The notes under the pieces: generated by a model
Seen by the model: the letters and a program-made list of their open reading frames with translations, nothing else
What the model was told of the DNA's origin: nothing
Databases searched by the model: none
Source of the DNA: Candidatus Alcyoniella australis
GTDB taxonomy: Bacteria > Lernaellota > Lernaellaia > JAVCCG01 > Alcyoniellaceae
Assembly: GCA_030765605.1 (NCBI GenBank)
Contig: JAVCCG010000034.1
Location: 1-55,090, forward strand
Length of the DNA: 55,090 bases
Reading direction: 5' to 3'
Program-made: the position numbers and the translations under genes
Shown: positions 1 to 55,090 of the stretch, piece after piece
Layout: the number at the start of each line of letters is the position of its first letter
Position numbering within the stretch: the first letter of the stretch is position 1

Positions 1-57
1 CCCCGCCGCCACGCACGGGGGGGGGGGGGGGGGGAGGGGGGGGGGGGGGGGGGGGGG
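1..57. other. Poly-G tract at the contig end, probable artefact
   Basis: Apart from a short C/G-rich start, bases 17-57 are G with a single A. It abuts the stop codon of the reductase gene. Such runs are typical of low-quality read ends or misassembled contig ends rather than biology. The gene beside it is complete, so the artefact does not affect its reading frame. Confidence 0.85.
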
Positions 58-58
58 C

Positions 59-2620
59 TCAGCCGCAGCGCGAGAAGCCGCAGGCCGGGCAGATCACGCA
101 CCCGCCGTCCCCGGCCAGCAATCCGCCGCAATCAGGGCAGACCCCGGCTGACAGTGACTGGTGCCGTTGGCGTTCGTCCGTCAAAGGGGACGATCCGGAC
201 TCGCCCGGCGCATCGACCTCGGAGGCGTTGAGCACCTTGACCAACGCCTGGCTGATGGCCGCCGGACAGCTCATCAGGCGTGAGCCGTTGGCCTCTTCGG
301 GCCCGTTTTTCGAGGCGCGGCGCACTACTGTGTAGCAACGGATTCCCTTGAGCTGATCGACGATCGCCTCGGGATTCACGCCGCAACGCAGGGCCAAACT
401 CACCAAACGGCTGATCGCCTCGGATTGGCTGGGGCATCCGCCGCGCCTTCCGGTGGAGGTGAAGACCTCGGAGAGCCCCTCGATGTCGCGGTTGACCGTA
501 ACGTAGAGCTTGCCGCAACCAGTGTCGTACAGCTCGGTGTAGCCGCGCAGCACCTTGTCCCGCTCGCGCGGTATGGAGCGCGAGCGCGGCTGACGGGAAC
601 GTGCGCCGAGCGGTTGCGCGGGCTTTTCGGATTTGGTCCCCGGCGCGCCGATGTTGAGCACGCTCTCGCGGCTGCCGTAGCGGTAGACCGTGCAGCCCTT
701 GCACCCGAGCTTGTGCGCCAGGCGGTAGACCTGGGCCACGTCCTCGGGTTTGGCGTTTTGCGGCAGGTTGACGGTCTTGCTCACCGCGTTGTCCACGTGC
801 TTTTGGAATGCGGCCTGCATCTTCACGTGCCACTCGGGCTTGACCTCGTGGGCCGTGACGAACAGCCGTCGCAAATCGTCGGGCACGCCGGGCACCTTGG
901 CCAGCGAGCCGCTGCTCGCCAGCTTGTCCAGCAGCCGCTTGGACGCGAACCCCTGCTCCCGAGCGATCCGCAGAAATTCCGGATGCACCTCGGCCAGCTC
1001 GTCGCCGTCGAGCACCTTGCGAAAGTAGCTGACCGCGAACAGCGGCTCGATCCCCGACGAGCAGCCGGCGATGATGCTGATCGTGCCCGTGGGCGCGATG
1101 GTGGTCAGCGTGGCGTTGCGCTGAGGCAGGTTCTGTTTTTTAAAGACCGATTTCTCCCAGTTGGGGAACTTGCCGCGCTGCTCCGCGAGTTCGGCGCCTG
1201 CTTCGCGCGCCTGCTTGCGGATGAAGGCGGCAATTTTTTCGCCGAGCTTGAGCGCCCGCGTCGAGTCGTAGGGGATGCCCAGCTTGATCAACAGGTCGGC
1301 GAATCCCATCACGCCCAGGCCGATCTTGCGGTTGGCCAAGGTAGTCTCGCGGATTTGCTCGAGTGGATAGCAGTTGACCTCGATCACGTCGTCGAGGAAG
1401 CGCACCGCGTCGCGCACCACCTGGCCCAGGCGCTCCATATCGACCTGCGCGCCCGAGGCGAATTGCGCGAGGTTGATCGAGCCCAGGTTGCACGCCTCAT
1501 AGGGCAACAGCGGCTGCTCGCCGCAGGGGTTGGTGCTCTCGATCAGCCCGACCTGCGGCGTGGGATTGAACTGGTTGATGCGGTCGATGAACACCAGCCC
1601 CGGCTCGCCGCTGGACCAGGCCATGTTGACGATCAGCTCGAAGACCGTGCGTGCCCGCAGTTTGCCCGCGGCCTCGTTGCTGCGCGGGTTGATCAATTCG
1701 TATTCGCCGTCGCGCTCCAGCGCCTTCCAAAACGCGTCGGTCAGCGCCACGGAGACGTTGAAGTTGGTCAGCGTCTCCAGGTCGCGTTTGGCCGTGATGA
1801 ACTCGATGATGTCCGGGTGATCGACCCGCAGCACGGCCATGTTCGCGCCGCGTCGTGCGCCGCCTTGCTTGACCGTCTCGGTGGCGGTGTTGAACACGCT
1901 CATGAAGCTCAGCGGTCCGGAGCTGATCCCCGCGGTGCTGGCCACGCGGTCGTTCTTGGGGCGGATGCGGCTGAACGAGAACCCGGTGCCGCCGCCGGTC
2001 TTGTGGATTAGCGCGGTGTTCTTGACCGCCTCGAAGATGCTCTCCATCGAGTCGCCGACCGGCAGCACGAAGCAGGCCGAGAGCTGGCCGTTTTCGCGGC
2101 CGGCGTTCATCAGCGTGGGCGAGTTGGGCAGAAACTGCCGCTGGACCATCAGTTCCAGGAAGCGCTTGCGCCAGCGTTCGACCTCGCGCTTACCGCCCCA
2201 GGACGCCTCGGCCGCAGCCACGGCCGTTGCCACGCGCTGGAACATCTCGCCCGGGGTTTCGATGGTTTGGCCGTTCTCGTCCCGGCGCAGGTAGCGCCGC
2301 CTAAGTACGGTCAGGGCGTTGTCCGACAATCCCAGCTCGTGCCCCTGCTGCTGCAACTCCAGCGCGTCGGCCAGCCCCAGCACCAGCGAGTCGGGCACCT
2401 GTTGGGCGTTGATGTTCTGCAGCTCGGTGAGGATCATTCGCGACAGCTCGTCGGTGCGCTCGTCCGCCAGTTGCTTGTGATCGCTCAGTAGGCTTTTGAT
2501 CTGTTCCAGCGGACCGCCGCGTTGCCGGCTGCGCTGCTCGAGATTTAGCGGCAGGGTCGAGTCGGACGCGGCCTTGGCCTTGGTCTTAACCTTGGACGTC
2601 CTACTCTTTTTTTTGGGCAT
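59..2620 (-). CDS. nrdJ: Adenosylcobalamin-dependent (class II) ribonucleotide reductase
   Basis: Reduces ribonucleotides to deoxyribonucleotides in the cytoplasm, using adenosylcobalamin to make the active-site thiyl radical, so it works with or without oxygen. Of 853 residues, the visible class II/NrdJ_Z features are NSPTLMNAG (about 166-174), the first redox Cys in SACFVLP (Cys183), the catalytic loop NPCGEQ (Asn364, Cys366, Glu368) and a C-terminal zinc ribbon with Cys828, 831, 841, 844, 847 and 852. I see no N-terminal ATP-cone, only a Lys-rich tail. The ATG at 2620 is preferred because GAGAGG lies 8 bases upstream; a GTG at 2629 would overlap that Shine-Dalgarno. No cobalamin riboswitch is visible in the 118-base leader. 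The family is certain; the NDP versus NTP substrate is inferred from subfamily. Confidence 0.96.
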   Translation of the reverse strand: MPKKKSRTSKVKTKAKAASDSTLPLNLEQRSRQRGGPLEQIKSLLSDHKQLADERTDELSRMILTELQNINAQQVPDSLVLGLADALELQQQGHELGLSDNALTVLRRRYLRRDENGQTIETPGEMFQRVATAVAAAEASWGGKREVERWRKRFLELMVQRQFLPNSPTLMNAGRENGQLSACFVLPVGDSMESIFEAVKNTALIHKTGGGTGFSFSRIRPKNDRVASTAGISSGPLSFMSVFNTATETVKQGGARRGANMAVLRVDHPDIIEFITAKRDLETLTNFNVSVALTDAFWKALERDGEYELINPRSNEAAGKLRARTVFELIVNMAWSSGEPGLVFIDRINQFNPTPQVGLIESTNPCGEQPLLPYEACNLGSINLAQFASGAQVDMERLGQVVRDAVRFLDDVIEVNCYPLEQIRETTLANRKIGLGVMGFADLLIKLGIPYDSTRALKLGEKIAAFIRKQAREAGAELAEQRGKFPNWEKSVFKKQNLPQRNATLTTIAPTGTISIIAGCSSGIEPLFAVSYFRKVLDGDELAEVHPEFLRIAREQGFASKRLLDKLASSGSLAKVPGVPDDLRRLFVTAHEVKPEWHVKMQAAFQKHVDNAVSKTVNLPQNAKPEDVAQVYRLAHKLGCKGCTVYRYGSRESVLNIGAPGTKSEKPAQPLGARSRQPRSRSIPRERDKVLRGYTELYDTGCGKLYVTVNRDIEGLSEVFTSTGRRGGCPSQSEAISRLVSLALRCGVNPEAIVDQLKGIRCYTVVRRASKNGPEEANGSRLMSCPAAISQALVKVLNASEVDAPGESGSSPLTDERQRHQSLSAGVCPDCGGLLAGDGGCVICPACGFSRCG

Positions 2621-2693
2621 CGGGGACACCTCTCACCGCGGCATCGACGTCTGTCACGGGCTGGGAAGCTTGAAGTTTTACGCCAAGGGTGTC

Positions 2694-2709
2694 CGGCGTC
2701 AAGACGCCG
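2694..2709. other. Short GC hairpin between nrdJ and the upstream gene
   Basis: CGGCGTC and GACGCCG form a 7-bp inverted repeat separated by AA. No T-run follows on the minus strand, the direction of transcription here, so it is at best a weak or factor-dependent terminator for the gene ending at 2739, or a processing hairpin in the nrdJ leader. Confidence 0.3.
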
Positions 2710-2738
2710 TGTTCCCCTTTTCAATCAACGGATGAGGA

Positions 2739-3275
2739 TTACTTGACCTCGAACACGAATAGGTTGTTCTTGTACTTGTCCTGAATGACCTTGGACATGC
2801 TGTCGCCGAAGTACAGCACGTAGTAGCCAGGCTTGAGCGGCGAGGCGAAGTAGACCTGCTGCATATTCTGCTGGTCGGGCACCGCCGCGGTCTGCACGCT
2901 GATCCCGTCGCCCTGGCGCACGTACATGTCCAGCTGCCAGCGATCGGTCTGCATCACCTGACCGTCGACGAGCTTCTTGCCCTCATAGACCAGCATCACG
3001 GCCGTGCCGTTGCCAGGATCGACGAAGTCATCCCACATCACGAAGCGCGGCTTGCTGTCGAACACCTTGAACTGGGTGTTCTTGGGGAAGCCCTTGACGC
3101 TCTTGCCCTCGTAGTCCTTGACCTCGACATCCGGCCTGAGCAGCTGAATCAGCTTGCCCTCCTGTATGCCCCAAAAGCCCTTGGAGGGCGGAACCTGGTT
3201 CTGGGCGGTGGCGCCCAGGGCCAAAGCCAGCACCATCAACACGCTTAGGGCGATGGTCAGCGAATAGCTACGCAT
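2739..3275 (-). CDS. Secreted protein of unknown function
   Basis: A 178-residue protein with a clear Sec signal peptide: basic MRSY start, hydrophobic core to about residue 22, and a GATAQ cleavage region. The mature part (about 153 residues) is rich in beta-type segments and aromatic residues and has no Cys, so no disulfides. I recognise no family. The start is firm: AAGGAGG lies 6-7 bases before the ATG. It lies upstream of nrdJ on the same strand with a 118-base gap, so co-transcription is possible but not required. Expected location is the periplasm. Confidence 0.8.
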   Translation of the reverse strand: MRSYSLTIALSVLMVLALALGATAQNQVPPSKGFWGIQEGKLIQLLRPDVEVKDYEGKSVKGFPKNTQFKVFDSKPRFVMWDDFVDPGNGTAVMLVYEGKKLVDGQVMQTDRWQLDMYVRQGDGISVQTAAVPDQQNMQQVYFASPLKPGYYVLYFGDSMSKVIQDKYKNNLFVFEVK

Positions 3276-3451
3276 TAAAACCTCCTTGAAATCGAATCAG
3301 CCAGTGCATCGTTTTGTAACCCGGGCGCCGACCGGCTGTCAAATTTGGACAGCGTATGCCGCCGTATGACGTAAGCTGGCAAATATCAGGGCGTTTACGG
3401 TAAATTGGACGACTCTAAGCCGCATCGTTCGCGAGGGTTTAACGAGGAGAT

Positions 3452-4195
3452 ATGTCGGCACCGCCTGAATCAACGCTCGATCAGCAGCAACGCCTGCCCG
3501 GGATCAGTATCTGCTTCCCGTGTCTCAACGACCTGGGAACCATCGGTACGCTGGTGCTGCTGGCGGGCAAGGTGGCGCAGCAGGTGGCTGAGGACTATGA
3601 GATCGTGATCGTCGACGACGAGAGCGTTGATGGCTCGCGCGAGCTGCTCGGCGAGTTGGCGGCCGACGATCCCCGGGTTCGAGTGCTGTTCAACGAGCGC
3701 AACCAGGGTTACGGCCGCACCATCGCCCGGCTGCTCTCCGAGGCGCGGATGCCCTACGTGTTCTACACCGACGGCGACGGCCAATACGACGTGCGCGAGC
3801 TACCGCTGTTGGTGCAACGCATCGGCCCGGATACGCCGGTGGTCAACGGCTACAAGATCACGCGCTCGGATCCCTGGTTCCGCATCCTGCTTGGGCGGGT
3901 CTACCACTACACAGCCAAACTGATGTTCGGCCTGCGGGTGCGCGACGTGGACTGCGACTTCCGACTGTTCCAACGCCGGACCCTGGAGTCGCTTGATCTG
4001 ACCTGCAACGGCGGTGCGGTCTGTGTCGAGCTGGTCAAGAAGATCGAGCGCCAGGGCCTGGCCATCGCCGAGGTGCCGGTGCACCATTACTTCCGCACCT
4101 ACGGCAAGAGCCAGTTCTTCAACCTTGGGCGCATCACGCGCGTGATCCGCGAGTTCGCAACGCTGTGGTGGACGCTGTACGTGCGCGACCGCTGA
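3452..4195 (+). CDS. GT2 glycosyltransferase, polyprenol-phosphate type
   Basis: First gene of the six-gene operon running to 9587. The 247-residue GT-A fold has the nucleotide-binding region VDDESVDGS (about residues 52-60) and the metal-binding DGDGQYD (about 108-114). The layout, with no obvious C-terminal membrane domain, is that of DPM1/ArnC-like enzymes that transfer a sugar from an NDP donor to a lipid phosphate or acceptor. GAGGAG lies 2-3 bases before the ATG. Its stop overlaps the next start (TGATG at 4193-4197), indicating translational coupling. Substrate cannot be read from the sequence. It could act on the product of the neighbouring radical SAM enzymes. Confidence 0.85.
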   Translation: MSAPPESTLDQQQRLPGISICFPCLNDLGTIGTLVLLAGKVAQQVAEDYEIVIVDDESVDGSRELLGELAADDPRVRVLFNERNQGYGRTIARLLSEARMPYVFYTDGDGQYDVRELPLLVQRIGPDTPVVNGYKITRSDPWFRILLGRVYHYTAKLMFGLRVRDVDCDFRLFQRRTLESLDLTCNGGAVCVELVKKIERQGLAIAEVPVHHYFRTYGKSQFFNLGRITRVIREFATLWWTLYVRDR

Positions 4196-5628
4196 TGAAT
4201 AAACCAGGCAAGGTAACGCTGATCCAGCCGCCGTTGCACCACGGGCCGCTGTTTCTGCCCGCGGAGGTCGGCACGCGTTTCAGCTGCTTCCCGGCTCTGG
4301 GGCTGCTCACGCTGCGGGCCGGGATTAAAAAGCGCCTGGGGATCCAGGCCGCGTACCTCGACGCCGACGCCCTGGGACTTAGCGTCGAGCGTGCAGCGCA
4401 GCTCGTCGCGGCCACGGGCCCGGACGTGGTCGGGATTTCGATGGACAGCTTCACCATGAAAAACACCATCGCCCTGGCGCGAGCAATTAAACGCCTCGCG
4501 CCGCGCACGGTGGTGGCGGTCGGCGGCGTACACCCCACGATCTATCCGCGAGAGACAGCGGCGCTGGAGGGGATCGACTGGGCGTTCTGCGGCGAGGCGG
4601 ACCATGCCTTTCCCGAGGCGTTGGAAGCCCATGCCCGCGGCGCGTTGCCCAATATCCGCGGCGTGGCGTACCAGGCTGAGGGAGAGGTTGTTTTCGCAGG
4701 GCCCGCCGAGCCGATTGAAAACCTGGACGACCTGCCGTTTCCCGACTGGACCGGAGTCGAGCTGACGCCCTATTTCTCGGCCCCGGCAGCGGGGCGGCCG
4801 GTGCTGAGCATGATCACCAGCCGCGGTTGCCCGTTCCGCTGCACGTTTTGCGACCGGCCGCGGTTGGCGCATGGACTGCGCACCTGTTCGGCCGAGGCCG
4901 TGGTTGAGCAGATGCTCGAGCTTAAACGGATCGGCGCGCGCGAGATCAGCATCTACGACGACAACCTGACCGCCGATCGCAAACGCGCCCTGGCCGTGGC
5001 CGAGATGCTGGCGCAACGCGGCGCGCCCATCGGCTTTGACCTGCGCTCGCGCGTGGACACCATCGACGCGGAACTGCTCGACGTGTTGGCCCGCGCGGGC
5101 TGCCGTCGAATCTACTTCGGCGTGGAGTCGGGCGACCCGCAGGTGCTCAAGAACATCAAGAAGGGAATCGACCTGGATCAGACGCGGCGGGTGTTCGAGC
5201 ACGCGCGCCGACGCGGCATTCGTCGGCTGGCCTACTTCATGTTCGGACTGCCCGGCGAGGGGCTCGACGCGGCGCAACGCACCATCGAGTTCGCGCGTTC
5301 GCTCAAGGCCGACTACTACCTGTTCGAGATCTTCATCCCCATGCCCTGCACCGAGGCCTACGACTCGGCGCTGGCCGATGGGACAATCGAGCGCGATTAC
5401 TGGGCCGGGCAGGCCGCTGATCCGCAGCCGGATTTCACGCCCCCCTCCTATCCCGGGCTGCTCGATCCCGAACAGTTGGCGCGGATCAACTCCGAGGCCT
5501 ACCGCAAGGTGGTGCTCAGGCCGGGCTACGTGCTGCGCAGTTTGTTGGCCGTGCGCACGCCGCAAGAGATCGCGTTGCGCGTACGCGCCGCACTGGACCT
5601 GCTGCGGATGCGCGGAGGCGCGGCGTGA
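4195..5628 (+). CDS. B12-binding-domain radical SAM protein
   Basis: A 477-residue protein with an N-terminal Rossmann-like cobalamin-binding domain (about 1-140, with DVVGISMDS and VAVGGVHPT) and a radical SAM core whose [4Fe-4S] motif CPFRCTFC has Cys212, 216 and 219, then a C-terminal helical tail. This is the BchE/P-methylase/HpnP-like class, whose members methylate unactivated carbons or cyclise substrates. I see DADALG where many cobalamin domains have DxHxxG, so the cobalt-ligating His may be absent, as in several members of this class. The ATG at 4195 is chosen over the GTG at 4165 because it couples to the preceding stop. It overlaps the next gene by GTGA. Product unknown. Confidence 0.88.
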   Translation: MNKPGKVTLIQPPLHHGPLFLPAEVGTRFSCFPALGLLTLRAGIKKRLGIQAAYLDADALGLSVERAAQLVAATGPDVVGISMDSFTMKNTIALARAIKRLAPRTVVAVGGVHPTIYPRETAALEGIDWAFCGEADHAFPEALEAHARGALPNIRGVAYQAEGEVVFAGPAEPIENLDDLPFPDWTGVELTPYFSAPAAGRPVLSMITSRGCPFRCTFCDRPRLAHGLRTCSAEAVVEQMLELKRIGAREISIYDDNLTADRKRALAVAEMLAQRGAPIGFDLRSRVDTIDAELLDVLARAGCRRIYFGVESGDPQVLKNIKKGIDLDQTRRVFEHARRRGIRRLAYFMFGLPGEGLDAAQRTIEFARSLKADYYLFEIFIPMPCTEAYDSALADGTIERDYWAGQAADPQPDFTPPSYPGLLDPEQLARINSEAYRKVVLRPGYVLRSLLAVRTPQEIALRVRAALDLLRMRGGAA

Positions 5629-6707
5629 GTCAGGCGCGACTGGCCCGCGAGCTGGTGGCGCGCAGCCGTCGTAACCGACTGCGCGGCTACCTGGAACTGC
5701 TGGCGCGCAAGATGACCGCGCGCAGGCTGGCCAACATGGCGCTTAACGAGTGGGAGTTCCGCACTCGGCGGGTCAAGCTGCGCTCGCTGCCGCCGCAGAT
5801 TACTCTCGACGTGACCAACTACTGCAACCTGCACTGTCCGCTGTGCGCCACGGGTGCGCGGCTGCACAAGGCGTTGCCGCAACGCATCGATCTGCAGGAC
5901 GCCGAGCGGATCATGGCCCGCTTTGCCGCGCACAGTTTCCACGTGTTTCTCTATTGCTGGGGTGAGCCGCTGCTGCACCCGGAGTTGCCGGAAATCGTGC
6001 GCATCGCCCGCTCGATGAACCTAGCGGTGACGATCAGCAGCAACTTGCAGCAGCCGCTGAGCCTCGATCGGGCGCGCGAGCTGGTGGCCGCCGGGCCCGA
6101 CGTGATTGTGGCCTCGATCGACGGCCTGACCCAGGCGGTCTACGAGCACTACCGCGCCGGCGGCAGCCTGGAGACTGCATTGGACGGGCTGGCCAAACTG
6201 CGCCAAGCCCGCGACGAGCTGGGTCTGGATCGTCCGCTGCTCGAGTGGCAGACCCTGCTGTTTAGGCACAATCTGCACCAGGCGCCGGCGATTATCGGCC
6301 GTTATCGCGAGCTGGGTGCGGATCGATTGAGCTTCGAGTCGCCCAACCTGCCCTTTGACATGGCCGATGGCGAGCAGGCCCAACGCTGGCTGCTCGATCC
6401 GGGCGACGACCCGACGAGTCGCGACGTCAAGGACAACGTGGACGGCGCGTGCTGGTGGCCCTACCGCTCGGCGATCATCGGCGTGGACGGTTCGATCAGC
6501 CCCTGCTGCTACGTCTACGGCGAGCAGGCGCAGTGGGGCAACATGCTCGAGCGCGACTTCGCCCAAATTTGGAACTCGCCGAAGTTCGTGGCCCTGCGCA
6601 GCGTGTTCGCCCATCCCGGCTCGCCGCCGCCCGCGCCGTGCGACCGCTGCTCGGTGACCAGGCGCTTTGCCGCGGGTGTCGAGCCGCCGGTCCGGAGCAA
6701 CCGATGA
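5625..6707 (+). CDS. Radical SAM protein with SPASM-like C-terminus
   Basis: A 360-residue radical SAM enzyme: CNLHCPLC supplies Cys67, 71 and 74, followed by the GGE-like segment WGEPLLHPE (about 109-117). The C-terminal 90 residues carry CWWP, SPCC and CDRC, the pattern of a SPASM/twitch auxiliary-cluster domain, with the typical phrase on nearness to a residue count of WNS. SPASM enzymes usually modify peptides, but relatives act on lipids and sugars. Start is GTG inside the GTGA overlap with the gene before, and it overlaps the next gene by ATGA. No precursor peptide gene is evident nearby, so a ribosomal-peptide substrate is not supported. Confidence 0.87.
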   Translation: MSQARLARELVARSRRNRLRGYLELLARKMTARRLANMALNEWEFRTRRVKLRSLPPQITLDVTNYCNLHCPLCATGARLHKALPQRIDLQDAERIMARFAAHSFHVFLYCWGEPLLHPELPEIVRIARSMNLAVTISSNLQQPLSLDRARELVAAGPDVIVASIDGLTQAVYEHYRAGGSLETALDGLAKLRQARDELGLDRPLLEWQTLLFRHNLHQAPAIIGRYRELGADRLSFESPNLPFDMADGEQAQRWLLDPGDDPTSRDVKDNVDGACWWPYRSAIIGVDGSISPCCYVYGEQAQWGNMLERDFAQIWNSPKFVALRSVFAHPGSPPPAPCDRCSVTRRFAAGVEPPVRSNR

Positions 6708-7597
6708 GCGCCGAGCCGCGCTTCTCGATCGTGATCCCGCACCTCGACGCGCCGCTGATCGACCGCGTGCTGCTCGCGGCCTTGGAGCAGGCGCAGCGAC
6801 TCGATGGCGAGCTGATCGTGATCGGCATGGAACGCGGGACGCGACGCCTCGATCCCTGGCGCACGGCGGTCACGCCGCGGCTGACGCTGATCGATACCGA
6901 CCGGCCGTTGAACGCGGGCTCGGCGCGCAACATGGGCGTGGACGCGGCCGTAGCGGAGAGGCTGCTGTTCATCGACGCCGACGCCGTGCCGCAGCCCGGT
7001 TGGGCCGCGACGCTGTGCGCGGCCCTTGAGCACAGTCCGCTGTGCGGCGGCTCCGTAGAGTTCGGCGCGGCCACACGTTGGATGTTGGCCGATAACCTCG
7101 CAGCGTTCTTCGACCTGACCCCCCTGACGAAGCGCGGCCCCACGCGTTCGATCTGCAGCGTGAACATGGGGATTACGCGCAGTCTGTTCCGACGCCTGAG
7201 CGGCTTTGACCAACGGCTGAACACCGGCGAGGATTTCGACCTGCTGCTGCGCGCGCTGGAGGCCGGAATCCATCCGCTGTTCGAGCCTGCGGCGCGGGTG
7301 CTGCACTTGCCTCAGCGCAACAGCCGCGAGGCGTTGCAGCAACACGCCCGGGACTGGGCCGCGGGCTCGGTCCTGGTCAGGAAGCGTCGAAACCGGCCAC
7401 TGCTGCCCGGACCGCTGTTCCGGCCGCTGTGGTTGCGGCTGCTCGGCGCGCCCCTGGCGTTGATGGCCGCAACAGTCTCGCTGTGGCGCGCACGCCGCGT
7501 ACTCGATGCGCCCTGGGAGCTGCTCGGGCCGGTCTATTGCTCGCGCCGGGCGTGGTTTAGGCAGGCAGCGCAGACGCTGGGCGGGGAGGGGCGATGA
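6704..7597 (+). CDS. GT2 glycosyltransferase
   Basis: A 297-residue GT2 enzyme opening with FSIVIPHLD, then LNAGSARNMG (about 66-75) and the metal site FIDADA (about 88-93), followed by GEDFDLLLRA (about 178-187), the acceptor-side ED motif. One hydrophobic stretch near residues 246-262 suggests membrane association. The ATG at 6704 overlaps the preceding stop as ATGA; the longer open frame upstream is not coding. It likely transfers a sugar to the same acceptor as its operon partners. Substrate unknown. Confidence 0.85.
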   Translation: MSAEPRFSIVIPHLDAPLIDRVLLAALEQAQRLDGELIVIGMERGTRRLDPWRTAVTPRLTLIDTDRPLNAGSARNMGVDAAVAERLLFIDADAVPQPGWAATLCAALEHSPLCGGSVEFGAATRWMLADNLAAFFDLTPLTKRGPTRSICSVNMGITRSLFRRLSGFDQRLNTGEDFDLLLRALEAGIHPLFEPAARVLHLPQRNSREALQQHARDWAAGSVLVRKRRNRPLLPGPLFRPLWLRLLGAPLALMAATVSLWRARRVLDAPWELLGPVYCSRRAWFRQAAQTLGGEGR

Positions 7598-8613
7598 TCG
7601 GTATGCCCGGCCGCCAATTGATTTTGTTCGTCACCCAGCAGTGCCCGTTGCGCTGCGTGCATTGTTTCAACCGCCAGGCCCCGCAAAATTTAAAAGGTCC
7701 TGAGATCAACGTGGAAGAGGCGCGATTGGTCGGCCGCGAGCTTAAACCCATCGGCCAGCTCTCGATCTCGGGCGGGGAGCCGTTCGTGCGCAAAGATCTG
7801 CCTGAACTGATCGAGGCGGTGCGAGCTGAGGGCGGCGCGCGTTATCTCGACATCCCCACCGCGGGCTGGCAGCCCGGGCAGGTGCAGCAGACGATGAGCG
7901 CAATCCTCAAGCAGCGAGCCTGGCGGCGCATCTCGCTCAACCTCTCGCTGGACGGCGACGTCGAGCAGCACGACCGGATCCGCGGCCGTGCCGGATCGTA
8001 CGAGCGCTTGATCGAAACCTACCGCAGCGTGCTGCCGTTGCGCGCCGACTCGCGGCTGCAACTCAAGGCGGTGATCACCCTGATGCAGGGCACGGCCGGC
8101 GCGCTGGATCAGACGTTGAACGCCATGCGGCGCGATATGCCGCAGCTGGATTACGCGCATGTGGAGCCGTATCGCGGCCCGGATTTGGGCGAGGGCATTG
8201 CTCCGCCCAGCGCGCAGAGCATGCGCCAGTGTCGCGAGCTGGTGTTCGGGCTCTACCGCGGCCGCCGCGGGCTCGGTCCGCTGCGCGCGGCGTTCAAGCG
8301 CGTGCTGTGGGACGAGTATACGGAGCTGCTCGATGGAGGGCCGCCGCGGATCAACTGCCGGGCGCCGGACCTGGGGTTGGTGGTCGGCGAGCGGCTTGAG
8401 GTCTCGTTCTGCGAGCCGGGTCCGCTGCTGGGCAGCCTGCGCGAACAAAGCCTGGCACAGATCCTCGCCGGGCCGCGCGCCCGTAGCGAGCGCGAGCGCA
8501 TCGCCCGCGGTTGCGCCTGCACCCATTCGTGCTTTATGCAGCCCTCGGCCCTGTACTCGCCGCGGGCCTGGACCAGGGTGCCGCTGATGCTGATCAAGGG
8601 AGGCGGCCGATGA
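7594..8613 (+). CDS. Radical SAM protein, auxiliary-cluster type
   Basis: A 339-residue radical SAM enzyme. CPLRCVHC gives Cys17, 21 and 24, and LSISGGEPF (about 51-59) is the SAM-binding GGE motif. Late Cys residues (NCRAP, SFCEP, GCACTHSC) suit an auxiliary iron-sulfur cluster. It resembles the large group of SPASM-type AdoMet radicals found in accessory clusters. Coupled at both ends: ATGA with the preceding glycosyltransferase and ATGA with the next. Third radical SAM of the operon; its substrate cannot be named. Confidence 0.85.
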   Translation: MIGMPGRQLILFVTQQCPLRCVHCFNRQAPQNLKGPEINVEEARLVGRELKPIGQLSISGGEPFVRKDLPELIEAVRAEGGARYLDIPTAGWQPGQVQQTMSAILKQRAWRRISLNLSLDGDVEQHDRIRGRAGSYERLIETYRSVLPLRADSRLQLKAVITLMQGTAGALDQTLNAMRRDMPQLDYAHVEPYRGPDLGEGIAPPSAQSMRQCRELVFGLYRGRRGLGPLRAAFKRVLWDEYTELLDGGPPRINCRAPDLGLVVGERLEVSFCEPGPLLGSLREQSLAQILAGPRARSERERIARGCACTHSCFMQPSALYSPRAWTRVPLMLIKGGGR

Positions 8614-9587
8614 TGATTTCGGTGATCATTCCGGCGCGCAACGAGCAACAGGTGCTGCCCGGCCTGCTGAGCAGTCTGGCCGCCCAGACCTACAGCAACC
8701 GTGAGGTGATCGTGGCTGACGACTGTTCGGATGATCGCACATCGGAGCTGGCCGAGCAGGCCGGGGCGCGGGTGGTGCGCCTCGAGCGTCCCGGCGGACC
8801 GGCGGCCGCGCGCAACGCCGGGGCCGCGGTGGCCCAGGGCGAGCTGCTGCTGTTTCTCGACGCCGACACCCAGGCCCCGCCGGACCTGCTCGAACGCTTT
8901 GCCCGAGCCTTCGGTGTGCCGCGGCCGCCCACGGCCCTGGTCGGGCGCTACCATCATCAGCCGCTCAATCCCGGCTGGTTTCCGCGTTACAAGGCGCGGC
9001 TGACCGAGCTGTGGTTCGGCGACCGCATGCTGTGCGATTCGTTCGAGACCAACCTGGGCGCCATCGGCCGCGAGACGTTTGAGGCACTCGGCGGATTCGA
9101 CGAGCGCTTTCTCGGGGCCGATGTGGAGGACTACGAGTTCGGCGACCGGGTGTGGCAAGTGGGGCCGATCGTGATGGACCCCGGACTGCAGGTGCGCCAC
9201 CACTTCCCCGGTTTCTGGCGCAACGCGCGCAACTTTTACTCTCGCTCGCGGATGTGGGTCCAGCTACGCTTGTCCGGTCGTCGACGTTTCGACCGCAGTG
9301 CGGCCACGCCCTGGGATGCGATCGCCAGCCTGCTGAGCCTGGCCGTGCTGTTGTGGCCCCTGGGCCTGCTGCTGGTCGATCCCGCCATCTGGTGGCGGAT
9401 CATGCTGCTGCTGCTGATCGGCTTTCTTACGGGCAACCGGCGGCTGCTGATCCACATGCTGCGCTCCGAGGGCATATTTTTTACCCTGGCCGCGGTGCCG
9501 GCGACCATTGTGCAGCAATCGGCCGCGGCCTGCGGGGCCTTGGTCGGCGTACTGCGTTCGCTACTGGGGCCGGTTGACTCGGAGTAG
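8610..9587 (+). CDS. Membrane-associated GT2 glycosyltransferase
   Basis: A 325-residue protein with a GT-A domain (ISVIIPARNE at 3-12, ADDCSDDRTS, AAARNAGAA, FLDADTQAPPD) and about three hydrophobic segments after residue 235, so it probably works at the cytoplasmic membrane face. GGGAGG lies 6 bases before the ATG at 8610, which sits in an ATGA overlap. Last gene of the operon, with a 71-base gap to the next gene. It may complete a glycolipid or polyprenyl-linked glycan; inference from context only. Confidence 0.85.
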   Translation: MMISVIIPARNEQQVLPGLLSSLAAQTYSNREVIVADDCSDDRTSELAEQAGARVVRLERPGGPAAARNAGAAVAQGELLLFLDADTQAPPDLLERFARAFGVPRPPTALVGRYHHQPLNPGWFPRYKARLTELWFGDRMLCDSFETNLGAIGRETFEALGGFDERFLGADVEDYEFGDRVWQVGPIVMDPGLQVRHHFPGFWRNARNFYSRSRMWVQLRLSGRRRFDRSAATPWDAIASLLSLAVLLWPLGLLLVDPAIWWRIMLLLLIGFLTGNRRLLIHMLRSEGIFFTLAAVPATIVQQSAAACGALVGVLRSLLGPVDSE

Positions 9588-9658
9588 CGATTGGATAGAC
9601 TGACCTAACCTGGTGGTCGATAACACGGGCTCAAACTTTTGCATAACGAGGTCGTCGC

Positions 9659-12646
9659 ATGTCCCAGATAGATGAAATTATCCGCAGCGCTCAGAAGACC
9701 AAAGATCTTTCGGGCCAGAATCTGTCTAAGGCCAAGCTCAGCGGCATGGACCTTTCCGGATACGACCTAAGCGGGGCCGATCTGAGCCGTTCCAAGCTCA
9801 ACGGGACCAACCTTTCAGGCACCAAACTCGATGGCGTGGACTTGAGCCGCAGCAGCCTGAAGAAGGTCGATCTATCCGGCGCCAAGGGCAAGGACGTCAA
9901 CCTGCGCGGCAGCGTTCTGGAGGCGGTCAAGGCCGTGGGCCTCGAGCTGGACCAGCCCGAGCTGTCCGGCGTAGCGATCAAGGAAGGCGAGTACTCCGGC
10001 CTCAAGCTACGGCAGCCCAAGGCCGACGGCGCTCAAATACAAAAGGTGACGATCAAGGGGCTCGAACTCGAGGGAGGCAAGTTCTCGGAACTCGTGATGG
10101 GCCGCGTGCGCCTCGAGGAACTGCATGCAACTGGGCTGGAGCTGTCGCGCTGCCGGCTGAACGACACGACCTTCGTGGACTGCCGCGTGGAGCAGGGGAG
10201 CTGGACCAAGTCGGACCTGAGCCTGTGCCGTTTCGAGCAGACCACCTTTGACAAGCTCGACCTGACGCGCTCGGATCTCTCGGGTTCGGTGTTCAAGAAC
10301 TCGACCCTGCGCGACTGCAAGCTCGAACGCGCGGTGTTTCTGGCCACCGACTGGCAGGACTCCTCGATTTCCGGCGGTGAGATCAAGGGCGCCAACTTCA
10401 AGTACGCACGCGGGTTCAAGCCCGAGCAGGAACAGAAGCTGCGCGAGGGCGGAGCCAAGGTCAGCCGCCACCTGGTCAAACGCTCGCTGAGCTGGATGCT
10501 CAAGACCCATCTGGGCCGGATCAGCTTCGTGCTGCTGGTGCTGGCGCTGATCGCGGCTAGCAGTTGGGTGCGCAACAATCCCGACTTCTGGCACTACGAG
10601 CAGATCAGCATGGTCGCCAACCAGGAGCTGAACATGAACGACCTCGAGGAGGCCGGCGAGCTGTACCGGATCATCCTCGACAAGTACGAAGGCATCCCCG
10701 ACTACACCAACCCGGCGCACCTGGGGTTGGCGCAGATCGCTGCCAAGCGCAACGACGAGGCCGAGCTCAACCGTCAGATCGCGTTTATCCTCGATGCCCC
10801 GGCGATCAACCCCGAGATCCAGGAACAGGCCTGGATGGTCAAGGTCGATTTCCACATCGAACGAAGAGAATATGATATGGCGTTGGAGCAGTTGAGCAAC
10901 GTTCCCTGGGGAAACAACGGCTCCGAAGGCTTTTATAGCAACATCCTCGAAAAGAAGATCCAGATCTATAGCTCGCAGGGCCGGCTCGACCTCGCCGAGC
11001 AGCAGATCGTCGAGTTCTTAGAGCAGGTCGATCCGGAGAGCGATATCGTCTGGCGCACCAAACTCAAACTCGGCGAGATCTATGACGAACTGGGCCGGGA
11101 AGAGGAAGCGCTGCTGGTCTTCCGCGCTGTCGCGGACAACGCCATCCAGATCGACAATGCATTCCAGGCCTACGAACGCATGGCGACGATCTATCACAAA
11201 CAGGGCCGCATCGACCTCGAACGCCAAATACGCGATGAGATCTTCGAGCGTTTCCCCGAGCAAAGCGTTCAACTGATCCAGAACAAGATTCAGCTGGCCT
11301 CGCTTGCGTTCGACGAGGGGCGCGAGGACGAGGCGCGACAGATCCTGGAAGAGGTAATCGCCAACCAGCTGACCCCGGACTACTCTATTTTTTCCTCGCT
11401 CGAGGCGCTGGCGAGCTGGGATGCGCAGAAAGGCAACTACGACAAAGCCCGCGAGTACTACCAACGCTCCCTGGACCGGGAACCCAAAGGCGAACAGCTT
11501 TTAGGGGTCTACCTGGGAATGGCCGACCTTGAGCGCCGGGCCGGAGAGAACGAAGCGGCCGAGGGCTATTACAAGCGGGCTCTTCGCGAAGATTTCGGTC
11601 CCAACGAACAATCGATGATCCTCTACTCGTACGGCAACTTGATGGCTTCAATGGGCATGTACAAGCCCGCCGAGCGTCGATTTAAAGAAGCGCAGGAAAA
11701 GTCCCGCGGGCAAAACAACGAGGGCATAACCTCTTCGATCCAGGTCTCCCTGGCCCGGATCTACCGCAATATGGGCAGATACGACGAGGCCCTCGATGTG
11801 CTCAACGGGATGATCTCCGATGATACATCGCCCGCCGACCTGGAGCTAAGAACGCAGATCGCGCAGATCCACCGCGACGCCGGCGAAAACAAGAAGTCGC
11901 TCGAGGTGCTCGATCAGACCGCCGAGAAATACAAGGACGAAACCAACGGCTGGATCAGCAGCCAGATCGAGATCTGCGAGCTGTTGATCGAGATGAATAA
12001 GAACGATCGCGTCAAGAAAATCGTCAATGAGTTGATCGACGATCATTACCGCGATCTAGGGCCGCAGCTGAACCGGCTGATGGGAGTCATGACCACGCTG
12101 TCGATGAACGACGAACTGCTCCGGCTGGCCACGCGAATTGCTTCTGACGATCAGATGGACATGATGGTCAAGGTCGAGGCGGTGAGGAAGCTCGCCCAGG
12201 TCAAGCGCGACGGCGGCAACGTCGATGAGGCGATCGAGCTGCTCATGGATGTGCTCGACAGCTCGGGGGACGATGAGGTCTCGATGTCGATCGCACAGGA
12301 TCTTGCCAACCTCTACAACGAGATCGGCCGATTGGACGATGCGATCACGTTGCTCGAGGACACCCTCGAGCAAAAGATGTCCACCTACAATAAAGTGATG
12401 CTGACGATTCTGCTCGCCCAGTTCTACTCCGACCGCAATGATTTGAAAAAGGCGATCGATGTGATCGAGGATCTCAAGTCCGACTGCGAAGACTGGACGA
12501 GCAACGAGTGCCTCCCGGCGTTGGAAATACTCGGTCGTAATTACGAACAGGCGGGCGACGAGTCAAAGTCCAAACGCTATTACCAAATAATCGTGGACAA
12601 CTTCAGCGACAGTGGATTTGTTGATGAGGCTAAGCGACACCTCTAA
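9659..12646 (+). CDS. Pentapeptide-repeat / transmembrane / TPR fusion protein
   Basis: A 995-residue protein in three parts. Residues about 15-250 are pentapeptide repeats of A(D/N)LxG type (for example LSGADLS, LNGTNLSG), expected to form a right-handed quadrilateral beta-helix. Residues about 289-304 are a single membrane span after a basic stretch (KRSLSW). Residues about 310-995 are successive tetratricopeptide-like helical pairs (DEALxVL, GRxDxA). With no signal peptide, the beta-helix is predicted cytoplasmic and the TPR array periplasmic. I do not know a characterised protein with this order. It starts 71 bases after the glycosyltransferase operon and may be its distal member. Likely a scaffold; function unknown. 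Confidence 0.85.
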   Translation: MSQIDEIIRSAQKTKDLSGQNLSKAKLSGMDLSGYDLSGADLSRSKLNGTNLSGTKLDGVDLSRSSLKKVDLSGAKGKDVNLRGSVLEAVKAVGLELDQPELSGVAIKEGEYSGLKLRQPKADGAQIQKVTIKGLELEGGKFSELVMGRVRLEELHATGLELSRCRLNDTTFVDCRVEQGSWTKSDLSLCRFEQTTFDKLDLTRSDLSGSVFKNSTLRDCKLERAVFLATDWQDSSISGGEIKGANFKYARGFKPEQEQKLREGGAKVSRHLVKRSLSWMLKTHLGRISFVLLVLALIAASSWVRNNPDFWHYEQISMVANQELNMNDLEEAGELYRIILDKYEGIPDYTNPAHLGLAQIAAKRNDEAELNRQIAFILDAPAINPEIQEQAWMVKVDFHIERREYDMALEQLSNVPWGNNGSEGFYSNILEKKIQIYSSQGRLDLAEQQIVEFLEQVDPESDIVWRTKLKLGEIYDELGREEEALLVFRAVADNAIQIDNAFQAYERMATIYHKQGRIDLERQIRDEIFERFPEQSVQLIQNKIQLASLAFDEGREDEARQILEEVIANQLTPDYSIFSSLEALASWDAQKGNYDKAREYYQRSLDREPKGEQLLGVYLGMADLERRAGENEAAEGYYKRALREDFGPNEQSMILYSYGNLMASMGMYKPAERRFKEAQEKSRGQNNEGITSSIQVSLARIYRNMGRYDEALDVLNGMISDDTSPADLELRTQIAQIHRDAGENKKSLEVLDQTAEKYKDETNGWISSQIEICELLIEMNKNDRVKKIVNELIDDHYRDLGPQLNRLMGVMTTLSMNDELLRLATRIASDDQMDMMVKVEAVRKLAQVKRDGGNVDEAIELLMDVLDSSGDDEVSMSIAQDLANLYNEIGRLDDAITLLEDTLEQKMSTYNKVMLTILLAQFYSDRNDLKKAIDVIEDLKSDCEDWTSNECLPALEILGRNYEQAGDESKSKRYYQIIVDNFSDSGFVDEAKRHL

Positions 12647-12662
12647 AACGAATGATTGGAGC

Positions 12663-13580
12663 ATGCGCGGAGCCTCGTTCCTCAGCTTGTGGATAGTGCT
12701 TTGTCTGTTGATCAGCCTTGGCCTGCTGGCAGCGTGCGTCGGCGGCGGATCAGGCGGTGGTTCGGACGATGATGACGACGATGTTGACGACGACGACGAT
12801 GACGATGATGGCCACGACGAAGATGATGACGACGACGACGACGAACAGCCCGACGCATGGGGCGGCGTAAGCGTCAGCGAAGGCTACAGCTCAAACAACT
12901 ACCAACCGTTGGACTATTACTGCTACGCCTCGGCCTCGTTTTACGATCCTGAGCAGTGGGAGGGCTGGGGCGATCCGGACGACGAGCAGGGTGATTGCAA
13001 GCTGTATACCTACGCGGGAGACGGCGCGACCGCCGACTTTCTAGGCGCGGGCCGAGTTACGCTCACCGGCGCGAGAGTCAGCCCGATCTACCTCGATCCC
13101 GAGCTGTATGCGGGCTACTACATCTATCGCGCCAACGTCGACTTCCTCACCGTCTCCGACCTGTTCGACCCCGGCGATACGATCCGCGCGCAGGTGGCCG
13201 GCGGCAGCGGCATCGGGGCGGCCGACCTGAGCGTAGACGCGCCCGCGATGATCGCCGTGACCCAGCCGTCGAACTTCGACAGCCTGAGCAGCCTGCCCCA
13301 CAACACGACCACCTTTGCCTGGAGCGCGGGGGACGCCGACGAGGTCTCGCTGATGATCAGCACCTACATCGGCACCAACGGTAAGCTGATCGAGTGTCGC
13401 GCGCCGGACTCCCAGGGGAGCATTGAGGTGGACGGCGAACTGATGGACGATCTGTACTCCAGCCCGCAGACCCTGACCGTGATGTTCTCGCGCTACAACA
13501 TCGTCTACGGATCAGGGGAGCGCCCGGTCAGCCTCAGCGCTCTGACCTACCGCCAGCGCAGCTACATCGTCGTCGACTGA
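12663..13580 (+). CDS. Asp-rich-linker lipoprotein, function unknown
   Basis: About 305 residues. A hydrophobic signal ends in a lipobox LAAC (Cys25), then a Gly/Ser run and roughly 30 residues of almost pure Asp, then a beta-rich folded part of about 240 residues without a recognised domain. The codons of the linker are GAC/GAT repeats. The start is uncertain: the ATG at 12663 gives a standard n-region but GGAG is only one base away, while an ATG at 12624 overlaps the previous gene and gives a longer n-region. Predicted to be anchored in the outer or inner membrane with the Asp run as a charged spacer. Its 3' end overlaps the convergent gene. Confidence 0.8.
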   Translation: MRGASFLSLWIVLCLLISLGLLAACVGGGSGGGSDDDDDDVDDDDDDDDGHDEDDDDDDDEQPDAWGGVSVSEGYSSNNYQPLDYYCYASASFYDPEQWEGWGDPDDEQGDCKLYTYAGDGATADFLGAGRVTLTGARVSPIYLDPELYAGYYIYRANVDFLTVSDLFDPGDTIRAQVAGGSGIGAADLSVDAPAMIAVTQPSNFDSLSSLPHNTTTFAWSAGDADEVSLMISTYIGTNGKLIECRAPDSQGSIEVDGELMDDLYSSPQTLTVMFSRYNIVYGSGERPVSLSALTYRQRSYIVVD

Positions 13581-15296
13581 CTCTGCCGCGGTCCACGGCC
13601 CTTCGGGGCATTGCCCGTCATAGATCCGCATATCACGCGGATTGAGCTGCGCCGGCTGGCTGGCCTCGGCCGTGAGCGCCTGCTGTATAACGGCCCCGAG
13701 CGCGACCGCCAGCTTGTGGAACGGGTCGGGCAGCGGTGGGCCCTGCTGCGCAACGCGCTGTTCGAGCTGTGCCAGGTCCAGACTCCAGACCCCAAGTGTC
13801 GCGCTGGTGATGAACGCCCGGTCGTGTTTGGAATCGAGCTCAATCCAGCGCGTCCAATATGGCGCCGCGATCCTGACGATCAAGCTCAGATCGTCGGACG
13901 AGCGGATCTCGAGAAACGGCGAGAGCCCGCTGAGCAACAGCCAGCCGCGCTTAGCGTCGATCGCCATCGCGCGCACGCCGATGAACGCTCCGCAATCGCG
14001 TAGCGTCCGGTAGTCGCGTCGGTCCAGCTGCATCACGCGACCGGCCACGGGAAAGCTGACGAACAGTCGCTCGGCGTTGGGATCCACGGCCAGACGGTCG
14101 GCCATCGCCGGCAGCGGGCGTTGGCGTAGGATATCGAGCCGCGGCAGGCTCAGCGCGGCAAGGACGCGTTGCCGTCCAAACCAGGCCAGCAGGTGCGTCT
14201 CATTGCGTAGTGGATCGAGCTGCGCGTCGCTTTGCAGTTGCGTGGGGCGTTGGGCGATCAGGGTCCGGCCGTCTGCGCACAGGCTGACCGACGCGCCGTC
14301 GCACGAGCAGTAGACCAGGCCGCGTTGTGCGTCGTAATGCGTGCGGCAGCCCGCATAGGTCCCCTCGACTTTGTGCTTAAACGTCGAGATGCGAAGCGGT
14401 TCGAGGGTGCGCGCGTCGAGCACCACGCTGTGCCGGGTCGTGGAGATGTAGAGCAGCCGTTGCGAGTCGTAATCGAGCGCCGCGGCCTGGACGCCGCGCA
14501 GGTCGCCGGATTCGCGACGCACGCTCGATCCATCGTCGAGGTTGCGCCGCACCAGTGCGCCGTGTTCGTCAAGCAGCAGCAGGGCGTTGCCCACGGGATC
14601 GTACAGCGCTTGGTAGTAGACGCCCTCGTCGATCCGTTCCAGCGCCGGGTCCACGGCCACGGCCTGGTACTGCTCCAGCGGCGATCCCAGCCAGGGCACC
14701 AACGGCAGGCCGCAGAGCAGCGCCGCGGGCAGTACGCGGGGCAGGGCGAACAATCGCGGATGGCCGTTGCGATGCGCCGACCACAGCAGCACCGGGAACA
14801 GCAGGTCGGCCAACAGCGCCGCGCGCACCACGATCGCCCGCAGCCGCGGGGTCCAGCGGTTGCCCACGTGGAACCAGATCAGCCCGGCCAGATTCATGCC
14901 CAGCACGATCAACGGGCCGCGCGGCATCCGGTCCAACTCCAGTCCGGGCCGGGTCCAGCCCGGGGCGTACCAGGCCAGCGAGCAGCAGGCAGCGGGCACG
15001 GCGATCGCCAGCAACAGCAGCACCCAGGACGGCGGCTGCAGCCGCCGGAGGTTCGGCGCGAACAGCAGCACCAGACCCGCGGGCAGCAGCGCGTAGAACA
15101 GCGAGCGGTAGACGTCGAGCTGGAATACCAGGCTCAGCAGGGTATCGTGCCACCACAGATCTTCCTGGGCGGCGATGCCGCGCCGCGCCAGGGCTGAGAG
15201 CGCCCACAGTAGAACGGCGACACGCAGTAGGTAGAACGCCAGCGAGGTCGCACCGCGAGCGAGTCTCCGCGTCGACTCCTTTGCGTCAGCGTGCAT
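13512..15296 (-). CDS. Membrane-domain plus beta-propeller protein, paralogue 1
   Basis: About 594 residues: five to six hydrophobic segments within about 1-210, then about 330 residues of YVTN/NHL-like propeller blades (RLLYIS, GLVYCS, ERLFVS, GWLLLSG). The conserved closing motif is YWTRWIELD, ITSAT, GVWSLDL. It shares QLDVYRSLFYALLP near residue 60 with its two neighbours, showing tandem duplication. The C-terminal tail is about 45 residues longer than in the paralogues and its last 69 bases overlap the convergent lipoprotein gene, so the true stop is open but the tail looks recently extended. The ATG at 15296 (AGGAG 10 bases upstream) is preferred; GTG at 15299 is possible. Function unknown. 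Confidence 0.8.
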   Translation of the reverse strand: MHADAKESTRRLARGATSLAFYLLRVAVLLWALSALARRGIAAQEDLWWHDTLLSLVFQLDVYRSLFYALLPAGLVLLFAPNLRRLQPPSWVLLLLAIAVPAACCSLAWYAPGWTRPGLELDRMPRGPLIVLGMNLAGLIWFHVGNRWTPRLRAIVVRAALLADLLFPVLLWSAHRNGHPRLFALPRVLPAALLCGLPLVPWLGSPLEQYQAVAVDPALERIDEGVYYQALYDPVGNALLLLDEHGALVRRNLDDGSSVRRESGDLRGVQAAALDYDSQRLLYISTTRHSVVLDARTLEPLRISTFKHKVEGTYAGCRTHYDAQRGLVYCSCDGASVSLCADGRTLIAQRPTQLQSDAQLDPLRNETHLLAWFGRQRVLAALSLPRLDILRQRPLPAMADRLAVDPNAERLFVSFPVAGRVMQLDRRDYRTLRDCGAFIGVRAMAIDAKRGWLLLSGLSPFLEIRSSDDLSLIVRIAAPYWTRWIELDSKHDRAFITSATLGVWSLDLAQLEQRVAQQGPPLPDPFHKLAVALGAVIQQALTAEASQPAQLNPRDMRIYDGQCPEGPWTAAESVDDDVAALAVGQSAEADRALP

Positions 15297-16965
15297 CACA
15301 GGAGTGCTCCTGCTCGAGGTCGTCGCCCCAGATCAGGCGTGCAGCCAGCCCGATGCCGCGATTGAGCAAAGTATAGAACGGGTCGAACCGGCGCCAGGCC
15401 GCGTCGGTTGAATCTTTGCCCAGCCGGTCCAGGTCGATGCGCCACAGGCCGTAGAGGTTGGAGGTGATCAGCGCGTCATTGTCGACGAACGCGATCCAGC
15501 GCGCCCAGGCCGGAGCCGTGACGCGGTCGATCAGCGAGTAATCGTCCAGGTCGCGCAGCTCGATCACCGGAGCGAAGCCGGCGATCAGCAGCCGTCGTCC
15601 CTTGAGGTCGAAGCCGACGAAGCGCACGCCGGGAAAGGTCTCGATAGTTGCGATCAGGCTGTAGTCGCGCGCATCAAACACGCGCACCTCGCCTAAAAGC
15701 GGCAAAGAGACGTAGAGCCGATGGGAGCCGGGCTCGAGGTTGATCCGTTCGGCGAAGTTGGGGATGCGCCGCTCGCGCCGCACCTTTAGGTCACGGGCGT
15801 CAAGGGCCACCAGACCGCCGGGTCGCCAGCGCACCACGTGGACCAGACCGCGCTGTGCGTCGTAGACCTCGCCCGAGGTCGATCCGGCGTGGAAATAGCT
15901 GCCCAAGATTCGGCGGCCGCCACGGTCGAGGGCCACGCCGCCGATCTGGCTGAAGCTGTACAGCGGATCGTTGCCGTCCCCGAGGTAGGTGCGCCACTTG
16001 TTGCCCAGCCATTGGGGCACCGGATTTTCAATCGCGATTCGTTCGATGAGTCGCATGCTCTGCGAGTCGATTCGCACGCTTTGGCCCGCGCTGGGCTCGA
16101 TGAACAGCAGCTCGTTCGCGGCCGCGTCGTAGGCCAGGATCTGCATGAACTCGAACTCGGTCCAAAGCTCGGCCAGGGTCTCGCCGCTACGGCCCTCCAC
16201 CCGATACAGCTCGCGCTGGTCGGTGCTGATCAGCAGCGCGTCGGGCGTCTCCAGCGGCTGGACCTGGAACGTCGGTGGTTTACGCAGTTGATGCAGCGCC
16301 GGGTGCAACGGGTAGTAGGTCTCGCCGCCGAGCTGTTCGATGGACGGCGGGTGCAGCAGCCAGGGCACGAAGACAGTTGCGCAGACCAGAACCGCGGGCA
16401 GTACGCGCAACGGCTCGAGCAGACGGCCGCGTTCGGCGCGGACGGCTGACCAGACCAGGGACGGTGCCAGCAGGTCGGCCGCTCCCAGACCGCGCGTGGC
16501 GAGCAGTCGCAGCCGCAGGCCGCTGCGTCCCATGGTATGCAGCCAGAGCACAACAAAGACGTTGAGCGCCACGTAGTACGAAGCGGCGCGCACGCCCTCG
16601 GGCAGTGCAATCAGCGGTCGCGTGGCCCTTGCGGCGAAGTAGGGCAGCCAGCCGGAGACAACGGCCAGAGTCAGACAGATCGGCAGACCGATCAACAGCT
16701 CGAGCCTGGGGCGTCGTCCCGCTGTGATCCGCGGTGCGAACAGCAGCAGCAACGCGGCGGGCAGCACGGCGTAAAACAGCGCGCGGAACAGGTCGAGCAG
16801 TACAATCACGTCCATCAGGTTGCGCGATTGGCCAAGCGGGAAGTTCTCGCGCAGCCGACTGAGCACGATCAGCGTCAGGCACGCGGCCACTGCGCCAAAG
16901 CGCAGCAGATAGAGCAGAGCGTGTAGCCAGGCGCGCCTTGGCTTCGAACCCGAGAGCGCCGTCAC
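15286..16965 (-). CDS. Membrane-domain plus beta-propeller protein, paralogue 2
   Basis: A 559-residue paralogue of both neighbours: membrane domain (about 1-205) with LLDLFRALFYAVLP, then propeller blades with LLFIEPS, RLYVSLP and RLLIAGF. It closes with AWARWIAF, LITSN and GLWRIDLDRL. GTG start with GAGGGAAG about 6 bases upstream inside the preceding gene's end; it overlaps the next gene by 11 bases. No catalytic residues are evident in the propeller. Expected in the inner membrane with the propeller on one side. The propeller may bind or sense a ligand, but that is inference. Confidence 0.82.
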   Translation of the reverse strand: MTALSGSKPRRAWLHALLYLLRFGAVAACLTLIVLSRLRENFPLGQSRNLMDVIVLLDLFRALFYAVLPAALLLLFAPRITAGRRPRLELLIGLPICLTLAVVSGWLPYFAARATRPLIALPEGVRAASYYVALNVFVVLWLHTMGRSGLRLRLLATRGLGAADLLAPSLVWSAVRAERGRLLEPLRVLPAVLVCATVFVPWLLHPPSIEQLGGETYYPLHPALHQLRKPPTFQVQPLETPDALLISTDQRELYRVEGRSGETLAELWTEFEFMQILAYDAAANELLFIEPSAGQSVRIDSQSMRLIERIAIENPVPQWLGNKWRTYLGDGNDPLYSFSQIGGVALDRGGRRILGSYFHAGSTSGEVYDAQRGLVHVVRWRPGGLVALDARDLKVRRERRIPNFAERINLEPGSHRLYVSLPLLGEVRVFDARDYSLIATIETFPGVRFVGFDLKGRRLLIAGFAPVIELRDLDDYSLIDRVTAPAWARWIAFVDNDALITSNLYGLWRIDLDRLGKDSTDAAWRRFDPFYTLLNRGIGLAARLIWGDDLEQEHSCDAR

Positions 16966-16967
16966 CT

Positions 16968-18635
16968 TCAGCTTCCCTCGGGCGATTTATTGGCGGGCCA
17001 GATCAAGCGCTGCACCAACCGGCTGACCCGGCCGACCAGCGGGTAGAACACGTCGTTGCGTCGCTGCTTGGCTCTCGGCGATCCGGGCCCCAATCGGTCG
17101 AGGTCGATGCGGAACACGCCGAACCAGCCCGAGCAGATATAGGCGCTGTTGCGCTGCGGATCGATGCTCGCCCAGCGCGCCCAGGGCGGCCCGTGGATAC
17201 GGTCGATCAGGCTCAGATCGTCCAGGTTGCGCAGCTCGATCACCGGCGAGAACCCGGCGAGCAGCAGCAGGCGGTTTTGCGGATCAACGGCGATTACGCG
17301 CACGCCGGGGAACACATCGACGCGGCCGATCTCCTCGAAGCGCTCGAGGTCGACCAGCATCAGCTGTCCGGGCAAGGGCAGGGTGATCAACAGCCGGTTG
17401 GTCTGCGGGTCCAGGGCCATCCGTTCGGGATAGATCGGCGTGGGCAGCCAGCGCTTCTCGGCCAGCGTCTGAGCGTCGAGCACCATCAGCTTGCCCACGT
17501 CCCAGATCGTTACCAGCAGCTCGTCGTTTTGCGGCAGGTACAGCGCGTCGGCGTGGCCGCCGGTGTAGTGCGGCGTGCCCTCGTCGGGGTAAAGCGCGGC
17601 GATGCGCGAGCCCTCCGCGTCGAGCAGCGCAAACAGGTTCATGCTGTACGAGGCGATCAACCCGTGTTTCAACGGGGCAACTGTGCGCCACTTGTTGGTC
17701 TCGACCTCCAGCCGGTTGACGACCTGCGCGTCGTGTTCCACCGCATAGCTGCGCGGATCCAGGACCAGAGTACGGCCCACCGCCGGGTTGGACGCCAGCA
17801 GCTGGTCGGCCTCAAGATCGAGCGCCACCGACTGCAAGGTTTGCATCCCGGTATCGATCTGGGCCAACACGTCGCCGCAGTGCGGCTCAAGGCGCAGCAG
17901 CAGGTTCTCGTCGGTAGTGACGATCAGCGAGCCGTCGCGCGGGTCGGCCAGGGTCTGGTAGCACGGCGGCTCGCGCAGCTGGGTCAGCGCCGGGTGAAAG
18001 CGCGTGGCGCTGTCGATCGACTGCGGCGCGAACAGCCAGGGCAACAACCCGACCAGCGTCACCAGCAACGCGGGGATCGCCCGCGCCAAGGTCAGCGCAC
18101 GGTTGCCCGAAGTCCGATAAGCCGACCAAACTGCGGTTGGCGCCAGCAGGTCGGCCAGGCCCCAGCCCTTGAACAGCAGATCGGCGATGCGCCCGGTGCA
18201 CAGCCCGTTGAGGTGCAGCCAGATGATACAGAACACGTTGAGCGCCAGGTAGATCGAGGCCGCCACGGTCCAGACGTTGAACGCGTGGCTGGGCCGCGTA
18301 AACAGCGCGGCCTGCAACGGTAGCCAGCCGACCAGCGCGGCCAACAGCAGGCACGGCGCGAGGCTCAGCCGCACGCGCATCCGTGACGCCCGGCCGATCA
18401 GCGGCGTGAGCAGCAGCAGCGCGAACGTTGGGAGCAGCGCGTAGAACAACGCGTGGTACAGATCAAGCTGGGCCACGATCTCGAACAGCGCCGCCGAGTC
18501 GCTGAAGCGGTAGCGCAGAGCCATTGCGCCCAGGACCGCCGCGAAAAACACGACCAACAGCCCCAAGCCGCGCAATAGATAGTGCGCAGGCCGAGCCCTC
18601 GGCGCTGGAATGGCGGTCGTCGGAGCGTTACGCAT
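16968..18635 (-). CDS. Membrane-domain plus beta-propeller protein, paralogue 3
   Basis: A 555-residue first gene of the tandem triplet. The membrane half has QLDLYHALFYALLP and GLADLLAPTAVWSAYR, shared in position with the second paralogue (GAADLLAPSLVWSAVR). The propeller half has SLIVTTDE, ALYLPQNDELLV, RLLITLP and LLLLAGFSPVIELRNLDD, and it ends PPWARWASID, GVFRIDLDRL. It ends 2 bases before the next start. The tRNA terminator at 18664-18696 lies just upstream, so a separate promoter is needed. Function unknown. Confidence 0.82.
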   Translation of the reverse strand: MRNAPTTAIPAPRARPAHYLLRGLGLLVVFFAAVLGAMALRYRFSDSAALFEIVAQLDLYHALFYALLPTFALLLLTPLIGRASRMRVRLSLAPCLLLAALVGWLPLQAALFTRPSHAFNVWTVAASIYLALNVFCIIWLHLNGLCTGRIADLLFKGWGLADLLAPTAVWSAYRTSGNRALTLARAIPALLVTLVGLLPWLFAPQSIDSATRFHPALTQLREPPCYQTLADPRDGSLIVTTDENLLLRLEPHCGDVLAQIDTGMQTLQSVALDLEADQLLASNPAVGRTLVLDPRSYAVEHDAQVVNRLEVETNKWRTVAPLKHGLIASYSMNLFALLDAEGSRIAALYPDEGTPHYTGGHADALYLPQNDELLVTIWDVGKLMVLDAQTLAEKRWLPTPIYPERMALDPQTNRLLITLPLPGQLMLVDLERFEEIGRVDVFPGVRVIAVDPQNRLLLLAGFSPVIELRNLDDLSLIDRIHGPPWARWASIDPQRNSAYICSGWFGVFRIDLDRLGPGSPRAKQRRNDVFYPLVGRVSRLVQRLIWPANKSPEGS

Positions 18636-18663
18636 GGTCAGGGCGCATTATAGCCCGCGCTGA

Positions 18664-18696
18664 TAAAAAAACGCCCCCGGTGCGGTGCCGGGGGCG
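18664..18696 (-). terminator. Rho-independent terminator of the tRNA operon
   Basis: A perfect 9-bp stem (CGCCCCCGG with CCGGGGGCG, loop of 7) is followed on the minus strand by seven Ts. It lies just after the 3' CCA of the tRNA-Glu gene and is a textbook intrinsic terminator. Confidence 0.9.
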
Positions 18697-18704
18697 ATGT
18701 TCTC

Positions 18705-18779
18705 TGGTAGTCCCAGGGGGAATCGAACCCCCGTTTTCGGCGTGAGAGGCCGACGTCCTAACCCCTAGACGATGGGACC
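18705..18779 (-). tRNA. tRNA-Glu (anticodon CUC)
   Basis: Cloverleaf read on the minus strand: acceptor GGTCCCA pairs with TGGGACT, with G1-U72 wobble; D-arm GTCTAG...; anticodon stem TCGGC/GCCGA with loop CTCTCAC giving anticodon CUC (reads GAG); T-arm GGGGG-TTCGATT-CCCCC. The 3' CCA is encoded. It is the second tRNA of a two-gene transcript. Confidence 0.95.
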
Positions 18780-18786
18780 GCACTCT

Positions 18787-18860
18787 TGGCTCTGGGGCGG
18801 GGATTCGAACCTCGATAACGGGAGTCAGAGTCCCGCGTCCTACCGTTGGACGACCCCAGA
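18787..18860 (-). tRNA. tRNA-Gln (anticodon CUG)
   Basis: Minus strand: acceptor TCTGGGG/CCCCAGA with discriminator G and encoded CCA. The anticodon stem CGGGA/TCCCG carries loop CTCTGAC, anticodon CUG (reads CAG). The T-stem CGAGG/CCCCG has one A-C mismatch in the middle, unusual but isolated. Seven bases separate it from the tRNA-Glu gene. The presence of tRNA-Gln does not by itself exclude the GatCAB route. Confidence 0.94.
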
Positions 18861-18873
18861 GCGATAGGGGGGC

Positions 18874-18902
18874 TTTTTAATAGAACAATGCGGGCGTGTC
18901 AA
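18874..18902 (-). promoter_or_regulatory. Candidate sigma-70 promoter of the tRNA pair
   Basis: On the minus strand TTGACA (18902-18897), a 17-base spacer and TAAAAA (18879-18874) precede the tRNA-Gln gene; transcription would start about 7 bases before the mature 5' end. The -35 is perfect, the -10 matches four of six positions. Confidence 0.6.
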
Positions 18903-18941
18903 GGGCCAAAATAGCGCTCAACGCCATTCACCGATTGAGAC

Positions 18942-19871
18942 TCAGTGCATTTCCACGTCCACCGTGCCGATAGCGGGGCGCAGAAAATTGAAGCGCACAT
19001 TGGGATGATCGGCCAGCAGCGACATCGGCACCGCGCTGTCAACGATGCTTTGGCTGATCATCAGCGTGGTCAGCCGCATGCCGAACGGATTGTCGTGCAT
19101 GCCCGCGTGCCAGATCGACACGCACTCGGCTTTCCAGGTCTCGCGCGGTCCCACCGTGGCCGCCTGGGTCGGCACCAGCGATACGTTGCCCCCGCCGGAG
19201 GTGCGGGCGTTTTGGATGATCGTCATCGGGTGCAAATCGACCACCCGTGCGCCGAGCTCGCGGTATTGCTCGGGCGGCGGCGGCCGCTCGAGCCAGGGCT
19301 CCCTGCGCTGCGGCGGGTCGTTGAACGCCCAGTGTTTCACCTCGCCCTGGCCGCCCTGCATCACCACGCAGCGCACATCGTCGAAGCTGCGGCTGTAGTA
19401 CTCCAGGTCGTCCGTTGGAAAGTGCAGGTTGGCCGTTGGCATGCGCAGTTTTGGACGGATGCGCTCGAAGCACAGCCGCATGTCGGCTCGGGCGAACGAC
19501 AGCGGGTGGGAGATCGGCAGCGGTCGACCGTTTTCAACCCATTCGTCCATGCCCCAGAAGTGGGCGTGGGTCAGATCGAGTTCCAGGCTGTTGACCAGTT
19601 GTGCCACCAGCGGTAGTTGCTCGGTGGGACCGATCGGGCCGCAGATTCCGGCCGGTCGCTGCGGTGTGGCCTGCTGCCAGGCGTGGATGTATTCCAGCGC
19701 CTCGGCCAGGTAGAACTCCTCGGGCGTGTCGTAGATTGCGATCTCGAATCCGGGCCGGGCAAGGTCCGGCAGATCCTCGGCCCGTAGCGCGGCCGCCTCG
19801 TCGAGTAGCCGCCTGTCCAGGGTGGTGTAGTCCCACCAATCGGGCGACAGTTTGCTGATCGCTCTGCTCAC
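18942..19871 (-). CDS. NagB-like glucosamine-6-phosphate isomerase/deaminase family protein
   Basis: A 309-residue NagB/RpiA/PGL-like protein. The loop FWGMDEWV (about 121-128) matches the DEY active loop of glucosamine-6-phosphate deaminase, and HWAFNDP corresponds to HIAFNEP. The usual phosphate loop GGSTP is replaced by GPIGPTEQ, so substrate may differ. GTG start at 19871 overlaps the upstream stop (GTGA) with GGGGGGAG close by; the longer frame upstream lies inside the other gene. Paired with a PIG-L deacetylase, it likely forms a deacetylation-then-deamination route for an N-acetylated amino sugar. Cytoplasmic. Family clear, reaction inferred. Confidence 0.8.
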
Positions 19872-20695
19872 GGCTCCCCCCGGCGTTGGTCGTGTTCGAA
19901 CAGTTCGTCGAGCACACACGATGCCCCGAGCAGCTCGGACAGCGGGTCGGCGTGCTCCGCGCAGAACCCCAGATGGTTGTGTCTGCGCCAGCCCTCGGCG
20001 TGCTCGAAGCGGCCCGACAGCCGACCGAGCTCGCGGCTTTGTTCGAGCATCGTCTCGATAAAGCAGTCGGTCCCCTGGCTGCGTTCGAGCCACTGCCGTT
20101 GGCTGGCGTGGGCCTCGAGCATCTGCTGCTTGCGCGCGATCACCGGCGTGGTGTCGACAAATAGCTGCGGCCGGACCGGCCGTCGCAGGCCGTCGCGCAG
20201 CCCGTGGGGCATGGCGTGATAAAGGGTCATCTCGCCGTCTATCGGTTCCAACGGCGGGAAGGTTTGAAAGTTGCGCATGCCGCGGACAAAGGCCGCGCTG
20301 ACCAGCAGCCGGCAGGCGTTCTGATGATCCTCCATATAATCCTCGGGCGAGGGTATGAGCATGACCTGCGGCCGCAGTCCGCGCAGCACCGCGGCCACAC
20401 GCCTGAGCAAATCGGTCTGGTAGATCAGCTCGAAATCATCCACAAGGGGCGGGTGCAGCCGCGCGTCGGCGATGCGCGCCGATTGCTCGGCCTCCTGCTG
20501 GCGGAGGATTCTGATTGCCTGGACGTCGAGCTCGTTGCTGCCGCACGAGCCGCTGGCCAGGTTCCAGATGTGCAGTTTGGCCCCCAGCTCGCCCAGCCGC
20601 AGCAGGGTGCCGGCCATGCAAAACTCCACATCGTCCGGGTGCGCAGCCGCGGCCAGGACTACCAGCGGCGATTCAGAGTTTACCTTGTCTTGCAT
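19868..20695 (-). CDS. PIG-L/LmbE-family deacetylase
   Basis: A 275-residue zinc-dependent N-deacetylase. AAHPDDVEF (about 17-25) provides the AHPDD metal/catalytic motif, and [12 protein letters not shown] (about 115-126) the later His ligand. PIG-L enzymes remove acetyl from N-acetylglucosamine-type groups on lipids, thiols or free sugars. The ATG at 20695 is chosen because a Gly-rich SD-like GGGG precedes it and the family motif starts 16 residues later; an upstream extension would be Ala/Thr-rich and unlike the family. Coupled to the NagB-like gene by GTGA. Confidence 0.86.
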
Positions 20696-20792
20696 TGCCC
20701 CAATGTCTATCAATAAATCGCCGGGCAGTTCAAGGATCGAGAATGCGATTGAGCCGATTGTGCGGTTCCCACGGTCGGGTATGATTGGGGCG

Positions 20793-22100
20793 ATGAACGA
20801 GCTTTCGATCCTGCGCGACCTGGTGGTGATCTTTGCCGTGGCCGTGGTGGTAGTCGCACTGCTGCGCCGCGCCGGAGTGCCCTCGATCGCCGGTTTCATT
20901 CTGGCCGGGATGCTGATCGGCCCGCGCTCCCTGGGCCTGGTGCGTCAACCGCACGAGGTCGAGCTGCTGGCCGAGGTCGGCGTGGTGCTGCTGCTGTTCG
21001 GCATCGGGCTCGAGCTCTCCCTGGAGCGGATCAAGCGTATCTGGCGGCCGATCGTGATCGGCGGCGCGCTGCAGGTGGGGATCAGCGTCGGTCTGGTGCT
21101 GGCCCTGGCCCGGTTGTTCGGATTGAGCTGGGGCAGCGCCGTATTCCTCGGGTTCGTGATTGCGGTTTCAAGTACGGCGATCGTGCTGCGCGGGCTCGAG
21201 GCGCGCGGCGAGCTCGATGCGCCCCACGGGCGACTGACCCTCGGAATTCTGGTCTTCCAGGACTTGAGCGTTGTCCCGATGATGATGTTGATCCCGCTGC
21301 TGGCCGGATCGGGGTCCGGGACCGCGGGGCTGCTGTGGACCCTGTTCAAATCCGCGGCCCTGCTCGCCGGAGTGCTGACCGCCGCGCGCCTGGTGGTGCC
21401 GCGGTTGTTGCGCGCAGTGGCGCGCACCAGGCAGCGCGAGCTGTTCCTGCTCAGCGTATTCACGGTCTGTATCGGCACGGCCTGGGCCGCCTCGGCGGCC
21501 GGGGTCTCGCTGGCTCTGGGGGCGTTCGTCGCCGGACTGGTGGTCTCGGGCTCGGAATATCGGCACCAGGCGTTGGCCGAGCTGATCCCGTTTCGCGAGG
21601 TGCTTTCCAGCGTGTTCTTCGTCTCGGTCGGGATGCTGATAGTGCCCAGCGAGTTGATGCACGGCCTGCCGCGGATCGCCCTGCTGCTGCTGGGCATTGT
21701 GTTTGGAAAGGCGCTGATCGTATTTCTCGTGGGTTCGCTGATGCGGCTGCCGTTGCGCGTAAGCGTGCTCTCGGCCGCTGCATTGTGCCAGGTCGGCGAG
21801 TTCTCGTTCGTGCTCAGCCGCGCGGCCCAGGGCACTGAATTGCTGCCGCGCAGCCTGGGCTCCGACCTGCTGGCGGCGACGATCCTCTCGATGCTGATCA
21901 CGCCCTTTGCGCTGAAGTTCGGACCGCACCTGGCGGCCGGTGCGGGCAAAATCGGCGCGCTGACCAGACTGATGAACGTGCGTCCGGCCCAGGAGTGCGA
22001 GGCGAGCAAAGAGGGCTGGAGCGAACACGTGATCATCGCCGGCTACGGTGTGACCGGCGAGGCGTTGGCGCGCACATTGCGCGGCTGCTCAATCCGTTAA
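20793..22100 (+). CDS. Kef-type cation/proton antiporter, frameshifted: membrane part
   Basis: This frame encodes 435 residues: 12-13 membrane segments of a CPA2 sodium/hydrogen exchanger domain (VGVVLLLFGIGLELS, VFQDLSVVPMMMLIPLL, VGEFSFVLSRAAQ), then the start of a TrkA-N/RCK domain (HVIIAGYGVTGEALA) before a TAA. The frame is cut by one extra base in ATCCGTT (22092-22098): dropping one C restores IVNLVVVDLNSE and continuity into the next frame, a full protein of about 569 residues. Normally it would exchange potassium or sodium for protons across the inner membrane, gated by NAD(H) at the RCK domain. ATG at 20793 preferred; ATG 20781 possible. Confidence 0.87.
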   Translation: MNELSILRDLVVIFAVAVVVVALLRRAGVPSIAGFILAGMLIGPRSLGLVRQPHEVELLAEVGVVLLLFGIGLELSLERIKRIWRPIVIGGALQVGISVGLVLALARLFGLSWGSAVFLGFVIAVSSTAIVLRGLEARGELDAPHGRLTLGILVFQDLSVVPMMMLIPLLAGSGSGTAGLLWTLFKSAALLAGVLTAARLVVPRLLRAVARTRQRELFLLSVFTVCIGTAWAASAAGVSLALGAFVAGLVVSGSEYRHQALAELIPFREVLSSVFFVSVGMLIVPSELMHGLPRIALLLLGIVFGKALIVFLVGSLMRLPLRVSVLSAAALCQVGEFSFVLSRAAQGTELLPRSLGSDLLAATILSMLITPFALKFGPHLAAGAGKIGALTRLMNVRPAQECEASKEGWSEHVIIAGYGVTGEALARTLRGCSIR

Positions 22101-22104
22101 CCTG

Positions 22105-22503
22105 GTGGTCGACCTCAACTCCGAGAATGTGCTGCGCGCCACCGAGGCGGGAGAGCCCGCGTTCTACGGCGACGTGACCAGCTCCGAGGTGCTGCAAAGC
22201 GTGGGCGCGGAGCGGGCCCGCGACCTGGTGGTGGCGATCAACGATCCGACCGCGGCGATCAACGCTGTACGCGCCGCGCGCACGATCTCGGAGGATCTGC
22301 ACATCGTGGTCCGCTCGCGCTATCTGGCCGACGTCGAGGCGCTCAAGCGCGCGGGCGCTGACAAGGTGATCCCGGCCGAGCTCGAGGCCGCGCTGGAACT
22401 GGCCTCCTACCTTATGACCCGCACCTGCGCTTACGACCCGGCACAGATCGACGTGCTGCTCGATCAAATGCGCCGCGAGCACGGCGCGGATCTCGAATCG
22501 TAG
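22105..22503 (+). CDS. Kef-type antiporter, frameshifted: TrkA-N/RCK tail
   Basis: The remaining 132 residues of the antiporter's RCK domain: VDLNSENVLRATE (nucleotide-binding Asp at the end of beta-2), FYGDVTSSEVL, DLVVAINDP and VVRSRY. The GTG at 22105 is inside the domain and has no ribosome-binding site, so separate translation is unlikely. Either the gene is a recent pseudogene or the reading of a C pair at 22094-22095 is wrong. Convergent with the PhoH gene, three bases apart. Confidence 0.85.
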   Translation: MVDLNSENVLRATEAGEPAFYGDVTSSEVLQSVGAERARDLVVAINDPTAAINAVRAARTISEDLHIVVRSRYLADVEALKRAGADKVIPAELEAALELASYLMTRTCAYDPAQIDVLLDQMRREHGADLES

Positions 22504-22506
22504 GTA

Positions 22507-23940
22507 TTAAAGCGCCTCGGCGGCGAAGTCGGCGAGTTCCGAGCGTTCGCTGGTCTCGAGTTGCACGTGGCCGAAGTGCGGCCAGCCGGTCTTGCGGCAG
22601 CGGTGGATCGCGTAAACCAGGCCGTTGGTCACCGAGTCCAGGTAGCGGTTGTCGATCTGACTGGGGTCGCCGACCATCACAACCTTGGTGCCCCGGCCAG
22701 CGCGGGTGATGACGGTCTTGATCTGCACCGGCGTCAGGTTTTGGGCCTCGTCGACGATGATGTAGCTGAACGGAATCGAGCGGCCGCGCAGGAAGGTGAT
22801 CGGCTGGATGATGATCTGCTGTTGAGCCATCAGCTCGGCCACCAGGTCGCCCTTGATCTGTTCGCCGTCCTTGAATCCCGACTTGAGACGGCCGCCGTCG
22901 CGCAGCATGAAGCGCAGGTTGTCGATGATCGGGTCTTTCCAGGGGCCGAACTTCTCTTCGATGTCGCCGGGCAGGAACCCGAGCTTGTCGCCGATCTCGG
23001 TGGTCGGGCGGTAGACGCGCATCTGGTCGTAGCCATCGCCCAGCTGGTTGTAACCCGCGAGCAGCGCGATCAAGGTCTTGCCCGAGCCGGCCTTGCCGTC
23101 CAGTGCCAGCAGCTTGATCTCCGGATCCAGTGCCAGGGAGTAGGCGAACGCCTGAGCGTCGTTTTTGGGTTTGACGTCTCCGGCGCAGCTGGTCATGTCG
23201 GGCTTGGGCACGTTGATGAAAAGGTCGCGTCGCCGTTTGTAGATCGCCAGCACGTACTGCTGATCGTGACGGATCGTGCAGCATTGGTTCTCGGCAAGCG
23301 AGTCGGGCTCGACCGCATCGCCCAGCAGTGCGGCGTTGGGCGGTTGGGTGGCCTTGCGATCGGTGCGGATCAGCGCCTGGCAGAACGCCTGGAACACTCC
23401 GGGGTCGTTGACCTCGATCAAGGTGTGACCGGCGTCGAGCTTGCTTAGCTCCTCCGGGGTCAGCAGCCGGTCGTAGAGGTAGTTCTGGACCTCGAAATCA
23501 AGCCCGCGGCCCTTGAGCCGCATGTTGGTGTCTTTGCTGACCAGGATCGGCCGCTGGTCGGGGTGGCGATCGCGCCAGTAACAGACGTAGCGCAGGATCG
23601 CGTTGTCCGGCGTGTGCTTGAGCCCCAGCCCCTCGCCGTTGAGCTGGGTCCAGTCGCTGGCCTCGTTGGCCAGGAAGATCTTGCCGCCGTTGGGCAGATC
23701 GATGCCCTGGATCATGTTGCCGGTCTCGGAGAGCGCCTCGAGGATGCGGATCGCCTCCCGCGCGTTGTAGGCCACGGCGTCGTCGCGGGTCGACTTGAGC
23801 TTGTCCAGCTCGTCGATCACCACCAGCGGAATGACGACGTAGTTGTCCTCAAAGGCGTGCAGGCAATGGCTGTCGTGGGCAATAACGCTGGTGTCGAGGA
23901 AGTAGGCTTTTTTGCGGCGGTCGGATTCGTCGGCGCTAAT
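22507..23940 (-). CDS. PIN-PhoH family ATPase, apparent AUU start
   Basis: A 477-residue PhoH2-type protein: N-terminal PIN nuclease domain with AYFLDTSVIAHD and VVIDELD (acidic metal residues), then a PhoH P-loop ATPase with Walker A GKAGSGKT (282-289) and Walker B IIVDEAQNLTP (about 394-404). Family members unwind or degrade RNA in toxin-antitoxin-like or stress roles. No ATG, GTG or TTG opens the frame before the domain: the first is GTG at 23823, which would remove the PIN N-terminus. AAGGAG lies 6 bases before an ATT at 23940-23938, and the frame upstream offers no canonical start. So AUU initiation is inferred; a G-to-T sequence error is the alternative. Confidence 0.9.
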   Translation of the reverse strand: MSADESDRRKKAYFLDTSVIAHDSHCLHAFEDNYVVIPLVVIDELDKLKSTRDDAVAYNAREAIRILEALSETGNMIQGIDLPNGGKIFLANEASDWTQLNGEGLGLKHTPDNAILRYVCYWRDRHPDQRPILVSKDTNMRLKGRGLDFEVQNYLYDRLLTPEELSKLDAGHTLIEVNDPGVFQAFCQALIRTDRKATQPPNAALLGDAVEPDSLAENQCCTIRHDQQYVLAIYKRRRDLFINVPKPDMTSCAGDVKPKNDAQAFAYSLALDPEIKLLALDGKAGSGKTLIALLAGYNQLGDGYDQMRVYRPTTEIGDKLGFLPGDIEEKFGPWKDPIIDNLRFMLRDGGRLKSGFKDGEQIKGDLVAELMAQQQIIIQPITFLRGRSIPFSYIIVDEAQNLTPVQIKTVITRAGRGTKVVMVGDPSQIDNRYLDSVTNGLVYAIHRCRKTGWPHFGHVQLETSERSELADFAAEAL

Positions 23941-24103
23941 GGTGCTCTCCTTGGGTTGCTTGAAGCACCTCTGAACATTAATAACACGCCGCCCCGCGGC
24001 TGGGCAACGGGTTTTATCCGACTTTCCGCGATCGCCGTTTTACAAATGATATGCGGGCTGGTATTGATGAAAGACCGCAAAGCGCATGAAAGGGGAATCT
24101 TTC

Positions 24104-25015
24104 ATGAACGTGCGTCGGCTGTATTTGGCAGTGGTCATTCTTTTCCTGGTGTTCTCGGTCGTGTTTGTCTTGTCGTACTCCGACAATGCGCTCGGCCAGG
24201 CATCGGCTCCTGTGGGCATGGTCCTGATTCCCGGCGGCACGTTCCAGATGGGCTGCTTTCCGGGCGACAGTGAATGCGCCGCCAACGAGAGACCACGGCA
24301 CCAAGTGACAATTAGCCGGTTTTACATGGACGAGCACGAGGTGACGGTTGACGAGTACGCGCAGTGCGTGAGTGCCGACCTGTGCGGGAATCCCAGCTCG
24401 GGCAATAAGCAGTTCAATTGGAACAAATCGAGGCGTGATAAACACCCGATCAACGGCGTTGACTGGATCAATGCCGATAAGTACTGCCAGTGGCAGGGCA
24501 AGCGTCTTCCCACCGAGGCGGAGTTCGAGTATCTGCTGCGCAACGGCCGGGATGGCGGTATTTACCCCTGGGACAACTCAAGCATTCCGCCGGGCAACTA
24601 TGGGAACTACGCAGACGAGAGCGTCAAGCGCAGGTATCCAGAGGCTACCGATGACGGTTACGTCGGCACGTCGCCCGTGTGCAGCTTCTCGCGGGACCAA
24701 TTCGGCTTATGCGACATCAGCGGCAACGTTTTTGAGTGGTGCGCTGACTGGGACGGCAATAACTACTACTCCACGAGCCCAGCGCGCGACCCCCAAGGGC
24801 CGTCATACTGCAACGCTGTCACTGTGGTCACTGTATTCCGCGACGAGTCCGGCCGCGATGTCTCGAAGAGCACCGATGTCATCGAGTACCGTGTGGTTCG
24901 CGGCGGATCCTGGTTCTCTAATGCCCGGGCTCTGCGCGCCTCTTGTCGTAATTGGCCCACACCGGGAGACCGTTCCCTCAATGTCGGGTTCCGCTGTTCC
25001 CGTGACAGTGAGTAA
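24104..25015 (+). CDS. SUMF1/DUF323-fold secreted protein
   Basis: A 303-residue protein with an N-terminal hydrophobic segment (about 8-24) followed by the SUMF1 fold: MVLIPGGTFQMG, DEHEVTVDEYA, KRLPTEAEFEY, GNVFEWCADW and RVVRGGSW...LNVGFRC. Formylglycine-generating enzymes have a catalytic Cys pair after GGSF; here the segment reads GGSWFSNARALRAS with no Cys, so it is unlikely to make formylglycine. It is probably a ligand-binding or structural member outside the cytoplasm. The ATG at 24104 is preferred (AAGGGGA 8 bases upstream) over 24086. Upstream of the AT-rich islet. Confidence 0.88.
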   Translation: MNVRRLYLAVVILFLVFSVVFVLSYSDNALGQASAPVGMVLIPGGTFQMGCFPGDSECAANERPRHQVTISRFYMDEHEVTVDEYAQCVSADLCGNPSSGNKQFNWNKSRRDKHPINGVDWINADKYCQWQGKRLPTEAEFEYLLRNGRDGGIYPWDNSSIPPGNYGNYADESVKRRYPEATDDGYVGTSPVCSFSRDQFGLCDISGNVFEWCADWDGNNYYSTSPARDPQGPSYCNAVTVVTVFRDESGRDVSKSTDVIEYRVVRGGSWFSNARALRASCRNWPTPGDRSLNVGFRCSRDSE

Positions 25016-25081
25016 TGGGGAATGACGGGGCAGCAGGTAGAAATGCAGGGCGAGGAATTTTATGCGGTCGTAGACAGAACA

Positions 25082-25188
25082 CCACGGGTTTACCCGTGGA
25101 TGAATGAGCAATCCTCGTCTCTGCGGTAGCAGAGGTGAGGTCGGTTCCAAAGGGACTGTAACCGTAAGGACCCCGGGTTTACCCGGGG
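25082..25188. repeat. Four consecutive hairpins, two sharing a TTTA loop
   Basis: Hairpin 1 (25082-25099) is CCACGGG-TTTA-CCCGTGG, hairpin 4 (25171-25188) is CCCCGGG-TTTA-CCCGGGG. Between them lie CCTC..CTCTGC-GGTA-GCAGAG..GAGG (25113-25140) and CGGTT...AACCG (25142-25164). All are perfect or nearly so. It marks the edge between GC-rich sequence and the AT-rich genes. It could be a structured leader for the gene at 25234, a double terminator for the gene at 24104, or a REP/MITE-like insertion. Confidence 0.7.
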
Positions 25189-25233
25189 GAATCTATATAT
25201 ACTGTCCAAAATGCAAATGGGAAGTAAACGAAT

Positions 25234-25776
25234 ATGACGACGCAAGCTGATCAGGCTGAAATGCAGTCCACTCCGATGAATCAATCTGCTCAAGGCGGTT
25301 CAGTACGATTTCTCAAGACAAATGTGAAAGGAGCCAAGCCGACTCCTCTCATCGGTAAGGGGAGCCTGCTCCTTGATGCCGACAGCATCAGAATCGATGG
25401 CAAGAAATTGTTGTCCTTCGGATACCAAGTTTTGATTTTCATTCTTGTCATTGTAGTTGCATCTTTTATTGAGATAGCTTTATTTTCCGTATCTCCATTA
25501 TTTCTCGTGCTATTCTTCGTGCCGAACGTGATCTTCGCGCTGATAGCGGACCTGCTTGCCCGCGAGGCCGTCTTTTTGGTAATTGATGCGGCGAGCATCG
25601 AGAAAATATCCCAAAGAAGGGGCACTGCGACATTTCTAATTGTCTTTAATACAGGCGGGGGTAAGGCCGCCTTTATTGCTTTCAAGTTTGTGGAACAACA
25701 ATCGGCAACCGCATTCATGGAAAAGTTCGACAAGATAATCAGGCAGGATAAATTCTCTGTCAGCAGTACATTATAG
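25234..25776 (+). CDS. Small membrane protein, possible bacterial PH-like fold
   Basis: A 180-residue protein: polar N-terminus of about 45 residues, two adjacent hydrophobic segments (about 64-85 and 88-108), then a beta-rich C-terminal half ending in a helix. A beta-strand before (GSLLLDADSIRIDGKK) and strands after the hairpin membrane segment suit a membrane-anchored PH domain, but I see no diagnostic motif. Codon use is much more AT-rich than in neighbours, suggesting acquisition. Weak Shine-Dalgarno; start ATG. Function unknown. Confidence 0.7.
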   Translation: MTTQADQAEMQSTPMNQSAQGGSVRFLKTNVKGAKPTPLIGKGSLLLDADSIRIDGKKLLSFGYQVLIFILVIVVASFIEIALFSVSPLFLVLFFVPNVIFALIADLLAREAVFLVIDAASIEKISQRRGTATFLIVFNTGGGKAAFIAFKFVEQQSATAFMEKFDKIIRQDKFSVSSTL

Positions 25777-25827
25777 ATATGAATCAAGGGAGCGCCGGAT
25801 ACAGGGAAACGCAAAGAAAGGATTCAA

Positions 25828-26355
25828 TTGTATATTATTAATTTTAGAGGCGCCGAAAGAGCACTTATCGAAGGCCGCGTAACAGATCAACAGGCCAAAA
25901 GACACATCATTGCAATGGGCCGATATCTATTATTTGTAGCTGTTACAACCGTCGGCTTGGGATTGATTCCAGAGGCTGTAGTTGCCCTCGCTTCATATAA
26001 GTCAAATGGGAAAGAGAATTTTGTCAAGCGCTATTCGGTTCTCGGCTTTCCGGCAATGATCCGGTGTTTTTTAATTGAGATACTTTACAGCATTCCAATA
26101 TATATTATCCTATTTATACTAATGCTGTTAATAAAGCACAACATAATAAGCATGAACTTTGCCGGCTATCAGTATTTTAATTTTGCTTTTTTAATTATTC
26201 TTGTCTGTATCACCGTATCTTTTCTTCGGCAGAGGGTCGAGGCTATAAAAAGGGTCGCCTCACCGGAGACTATGGAATTACCATGTGATAACTGTGGTGC
26301 GCCGGTTGGGGATGAAGATAGTTGTTGCCCGAATTGCGGAGAAAAATTTGAATGA
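25828..26355 (+). CDS. Membrane protein with C-terminal zinc ribbon
   Basis: 175 residues with about three hydrophobic segments (about 32-50, 81-102, 116-130) and a C-terminal CDNCG-x8-CCPNCG zinc ribbon (about 152-172). The start is TTG with AAAGGA 5-6 bases upstream; no ATG gives the same N-terminus. AT-rich like the gene 51 bases upstream, with which it is likely co-transcribed. Zinc-ribbon tails in such proteins often bind partners rather than DNA. Function not recognised. Confidence 0.72.
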   Translation: MYIINFRGAERALIEGRVTDQQAKRHIIAMGRYLLFVAVTTVGLGLIPEAVVALASYKSNGKENFVKRYSVLGFPAMIRCFLIEILYSIPIYIILFILMLLIKHNIISMNFAGYQYFNFAFLIILVCITVSFLRQRVEAIKRVASPETMELPCDNCGAPVGDEDSCCPNCGEKFE

Positions 26356-26409
26356 CTGAGGGGCAGAAACATGATGAATCGTTACACCACTATGAAGGGC
26401 AGGTAAGCA

Positions 26410-27147
26410 ATGTATGGCATCGAAGCTCAGCCGCTATATCGCAAGGTTGCTAATGCTGTTTTCGTCCTGGTCCTGTTAGCGATATTTTCTCTGACCGCAT
26501 TCTCATGCTCCGCAGAGAAACGATCGTATGAAAAAGCCCAACAGGCCAATACTATTGAAGCATTTGAATCCTTTTTGGCCGAATATCCCCAGAGCGCGCA
26601 TACCGAGAATGTGAGGAGACGGATCGGAATACTGATCATCAATGAAGCTTCCAAGAACCTTGTTATTGAAGAGCCGCTTGGCGAATCAGGAGAGAAGGCC
26701 GTTGCCAGTATGGGCCAGGGGTTAAGTATTCGTAGCGGGAACATGACGTGGGAGGAAAACGGTGTTGTTTTTAACGGAGAGATCATCTTCAATCTCGCCG
26801 ATGTTCTTCCGGAGTTTATTGAAGTGACCGAGCCGACCCCGGATGGATATTTGGTGCAAGTGAACCTTGCTCCCCTGCCGCAAGAGGTCCCCGTTTTGGT
26901 GGTGATCAAGTCCGATCCGGAAAAGGGGCATATTGCGAGCTTTGCACCGGGCGATGGCGTAATGGGGTTCGTCGCCCCGGAGAATTGGTATGTCAGGCTG
27001 ACCGCCGTCGACCTCTCCGATTCCGATAATGGGCACTTGGTGGGACTGGAAGCTCAAGTGGTTGCGCTAAAAGTGGTTGGTGACGATATCGCGCTTGCGG
27101 TCAAGATGCCGACAACGCCGATCGCAACCGAGGGAATCGAAGGTTAG
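26410..27147 (+). CDS. Secreted or lipid-anchored protein with a short TPR-like helix pair
   Basis: 245 residues. A hydrophobic segment (about 14-31) ends in AFSC, an imperfect lipobox, so lipid anchoring is possible. Next comes the pattern A..IEAFESFLAEYPQSAHTENV, typical of one TPR/YfiO-like unit, then about 180 residues of beta-rich sequence without a known domain. Start ATG at 26410 follows AGGCAGGTAAGCA. The base composition is closer to the AT-rich genes before it than to the CoA-transferase after it. Function unknown. Confidence 0.68.
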   Translation: MYGIEAQPLYRKVANAVFVLVLLAIFSLTAFSCSAEKRSYEKAQQANTIEAFESFLAEYPQSAHTENVRRRIGILIINEASKNLVIEEPLGESGEKAVASMGQGLSIRSGNMTWEENGVVFNGEIIFNLADVLPEFIEVTEPTPDGYLVQVNLAPLPQEVPVLVVIKSDPEKGHIASFAPGDGVMGFVAPENWYVRLTAVDLSDSDNGHLVGLEAQVVALKVVGDDIALAVKMPTTPIATEGIEG

Positions 27148-27170
27148 ACATCCTTCTGCCGCGTAGCGTC

Positions 27171-28376
27171 TCAGGGAATCGCCCCGGATGCGCGCAGTTT
27201 GTCCAGGGCCGCATCGTCCAGGTCCAGCAGTTCGCGCAGTATCTGCTCGGTGTCGGCCCCCAGGTCGGGACAGGCTGTGCGAACTTCGGCCTGGCCCTGG
27301 TCCATGCCGCAGGGCAGGTTGGGCACGTCGATCGGCCCCAGCCGCTCGTGATCCACGCGTTTGAACATGCCGCGCGCCTCGAGCTGCGGATCGGAGTTGA
27401 CGTGCTCGTAGTCGGCTACGCGGCCGCAGGGGATGCGTTCGGCGCTTAGCTGCTCGATCACCTCGTCCACCGTGCGCTGGGCGAACCACGGGGCCAGGGC
27501 TGCCAGCCCTTCGTCGGCGTTGCGGATGCGGCCGATGAAGTTGTTGAAGCGTTCGTCGGTGAGCAGGTCCTCGCGCCCCACGACCTTCAACAGCCGGTTC
27601 CACTGGGCGTCGGTCAGCGCCACGGCCACCACGTAGCCGTCGCTGACGTGAAAGCTGTTCCAGAACGGCATCGGGTGCTCGTGGTCCGAGAGCAGCTTTT
27701 CCATCGGTCGGCCGAGGATTCCCTCCATCTCGCCCACGGCCTCGCGGTTGGCCTTGTGCGACTGGCACCAGAAGTTGTGGAAGTACATCACGTCCTGCAT
27801 GCTCACGTCGATTGCCTGGCCCTGGCCGGTCTGATCGCGCAGACGCAGGGCGGCCAGGGTGGACATTGCGGCGAACGCGCCGGTGCACAGGTCGCCGAAA
27901 AAGACCCCGGGCGGGGTGTCCTCGCTGTGGTTGGCGTACATGATTCCGGCCGTGGCCTGGGAGATAATGTCGAACGCCGTGCGCTGCGACTCGGGTCCGC
28001 TGTGGCCAAAGCCCGAGATCGAGACGTAGATCAGCCGCGGATTGATCGCCAGCAGCGCCTCGGAGTCGAGCCCTCGGCGTTTGAGGATCCCCGGCGCGAA
28101 GTTCTCGACCAGCACGTCGCAGCGCTTGACCAGCTCGATCAGCGCCTCTTTGCCCAGCTCGTTGTTGATGTCGATCATGGCCGAGCGCTTGTTCTGATGC
28201 AGCACCGACAGTGCGCGCTCGGACCCGGCAAGGCCCATCAGCAGGCGCATCGTGTCGCCCGCCGGGCTCTCGACCTTGATTACGTCCGCGCCGAGCAGGG
28301 CCAGGATCTGCGCGCAACGCGGTCCGGAGAGAAACTGACTCATGTCCAACACGCGGATTCCGTTCAGCGCTTCCAT
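27171..28376 (-). CDS. Family III CoA-transferase (CaiB/BaiF type)
   Basis: A 401-residue protein transferring CoA between carboxylic acids or to carnitine-, formyl- or succinyl-type acceptors. Visible: GIRVLDMSQFLSGPRCAQILA (N-terminal signature), ADVIKVESP, VENFAPGIL, the catalytic-Asp region FFGDLCTGAFA and the C-terminal NLPCG. ATG at 28376 with GAGG 5 bases upstream. It lies 70 bases after otsA on the same strand but has no obvious link to trehalose. Such proteins are often annotated from sequence alone, so the acyl substrate is open. Confidence 0.9.
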   Translation of the reverse strand: MEALNGIRVLDMSQFLSGPRCAQILALLGADVIKVESPAGDTMRLLMGLAGSERALSVLHQNKRSAMIDINNELGKEALIELVKRCDVLVENFAPGILKRRGLDSEALLAINPRLIYVSISGFGHSGPESQRTAFDIISQATAGIMYANHSEDTPPGVFFGDLCTGAFAAMSTLAALRLRDQTGQGQAIDVSMQDVMYFHNFWCQSHKANREAVGEMEGILGRPMEKLLSDHEHPMPFWNSFHVSDGYVVAVALTDAQWNRLLKVVGREDLLTDERFNNFIGRIRNADEGLAALAPWFAQRTVDEVIEQLSAERIPCGRVADYEHVNSDPQLEARGMFKRVDHERLGPIDVPNLPCGMDQGQAEVRTACPDLGADTEQILRELLDLDDAALDKLRASGAIP

Positions 28377-28446
28377 CAGGGCCTCGTTTTTTATGGTCGG
28401 GTCAAACTGGCATCGAGGATTATCGACTGTCAAGGCCGATCAACGG

Positions 28447-29919
28447 TCAGCTGCGGCCCAGGGGCAGGGAGTAGTGCTCGAGCTTTGGAAAGTCGTTCAG
28501 GTTTTTGGCAATGGCCGCGCGTAGAAACGAGTCGACCCAGTGGTAGATGTCGTTGCGCGCGATTGAACGCCGCATGGCGCGCATCCGCGAGCGGCGCTCC
28601 TGGGCGTCCATGGTCAGCGCGCTGTTGATCGCCTCGGCCGTGCCCACTAGGTCAAAGGGGTTGACCAGCAACGCGCCGTTGGCCAGTTGGGTCGCGGCGC
28701 CCGCGAACTCGCTGAGGATCAGCGTGCCGTTCTCCTCGATCGACGCGGCGCAGTACTCTTTGGCCACCAGGTTCATCCCGTCCTTGAGCGGGGTGAGCAG
28801 CGCCACCTCGCAGGTGCGGTAGTAGGCCACCAGCTCCACCGGGGTTAAGGAGCGGTAGATGTAGTGGATCGGGGTCCAGCCCGAGACCGTGTGCCTGCCG
28901 TTGACCTGGCCCACCAGTCGTTCGATCTCCCGCCGCAGGAACCGGTATTCGGGCATCTCGGCCCGGCTGGGCACCACCACCTGGATGAAGGTGAACTTGC
29001 GCGATTGTTCGGGGTGGCGTTTGAGCAGCTCGTCGATCGCCAAAATGCGGTCGGGGATCCCCTTGGAGTAGTCCAGCCGGTCCAGCCCGAGAACCAGTTG
29101 GCGCTCGGGCAGGTCGGAATGGATCGCCCAGGCCAGGTCGGCCACTGCGGGCGATTTCGCGCGGCTAACGAAGTCGTCGACGTCAATGCTGATCGGAAAC
29201 GTGCCGATGCGGATCTCACGCTCGTTGGCGGTTATGCTGATCACCTGCCGCTTGCTGTTGATTTGCAAACTGCGGTCCAGGGTGCGCACACAGCTGATGA
29301 AGTTGCGCCGGTCGCGCGCGGTCTGAAAGCCCAGCAGGTCGAAGCGCAACAGCCCGTCGAGGATCTGTTTGCGCCAGGGCAATTTGAGGAACACATCCAG
29401 CGGCGGAAACGGGATGTGCAGAAAGAAGCCGGTCTTGCGGGACTGCCCGAGTTCGCACAGCTCCGAGGCGACCATCATCAGGTGGTAGTCCTGGATCCAG
29501 ATGAAGTCGTCCTCGTTCGTGACCTCGACAATCGTATTGGCGAACTTGCGGTTGACCTGGCAATAGATCGGCCAGTAGCTGGGGTCGAAATTGGCGCGCG
29601 AGGGCAGATCGTGGAACAGCGGCCAGATGATCTGGTTGGAAAAGCCTTGGTAGTAGCCGCCGATCTCCTGCTCGCTCAGGCCTACCGGAACGAGTTTGTA
29701 GCCGGTCTCGTGTGCGCTGGATTGCAGCAGCTGATGCAGGTCTTCGGCCTGCGGGGCGCCGGGCCAGCCGATCCAGATCCCGCCGCGGTTGCGCAGCAAC
29801 GGAGCCAGGGCCGTGACCAGCCCGCCGGATCCGGGCTTGATCGTCCGAGCCCCTTGCGGATCGCGGTTGACCACGATCGGCAGCCGGTTGGAGACAACCA
29901 CTAGTCGCTTGGCTCCCAT
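28447..29919 (-). CDS. otsA: Trehalose-6-phosphate synthase
   Basis: A 490-residue GT20 enzyme that joins UDP-glucose and glucose-6-phosphate to trehalose-6-phosphate in the cytoplasm. Diagnostic segments are VSNRLP, GSGGLVTAL, WIGWPG, IWIQDYHLM, GLDRLDYSKGIPDR and KDGMNLVAKEY. Length and order match OtsA. ATG at 29919 after AAGGGGG. It follows otsB by 24 bases, so the two form the synthase/phosphatase pair. Confidence 0.95.
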   Translation of the reverse strand: MGAKRLVVVSNRLPIVVNRDPQGARTIKPGSGGLVTALAPLLRNRGGIWIGWPGAPQAEDLHQLLQSSAHETGYKLVPVGLSEQEIGGYYQGFSNQIIWPLFHDLPSRANFDPSYWPIYCQVNRKFANTIVEVTNEDDFIWIQDYHLMMVASELCELGQSRKTGFFLHIPFPPLDVFLKLPWRKQILDGLLRFDLLGFQTARDRRNFISCVRTLDRSLQINSKRQVISITANEREIRIGTFPISIDVDDFVSRAKSPAVADLAWAIHSDLPERQLVLGLDRLDYSKGIPDRILAIDELLKRHPEQSRKFTFIQVVVPSRAEMPEYRFLRREIERLVGQVNGRHTVSGWTPIHYIYRSLTPVELVAYYRTCEVALLTPLKDGMNLVAKEYCAASIEENGTLILSEFAGAATQLANGALLVNPFDLVGTAEAINSALTMDAQERRSRMRAMRRSIARNDIYHWVDSFLRAAIAKNLNDFPKLEHYSLPLGRS

Positions 29920-29943
29920 CTTCCCCCTTATCTCGGCGCTATT

Positions 29944-30732
29944 CTATCTCACGGGCCAGTCGTCCAGAAATTGCAGCACCTCGGCGCAGTCGGCCAAGGC
30001 GTAGCGCGCGATGCTTGCGTGGCCCGCTGTTCCGACTTTGATCCCCACGCCGTGGTCGCCCAGGGCTGTGAACGCGTCCTCGTCGGTCTCGTCGTCGCCG
30101 ATGTAGACCGCCAGGCCGTCTGTTGGAAGCCCGTCGATCAGCGGTTGCAGGGCCAACCCCTTGTGGCGTCCCAAAGTGCGCAGTTCCACCCCGCCGTTGA
30201 AGCGACGACACTCCAGGCCGTGTTGCACGGCCAGCGATTTGAACTCGCGGCAAGCCCGGTCCTCGAGTTCCTTGGCGGTGGACTGGTCCATGCCGCGGGT
30301 GTGCAGGGCCACGCTTGAGAGCTTGCGCTCCCATGATGCGCCGTGAGCAAGCCGGGTGATCGCTTGTTCGCCCAGGTCCAGGCCCGCCGCTTGTCGCGGG
30401 TCGGCCGCGTGGTTTTCGCGCGTGCCGTCGGGACGGCGCAGCTCACTGCCGTGGGAGCCGATCATCAGTAGCGGCAGCTCGCCCAGCAGCTTGAGCAGTT
30501 CGTCGATCGGCCGTCCCGAGACCAACACCAGCCGCGTGTCGCCCGCGGCGATTCGCCGCAGCTGCGCAAGCACGCCGGGCAACGGCGCGGCTTGCATGCG
30601 CTCCACCTGGAACGGCGCCAGGGTGCCGTCGTAATCCAGGGCCAACAGCCGCGCGCTCGCGCGTTGCAGGCGTTGTCGCAGTTGTGGGTCGTGAAGCGCC
30701 GAGGAAAGCGACGCGATCGGCCGACTGTTCAC
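29944..30732 (-). CDS. otsB: Trehalose-6-phosphate phosphatase
   Basis: 262 residues of the HAD superfamily: LALDYDGTLAPF (nucleophile Asp33, acid Asp35), LVSGRP (about 80-85) and GDDETDEDAF (metal-binding Asp pair). It removes phosphate from trehalose-6-phosphate. The start is GTG at 30732, overlapping the upstream stop as GTGA; the longer frame reading from 30996 runs through the treT gene and is not part of it. Translational coupling to treT places OtsA/OtsB and TreT in the same transcript. Confidence 0.93.
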   Translation of the reverse strand: MNSRPIASLSSALHDPQLRQRLQRASARLLALDYDGTLAPFQVERMQAAPLPGVLAQLRRIAAGDTRLVLVSGRPIDELLKLLGELPLLMIGSHGSELRRPDGTRENHAADPRQAAGLDLGEQAITRLAHGASWERKLSSVALHTRGMDQSTAKELEDRACREFKSLAVQHGLECRRFNGGVELRTLGRHKGLALQPLIDGLPTDGLAVYIGDDETDEDAFTALGDHGVGIKVGTAGHASIARYALADCAEVLQFLDDWPVR

Positions 30733-31561
30733 AGCTCGATGCGTTCTTTTATCCCGCCGGTGAGCGCCATGATCAGCGTCAGGTATTCGCGCAGATGGCG
30801 GGTGAGCAGGAAGTTCTCGCGCACGAACTGCTTGGCCGTGAGTCCCATCTTGCGTAGCTGGCGACGGTGGGTCAGCAAATAGCGGATGCGCAGGGCTGCG
30901 CCCTCGGGCGAGTTGACCAGGAAGCCGGTGTGATAGTCGATAACCTGTAGTCGAATGCCGCCGGTATTGCCGCCGATCACCGGCTTGCCCTTCCACAGCC
31001 CCTCGGTGACCGTCAGGCCGAAGCCCTCCTTGGTCGACTTCTGCACGATGATGTCCGACAGGCGTTGCAGACCGTTGATCGTGCGATGGGCGTCGGACGG
31101 CAGCAGCAGGATTTTAATGTCCGGATCGTTGTTGGCTGCGGCGCGCACCTGTTCGAGCACGGCCTCGCCCTCGGGATCGTCGCTGGCCGAGCCGCCGGCG
31201 AGGATCAACTGTAGCGGCAGATATTTACGTGTCAGCTTGTAGGCGCGGATCACGCCCAGCGGGTCCTTGAAGCGATCGAAGCGCGAGACTTGGCAGGCGA
31301 TGGGCCGCGATGAGTCGAGCTCGAAACGTCTGTACAACTTCTTGATCTCGGCCGGAGGCAGATCGATGTTCTTCTCGCTCAGCGGATCGATGCTCGGCGG
31401 GATCAGGTATTGGGTGTGCGGCAGGTGCTTGGCAAACGCGCTGAGCGACCAGATGCTGGCGTCGTAGCCCTTGACGAACTCGCGTAGGTATTTCCAGACC
31501 GGGCGATAGGGATGGCTCAGGTCGATGTGGCAGCGCCAGATCCATTTGCCGCGGCGCTTGG
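30729..31561 (-). CDS. treT: Trehalose synthase TreT, frameshifted: C-terminal part
   Basis: GT4-type C-terminal Rossmann half: after the break, KRRGKWIWRCHIDLS, then YRRFELDSSRPIACQVSRF, LILAGGSASDDPEG and EGFGLTVTEGLWKGKPVIGG (retaining GT4 signature with EGFG). The frame lacks a natural start at the break and the first ATG (31337) is internal with no ribosome site. TreT makes trehalose from NDP-glucose and glucose and acts reversibly. Restoring one base near 31560-31562 joins it to the N-terminal frame as one 411-residue protein. Ends in GTGA overlap with otsB. Confidence 0.85.
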
Positions 31562-31963
31562 GATCAGCGAGAGCAGCGGCGCGGGCTGCGGATCGTGGAT
31601 GAACACCACGTCGGCCTCGGCGAGCTTGTCGCGCAGCCGTACGGAGTTTTGCTTATTGGTCTGCTCATAGGCTGCGATCAGCTTGGAGGGCACGTCGATG
31701 CGGTCGCCCTGCAGCGAGTTGTGAAAGCTCTTGGTGCATTGGTAGAACTGCTCGTCCCCGGAGACCACCTCCCAATCGACGTCCAGGCCCAGCTCGCGTT
31801 TGAGCGGAATCAGCCGGTGCAGGATCTCGGCCACGCCGCCGCCCTCGCGGGTCGAGTTGACGTGCACGACCTTGATTCCGGCCAGCGGCTGAGCGAGCTG
31901 GCGCAGGTGATTGATTACGTCCTCACCCACCACCTCGGCGTAGCGTTGCAGGTCGACGTTCAC
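31517..31963 (-). CDS. treT: Trehalose synthase TreT, frameshifted: N-terminal part
   Basis: 148 residues starting from GTG at 31963 (GTGA overlap with the DUF5752 gene). It includes VHVNSTREGGGVAEILHRL and DWEVVSGDEQFYQ, signature of TreT. It goes out of frame after PLLSLIP: the + strand reads GGG at 31560-31562 where four Gs (CCC C on the coding strand) would keep PKRRGKW. The frame then stops at 31517. Either a recent single-base deletion in a homopolymer or a base-calling error; the tail of the frame has no relation to the family. Confidence 0.85.
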   Translation of the reverse strand: MNVDLQRYAEVVGEDVINHLRQLAQPLAGIKVVHVNSTREGGGVAEILHRLIPLKRELGLDVDWEVVSGDEQFYQCTKSFHNSLQGDRIDVPSKLIAAYEQTNKQNSVRLRDKLAEADVVFIHDPQPAPLLSLIPSAAANGSGAATST

Positions 31964-32649
31964 TGCGCGTCCCCCTCGAGGTGCCGGTCCACGCAGTCGA
32001 CGAGCAGCTCGCGCAGTTCGGTCAGCGTGCCGAATAACGGATCGATTGCCGCGATGCAGTCGCACAGCGCGTGATGCTTGTCGTCCAGTCCGTTGAGCCA
32101 GTTGCGAAAGTCGTCGCTCTTGTCAGCGTTGCGGCGGCGTGCGTCGATCAGGTGGTAGAACACGCTGCCCTCGCTGAGCTTGCCGATGGCGCCCCGCAGC
32201 TGTTCGGGCCTCTGTAGGCGGATGCCGGTGTCAAAGACCACGACCTGCGAGCGGATGAAATGGAACTGCTGGTCGCGCTTGCACCACGGCACGTGCTCGA
32301 CCTGGTCCAGGCGCTCCTCGATTACCTCGATCAGCTCCTGTCGCAGGGACTCAAGGTCAGGGAAATCGCTGGGATCGATGATCGCCAGCCGTTCGGCGAG
32401 CGTCAGATCGCGCAGTCCGCGCCGCGCCCAGAGAGCGAAATCGTTCTGGTATTCCCGTTCGTCAAAACGCGGCCTGAGCAGCCCGCCCCAGAAGTGGTAG
32501 TAGATGCTCTCCGGGTGGATCGTCAGCAGGTGCTCGCGCAGCTCGCGCAGGTTCTGTGCGCGCTTGCCCGTGGCAATGGCCAACAGGGCGCAGTCCTTGA
32601 CCGCGAATGGAATAGCCTTGGTTTTATTCGTTTTACTGTTAATAGCCAT
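31960..32649 (-). CDS. DUF5752-family protein
   Basis: 229 residues, helical and acidic, with no catalytic motif I can identify. From memory, DUF5752 proteins lie directly upstream of trehalose synthase genes in many genomes, and this arrangement is repeated here with a 4-base GTGA overlap. It may regulate or assist TreT. Start ATG at 32649 lacks a clear Shine-Dalgarno; I see no better start, and the N-terminus is Lys-rich. Confidence 0.75.
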   Translation of the reverse strand: MAINSKTNKTKAIPFAVKDCALLAIATGKRAQNLRELREHLLTIHPESIYYHFWGGLLRPRFDEREYQNDFALWARRGLRDLTLAERLAIIDPSDFPDLESLRQELIEVIEERLDQVEHVPWCKRDQQFHFIRSQVVVFDTGIRLQRPEQLRGAIGKLSEGSVFYHLIDARRRNADKSDDFRNWLNGLDDKHHALCDCIAAIDPLFGTLTELRELLVDCVDRHLEGDAQ

Positions 32650-32829
32650 AGCGTATTTCGGATGATTGTGATCGGAAACGGTCGTATCTTATCCAGATCA
32701 TTAGTTAATAATTGATATTCTATCAAGATTCAACCCCGGCCATTACAATAACGGTCGGTACGGAAGTTGACAAACAGTGCAGGTATCATAAATAAAAGTG
32801 CGTTTACAGCAGGTTGCAGTACTTTTTAC

Positions 32830-32858
32830 TTGACACGCCACGCAAATAGCAGTAGAAA
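32830..32858 (+). promoter_or_regulatory. Candidate sigma-70 promoter for the sigma-54 activator gene
   Basis: TTGACA at 32830-32835, a 17-base spacer and TAGAAA at 32853-32858. This gives a leader of about 33 bases before the ATG at 32898. It sits in an AT-rich 248-base gap between divergent genes. A second weaker TTGACA box starts about 32767. Confidence 0.5.
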
Positions 32859-32897
32859 AAAAGTAATTACAGCACCTACAACAGGGAAAATTGTAAT

Positions 32898-33872
<975 letters not shown>

Positions 33873-33874
33873 TC

Positions 33875-33904
33875 GTAGCAGCTCATAGCTGCTACGCGAG
33901 TTTT
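33875..33904 (+). terminator. Terminator hairpin between convergent genes
   Basis: A perfect 9-bp stem (GTAGCAGCT/AGCTGCTAC, loop CAT) follows the sigma-54 activator stop by 2 bases; GCGAG then TTTT. Modest T-run. The bases after it (ACGCGAG, TTTTGC, CTAAGCCGC) resemble part of the dispersed repeat at 42.2 and 48.2 kb. Confidence 0.5.
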
Positions 33905-33926
33905 GCTGCGGCGCTAAGCCGCGTTC

Positions 33927-35123
33927 TTAGGGCTCGACCCAGATCGGTGCGGCAACGAGCCAATCGCCGTCGGTCTGGATCGCCTTGGCCACAAAGAAGG
34001 TCGCTTCGCTGACCGCGAAATCGAGCTGCGCGGTGCAGAACGTTTCGTCCAGACAGTCGATGGTCTCGAGCAGCTCCAACTGCGGGCCGTAGATCTCGAT
34101 CCGGTCGAAGCCGTCGGTCTCGTCGTCGTCGATCGCCTCCAGATCGAGCAGCAGCTCGCTGTGTCCCTTGAGGATCGAGCCCATCCAGCAGGTGTCCTGG
34201 GCCATCATCCGCAGCGAGGCGTTGAGGTCGTAGCTCATGAAGCTGCGGCGCTGGTCCATCGCCTCGTACAGCGCCCCGCGCGTCAGCCCGTCGAGGTACA
34301 GCCCGCTGCGGCGGTCGTTCTTGGTGCCCCAGTCGGCGCCGTGGTTGTCCTGGTTGTAGGTCGGCGAGACGTGCCAGCCGTTGTCCAGGGCCAAGAAGTA
34401 CAACTCCCAAACGTCCCCGCCGCCGTTGAACTCAAACAGGTTCATGTTCTGATCGACCTCGGGGAAATAATCGAAATCTTCCCAGGTCTGGTAGGGGTCG
34501 CTGCCGGGATGATTGAACTGGCCGACGCACTCTTCGCAGGCGACCAAGTCGTCGTAGAAGTCGTGGAAGTCCAGCTGGATCATCGGGAACAGCTCCGCGG
34601 AGTTGAACACGTTGTTGTGCCCGGTCGATTGAAACAGCGGCAGCCGGAATCCCGAGCCGTACTCGAAGCCGCAGTCCGACAGAAATACGTCGGGATCGTA
34701 CGCCTCGTCAGCCTGCTCCATGCATTTGGGATAGCGGTTGACCGGCAGCGGGAAGTAGAGCTGCTCGAGGTGGTCGGTGACCAACAGGATGTCCAGCTGC
34801 GCCGTGTCGCGGGCGTAGGCAAAGGCGTCGGCAGGGGTCTGCTCGCCGTCGGAATAGCCGGTGTGGCAGTGCATCACTCCCCAGTACGGGTCGAACTCGC
34901 CCTGGATGCAGCCATCGTTTTGTTCGTCGTCGTCGTCATCATCGTCGTCGTCGATGTTGTCGTCATCATCGTCGACGTCATCATCGTCGACGTCATCATC
35001 GGCTGCGTCGTCGTCGATGTCGTCGTCGTCATCGCCCTGGCAGCCCGAGACGCTCAGAGCGAGAAAAACCAATGACGCCAAAAGCGCCATGAGCAGCAAC
35101 GCTTTAACCGTGTGCGGTTTCAT
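33927..35123 (-). CDS. PHP-domain lipoprotein with Asp-rich linker
   Basis: 398 residues. Signal peptide with lipobox VSGC (Cys28), then Asp-rich linker (about 31-66), then a PHP-superfamily hydrolase core with HCHTGYSDG (His85, His87, Asp92) and LLVTDHLEQ (Asp and His ligands), later FNHPGS and SPTYNQDNHGADW (His-rich metal region). PHP enzymes are metal-dependent phosphoesterases that normally work in the cytoplasm; here one is anchored by lipid outside it. ATG at 35123 after GGAG six bases upstream; the longer frame upstream is non-coding. Likely extracytoplasmic phosphatase or nuclease, inferred. Substrate unknown. Confidence 0.85.
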   Translation of the reverse strand: MKPHTVKALLLMALLASLVFLALSVSGCQGDDDDDIDDDAADDDVDDDDVDDDDDNIDDDDDDDDDEQNDGCIQGEFDPYWGVMHCHTGYSDGEQTPADAFAYARDTAQLDILLVTDHLEQLYFPLPVNRYPKCMEQADEAYDPDVFLSDCGFEYGSGFRLPLFQSTGHNNVFNSAELFPMIQLDFHDFYDDLVACEECVGQFNHPGSDPYQTWEDFDYFPEVDQNMNLFEFNGGGDVWELYFLALDNGWHVSPTYNQDNHGADWGTKNDRRSGLYLDGLTRGALYEAMDQRRSFMSYDLNASLRMMAQDTCWMGSILKGHSELLLDLEAIDDDETDGFDRIEIYGPQLELLETIDCLDETFCTAQLDFAVSEATFFVAKAIQTDGDWLVAAPIWVEP

Positions 35124-35136
35124 TTTTTCTCCAAAA

Positions 35137-35976
35137 TTAAGTCGCGCGGATACCCTCGGTTTTGGTCGTGAGGACCAACACTCCGCCGAGAATAACAAGC
35201 AGGCCCACAACCTGCATAATGCTCATCACAGTACCGAGCACGATCAGCTCCAGAATCGGTGGGCTGGCGATCATGATCGAATTGATTGTGGGTACGATCA
35301 CCATCGCCCGTCCGCGGAAGAACGCGAGCTGGGTCAGCACCAGCGCCACCGTGCCGGTGGTCAGCGCGATGTACGGGAATGGATTTTTAAGCTGTCCGAG
35401 GAAATCGTTGCCCGACTGGATCAGCGCCAAGTCGGCGAGCATCAGCGAGAAGCCGATGAACAGGCCGGCGGTTGCGCCGAAGGTCAGGCTGATCAGCTTG
35501 TTGGTTTTCCAGGCGGCCACGCACAGCAGCAGCGTGAAGCTGCCGATAATGCCGATGACGATGAACAGCTTGGCGATCGGATAGCCCTGAAAGATCTCGA
35601 TCGGCTTGTTGAAATAGCCCATCAGCATCGTGCCGGCCAACACCATCAGGCAGCCGATGGCCTCGCGTTTGCCGAAGCGCTCCTTGAGCACCACCGAGGC
35701 GAAAATCACCAGGCCGACGATTCCGACTCCGCAGGTGGCCGAGACGATGCCCGCCTTGTCGGTGAGCTTCATCGCGTAGGACAGCAGCGGCGATGCGGCG
35801 AAGGTCAGTAGGAAGCCGGAGGCCCAACCGGCGAGGTCCCGCCGGTGTTCTTTTCTAAAGGCCTTGAAGCCCTGCTTGAGGACCTCGACCTTCATTTTTT
35901 GCACACCCTTTCCAACGTTGAGGAAAGTGGCTGCTGTTGCTGAAATTAAGATGCCCGCGATTAAAGTGCTTTCCAT
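35137..35976 (-). CDS. DMT-superfamily transporter, NIPA-like
   Basis: 279 residues with about nine membrane segments. The N-terminal helix carries ATFLNVGKGVQKMK and the second repeat includes AGIVSATCGVGIVGLVIFAS, with KxxLxEx at the cytoplasmic loop; both features fit drug/metabolite transporters and NIPA-type magnesium transporters. No operon partner is evident except the PHP lipoprotein 13 bases downstream. ATG at 35976 without a strong Shine-Dalgarno. Substrate undetermined. Confidence 0.72.
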   Translation of the reverse strand: MESTLIAGILISATAATFLNVGKGVQKMKVEVLKQGFKAFRKEHRRDLAGWASGFLLTFAASPLLSYAMKLTDKAGIVSATCGVGIVGLVIFASVVLKERFGKREAIGCLMVLAGTMLMGYFNKPIEIFQGYPIAKLFIVIGIIGSFTLLLCVAAWKTNKLISLTFGATAGLFIGFSLMLADLALIQSGNDFLGQLKNPFPYIALTTGTVALVLTQLAFFRGRAMVIVPTINSIMIASPPILELIVLGTVMSIMQVVGLLVILGGVLVLTTKTEGIRAT

Positions 35977-36036
35977 CGTCCGGTGGTATTAACCGACAAT
36001 AAAAATGAAAGCAAGAGTGATCGGCTAAGAAGGGTT

Positions 36037-36064
36037 GGGACGGCGCCCTGGTGGGCGCCGTCCC
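36037..36064. other. Strong 12-bp hairpin
   Basis: GGGACGGCGCCC and GGGCGCCGTCCC are perfect inverted repeats around a TGGT loop. It lies in the gap upstream of the transporter (minus strand) and downstream of nothing coding on the plus strand, so it is not obviously a terminator. It could be a leader structure or a REP-like element. Confidence 0.5.
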
Positions 36065-36177
36065 GTGGGGGGCTCAGGAGGTGCTCAATGGCACCAAAGG
36101 AAGCCGGCATCCAGGGCTGTACTGAGTACCGACCTCCGTGGGGGCGCTATGTTCTCGACAGAAAATCGCCGCGTTGT

Positions 36178-36378
36178 TCATGACATCTCGATCACGATTT
36201 CGTTCGGCTCGTTGCTGGGCTTGCGTTCGTCTTTCTCGTTGCGCGGTTTGCGCAGCGGAAAACGATCGTCCAGCGGTAGTCGCATTTGCGGGCGCCGGCG
36301 CTCGAGCCTTGTGCCGCATTGCTCGCAACAATCGCCAATCACCGGATGCCGGCAGTTTTCGCAGCGTGGAATTGTCAT
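36178..36378 (-). CDS. Zinc-ribbon miniprotein
   Basis: A 66-residue protein beginning MTIPRCENCRHPV with CENC (residues 6-9) and CCEQCG (about 17-22), a compact zinc ribbon, then a strongly charged Arg/Lys/Glu/Asp tail. Start is secured by AAGGAGAGG before the ATG at 36378. Such proteins often bind RNA or protein. Isolated on the minus strand, so probably its own transcript. Function unknown. Confidence 0.7.
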   Translation of the reverse strand: MTIPRCENCRHPVIGDCCEQCGTRLERRRPQMRLPLDDRFPLRKPRNEKDERKPSNEPNEIVIEMS

Positions 36379-36639
36379 CGCCTCTCCTTTGTTCTATGAC
36401 AATTCTCCTCGGTCCGGGGTTCCCCGGTTATGTTTCTAGTCATATTCGAAATGCAAGCAAGGTGCCGAAATCGCTGCGCGGTGAAATCGACTGATATTAA
36501 AGGGGAAGCTGCTGAATAGTGCTTCAGTCGTCAGCGCCGAATATCACAAATCTGCTGTGACGCCTCAGCATTTTGAGTGTGCCGACTAACAATCCGGCGC
36601 TGCTTGTAACAGTGCTTACGCGGTGTTACATAGGTCCGC

Positions 36640-37599
36640 ATGGATCATCCGGGCTCGGAACGCTTCGAGCGCTTCTGGCGCGAGGAACTGGGCATCAAGC
36701 GGCCGGTGGGCGAGGCGTATGGGCGCTGCTATCTGCCTCTGGCGCAGATCATCGCCAGGCGTTGCGAGGCTTGCAAGCCGCTGCTTGTCGGGATCTGCGG
36801 ATCACAGGGCTCGGGCAAGTCGACCTGGGCGCGGGCTCTGGAGTTCATTCTCGAGCACCGCGGACTGCGCGCGGTCAGCCTGTCTCTGGATGATCTGTAT
36901 TTGCCGTGGGAAGAGCGCGAGAAGCTGCAACGGCAACAGCCGGATAATCCGTACTACGCGATCCATCGCGGCAATCCCGGAACCCACGATCTGGAGTTGG
37001 GAATCAACGTTCTGCAAAGCCTGAGCAACGCCGATGATCAGACCGTGACGCGGCTGCCGCGCTTTGACAAGTCGTTGCGCAACGGACGCGGCGAGCCGTT
37101 GCCCATGGGGCAGTGGCCCGTTGTGCGCGGACGGCCCGACGTGGTGTTGTTCGAGGGTTGGTTCGTGGGCGCCAGGCCGCTGGAGCGCGAGCGCTTCGAG
37201 GCGCTCAAGGCCCGGCATCCCCAGGTGCTAAAATACGAGGCAGAGTACGATCCGGCCGGGGAGTACGGCTGGGAGATCAACCTCGGGCTGGAGCAGTACC
37301 GCCCGCTGTTCGAGTTGCTGCAAATGCTGATCCTGCTCAAGGTGCCGTCTCTGGACAAGGTCGTGCAGTGGCGGCAGGCTCAGGAACGGCGGCTGATCAG
37401 CGATCGGGGGCAGGGCATGACTCCCGAACAAGTGGAGCGCTTTGTGCAGCCGTTCCTGCTGCTCACCGCGCTGCACTGCCTGGATGCCATGGGCGATTTG
37501 CAACAGGGGCACGCCGACGTAATCGTGCAGATCGGCGATGATCAACTTCCCGAGCGTCTGCATCACATGGTGCGGACGGACGATCGGAGGAAACCGTGA
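36640..37599 (+). CDS. P-loop kinase of the D-glycerate 3-kinase type
   Basis: 319 residues: Walker A GSQGSGKST (about 54-62), then SLSLDDLYLP (about 79-88) with the sugar-kinase DD motif, RFDKSLRNG and FEGWFVGARP (the family signature resembling LEGWCLGARP). The uridine/phosphoribulokinase-related fold phosphorylates glycerate or a similar small polyol in the cytoplasm. ATG at 36640 preceded by TAGGT. Stop overlaps the next start by GTGA. Other PRK-like kinases are possible; the glycerate call rests on the signature. Confidence 0.75.
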   Translation: MDHPGSERFERFWREELGIKRPVGEAYGRCYLPLAQIIARRCEACKPLLVGICGSQGSGKSTWARALEFILEHRGLRAVSLSLDDLYLPWEEREKLQRQQPDNPYYAIHRGNPGTHDLELGINVLQSLSNADDQTVTRLPRFDKSLRNGRGEPLPMGQWPVVRGRPDVVLFEGWFVGARPLERERFEALKARHPQVLKYEAEYDPAGEYGWEINLGLEQYRPLFELLQMLILLKVPSLDKVVQWRQAQERRLISDRGQGMTPEQVERFVQPFLLLTALHCLDAMGDLQQGHADVIVQIGDDQLPERLHHMVRTDDRRKP

Positions 37600-39140
37600 G
37601 AACGATACTGCTCATCGGGCTGGCGCTGGGGCTGGCGATGCTACCTATTCTCGGCTGCACATCGGGCGACGACGATTCTGACGCGGACCAGGCGGACGAC
37701 GACGCTGACGACGACGCAGGCGACGATGATTTGGGCGACGACGACAGTCTGATCGACGACGACGACGAGCCGCTGCCCGACGACTACCTCGCCCATTGGC
37801 CCCAGAGCAACGTCGAGCCCGCGGATTACAATCAGACGCCCGCCGCGGGACCATTGCGGGTCAAGGCCGAGCAGTACGATCTGTGGCACGAGGAGCATCA
37901 TCAGCCTTACCACGGCGGCACGGTGGGCGCGCTGTTCAGCGACGATGCGCGGACAACGCTCAGCCGCTACTTCGATTGGAACGACAGCTGCGAATGGACC
38001 GGCCTGTACCTGGGCAGCCAGTCGATGCGCTTTCACGTCACCGGCGAGCCCCAGGCCAAGGCCAACGCGCTGCGCACGGTGCAGATGCTCTCGGGCAACC
38101 TACACGTTACGGACACGCCGGGGTTCATCGCCCGTTATTGGGCCGAGCAGGATCCGCTGATCTATCCCAGCGACTCCTGGTGCGATTCCCAGGAGCGCTG
38201 CCACCGGATCGAGAGCGGCGAGTTCGCGGGCAACTGGTGGTGGGGCGAGACCAGCCGCGACATGTACAACGGCTGGTTCTTCGGCATGTCCCTGGCCTAC
38301 GACCTGGTGGACGACGAGCAGATGCGCGAGACGATCCGTGAGGACGTGACCCACGTGCTGACCGTGCTGATGGACCAGGACTGGATGATCCTCAACCAGA
38401 TCGGCGAGCCCACCGACTCGGCGCCCAACGTGATGGCCAACTTCCGCCTGGCCTGGCTGACCATCGGCTACCACATCACCGGCGATCGGCGGATCAAGGC
38501 CGAGCTGCAATATTGGTTGCGCGACGACCGCCGGACCACGCTACGGCTCTCGAGCCTCTCGTTCATGAACCGCTATACTCAGTATTTCGGCAACTGCCTC
38601 TCGCACGAGTATTGGTACAACCTGCTGCGACTGGGCAAGGTCTACTTCAGCCCCGAGGACTACGCGTTTCTGCTCGATCTGTTCGAGAGCCAGGCGCACA
38701 CCTATACGCGGCTGTCGCACAATCCGTGGTTCAACGGCGTGTTCATGAGCCAGGGATTCTACCGGCCCGAGGACGGGGACGACCCGTATCTGGAACAACT
38801 GCTGGAGGATCTGACCGACTTTCCCGAGGCGCCGAACCACAGCTATCACCTGGCGGCCCGCGATCCGTCGACCTACGTCCTCGACCCGATGTCGGTCTTT
38901 CTCCACGACCTGATGCAGGCCGTTCCGATGCTGGCCGATATCATGGGCAACGTCGATGTTCAGGCGCTCGAGGCGTTCCCTGTGGGCCGACAATGCGCCA
39001 CCGATTTTCTGTTTCAGCGCAATCCGTTCCAAATCGAGGAATGCGGCGTTGACAACCCGAAGGCGGTCAACCCCGGCGTGGACTACCTGCTCCCATACTG
39101 GCTGGCGAGCTACCACCGGTTCGCGGATAAACCCCTCTGA
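37596..39140 (+). CDS. Asp-rich-linker lipoprotein with a helical, sugar-hydrolase-like domain
   Basis: 514 residues starting from GTG with GGAGG five bases upstream. Lipobox ILGC (Cys21), then about 35 acidic residues, then a long helical domain rich in Trp, Tyr and His: HEEHHQPYHGG, NGWFFGMSLAYDLVDD, and LSHEYWYNLLRLG. The repetitive helices resemble (alpha/alpha)6 barrels of polysaccharide lyases or six-hairpin glycosidases, but no diagnostic motif is seen. It would face the periplasm or outside. Coupled to the glycerate-kinase-like gene, suggesting a shared sugar route; inference. Confidence 0.7.
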   Translation: MRTILLIGLALGLAMLPILGCTSGDDDSDADQADDDADDDAGDDDLGDDDSLIDDDDEPLPDDYLAHWPQSNVEPADYNQTPAAGPLRVKAEQYDLWHEEHHQPYHGGTVGALFSDDARTTLSRYFDWNDSCEWTGLYLGSQSMRFHVTGEPQAKANALRTVQMLSGNLHVTDTPGFIARYWAEQDPLIYPSDSWCDSQERCHRIESGEFAGNWWWGETSRDMYNGWFFGMSLAYDLVDDEQMRETIREDVTHVLTVLMDQDWMILNQIGEPTDSAPNVMANFRLAWLTIGYHITGDRRIKAELQYWLRDDRRTTLRLSSLSFMNRYTQYFGNCLSHEYWYNLLRLGKVYFSPEDYAFLLDLFESQAHTYTRLSHNPWFNGVFMSQGFYRPEDGDDPYLEQLLEDLTDFPEAPNHSYHLAARDPSTYVLDPMSVFLHDLMQAVPMLADIMGNVDVQALEAFPVGRQCATDFLFQRNPFQIEECGVDNPKAVNPGVDYLLPYWLASYHRFADKPL

Positions 39141-39299
39141 GTCGCGAAACGTCCGCCTTTTGCAGGGACGCGCGATCAACTATCAATCCCGGGGGTCTGG
39201 CGACGGAGGAACGGTAATGATATATACATGACCGATGCATGACACCGTGTTATTGATAATTGCTGGTCAGCGATAATTCGGGTTTTTTAAAGCGGATGG

Positions 39300-40292
39300 A
39301 TGGAGATGAAGCAGTCAAGCGCCGACCTGCGTAAGCGGGTTAATCAGATCTTGGAAATCGCGCCGGAGCAGGTCGTGCAGATTCCCGGCGAAGAAATCCA
39401 ACTGCTGATTCGCGAGCTGGTCGCCGTCCATACCAGGTTGGCCGAGAAAACGCAGATCCTCGAATCCAACGGCCGCGACCGCAGCCGTAATCCGCTGGTC
39501 AACGACATCAGCAATAGGCATAGTTCGCTGGTGCCGCAGTCGCAGCTCGCGGCCCAGCTACAACAAGCGCAAAAATTAGAAGCGATCGGTACCCTGGCCA
39601 GCGGCGTGGCCCACGAGATCAACAATCCGCTGGCCGCGATCCTCAACTTCGCCGAACTGATCAGCGAGGAGCAGGAAAACAGCGAGAGCAGCCGCGACTA
39701 CGCCACGCGCATCGTGGCCGAGACCAAACGCGTGGCCGACATCGTGCGCAACCTATTGGCCTTTACCCAGCCCGAGTCCAAAGACTCGTGCGGATTGCAG
39801 ATCAGCGAGCTGATCGTCACCTCGTTGTCGCTGGTGCACACCATGCTGTGCAAGGACCTGATCGAGGTCTTCATCGACGTCAACGACGAGCTGCCGCCGG
39901 TGTGCGGCAACGGCCAGAAGATCCAGCAGGTGCTGGTCAACCTACTGACCAACGCCCGCGACGCGCTCAACGAGAAACACGTTGAGCCGGATAAAGACAA
40001 ACTGCTTTTAATCAACGCCAAGAGCGAGCTGCGCAAGGAACAACCCGGCGTGGTGATCGAGATCGAGGATCACGGCGCGGGCATTGAGCGCGATATCATC
40101 CATCGAATTTTCGACCCGTTCTTCAGCACCAAGCCCCACGGGCAGGGCTCGGGGCTGGGGCTGTCGATAAGCTACAATATTATTAAACAACATCAGGGAG
40201 AGCTGACCGTAGAAAGCTTGCCTGGTCAGTACACGCGGTTCCAAATCTGGTTGCCTGCAGCGTTAAAAGCGCAGGACAACGCAACGGAATAA
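39300..40292 (+). CDS. Sensor histidine kinase without input domain
   Basis: 330 residues. A 90-residue N-terminal helical part precedes HisKA with GTLASGVAHEINNPLA (phosphorylated His105), then HATPase: LVNLLTNARDAL (N box), DHGAGIERD (G1), FDPFFSTK and GQGSGLGLSIS (G2). No membrane segment or PAS domain is visible, so sensing likely comes through the N-terminal coil or partner proteins. It lies 28 bases before the response regulator. ATG at 39300, ATG at 39306 also possible. Confidence 0.92.
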   Translation: MEMKQSSADLRKRVNQILEIAPEQVVQIPGEEIQLLIRELVAVHTRLAEKTQILESNGRDRSRNPLVNDISNRHSSLVPQSQLAAQLQQAQKLEAIGTLASGVAHEINNPLAAILNFAELISEEQENSESSRDYATRIVAETKRVADIVRNLLAFTQPESKDSCGLQISELIVTSLSLVHTMLCKDLIEVFIDVNDELPPVCGNGQKIQQVLVNLLTNARDALNEKHVEPDKDKLLLINAKSELRKEQPGVVIEIEDHGAGIERDIIHRIFDPFFSTKPHGQGSGLGLSISYNIIKQHQGELTVESLPGQYTRFQIWLPAALKAQDNATE

Positions 40293-40320
40293 GTTCTTCA
40301 AGCTGGGGTGGGGATAAATC

Positions 40321-40722
40321 ATGGCACGCGTACTTGTTGTAGACGACGAGCAAAACATCCGAATGGCGTTCAGCGAACTGCTGAGGCGCGATGGCCACGA
40401 GGTCTACGACGCTGGGGATGTCAAGGGGGCGTTTGCCCTGCTCAACCAGTACAAGTTCGACGTGGCCTTGCTCGACATCCACATCGACGAACGCCAGAGC
40501 GGGCTGGATCTGCTGGCCGCGATTAAGGACAACCACAGCGACGTCGAAGTGATCATGGTCACGGGCAAGCCGATGGCGAGCAACGTTTACCAGGCGCTGT
40601 GCGAGGGAATCTTCGTCTTCCTCGTCAAGCCGGTGATGGCCAACGAGCTGCGCGAGGTCGTGCGCAGCGCGGCCAACCCAAAGGCGATCAAGACCTCCGA
40701 GAAAACGCCCTCTGAAATTTAG
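40321..40722 (+). CDS. Receiver-only response regulator
   Basis: 133 residues of a CheY-like receiver: acidic pair Asp8 and Asp9, phospho-acceptor Asp52 in LLDIHID, Thr81 and Lys103 in LVKP. No DNA-binding or enzymatic domain follows. Together with the kinase 28 bases upstream it forms a two-component pair whose output must be through protein interaction, for example with the receiver-less sigma-54 activator at 32898 (inference). ATG with GGGGAT 6 bases upstream. Confidence 0.93.
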   Translation: MARVLVVDDEQNIRMAFSELLRRDGHEVYDAGDVKGAFALLNQYKFDVALLDIHIDERQSGLDLLAAIKDNHSDVEVIMVTGKPMASNVYQALCEGIFVFLVKPVMANELREVVRSAANPKAIKTSEKTPSEI

Positions 40723-40915
40723 CCTGGAATATTCAAGGGGCTCATACTGCGGCTCACAATAAGCTCGCAATAAATTGATCGTCGCGGCAAAGCTCGTTGA
40801 ACCGCGAGCTTACTGCGCTCGAAATTTTCCAGCAGATCCAAGCCGGCCTGCTGACGAATCATCATCAATGATCCCGGTAGATTCTAACTCGGTGTGTCGT
40901 TGACTCACTTTTAAC

Positions 40916-40971
40916 GATGTGAAAACATCCGGCCGGTAGCAAAAGCGGCGTAGCGCGGCTGCGCCGGCCGG
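40916..40971 (+). promoter_or_regulatory. Structured 5' leader with GAAA-tetraloop hairpin
   Basis: GATGT-GAAA-ACATC (40916-40929) is a perfect 5-bp stem with a GNRA tetraloop. An 8-bp CCGGCCGG pair (40929-40936 and 40964-40971) encloses about 27 bases of GC-rich sequence. The second arm adjoins the GAAGGAA Shine-Dalgarno of the gene at 40985, so the stem could occlude or expose it. I cannot match it to a known riboswitch class. Confidence 0.5.
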
Positions 40972-40984
40972 AAGGAATCACACG

Positions 40985-42076
40985 ATGCGTAACAGCTTAA
41001 CCAAGGCGATTTTCGCACTGGCCCTGGTGCTTGGCCTGATCTTTTTCATCGGCGCCGCCTGCCCCACGGGCGTTGAAGAGGATGAGGACGAAGACGATCA
41101 GGAGCCGGTCGAGCGCGGACCGAGGCTGATCGACAACAGCGACGGCACGGTCTCGGACCTGGATCAAGGCTTGATGTGGCAGACCTCCGGCTCCAGCGAA
41201 CAGCAGGCATGGTGGGTGGCCAACGAATATTGCGGCACGCTCAACAGTGTGGGGTACGCCGGATACAGCGACTGGCGTCTGCCGGACATCACCCAGCTGC
41301 GCACGCTGGTCGACGGCTGCGAGACCACCGGCGAGAGCGGAACCTGCGGTGTGGACGCGGACTGCCTGGATCGCGATGCGTGCTTTAACGCCGATTGCTA
41401 CGGCTGCCGCCAATACGAGGGCCCCTCGGGCTGTTACTGGAACGAGCTGTTTGTGGGCCAGGACTGCGGGATGTATTGGTCGTCCTCCATCGAGCAGGGG
41501 AGCGAGCGCGCCTGGGGGCTGGACTTCTCCAACGCCTCGCTGGTCGACGAGCAGGGGACGCTGCCGGCCAACACGCGTTGCGTGCGGCCGCAGTACGCGC
41601 CGCTGATCGACAACGGCGATGGCACGGCCAGCGATCCGGTGAGCAAACTGACTTGGCAGAACACGCCCTCCAAGTTCGCCTGGGACTACGACGACGCGTT
41701 GATCTACTGCCAGGAGCTGACCCTGGCAGAGCACAAAGATTGGCGACTGCCCCAAATCGACGAGCTGCGTTCGCTGGTGCGCGGCTGCCCGCAGACCGAG
41801 CGCGGCGGACGTTGCGACGTTACTCCCGAGTGCCTGCTCAACGCCTGCTACGATGATAATTGCAAGGGCTGCACCGACGATGAGGGCCCGCGCTACGACG
41901 CGCTGTTGACCAACCGCGAGTACGCGCCGAACCATAACTACATCTCGGCCACGTTCCACCCCTCCGAGGGCCGCGCCGACGACCAGTGCGCTTGGTACGT
42001 TGATTTCAATTACGGCCGCGTGGCCTGCCTGTATAACAACGCCCAGGCCGAGGTGCGCTGCGTGCGCGACCGCTGA
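40985..42076 (+). CDS. DUF1566 (Lcl-type) lipoprotein, two repeats
   Basis: 363 residues. Signal peptide ends IGAAC (Cys26), then an acidic stretch of about 12 residues, then two copies of the DUF1566 fold, each with GDGT/SDGTV, DWRLPxIxxLRxLV and a closing RCVR. The two copies carry extra Cys-rich segments (CGVDADCLDRDACFNADCYGC and its partner) that may form disulfides. Lcl-like proteins act in adhesion or matrix binding in some bacteria. ATG with GAAGGAA 7 bases upstream. Expected on the cell surface or periplasm. Confidence 0.85.
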   Translation: MRNSLTKAIFALALVLGLIFFIGAACPTGVEEDEDEDDQEPVERGPRLIDNSDGTVSDLDQGLMWQTSGSSEQQAWWVANEYCGTLNSVGYAGYSDWRLPDITQLRTLVDGCETTGESGTCGVDADCLDRDACFNADCYGCRQYEGPSGCYWNELFVGQDCGMYWSSSIEQGSERAWGLDFSNASLVDEQGTLPANTRCVRPQYAPLIDNGDGTASDPVSKLTWQNTPSKFAWDYDDALIYCQELTLAEHKDWRLPQIDELRSLVRGCPQTERGGRCDVTPECLLNACYDDNCKGCTDDEGPRYDALLTNREYAPNHNYISATFHPSEGRADDQCAWYVDFNYGRVACLYNNAQAEVRCVRDR

Positions 42077-42126
42077 TCCGGGACTGGGGTAAATGATGAC
42101 AATATTTGAGTAAACGCGAGCAGGGC

Positions 42127-42311
42127 CGGCTCAAAGCCGCCTCGGCGAGCCTACACACAAAGATCGTTTTTACGATCTTTACTCCACCTCACGAATCTTC
42201 CGACGCGGGGTGGATCAATGTATTACGACCATAGATGTTCGCGAGCCTTGCCCCCGGCTCAAAGCCGGGCGCGGGGAGGGTCGTTGCATTACGACCAGCG
42301 TTCTACGCGAG
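42127..42311. repeat. Cluster of palindromic intergenic repeats
   Basis: Holds CGGCTCAAAGCCG (42127-42139), CCCGGCTCAAAGCCGGG (42253-42269) and two related stretches beginning ATTACGACCA and ending CGCGAG (42222-42245 and 42288-42311). The reverse complement of the same combination occurs at 48205-48279. Non-coding between convergent genes. Looks like a REP-type family. Confidence 0.75.
42159..42180. terminator. Symmetric AT-rich hairpin, possible bidirectional terminator
   Basis: AAAGATCG and CGATCTTT form an 8-bp stem around TTTTTA. It ends in TTT on both strands and lies between the convergent DUF1566 and rodA genes. Stem is not very GC-rich. Confidence 0.45.
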
Positions 42312-42314
42312 CAA

Positions 42315-43451
42315 TTAAAAGATGTAGCGCCGGGTGGAGATGTTCATCAGCAGCCCCACGGCGATCATCATCACGATCAGGTTGGTGCGGCCGAAGCTGA
42401 AAAACGGCAGGGTCACGCCGACCACCGGCAGCACGCCCAGGGTCATGCCGATGTTGATGAACACGTGCCAGAACAGCCCCGCGGTCAGCCCCACGGCCAG
42501 GATTCGGCCGTAGCTGTCCTTGCTGCGCCAGACCACGACCAGACCCCAGGCGATCAGCAGGAAGAACAGCAGCAGCACGAAAATGCTGCCGGCGAATCCC
42601 CATTCCTCGGCGATCACCGAGAACACAAAGTCGGTATGGTGCTCGGGCAGGAAGCGCAGCCTGCTCTGCGTGCCGTGCATATAGCCCTTGCCCAGCCAGC
42701 GTCCGGAGCCGATAGCGATCAGCGACTGCTGGATATGGTACCCCGCGCCCTGGGGATCGGACTGCGGGTTGATCAGGGTGGTGATTCGCAATTTTTGGTA
42801 GTCCTTGAGCACCCACAACCAGATCGCGGGCAGCACCAGCAGGGCCGAGATCCCCAGGCCGAGCAGCGTCTTCCAGTGCACCCGCGCGTAAAGCAGCACG
42901 GTCGTGCCCACCAGTCCGATGATGATCGCCGTGCCCAAGTCGGGCTGGGCCATGATCAACAGCATCGGCAAGGCGATGATCGCCATCGGCGCCAACAGCT
43001 CCTTGAAGGTGTAGGGCCGGTATCTTTTATTTTGGGTAAACCACCGCGCGAGCATCAAGGGCACGGCGATCTTCATCAGCTCCGAGGGCTGCAACGTCAT
43101 CGAGCCGTAGCCGATCCAGCGCGTGGCTCCCTTGCGCGTCTCGCCGAAAGCCAACACCAGGATCAGCAGCCCGATCATCCCCACGTAGATTCCCGGCGTG
43201 GCGACCTCGAAGTAGCGATAGTTCAGCGAGAAGGCCACGACCAGCAGGATTCCGCCGATGGCCAGCGCCATCAGTTGGCGTTCGACCAGCAGGTCGCCAT
43301 CGCTCTCGTCCACGGACATCAGGTTGAAAATCCCGGCAACCAACAGCAGCGAGACCATGATCATCATCGGCCAATCGAAGTTAATCAGCATCCGCCGGTC
43401 GATGCGGCCGGTGAAGCGGCTGTCCGCGTGGCTGAAGCGCCTACGGCTCAT
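42315..43451 (-). CDS. rodA: Rod-shape-determining SEDS glycosyltransferase
   Basis: 378 residues with about ten membrane segments of the SEDS (FtsW/RodA) family, which polymerises lipid II into glycan strands for lateral wall growth. Visible: QPSELMKI, QPDLGTAIII, LRFLPEHHTDFVFSVIAEEWGF and GVTLPFFSFG. ATG at 43451 with AGGAG eight bases upstream; it overlaps the end of mrdA by 11 bases, matching the RodA-PBP2 complex. Confidence 0.95.
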   Translation of the reverse strand: MSRRRFSHADSRFTGRIDRRMLINFDWPMMIMVSLLLVAGIFNLMSVDESDGDLLVERQLMALAIGGILLVVAFSLNYRYFEVATPGIYVGMIGLLILVLAFGETRKGATRWIGYGSMTLQPSELMKIAVPLMLARWFTQNKRYRPYTFKELLAPMAIIALPMLLIMAQPDLGTAIIIGLVGTTVLLYARVHWKTLLGLGISALLVLPAIWLWVLKDYQKLRITTLINPQSDPQGAGYHIQQSLIAIGSGRWLGKGYMHGTQSRLRFLPEHHTDFVFSVIAEEWGFAGSIFVLLLFFLLIAWGLVVVWRSKDSYGRILAVGLTAGLFWHVFINIGMTLGVLPVVGVTLPFFSFGRTNLIVMMIAVGLLMNISTRRYIF

Positions 43452-45285
43452 GCCGGGGCTCCTGCTTGTCGAAGTAGGCTTCGAGCACTTTCTTGGCCAC
43501 CGGAGCGGCCAACGAGCCGCCGTGACCCGCGCGCTCGATCAGCACCACCACCACAATCTGTGGGTCCTCGGCCGGCGCGTAACAGGCGAACCAGGCGTGG
43601 TCGCCGCGCTCGACGATTGTGCTGCCGTCGGGCATGGTCAGACGCTTGGCCGAGGCCTGGGCCGTTCCGGTCTTGCCCGCGACCGTGATGTTGCGCATTC
43701 GCGCTATACGTCCGGTGCCGTGCGCGTCGTTGACTACCCCGACCAGGGAGTTGTGTACGCGTTCGAGCACCTGCGGCGAAACATCGAGTTGCCCGACCTG
43801 TTCACTGCTGAAGTTGCGCATCACGTTGCCGTGCAGGTCTAGCATGCGCCAGGCCAACTGCGGCTTGTAGATGGCGCCGTTGTTGGCGATCGCCGCGAAG
43901 GCCACGGCGAGTTGCAACGGCGATGCCAGCAGATAGCCTTGGCCGATCGATGTGTTCAGCGTATCGCCGGGGTACCAACGCGGGTTGTCCGGGAAGTGCT
44001 TGGCCTTCCAGTCGCGGTCGGGCACCGTGCCCGTGACCTCCGAGGGCAGGTCGATTCCGCTGAGCCGGCCGTAGCCGAACATCCGGGCGTAGCGCGAGAT
44101 GGTGTCGATCCCCACGCTGTGCCCCACGCGGTAGAAGTAGGTGTCGCAGCTTTGCACCATTGCGTTGTGGAAGTTGACCGCGCCGTGCCCGGTGCGCAGC
44201 CAGCAGCGGAAGAAGCGGTTGCCCAGTTTCCAGCCGCCGGGGCAGTGCACCTGAGTGCTGGGCGTGATGATCTTTTCGGCCAGGGCCGCCGTGCCGATCA
44301 CCGGCTTGAACGTCGAGCCCGGCGGGTAACAGCCGTGGATGTTGCGGTTCATCAGCGGCCGGTGCGGATCGCTCATCAGGCTTTGCCAGTCCTCGGGGTC
44401 GAGGAAGCGCGAGAAGACCGAGGCGTCGTAGGTCGGGCCGGAGTGCATCGCCAGCACCGCGCCGTTGCGCGGATCGAGGGCCACGGCCGCGCCCGGGCGG
44501 TTGCCCATTGCCTCGGCCATCACCCTTTGCAAATCGAGGTCCACGTACAGCTGCAGATCGTGACCCGGCGTCGGGTCCTTGCGCCGCAGCGTTCTGATCC
44601 GCCGCCCCAGGGCGTTCTCTTCGACCTGCTCGAAGCCGTCTTCGCCGCACAAATATTCGTTGTAGATCAGCTCCAGGCCCGAACGCCCCTCGTATTCTGA
44701 ATGGCTCAGGTCGTCGTAGCCCGGCGTGGTCACGCGGCGGCAGTAGCCCAGGGCCTGGGACATCAGCCCGCCCTCGGGGTAGACGCGCTTGGTCTCCTGC
44801 TTGATGTCCAGCGCGTAGGGCTCCTCGCTGAGCATCTGTCCGTGCATGACCTGGCCGACCACCTCGCGGTCGACGTCGGCGGCGATGCGGATCGGGGCCG
44901 AGCCCGAACGCTCGAGCTGGGCCAGCGCCCGCTGCGGGTTGAGCCCAAAGGTGGCGCAAGCGCGGCGTAGAAAGCTCTCTCGCTCTTCGGAGGCAAGTCG
45001 CTTGGGCAGGAAGTAGACGTCGAAGCTCAGCCCGTTGTCGACGATAATCCGCCCCTCGCGGTCCAGGACCTTGCCCCTGGTCGGCGCGAGTTGCAGGGTG
45101 CGCATGCGGTTCTGCTCGGCCATCTGCGCCAGTTCCTCGCCGCGCATCACCTGCAGGTGCCACAGCCTGCCGGCCAGCAGCGCAAAGGCCAGCAGCAGCA
45201 CGGCCACCGCGTAGAACAGGCTGCTGCGCAGATGTTGCGCCTCATCCTGTTGAGTTTCGAACTGGGTCTGCCGGAGGTTGGACAC
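43441..45285 (-). CDS. mrdA: Penicillin-binding protein 2 transpeptidase
   Basis: 614 residues: N-terminal membrane anchor (about 22-40), PBP dimerisation/pedestal with TRGKVLDREGRIIVDN, then the transpeptidase domain with STFK (Ser324 to Lys327), SCD (379-381) and KTG (538-540). It cross-links peptidoglycan together with RodA during elongation. GTG start at 45285; Shine-Dalgarno weak. Ends inside the RodA gene start. No mreBCD is in the window, so the elongasome genes are split. Confidence 0.95.
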   Translation of the reverse strand: MSNLRQTQFETQQDEAQHLRSSLFYAVAVLLLAFALLAGRLWHLQVMRGEELAQMAEQNRMRTLQLAPTRGKVLDREGRIIVDNGLSFDVYFLPKRLASEERESFLRRACATFGLNPQRALAQLERSGSAPIRIAADVDREVVGQVMHGQMLSEEPYALDIKQETKRVYPEGGLMSQALGYCRRVTTPGYDDLSHSEYEGRSGLELIYNEYLCGEDGFEQVEENALGRRIRTLRRKDPTPGHDLQLYVDLDLQRVMAEAMGNRPGAAVALDPRNGAVLAMHSGPTYDASVFSRFLDPEDWQSLMSDPHRPLMNRNIHGCYPPGSTFKPVIGTAALAEKIITPSTQVHCPGGWKLGNRFFRCWLRTGHGAVNFHNAMVQSCDTYFYRVGHSVGIDTISRYARMFGYGRLSGIDLPSEVTGTVPDRDWKAKHFPDNPRWYPGDTLNTSIGQGYLLASPLQLAVAFAAIANNGAIYKPQLAWRMLDLHGNVMRNFSSEQVGQLDVSPQVLERVHNSLVGVVNDAHGTGRIARMRNITVAGKTGTAQASAKRLTMPDGSTIVERGDHAWFACYAPAEDPQIVVVVLIERAGHGGSLAAPVAKKVLEAYFDKQEPRHEP

Positions 45286-45330
45286 GGATATCTTCTATCT
45301 GTTGTTTACAGCGACGGCAAGGGCGGGGCG

Positions 45331-46593
45331 CTAACAGCCCATGGGCCAGCTTCCGCCGGGCCGCACGAAGCTGTTGTAGTAGCAAAACGGGAACGCGCCG
45401 CGTCCCTCGAGGTAGACGTGGTGGCAGTTCAGCCCGGCATCAAGGTCGAAAGCGTCGTTGTCGTAAAACTTCTCGATGTTGCAGATCAGCAGGTCCGATG
45501 AGAAGTCGCCGCCGTCGTAACGCGCCAACCCCGGCAACTGCGCCAGCAACCGCAGCCATTGCCCCGGATGGCTCAGGCCGTAGCGCGCCTGGAACAACCG
45601 AGAGATCGGCAGCAGTCGGCCGCCTTGGTTTTGCAAGATGAACGGGAAGATGCACGGACGCGGTCGCAGCAGCGGGTGGTGCGTGAGTGCAAAGGCGCGC
45701 CGTGTCATCTCCTTGAAGCGCAGCACGTCCTCGGGCGTGACCTGGCCGTCGGTGGTGCGCTCGATGGCGCGCAGCACGTCCGCGGCGTCGGTGCGCTCGC
45801 TGTGCTCGTCGAGCCGTCCCACCACGGACTGCGGATAGAAGCTGACGCGGCGCACGTGCGGCAGGTCCATTGCCCGGCGCAGGATCGCGCCGACCTGATC
45901 GTCGTTGGTCCCCTTGACCACCATCATCGCGAAGTGCACCAGGAAGCCGTGGCGTTCGAGCAGTTCGAGCACGCGGTCCTTGTGCGCGGTCAGGTCGCGT
46001 CCGCGGAACTTGATCGAGATCTCGGGGTCGAGCCCGTCGATCTGCAGGATCACCCAGCGCAGCCCTGCGCGCCGCAGCTCGCGCAGCAACCCCTCGTCGC
46101 TCAGCGCCAAGCCGTTGGAGTTCAGCCGCGGCTCGTAGCCCTTGGCGCGCACCAGCTCGACGATCTGCGGCAGGTCGGGCCTGACCGTCGACTCGCCGCC
46201 GACCAGCGCCAGGTTGGGCCGAAAGCCCTTGGCCGGCGCCTGGGGTACGATCCGTTCCAGTTCCTCCAACGTCGGCTCGATCACCTCGGCGTTGGCGTCG
46301 GCGAAACAGATCGGGCAGTTCAGGTTGCAACGGTTGGTTACGTCCAGGGCCAAGGTGGTGATGAAGCGCGAGGCAGTGCCCCAGAACGGCCGCAGGTCGC
46401 CCGCGGGCAGTCGCTCACTCACCGAGGCCGCCTCGCTGCGACGGTATAGATCTGCGTCCGAGCTCAGGCGTACGATTTGCTCGCCGTGCTCCGGGCACTG
46501 GCGGCGGACGTACAGCGCGCCGTCGCGCTCGAACCGTTCGCCGTCGAGCACTCGGCCGCATTCGGGGCAGGGGGTGCGCATCGAGTTGTTCAT
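45331..46593 (-). CDS. Tes/MJ0619-like radical SAM protein
   Basis: 420 residues. N-terminal zinc-ribbon-like part CPECG (Cys9, Cys12) and RQCPEHG (Cys33, His36), then a radical SAM core CNLNCPICF (Cys89, Cys93, Cys96), GGESTVRPDL, and late Cys residues CPR..CIF, CNIEKF, CHHVYLEG, CYYNSF. This N-terminal C..C..CxxHG plus rSAM pattern is shared with the tetraether lipid synthase Tes/MJ0619 group and its bacterial relatives linked to membrane-spanning lipids. No strong ribosome site precedes ATG 46593; a promoter suggests leaderless translation. ATG 46611 and 46581 are alternatives. Lipid role is inference. Confidence 0.82.
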   Translation of the reverse strand: MNNSMRTPCPECGRVLDGERFERDGALYVRRQCPEHGEQIVRLSSDADLYRRSEAASVSERLPAGDLRPFWGTASRFITTLALDVTNRCNLNCPICFADANAEVIEPTLEELERIVPQAPAKGFRPNLALVGGESTVRPDLPQIVELVRAKGYEPRLNSNGLALSDEGLLRELRRAGLRWVILQIDGLDPEISIKFRGRDLTAHKDRVLELLERHGFLVHFAMMVVKGTNDDQVGAILRRAMDLPHVRRVSFYPQSVVGRLDEHSERTDAADVLRAIERTTDGQVTPEDVLRFKEMTRRAFALTHHPLLRPRPCIFPFILQNQGGRLLPISRLFQARYGLSHPGQWLRLLAQLPGLARYDGGDFSSDLLICNIEKFYDNDAFDLDAGLNCHHVYLEGRGAFPFCYYNSFVRPGGSWPMGC

Positions 46594-46602
46594 CAGAGGG
46601 GC

Positions 46603-46632
46603 ATTATACATATCGAGCGCACGAAATATCAG
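46603..46632 (-). promoter_or_regulatory. Promoter for the Tes-like gene, near-leaderless
   Basis: On the minus strand a perfect TATAAT (46608-46603) with a CTGATA -35 18 bases upstream (46632-46627). Transcription would begin within about ten bases of the ATG at 46593. Confidence 0.5.
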
Positions 46633-46637
46633 GATGG

Positions 46638-46665
46638 TTGACCTTGATTGCGGGGCCCGCATATT
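46638..46665 (+). promoter_or_regulatory. Promoter for the membrane-protein gene, near-leaderless
   Basis: TTGACC (46638-46643), 16-base spacer, CATATT (46660-46665). The start codon at 46674 is 9 bases after the -10, so the transcript would have almost no leader. Confidence 0.45.
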
Positions 46666-46673
46666 CTTCGTGC

Positions 46674-48215
46674 ATGACGCACCGCGCACCAACGGCACGA
46701 CCTGTGCGCTTCCCGGACCGCTGTCTAATCGTCGCCTGTCTGATCGCAGCGGCGCACGCGATTGTCTATTTCGCGCTGCTGGCGGCCAAGTGGACGACCT
46801 TCGATCCGGCGTTGCTCGACGCGGCGAGCCTGGCCTGGATGATGGGCGATATGCTCGACGTCTCGGGCATTTCGGGCTACTGGTGGCGCGGCGTGGTCTG
46901 GATGATCCAGCCGCTGACCTTCCTCTGGATCGTACCGCTGGCGATTTTCAATCATCCGCTGCCGCTGCTGGCCCACGGTCCGCTGTGGACCGCTCTGGGC
47001 GGGCTGTTCTGTTTTGCCCTGGGGCGCAGGCTCAGCGGCTCGGGCTTGGTCGGACTGGCCTGCGAGCTGCTGGTGCTGCTCAACCCCTATACTGCGCTGC
47101 TGTGCTTGGCCGGAGTGGTGCCCGGAGCCGAGGGCATGGCTCTGGTGCCCGCGATGTTGCTCTACCGCTACTCGGGACGAATGCGCGCGTTCACCGTGGC
47201 CGCGGTGCTGCTGGCCATGTGCCGCATCGACTTCATCCCCGCGCTGTTGCTGTGGGGCGTGTGGATGCGCTGGCGCGAACGTTCGCGGCCGTTTGGCAGG
47301 CGCGCGATGCTGGTCGGCGGCGTGGCCCTGGCCGCCACCCTGGCGTTCTCTGCGCTGCTGCTCTCGCCCAACGCCGGCATGGCCTGGGGCGATCTGCATT
47401 TGGGAACGGGAGCAACGTTCGATCCACTGTTCGACGTATTCAGCGCTGACAATCTGCGTCATCTGCCGCTGCTGCTCGGGCTGTTGTTTCTGCCGCTGAT
47501 CGCGCCGGGCCTGCTGGTGCCGACTCTGGTCTCGTTGGCGATGGTGCTGCTGACCACCAGCGGCGCGCTGGCCGATCGACCGCGCCGCGAATTGTGTTTC
47601 GATCCGGACTCCGTGGTCTCGCTGTGGATCACCCACTACCGCGTGCTGCTGCCGTTCTTCTCCGCAGCGGCGGTGGTCGGCGCGATCCGGCTGCACAAGC
47701 GGATGGCCGCACGCTTGGGCCCCAGGGCCGCGCCGCTGCTCGCCGGATCAATAATAGTTCTGGCGCTGGCCGTACACGTGATGTTCACGCCCGCGATCTT
47801 CGGTCCCGCGCCGCTGACCCCGCAGTTCAACCGTGAGGCTTATGCCCAGACGCCGCGGGCGCGGCTGGGTTGGGAGTTTCTCGCCCAGGTGCCCGAGGAC
47901 GACCCAGCGCTGATGTCCGACACGTTCTACTTTCGCGCCTGGCGTCACGGCAAACGCCAACTGCTGTTCTCCGGCCAGGACGAGTTGGCGTTTCAGAACT
48001 GGGCGTTGATCGACCTCTATGCGCCGGCGATCTACCTCAGCCGCGCCGAGCTGGTCCAGCGCACGCTGCTGATGCTCGATCCGCGCTACTACGGCGTGGT
48101 GCGCTTTGAGGACGGCTATCTGCTGCTGCGCCGCGGCGAAGAGCGCACGCGCAACGCCGAGGTCCGGCGCTGGATCGAGGACAACCGGCAGCGACTGCTC
48201 CGCGCCCGGCTTTGA
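46674..48215 (+). CDS. Polytopic membrane protein, DUF2079 or GT-C-like
   Basis: 513 residues with about ten hydrophobic segments separated by short loops and a 150-residue soluble C-terminus containing HYRVLLPFF, LMSDTFYFRAWRHGKRQLLFSG and DLYAPAIYLSRAEL. Layout and the acidic LLDAASLAW segment in the first loop resemble DUF2079/GT-C-type polyprenyl-sugar glycosyltransferases; I do not see a clear catalytic DD motif. ATG at 46674, no ribosome site. Divergent from the Tes-like radical SAM gene, sharing an 80-base promoter region, so the two may be co-regulated. Confidence 0.68.
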   Translation: MTHRAPTARPVRFPDRCLIVACLIAAAHAIVYFALLAAKWTTFDPALLDAASLAWMMGDMLDVSGISGYWWRGVVWMIQPLTFLWIVPLAIFNHPLPLLAHGPLWTALGGLFCFALGRRLSGSGLVGLACELLVLLNPYTALLCLAGVVPGAEGMALVPAMLLYRYSGRMRAFTVAAVLLAMCRIDFIPALLLWGVWMRWRERSRPFGRRAMLVGGVALAATLAFSALLLSPNAGMAWGDLHLGTGATFDPLFDVFSADNLRHLPLLLGLLFLPLIAPGLLVPTLVSLAMVLLTTSGALADRPRRELCFDPDSVVSLWITHYRVLLPFFSAAAVVGAIRLHKRMAARLGPRAAPLLAGSIIVLALAVHVMFTPAIFGPAPLTPQFNREAYAQTPRARLGWEFLAQVPEDDPALMSDTFYFRAWRHGKRQLLFSGQDELAFQNWALIDLYAPAIYLSRAELVQRTLLMLDPRYYGVVRFEDGYLLLRRGEERTRNAEVRRWIEDNRQRLLRARL

Positions 48216-48279
48216 GCCGGGCACCTTTGAGGCGGCTTTGAGCCGCCGCAAAAACTCGCGCAGCACGCTGGTCGTAATT
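48205..48279. repeat. Palindromic intergenic repeat, inverted copy
   Basis: CCCGGCTTTGAGCCGGG (48205-48221, exact reverse complement of 42253-42269), GGCGGCTTTGAGCCGCC (48231-48247), then a 25-base segment (48255-48279) that is the reverse complement of the ATTACGACCA...CGCGAG unit. Lies between convergent genes at 48215 and 48354. Confidence 0.75.
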
Positions 48280-48353
48280 CCACAGGCCGCGCCGCTCTCT
48301 CTCCCTCGCTTACGGGGCGGATCGTGGCCTTACGTTGGGCGGACTGTGCGAGC

Positions 48354-49961
48354 CTAATCCGTAGGCTGAAATTCGGGATTCACAGTATTGGAGAGCTTGA
48401 TGCGAAAGACCCCTGCGCCGCTGGTGACGTAGGCGTTGCCGCGTTCGTCGGTCGAGACCCAGCGCGCGCGCGGCCCCAGGCGATAGGAGGCCACGGGCAG
48501 CAGCTTGCGGTCGAGCACCACGATGCGGCCGCTGAGGAAGTTCGCCGCGATCAGCCGTTTCTCGGGCCCGGCTGAATACGCCAGATGGCGCAGACCGCGC
48601 TCGAGATCGACCCGCGCCACGGCGCGCGGAACGTCTTGCGACAAGTCAATCTCGGTCAGGGTACCGGTGAACATCCGCGAGACGAATAGCGAGCCGTCCG
48701 CGACCAGCAGTTGGTAACGATCGAGTCGCTGTAGGCCAGTGCGCTCGGAGCAGGGCGTGGCGTCGCCGTAAAAGCCTTCGCGCGTCAGGCCCTCGAGGTC
48801 CCAACATTGCCCGACGTTGAACGGCGCCTCGGTGCCAAAGCTGGTCAGCTTACCCTCCTCGCCGGTCTGCCAGACCGTGTTGCGCTCGGCGTCCAGGGCG
48901 ATGTCCAGGGTCTGCTGGCCCAGCTCGACTTGTGCCAGTAGCGCGCCGTCAGGGTCCAGGGCCAGCACGGCCGAGCTCAGATCTTGGGCCATGAACAGCT
49001 TGCCGTTGTGCGGATCGCGTCGCAGCAGTCCGGTGCGCACGCCGTTCAGCGGCGTCTTGCGCAACAAGTTTCCATTGTGAACATCGAGCTCGAGCAGCGC
49101 ACAGTCGCGCAGGTCGCCAGCCAGCAGTCGCGGCCGTTGTTCATCCAGCGACTCGCAGATTGCCAGCAGGTTGTCCGACAACGTGCCGTTGACCGCGATC
49201 CGCCGCAGCACACCGGGGCTCTCCGGGTCCAGGGCCAGCAGCGTGCTGGAGCCCAGCTCGGAGCGTGCGCCGATCCATAGCGTGTGCTCGTCGCAGCCGG
49301 GCACGGCAAAACGCAGATGCCCGGGCAAATCGCCGCCCTGGTAGCCGATCAACATTCGCACGGCCGGACGCAGCGAATCCTCGGGCGCGGGCCAGGTGGC
49401 AATGTAGAACGAACCGAGGATCGCGTACTGGCCGATCAGCAGCCAGCCCACGGCCCAGGCCGCGGCGCGTCCGGGTTTCCAGGCCGCGCCCAGGGCCAGG
49501 AATACCCCGACGAACAGCACGGCGACCAGCAATAGGTCGAGAGTAAGACCAAGGCGGCCGATTAGCAGCGCGGGCAGCAGGGCCAGGGCCGTGTAGCCCG
49601 CCGCGAACAGTCGGCCGAGCAGGGGCGCGCGCAGCATCGCCCAGTTGACCGGCGCCAGCAACAACAGCAACACGGCCAGCCGCGGGGCAATGCCCAGGGC
49701 CATGCGGCTGGCGGTGAGATAAAAGCCCAGCCCCACCAGCAGCAGGCCGAGTCCGGCGATCATGTTGATCGCGGCGAGCAGGCTGCGCGGACGCGGCAGG
49801 ATCAACGCCGGGAGCACCACGGCCGCGGCCACTACCGCCGCAGCACGCGGGTTGGTCAGGGCGGCCCAGCCGATCAGCGGCGTGCCGAGGGTCAGCGCCA
49901 GGCCCGCGCGCCATACTCGGCGCCAGAGCCCTCCCAGGTGGCGGTCGTGGATTCGGGACAT
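48354..49961 (-). CDS. Membrane-domain plus beta-propeller protein, dispersed member
   Basis: 535 residues: about eight hydrophobic segments in the first 200 residues, then about 310 residues of propeller blades (TLWIGAR, RLLAGDLRD, KLFMAQD, NTVWQTG, SLFVSRMF, RLIAANF) ending GPRARWVSTD, NAYVTSGAGVFRIKL. The closing motif matches the three tandem paralogues at 13.5-18.6 kb, although the membrane half has diverged and lacks their LFYALLP box. TTG at 49973 could extend it by four residues; the ATG at 49961 is preferred. Function unknown. Confidence 0.75.
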   Translation of the reverse strand: MSRIHDRHLGGLWRRVWRAGLALTLGTPLIGWAALTNPRAAAVVAAAVVLPALILPRPRSLLAAINMIAGLGLLLVGLGFYLTASRMALGIAPRLAVLLLLLAPVNWAMLRAPLLGRLFAAGYTALALLPALLIGRLGLTLDLLLVAVLFVGVFLALGAAWKPGRAAAWAVGWLLIGQYAILGSFYIATWPAPEDSLRPAVRMLIGYQGGDLPGHLRFAVPGCDEHTLWIGARSELGSSTLLALDPESPGVLRRIAVNGTLSDNLLAICESLDEQRPRLLAGDLRDCALLELDVHNGNLLRKTPLNGVRTGLLRRDPHNGKLFMAQDLSSAVLALDPDGALLAQVELGQQTLDIALDAERNTVWQTGEEGKLTSFGTEAPFNVGQCWDLEGLTREGFYGDATPCSERTGLQRLDRYQLLVADGSLFVSRMFTGTLTEIDLSQDVPRAVARVDLERGLRHLAYSAGPEKRLIAANFLSGRIVVLDRKLLPVASYRLGPRARWVSTDERGNAYVTSGAGVFRIKLSNTVNPEFQPTD

Positions 49962-50111
49962 CTTGCTTGGCAAAATACGGTCGGCCCCAGCAGGCAGTCA
50001 AGCCCGCCATCGCTGTGGGGATGCGTCGCGCACGGTTGGAGATGGTTCTGGATTGCCGTGCTTTCTGATAATCTCGGACGAAATTACCTGAGCGTTCTTT
50101 AGGGAGGGGCG

Positions 50112-50495
50112 ATGTACGACCAGCAACGCCTTGGAGGATACGCGCCGATTCCAGGTCCTGCGATTCCCGAGCTGCGGCATTCGGGCCCGGGTATCGCCTC
50201 GTTTATCATCGCCCTGCTTGCCGGGATCTCGATGGCTTTCGTGATACTGATCGCAGGCGTAATGGAGACCTCCGCGCCCGGCGGTATGGACACGGACGCG
50301 CCCGAGACCATCGCCGTGGGGTTCGGCGTGTGCTGCGACGTGATGTTGTTCGGAATCGGCGCCGTGCTCGGTCTGGTCGGTGTGCTTCAACGCGAGCGTA
50401 AAAAGATCTTTGCCATAATGGGACTGATCTTCAACGGAATTGCATGCGGCGGCATGCTGCTGCTGATCCTGATCGGTCTTGCACTAGGAGGTTGA
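50112..50495 (+). CDS. Small membrane protein, DUF4190-like
   Basis: 127 residues with a Gly/Pro-rich N-terminus of about 25 residues and three or four membrane segments in two blocks (about 28-50, 70-90, 98-125) separated by an acidic loop. The layout matches DUF4190-type proteins. GGGAGGGG right before the ATG is a strong ribosome site. It heads a three-gene operon (DUF2804 next, one base after the stop). Function unknown. Confidence 0.75.
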   Translation: MYDQQRLGGYAPIPGPAIPELRHSGPGIASFIIALLAGISMAFVILIAGVMETSAPGGMDTDAPETIAVGFGVCCDVMLFGIGAVLGLVGVLQRERKKIFAIMGLIFNGIACGGMLLLILIGLALGG

Positions 50496-50496
50496 A

Positions 50497-51531
50497 ATGC
50501 AGCATGAGATCACCAATTCGGACCAGTTGCTGGACAAGGACGGGCGGCTTAAACAGCGTGGATACGCGCGCCGGCCGCTGTTGCACTACAACCCGGAGAA
50601 CGTGCGGGCCCTGAGGCTGGGGCCGCTGAACCGGCTGCGGCTCAAGGAGTGGGACTACTACGCCGTGACCACTCCCCAATGCTTTTTCTCGGTGACCGTG
50701 GCCAACATCGGCTACATCGGTCTGGTCTTTGCCTACATGATCGACTTCGAGAGCCTGCGGATAGACCACGCCCAGGCGGTCACGCCCTTGGGATTGGGCT
50801 GCACCATGCCCCGCTCGAGCGAGAACGGCGACATCCGCTTTCGCTGGCCTGGGGTCTCGATCGAGATGCTGCGCAAGGTCGGCCGCCGCGAGATCAAGGT
50901 CGATTGGCGACGTTTCAAGGACAACAAGCCGCTGCACGCCGAGCTGAGCATCGAGCAACCCGAGCAGTTCGAGAGCATCGTGATGGTCACGCCCATCGGC
51001 GAGCGGCGCTTCTACTACAACCAGAAGATTAACTGCATGCCCACCAGCGGAGAGCTGACATTGGGCCGCGAGCGCATCGAGTTTCAGCCCGACCAGGCCC
51101 TGGCCACACTCGACTGGGGCCGCGGGGTCTGGGAGTACTCGACGTTCTGGAACTGGGCCAGCGCCTCGGGCTTTTTATCCAAGAACACCACCATCGGGCT
51201 CAACCTGGGCTCGGGCTTCGGCGACCTGAGCGCGGCCACGGAGAACTGCTTTTTCATCAACGGCACGATGCACAAGCTGGGCTGGGTCGACATCGAGTAC
51301 GACAACTCCAACTACATGCTCCCCTGGCGCTTCACCGAGGCCGACGGTAGGCTCGATCTGACGCTCAAGCCGTTTGTCGACCGCGGCGAAAACCTCAACC
51401 TGGGGCTGCTGGCCACGCGCACCCATCAGATGTTCGGCCGCTACGAGGGATTCGTGATCGACGAGGCGGGTAAAAAAATCAAAGTCAAGGACCTGATCGG
51501 CTGGGCCGAGGAACACAAGGCAAGGTGGTGA
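50497..51531 (+). CDS. DUF2804 family protein
   Basis: 344 residues. The N-terminal signature ITNSDQLLDKDGRLKQRGYARRPLLHYN and LRLKEWDYYAV match DUF2804, which in my recollection is a conserved protein without known biochemistry. Rich in Trp, Tyr and Phe and beta-type segments, with FWNWASASGF and TTIGLNLGSGFG near the middle. No membrane segment or signal peptide. Strong GGAGG upstream. Inserted between two small membrane proteins, so it may work at the membrane. Confidence 0.85.
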   Translation: MQHEITNSDQLLDKDGRLKQRGYARRPLLHYNPENVRALRLGPLNRLRLKEWDYYAVTTPQCFFSVTVANIGYIGLVFAYMIDFESLRIDHAQAVTPLGLGCTMPRSSENGDIRFRWPGVSIEMLRKVGRREIKVDWRRFKDNKPLHAELSIEQPEQFESIVMVTPIGERRFYYNQKINCMPTSGELTLGRERIEFQPDQALATLDWGRGVWEYSTFWNWASASGFLSKNTTIGLNLGSGFGDLSAATENCFFINGTMHKLGWVDIEYDNSNYMLPWRFTEADGRLDLTLKPFVDRGENLNLGLLATRTHQMFGRYEGFVIDEAGKKIKVKDLIGWAEEHKARW

Positions 51532-51532
51532 G

Positions 51533-51949
51533 ATGCAAGTCAAGACCTTTCGCAGATACCTGGCGATCAAGGCCGCGGCGTTCGGCGCGCTGTACCTGCT
51601 GTTTCTCGGGATCACGCTGCTGCGCGGGCAGCCGATCGGGCAGGTGCTCTACGAGCTGTCCGCGATCACCATGATGTTTTGCGCCTACGTGATCGTCGAG
51701 TTCCAGGTGATCATCCCCGAGCGCATTCTGGGCCGCCCCGAGGTGGTCGAGTCCACCGGCCGCAGGCTGGCCGGGCTGCTGGTTCCCCTGGCCGTGCCGT
51801 TTCTGGCCTTCACCGTAGTGCGTATCTCAACCGACGACGTGCTGCATCGCGCCGTAGGCCTGGCCATCGCCAGCCAGGCGATGCTGTTCTATATCGTGCT
51901 CAAGTCCGAGAGCCTGGTGCGCTTCCTGCGCGAGGAGCAGCACAAATAG
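51533..51949 (+). CDS. Four-helix membrane protein
   Basis: 138 residues with four hydrophobic segments (about 11-30, 38-60, 79-98, 105-125) and short basic loops. No family recognised. The ATG starts one base after the TGA of the DUF2804 gene (TGAGATG), so it is probably translated from the same message. Confidence 0.75.
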   Translation: MQVKTFRRYLAIKAAAFGALYLLFLGITLLRGQPIGQVLYELSAITMMFCAYVIVEFQVIIPERILGRPEVVESTGRRLAGLLVPLAVPFLAFTVVRISTDDVLHRAVGLAIASQAMLFYIVLKSESLVRFLREEQHK

Positions 51950-51951
51950 GC

Positions 51952-52587
51952 TCAGACCTCCGGCTGAGGATCCTCGACCAGATCGCCGAACACGTCGGGC
52001 AGCAGCTCGCAGAAGCGCTCGAAGATTTGCATGAACAAATCGCGGATCTCCCATTGGGCGCGGCGGTTGAGGGCGCGTTCCTGGAACACGTGACGCCACT
52101 GGCGCAGGTTGAACGTGGCCACGACCTCGGTCTTTAGCGCGTTGGGCAACACCGAACGCGCGTCCTCGGCGGGCACCCCAAGCTCGCGTAGTTGCAGGTA
52201 GCTTTTGTAGGCCCCTTCCACGCTTTGGCGCCATACGCTTTGGGCCGCGGGATCGTCTGCAATGCGCGGCGGCACGATCGCCTCGGGCTCGCGTTTGCCG
52301 TAGTCCACGTAGCGCTGGCTTTCCTGGCTGAACGAGCCCAGCCGATGGCGCACCAGCTGGTGGCTGGTCGAGCGGTCGCAGACGATGCGCACGGTGATCG
52401 CGCAGTGCTCGATCACCGACTGGTGACCGGCGCGCACCAGGCGGCGCACGAACGGAGCGGCGGAATCATCGTCCATGCGCGCCTCGCTCTTGTAGCAGGT
52501 GCGGCCCGCAGCCTCGATCTGGCGCAAGTAGTCGGCGATCTGCGCCAGGGGAGTCAAAATCTCGAACGAAGGGGGAACGATCTGCAT
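51952..52587 (-). CDS. thyX: Flavin-dependent thymidylate synthase
   Basis: 211 residues. The ThyX signature RHRLGSFSQESQRY starts at residue 80, with HQSVIEH (about 55-61) and TFNLRQWRHVFQER (about 157-170) completing the FAD/dUMP site. It methylates dUMP to dTMP using methylene-tetrahydrofolate and reduced FAD, with NADPH. Length is typical. No thyA is seen in the window. Divergent from ribF, which makes its cofactor. Confidence 0.96.
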   Translation of the reverse strand: MQIVPPSFEILTPLAQIADYLRQIEAAGRTCYKSEARMDDDSAAPFVRRLVRAGHQSVIEHCAITVRIVCDRSTSHQLVRHRLGSFSQESQRYVDYGKREPEAIVPPRIADDPAAQSVWRQSVEGAYKSYLQLRELGVPAEDARSVLPNALKTEVVATFNLRQWRHVFQERALNRRAQWEIRDLFMQIFERFCELLPDVFGDLVEDPQPEV

Positions 52588-52771
52588 CGATAATCCGCTG
52601 TCAATATGTTGAGTGGAACACTGCGGGCTAGTCTACCCACGAGCCTTTGCCTTGACCACCCCAGGGGCGCGGGCTATCATCCGCGCACGATTTTCCACAC
52701 GATTCACATCCCGGGAGGCCCGTGGAAACAGCACGGATAAAGCCCGATAAATCAATATCGAGGGCTGCTCG

Positions 52772-53719
52772 ATGAGGCTGCTGCGCGATCCGCTCGACGC
52801 CGGCGACCTGCGTTCGTCCGTGGTGACCATCGGCAATTTCGACGGCGTTCACCTGGGTCATCGCGTAGTGTTTGACCGCGCGCTGGCCGAGGCCAAACAG
52901 CGCAATGCGCCGTGTGTGGCAATCACCTTTGAGCCGCATCCGGTCAAGTTCCTGCGCCCCGAGAAGCACCTGCGGCTGATCTATCCCTACTCCGAACGCG
53001 TGCAGGGGATCGAGGCCCTGGGCGTGGACGCGCTGGTGATCCAGACTTTCGACGATAGTCTGCGCAGCACTTCGGCGTTCGACTATTGCCGCGACTTTCT
53101 GCGAGGCGTGCTCGATATTCGGCACCTGGTGGTGGGGCACGACTTCACGTTCGGCCGCGGCCGTGACGGATCGTTCGAGCACCTGAGCCGCATCGGCGAG
53201 GAGTTCGGGTTCAGCGTAGAGCGGGTCCCGGCGTTGCAGATCCAGGGCGAGCCGGTGTCGTCCTCGCGCATCCGCAAGGCGATTATCCGTGGCGAGGTCG
53301 CGCTGGTGCGGCAACTGCTGGGCGGGCCGTTCAGCCTGGTCGGCGAGGTGGTGCCCGGCGACGGGCGCGGCGGCGCGCAGCTGGGTTTTCCCACGGCCAA
53401 CCTCTCGGTGCAGCGCGAGTTGATCCCAGCCCAGGGTGTGTACCTGACCTGTGTTGAGTACGGCGGCGAGCGCTTTGCCGCGCTGACCAACGTCGGTGAC
53501 AACCCGACGTTTCACCACCACGAGATCCCGCCGCGGGTCGAGACCTGGATCATCGACTTTGACCGCGATATCCTGGGCCGGGAAATCCGCGTACACTTCA
53601 TCGAGCGACTGCGCGAGGAACTGACGTTCTCCACAAAGGAAGAGCTGATCGAACGCATCCGGCAAGACGAGAAACAGGCCCGGAAAATGCTGATCAAGGT
53701 CGACCCGTGCGCTTTTTAA
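52772..53719 (+). CDS. ribF: Bifunctional riboflavin kinase / FAD synthetase
   Basis: 315 residues: N-terminal FAD synthetase with GNFDGVHLGH (about 22-31) and the ISSTxIR-like VSSSRIRKAI, C-terminal riboflavin kinase with GRGGAQLGFPTANL and NVGDNPTF. Produces FMN then FAD. ATG at 52772 with GAGGG seven bases upstream. It overlaps the next gene by 13 bases. No FMN riboswitch is visible in the 184-base gap. Confidence 0.96.
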   Translation: MRLLRDPLDAGDLRSSVVTIGNFDGVHLGHRVVFDRALAEAKQRNAPCVAITFEPHPVKFLRPEKHLRLIYPYSERVQGIEALGVDALVIQTFDDSLRSTSAFDYCRDFLRGVLDIRHLVVGHDFTFGRGRDGSFEHLSRIGEEFGFSVERVPALQIQGEPVSSSRIRKAIIRGEVALVRQLLGGPFSLVGEVVPGDGRGGAQLGFPTANLSVQRELIPAQGVYLTCVEYGGERFAALTNVGDNPTFHHHEIPPRVETWIIDFDRDILGREIRVHFIERLREELTFSTKEELIERIRQDEKQARKMLIKVDPCAF

Positions 53720-54792
53720 AAAGCTGGAAGTTCTGGCTGAGCATCAGCGTCAGCGCACTGTTTATCTACCTGTTTCTCCGGAGCACCGATTTAAGCGAGA
53801 TCGGTCACGAGATGGCCCAGGCCGACTGGCTGCTGGTCGCGATGAACATCGCGCTGCTCTTCCCGCTGCTGTATTTGCGCGGCTACCGCTGGAAGCTGCT
53901 GGTCAAGCCGATCAAGGACGTGCGCGCCTGGATTCTGTTCGAGTCGACCTGCATCGGATTCGCCACCAACAACATCCTGCCCGCGCGCATGGGCGAGCTG
54001 GCCAAGGCCTACTACCTGGGCAAGCGCGGGGGGCTGCCGGTCACCAAGAGCTTCAGCTCGGTGGTTACCGAACGGCTCTACGATACGTTCACGTTGTTCG
54101 GCATGGTGATCGTGCTGCTGTTTTTCTACGAATTCCCCTGGTTCGACCAAGTGTTCACCAAGCCGATTTTGGCGGGCACCCGATTCGAGTTTACGCCGAC
54201 CCAGGAGAGCCTGAAGCTGATCATGGCCGTGGGCTACGTGGCGGGGCTGGCGTTCACCATCGGCGTGCTCTGGGGGCTCAAGCGCCGCACCGAGCAGACG
54301 ATCCGCGTGCTGCTCTGGCCGCTGAAGCCGTTCAGCCAACGCCTGCGCGATAAGCTCGCCGAACTGCTGCGGCACTTCATCGGGGGCTTTGTCCACCCGA
54401 CAAAGCCGCTCGAGGTTTTTCTGCTGCTGCTGACCTCGGTGCTGCTGTGGGTCTTCTCGGTGTTCGTGGTCCACGCCTCGGTGGCCGCGTTCGACGTGCT
54501 GCTGGACTTCCGCCAGGCTTCGTTCGTGCTCGTGGCGGTGATTTTTGCGATCATGATTCCGGCCAGCCCGGGATACGTGGGGACCTACCACTACGCGGTG
54601 GGCATTTCGCTGGTGGCCGTGACCGCCATGACCGCCGTGCCCGTGACCCCGGAAAAAGCCGCGGGCATCGCCGTGGTGGTCCACGCGGTGAACTACCTGC
54701 CCCAAACCCTCAGCGGCCTGTTCTTCATGGCCAAAGCCGGCATCGGCATCTCCGACATCTCCCACGCACCCGAAGAGACGGAGAGCGAGTAG
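53707..54792 (+). CDS. Lysylphosphatidylglycerol-synthase-TM/flippase-like membrane protein
   Basis: 361 residues with about eight membrane segments of the UPF0104/LPG_synthase_TM family: FATNNILPARMGELAKAYYLG (about 80-100), VVTERLYDTFTL and IMIPASPGYVGTYHYAVG. These proteins are thought to flip lipids or lipid-linked groups across the membrane. GTG start (AAGG seven bases upstream) inside the ribF end, so translational coupling is likely, although the link to flavin synthesis is not obvious. Confidence 0.88.
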   Translation: MRFLKSWKFWLSISVSALFIYLFLRSTDLSEIGHEMAQADWLLVAMNIALLFPLLYLRGYRWKLLVKPIKDVRAWILFESTCIGFATNNILPARMGELAKAYYLGKRGGLPVTKSFSSVVTERLYDTFTLFGMVIVLLFFYEFPWFDQVFTKPILAGTRFEFTPTQESLKLIMAVGYVAGLAFTIGVLWGLKRRTEQTIRVLLWPLKPFSQRLRDKLAELLRHFIGGFVHPTKPLEVFLLLLTSVLLWVFSVFVVHASVAAFDVLLDFRQASFVLVAVIFAIMIPASPGYVGTYHYAVGISLVAVTAMTAVPVTPEKAAGIAVVVHAVNYLPQTLSGLFFMAKAGIGISDISHAPEETESE

Positions 54793-54899
54793 TCTGTCTG
54801 CCTTCTGCTTGAATACGCCATATAGCGCTGGTATTTACACATGCGAAACAATTATGTATATTAACAGCAAGACATATTTATATTCGAGAGCGGTTAATA

Positions 54900-55090
54900 A
54901 TGCGCTTCTGTGTATTTCCCAAAACGCCCATACGGCGAAGTTGGCTTATTGCTATAATATTAGTAGCCATTTGCCCGAGTTGCGGCAATGATGCCGACAA
55001 TGTTCGGTTGGGCGATATGGACGGCGACGCAGGTGATGACGATATCGATGATGATGATTCAGATAACCCGGCCGATGACGACGATGATGA
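54900..55090 (+). CDS. Asp-rich lipoprotein, truncated by the window end
   Basis: The 191 bases to the window end are an open frame of 63 codons: MRFCVFPKT, a hydrophobic stretch (about 15-25), Cys25 and Cys28 in AICPSCGN, then a Gly/Asp-rich sequence leading into runs of Asp (DDDIDDDDSD, DDDDD). It follows the same design as the window's other Asp-linker lipoproteins, though the lipobox is imperfect. The upstream 107 bases are AT-rich. The 3' end is missing. Confidence 0.7.
   Translation, partial: MRFCVFPKTPIRRSWLIAIILVAICPSCGNDADNVRLGDMDGDAGDDDIDDDDSDNPADDDDD

Follow-up and report, generated by a model that had tools for sequence, protein, structure and literature searches.

Recurring glycosyltransferase–radical SAM gene couples in a six-gene operon of Candidatus Alcyoniella australis suggest radical remodelling of lipid-linked or surface glycan sugars

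In a six-gene operon of Candidatus Alcyoniella australis, glycosyltransferase (GT) genes stand directly beside radical SAM (rSAM) genes, and two of these GT–rSAM adjacencies recur in uncultured phyla, archaea, Pelagibacteraceae, a Synechococcus and Chloroflexota. The interest of the operon lies chiefly in these cross-phylum couples, whose recurrence suggests an uncharacterised chemical remodelling of cell-surface or lipid-linked glycan sugars. To our knowledge, very few rSAM enzymes that act on lipid-linked sugars have been described, HpnJ being an example. If this reading is true, radical-made sugars would be a common yet unseen part of bacterial envelopes, and the conserved two-gene cassettes could serve as small expression constructs for testing it.

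The window, that is, the whole stretch of DNA analyzed, is an entire contig (C34; 55,090 nt, 63% GC) of a 4.29 Mb genome that is 98% complete. At positions 3452–9587 it carries six tightly packed genes, all on the plus strand:

3452..4195, plus strand: GTa, GT2 probably of the polyprenol-phosphate/dolichyl-phosphate hexose transferase type, 247 aa (PF00535, 76.6 bits)
4195..5628, plus strand: RS1, B12-binding radical SAM, 477 aa (PF02310, 69 bits; PF04055, 106 bits)
5625..6707, plus strand: RS2, radical SAM/SPASM, 360 aa, GTG start (PF04055 and PF13186)
6704..7597, plus strand: GTb, GT2, 297 aa (PF13641/PF00535)
7594..8613, plus strand: RS3, radical SAM with a SPASM-like C-terminal Cys set, 339 aa (PF04055)
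8610..9587, plus strand: GTc, GT2 with C-terminal membrane-associated helices, 325 aa (PF00535, 116 bits)
Upstream neighbors, minus strand: a gene for ribonucleotide reductase and a small gene with no family match
Downstream neighbor, plus strand: a large pentapeptide/TPR gene

The open reading frames and Pfam domains (GT2; B12-binding and Radical_SAM; Radical_SAM and SPASM; GT2; Radical_SAM; GT2) confirm the gene content, the domain order and the overlaps of 1–4 bases that a preliminary description of this DNA had given. The GTa/RS1 junction overlaps by 1 nt (TGATG) and each of the four that follow by 4 nt (GTGA or ATGA), giving five consecutive overlaps of 1, 4, 4, 4 and 4 nt. The CxxxCxxC motif is kept in all three rSAMs (CPFRCTFC at 212 in RS1), as is a DXD-type motif in the GTs, according to a motif scan. 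In GTb the first nucleotide-binding Asp motif is non-canonical, and DAD and GED motifs are present. The strict alternation of GTs and rSAMs claimed earlier does not hold, as RS1 and RS2 are adjacent; three couples describe the order GT-rS-rS-GT-rS-GT better. The operon includes no flippase, ligase, polymerase, nucleotide-sugar gene, GT-C transferase, HpnK-type deacetylase or lipid biosynthesis gene, and genes for scaffold formation, transport, resistance or regulation are absent beside it. A scan for promoters and terminators gave the same counts as shuffled sequence. Elsewhere in the window, a Tes-like rSAM gene is located at 45331–46611.

The exact six-gene order was not found in seven genomes of the class or in approximately 60–390 further genomes, depending on the query, and the homologues in class-mates are mostly scattered. 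RS1 and GTc homologues lie unpaired on separate contigs in G001, the operon homologues of G004 are also unpaired, and G005 keeps only RS1–RS2 of the operon order. Since the order was not found elsewhere and the G001 homologues are unpaired, the operon seems to be a lineage-specific assembly of recurring GT–rSAM couples when compared at the class level and beyond. Synteny in related genomes, named earlier as a check, was not seen for the complete order; the RS3–GT and GT2–RS1 pairs recur across phyla.

Relatives of RS3 were collected by an alignment-based scan with one genome per species; a single-sequence scan of genome contigs gave no match. We took the best 80 of 544 relatives, a best-hit, non-random sample, and called genes with our own ORF caller in these 80 loci and seven more, placing RS3 in 78. 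The best 80 come from Omnitrophota, Acidobacteria, Planctomycetota, Chloroflexi, Pelagibacteraceae, a Synechococcus, Patescibacteria, some archaea (Nanoarchaeota, Diapherotrites) and others. In 46 of the 78 loci, RS3 directly adjoins a GT (GT2 or GT4) read in the same direction; this partner count, like those that follow, reflects gene calls made automatically and permissive similarity thresholds. Such a GT occupies position −1 in 30/76 loci and +1 in 26/72 (36–39%), compared with 2–9% at positions ±2 to ±8. Most of the adjacent GTs are GT2s of the GTb/GTc type. A membrane-bound last GT had been expected from the outset, and hydropathy indeed assigns a membrane tail to GTc, alone among the operon GTs. 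Alignment shows this C-terminal membrane-associated tail to be common to many RS3-adjacent GTs of other phyla. Three Acidobacteria loci have a GT4 after RS3, confirmed by Pfam in L043 and judged by eye in L042 and L055; in L043 and L055 a further rSAM with CxxxCxxC comes after RS3 as well. One locus (L091) contains the run GTc–RS3–methyltransferase–RS1 beside a GHMP (sugar) kinase and a SIS-domain gene, together with a nucleotidyltransferase judged by eye.

The SPASM-like Cys set of RS3 (C255, C273, C307, C309, C313) is conserved in alignments of 8 and 50 relatives. Its AlphaFold model (pLDDT 93) consists of an rSAM core and a C-terminal auxiliary-cluster domain; the first strand begins at residue 7, and the model starts at the rSAM core, with no N-terminal RRE. 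BlsE, whose substrate is a sugar nucleoside, was the top PDB match in the fold search, followed by AnSME and RiPP maturases, with DesII and BtrN lower. These matches are distant, many of them being peptide-modifying SPASM enzymes, and a TM of ~0.6 means that RS3 has no close structural relative. The GTc model (pLDDT 89) shows a GT2 fold with C-terminal helices, and its nearest fold matches are wall-teichoic-acid and polymer GTs. Assignment of GTc and GTb as arsenosugar GTs (TIGR04283) was rejected, with scores of 87.4 and 31.2 bits, respectively, against a cut-off of 182.

The second recurring adjacency involves RS1. Its closest relatives share 34–43% identity and occur in 18 other genomes among ~390. 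Within this clade, a GT2 stands immediately upstream of RS1 in 9 of 23 loci and in none at −2 to −6. The partner GT2s, of the AglJ/GtrB/dolichyl-phosphate type, form a single family in the alignment and have a two-helix tail; the one that was scored matched AglJ (dolichyl-phosphate type) highest, at 110 bits, below the cut-off. In the tree, the window RS1 groups with a class-mate and next with L158, L202 and L204 (support 97/91), loci that contain a GT4, an epimerase, a GT2, RS1 and a GT2. L158 adds a hexapeptide transferase and a decaprenyl-phosphate phosphoribosyltransferase (290 bits, cut-off 234). In a further locus (L207), an aminotransferase, a deacetylase, an AglJ-like GT2, a formyltransferase and a flippase-like gene lie ahead of RS1, a gene set that, by analogy, recalls the Arn pathway.

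The first GT had been described as polyprenol-phosphate type. The best NCBIfam models for GTa (ArnC-type, 67 bits; dolichyl-P hexose transferase, 55.9 bits) and its nearest solved structures (ArnC and DPM synthase) are in line with this assignment. However, both scores are below the cut-off, and the C-terminal membrane helices, including the two-helix tail, are absent by hydropathy. GTa also matches the typical RS1-partner GT2s weakly.

Relatives of RS2 are fewer and are found in LPS/EPS-type clusters. In G053, one lies amid a heptosyltransferase and other glycan genes, and a heptosyltransferase is likewise present in L162, a polysaccharide-type locus of RS3–GT or RS2. Weak RS2-like genes occur near RS1 in L200, L206 and L209. 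In G005 (L156), an assembly with broken frames, RS2 adjoins the RS1 homologue, and a GTb homologue lies ~5 kb downstream. In a Bryobacterales MAG (L041), the genes run RS3–methyltransferase–GTb–methyltransferase–RS2-like (truncated). It is from L041 and the loose proximity in G005 that we infer a possible pairing of RS2 with GTb.

The genome that carries the operon is rich in rSAMs, with 114 radical SAM domains and 37 GT2 domains. Ten of the 37 GT2 domains lie <2 kb from an rSAM, where 3.1 would be expected (P ~8e-4), and with the window left out the count is 7/34 within 2 kb (P ~0.02). GT2–rSAM clustering in this genome therefore exceeds chance. Loci similar to parts of the operon are found on C17 (GT-RS1-GT), C104 (RS2-like-RS1-GT), C38 (RS1-x-GTa-(weak) RS3-like) and C72 (RS1-GTa). 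The genome also encodes a decaprenyl-phosphate phosphoribosyltransferase that scores over the cut-off.

We propose that the product of the operon is a lipid-linked or surface glycan and that radical chemistry remodels its sugars. This reading, which we consider somewhat probable, draws on analogy with HpnI–HpnJ and with polyprenyl-phosphate systems. The carrier would most likely be polyprenyl phosphate, or else another envelope lipid. Each GT2 would be matched with one rSAM (GTa-RS1, RS2-GTb, RS3-GTc), and the rSAMs would remodel the sugar either on the lipid or during its construction. In the presumed direction of the pathway, GTa would charge the carrier with the first sugar, which RS1, a cobalamin rSAM in the HpnJ/BchE/AprD4 neighborhood, may rearrange, cyclise, dehydrate or methylate. 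RS2 and RS3 could introduce more C–H modifications, such as epimerisation, dehydrogenation, decarboxylation or deoxygenation, while GTb and the membrane-anchored GTc would lengthen the chain.

In favor of the glycan reading we count the overlap of all six genes, the RS3–GT and RS1–GT2 adjacency, the shared GTc tail, the polysaccharide-type loci, the genome's own decaprenyl-phosphate phosphoribosyltransferase, and the sugar and cyclitol neighbors BlsE, DesII, BtrN and AprD4. Against it, we count that the operon is not conserved even within the class, that GTa lacks the tail and matches RS1 partners weakly, that flippase, ligase, polymerase and nucleotide-sugar genes are absent from the operon, that the structural matches are distant and include peptide-modifying SPASM enzymes, and that few loci link RS2 to GTb. 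The preliminary description had suggested a lipid-linked product with radical modifications; such a product would be the one best supported by the partner loci of RS1, RS2 and RS3. More tentatively, the couples may represent a widespread, undescribed class of envelope-glycan pathway, in which dedicated GT–rSAM couples build and remodel sugars on a lipid carrier. Carbocyclic, ring-contracted, branched or deoxygenated sugars would be examples of the outcome, and the window operon would join three such couples.

It is literally true, as had been stated, that no described pathway has this gene order. Its logic, however, has an analogue in HpnI–HpnK–HpnJ, which form bacteriohopanetetrol cyclitol ether: a GT adds a sugar to a lipid, and a Cbl-class rSAM converts the sugar last, HpnJ completing the cyclitol ether from hopanoid-bound glucosamine (PMC12583986). 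HpnJ belongs to the small group of Cbl-dependent rSAMs that catalyse reactions other than methylation (PMC13142503). Similarly, the operon has a GT2 directly beside a Cbl-type rSAM, with GTa and RS1 overlapping. Unlike HpnIJK, it contains three rSAMs instead of one, and RS1, for which HpnJ is the best NCBIfam model, scores far below the HpnJ cut-off (185.8 versus 577.6 bits). The hopanoid pathway itself was ruled out, with no squalene-hopene cyclase (PF13243, best 23.3 bits, cut-off 26.1), HpnH (best 68 bits, cut-off 225) or HpnJ over the cut-off in this 98% complete genome.

A second point of comparison is provided by polyprenyl-phosphate sugar systems, namely GtrB, AglJ and ArnC and the UbiA-type three-component systems for pentofuranoses (PMC11127046). 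GTa appears to be of the same GT2 type, such GT2s are partners of the RS1 clade, and the sister clade of RS1 includes a locus with a decaprenyl-phosphate phosphoribosyltransferase. Conversely, GTa is without the two-helix tail of a typical AglJ/GtrB-type synthase, and the window operon is without a flippase or GT-C transferase. We know of no described polyprenyl-phosphate sugar system that includes an rSAM. In the open-access literature we found these analogues and no account of an RS3-type or RS1-type GT–rSAM couple.

Alternatively, the rSAMs could have the lipid part as their substrate, be it a polyprenyl, an ether or a hydrocarbon chain, in the manner of ladderane, tetraether or hopanoid methylation chemistry, with the GTs adding the head group. 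RS1 also scores 92.5 bits with the lipid B12-rSAM model TIGR04072 and 73.6 bits with HpnR. The weak PDB sequence matches of RS2 are led by GDGT-MAS (41 bits), ahead of PqqE, BlsE and BtrN, and the window also encodes the Tes-like rSAM. We nevertheless regard modification of the lipid part as unlikely, because the operon is without a lipid biosynthesis gene, the RS1 clade is found with sugar and polyprenyl-phosphate genes, and neither squalene-hopene cyclase nor HpnH exceeds its cut-off in the genome.

The GTs and sugar-modifying rSAMs could also make a diffusible, glycosylated natural product resembling aminoglycosides or nucleosides; clusters for such products typically combine rSAMs with GTs. 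The solved structures closest to RS1, RS2 and RS3 include AprD4, BtrN, BlsE and DesII, rSAMs that act on sugars or cyclitols in antibiotic pathways, and AprD4 is the nearest PDB entry to RS1 by sequence. These enzymes are distant relatives (14–16% identity and TM 0.4–0.6 for RS3), and their pathways make soluble antibiotics. The membrane tails on GTc and many of its cross-phylum relatives argue against a diffusible product, as do the envelope-glycan genes that partner these families elsewhere and the absence of scaffold, transport, resistance or regulator genes alongside. We therefore give this alternative a similarly low probability.

A glycosylated peptide-derived cofactor would be far less likely than a remodelled glycan. 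The operon does resemble the mycofactocin system MftC/MftF (PMC7491314) in combining SPASM-type rSAMs with MftF-like GT2s, MftF being the top NCBIfam model for both GTb (86.3 bits) and GTc (89 bits). However, the MftF match spans the generic GT2 region and falls far below the cut-off of 280, and RS2 and RS3 likewise score far below the cut-off for the mycofactocin maturase MftC (37–45 bits against 265). The region's gene model (ORFs >=60 aa) contains no precursor peptide gene, the overlapping genes leave no room for one within the operon, and Pfam detects no RRE domain or PqqD-like gene in it. Membership in a mycofactocin or other RiPP pathway was rejected on these grounds, and the earlier argument against a RiPP stands.

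Finally, a fortuitous assembly of six genes with independent functions, which the unpaired homologues in the class-mates G001 and G004 would suit, is very improbable in view of the five consecutive overlaps and of the cross-phylum GT–RS3 and GT2–RS1 adjacency, which is far above the position background.

An rSAM (radical SAM) gene of the family of RS3, the third such gene of the operon, is followed by a GT4 glycosyltransferase in the Acidobacteria MAGs L042, L043 and L055. In L043 and L055, one more rSAM follows the GT4, and these runs are another alternation of glycosyltransferases and rSAM enzymes. A GT2 adjoins the RS3-family rSAM in the Pelagibacteraceae single cells L047 and L079 and in the Synechococcus MAG L051, all abundant aquatic bacteria.

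The following features lie downstream of the operon:
9659-12646 (+), pentapeptide-repeat protein of 995 aa, which also has numerous TPRs and a probable membrane helix
13512-18575 (-), three large proteins in a row, 594, 559 and 535 aa
18942-20695 (-), PIG-L/BshB1-like deacetylase and an overlapping 309-aa protein
28447-32649 (-), trehalose-6-phosphate synthase and trehalose phosphatase genes, then shorter ORFs
45331-46611 (-), rSAM protein with HMPTM-type zinc ribbon

The pentapeptide/TPR gene starts 72 bp after GTc, the last operon gene, and no evidence was found for its operon membership. The three large proteins resemble paralogues by eye, each seemingly built of a membrane region at the N terminus and a β-propeller-like C-terminal part; the first and third, which were scanned, had no Pfam match. 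The deacetylase scored 107.5 bits (cut-off 182.5), and its overlapping partner had no family match. One shorter ORF after the trehalose genes resembles a glycosyltransferase, as judged by eye.

The zinc-ribbon rSAM scored below the cut-off against both the tetraether lipid synthase Tes (178 bits) and TrsS (187 bits). It is possibly a relative of lipid-joining enzymes. A class-mate genome (G003, locus L169) carries a homologue (386 bits). The 4.3-Mb Alcyoniella genome itself holds 114 radical SAM domains, several of them in tandem arrays of B12-type enzymes.
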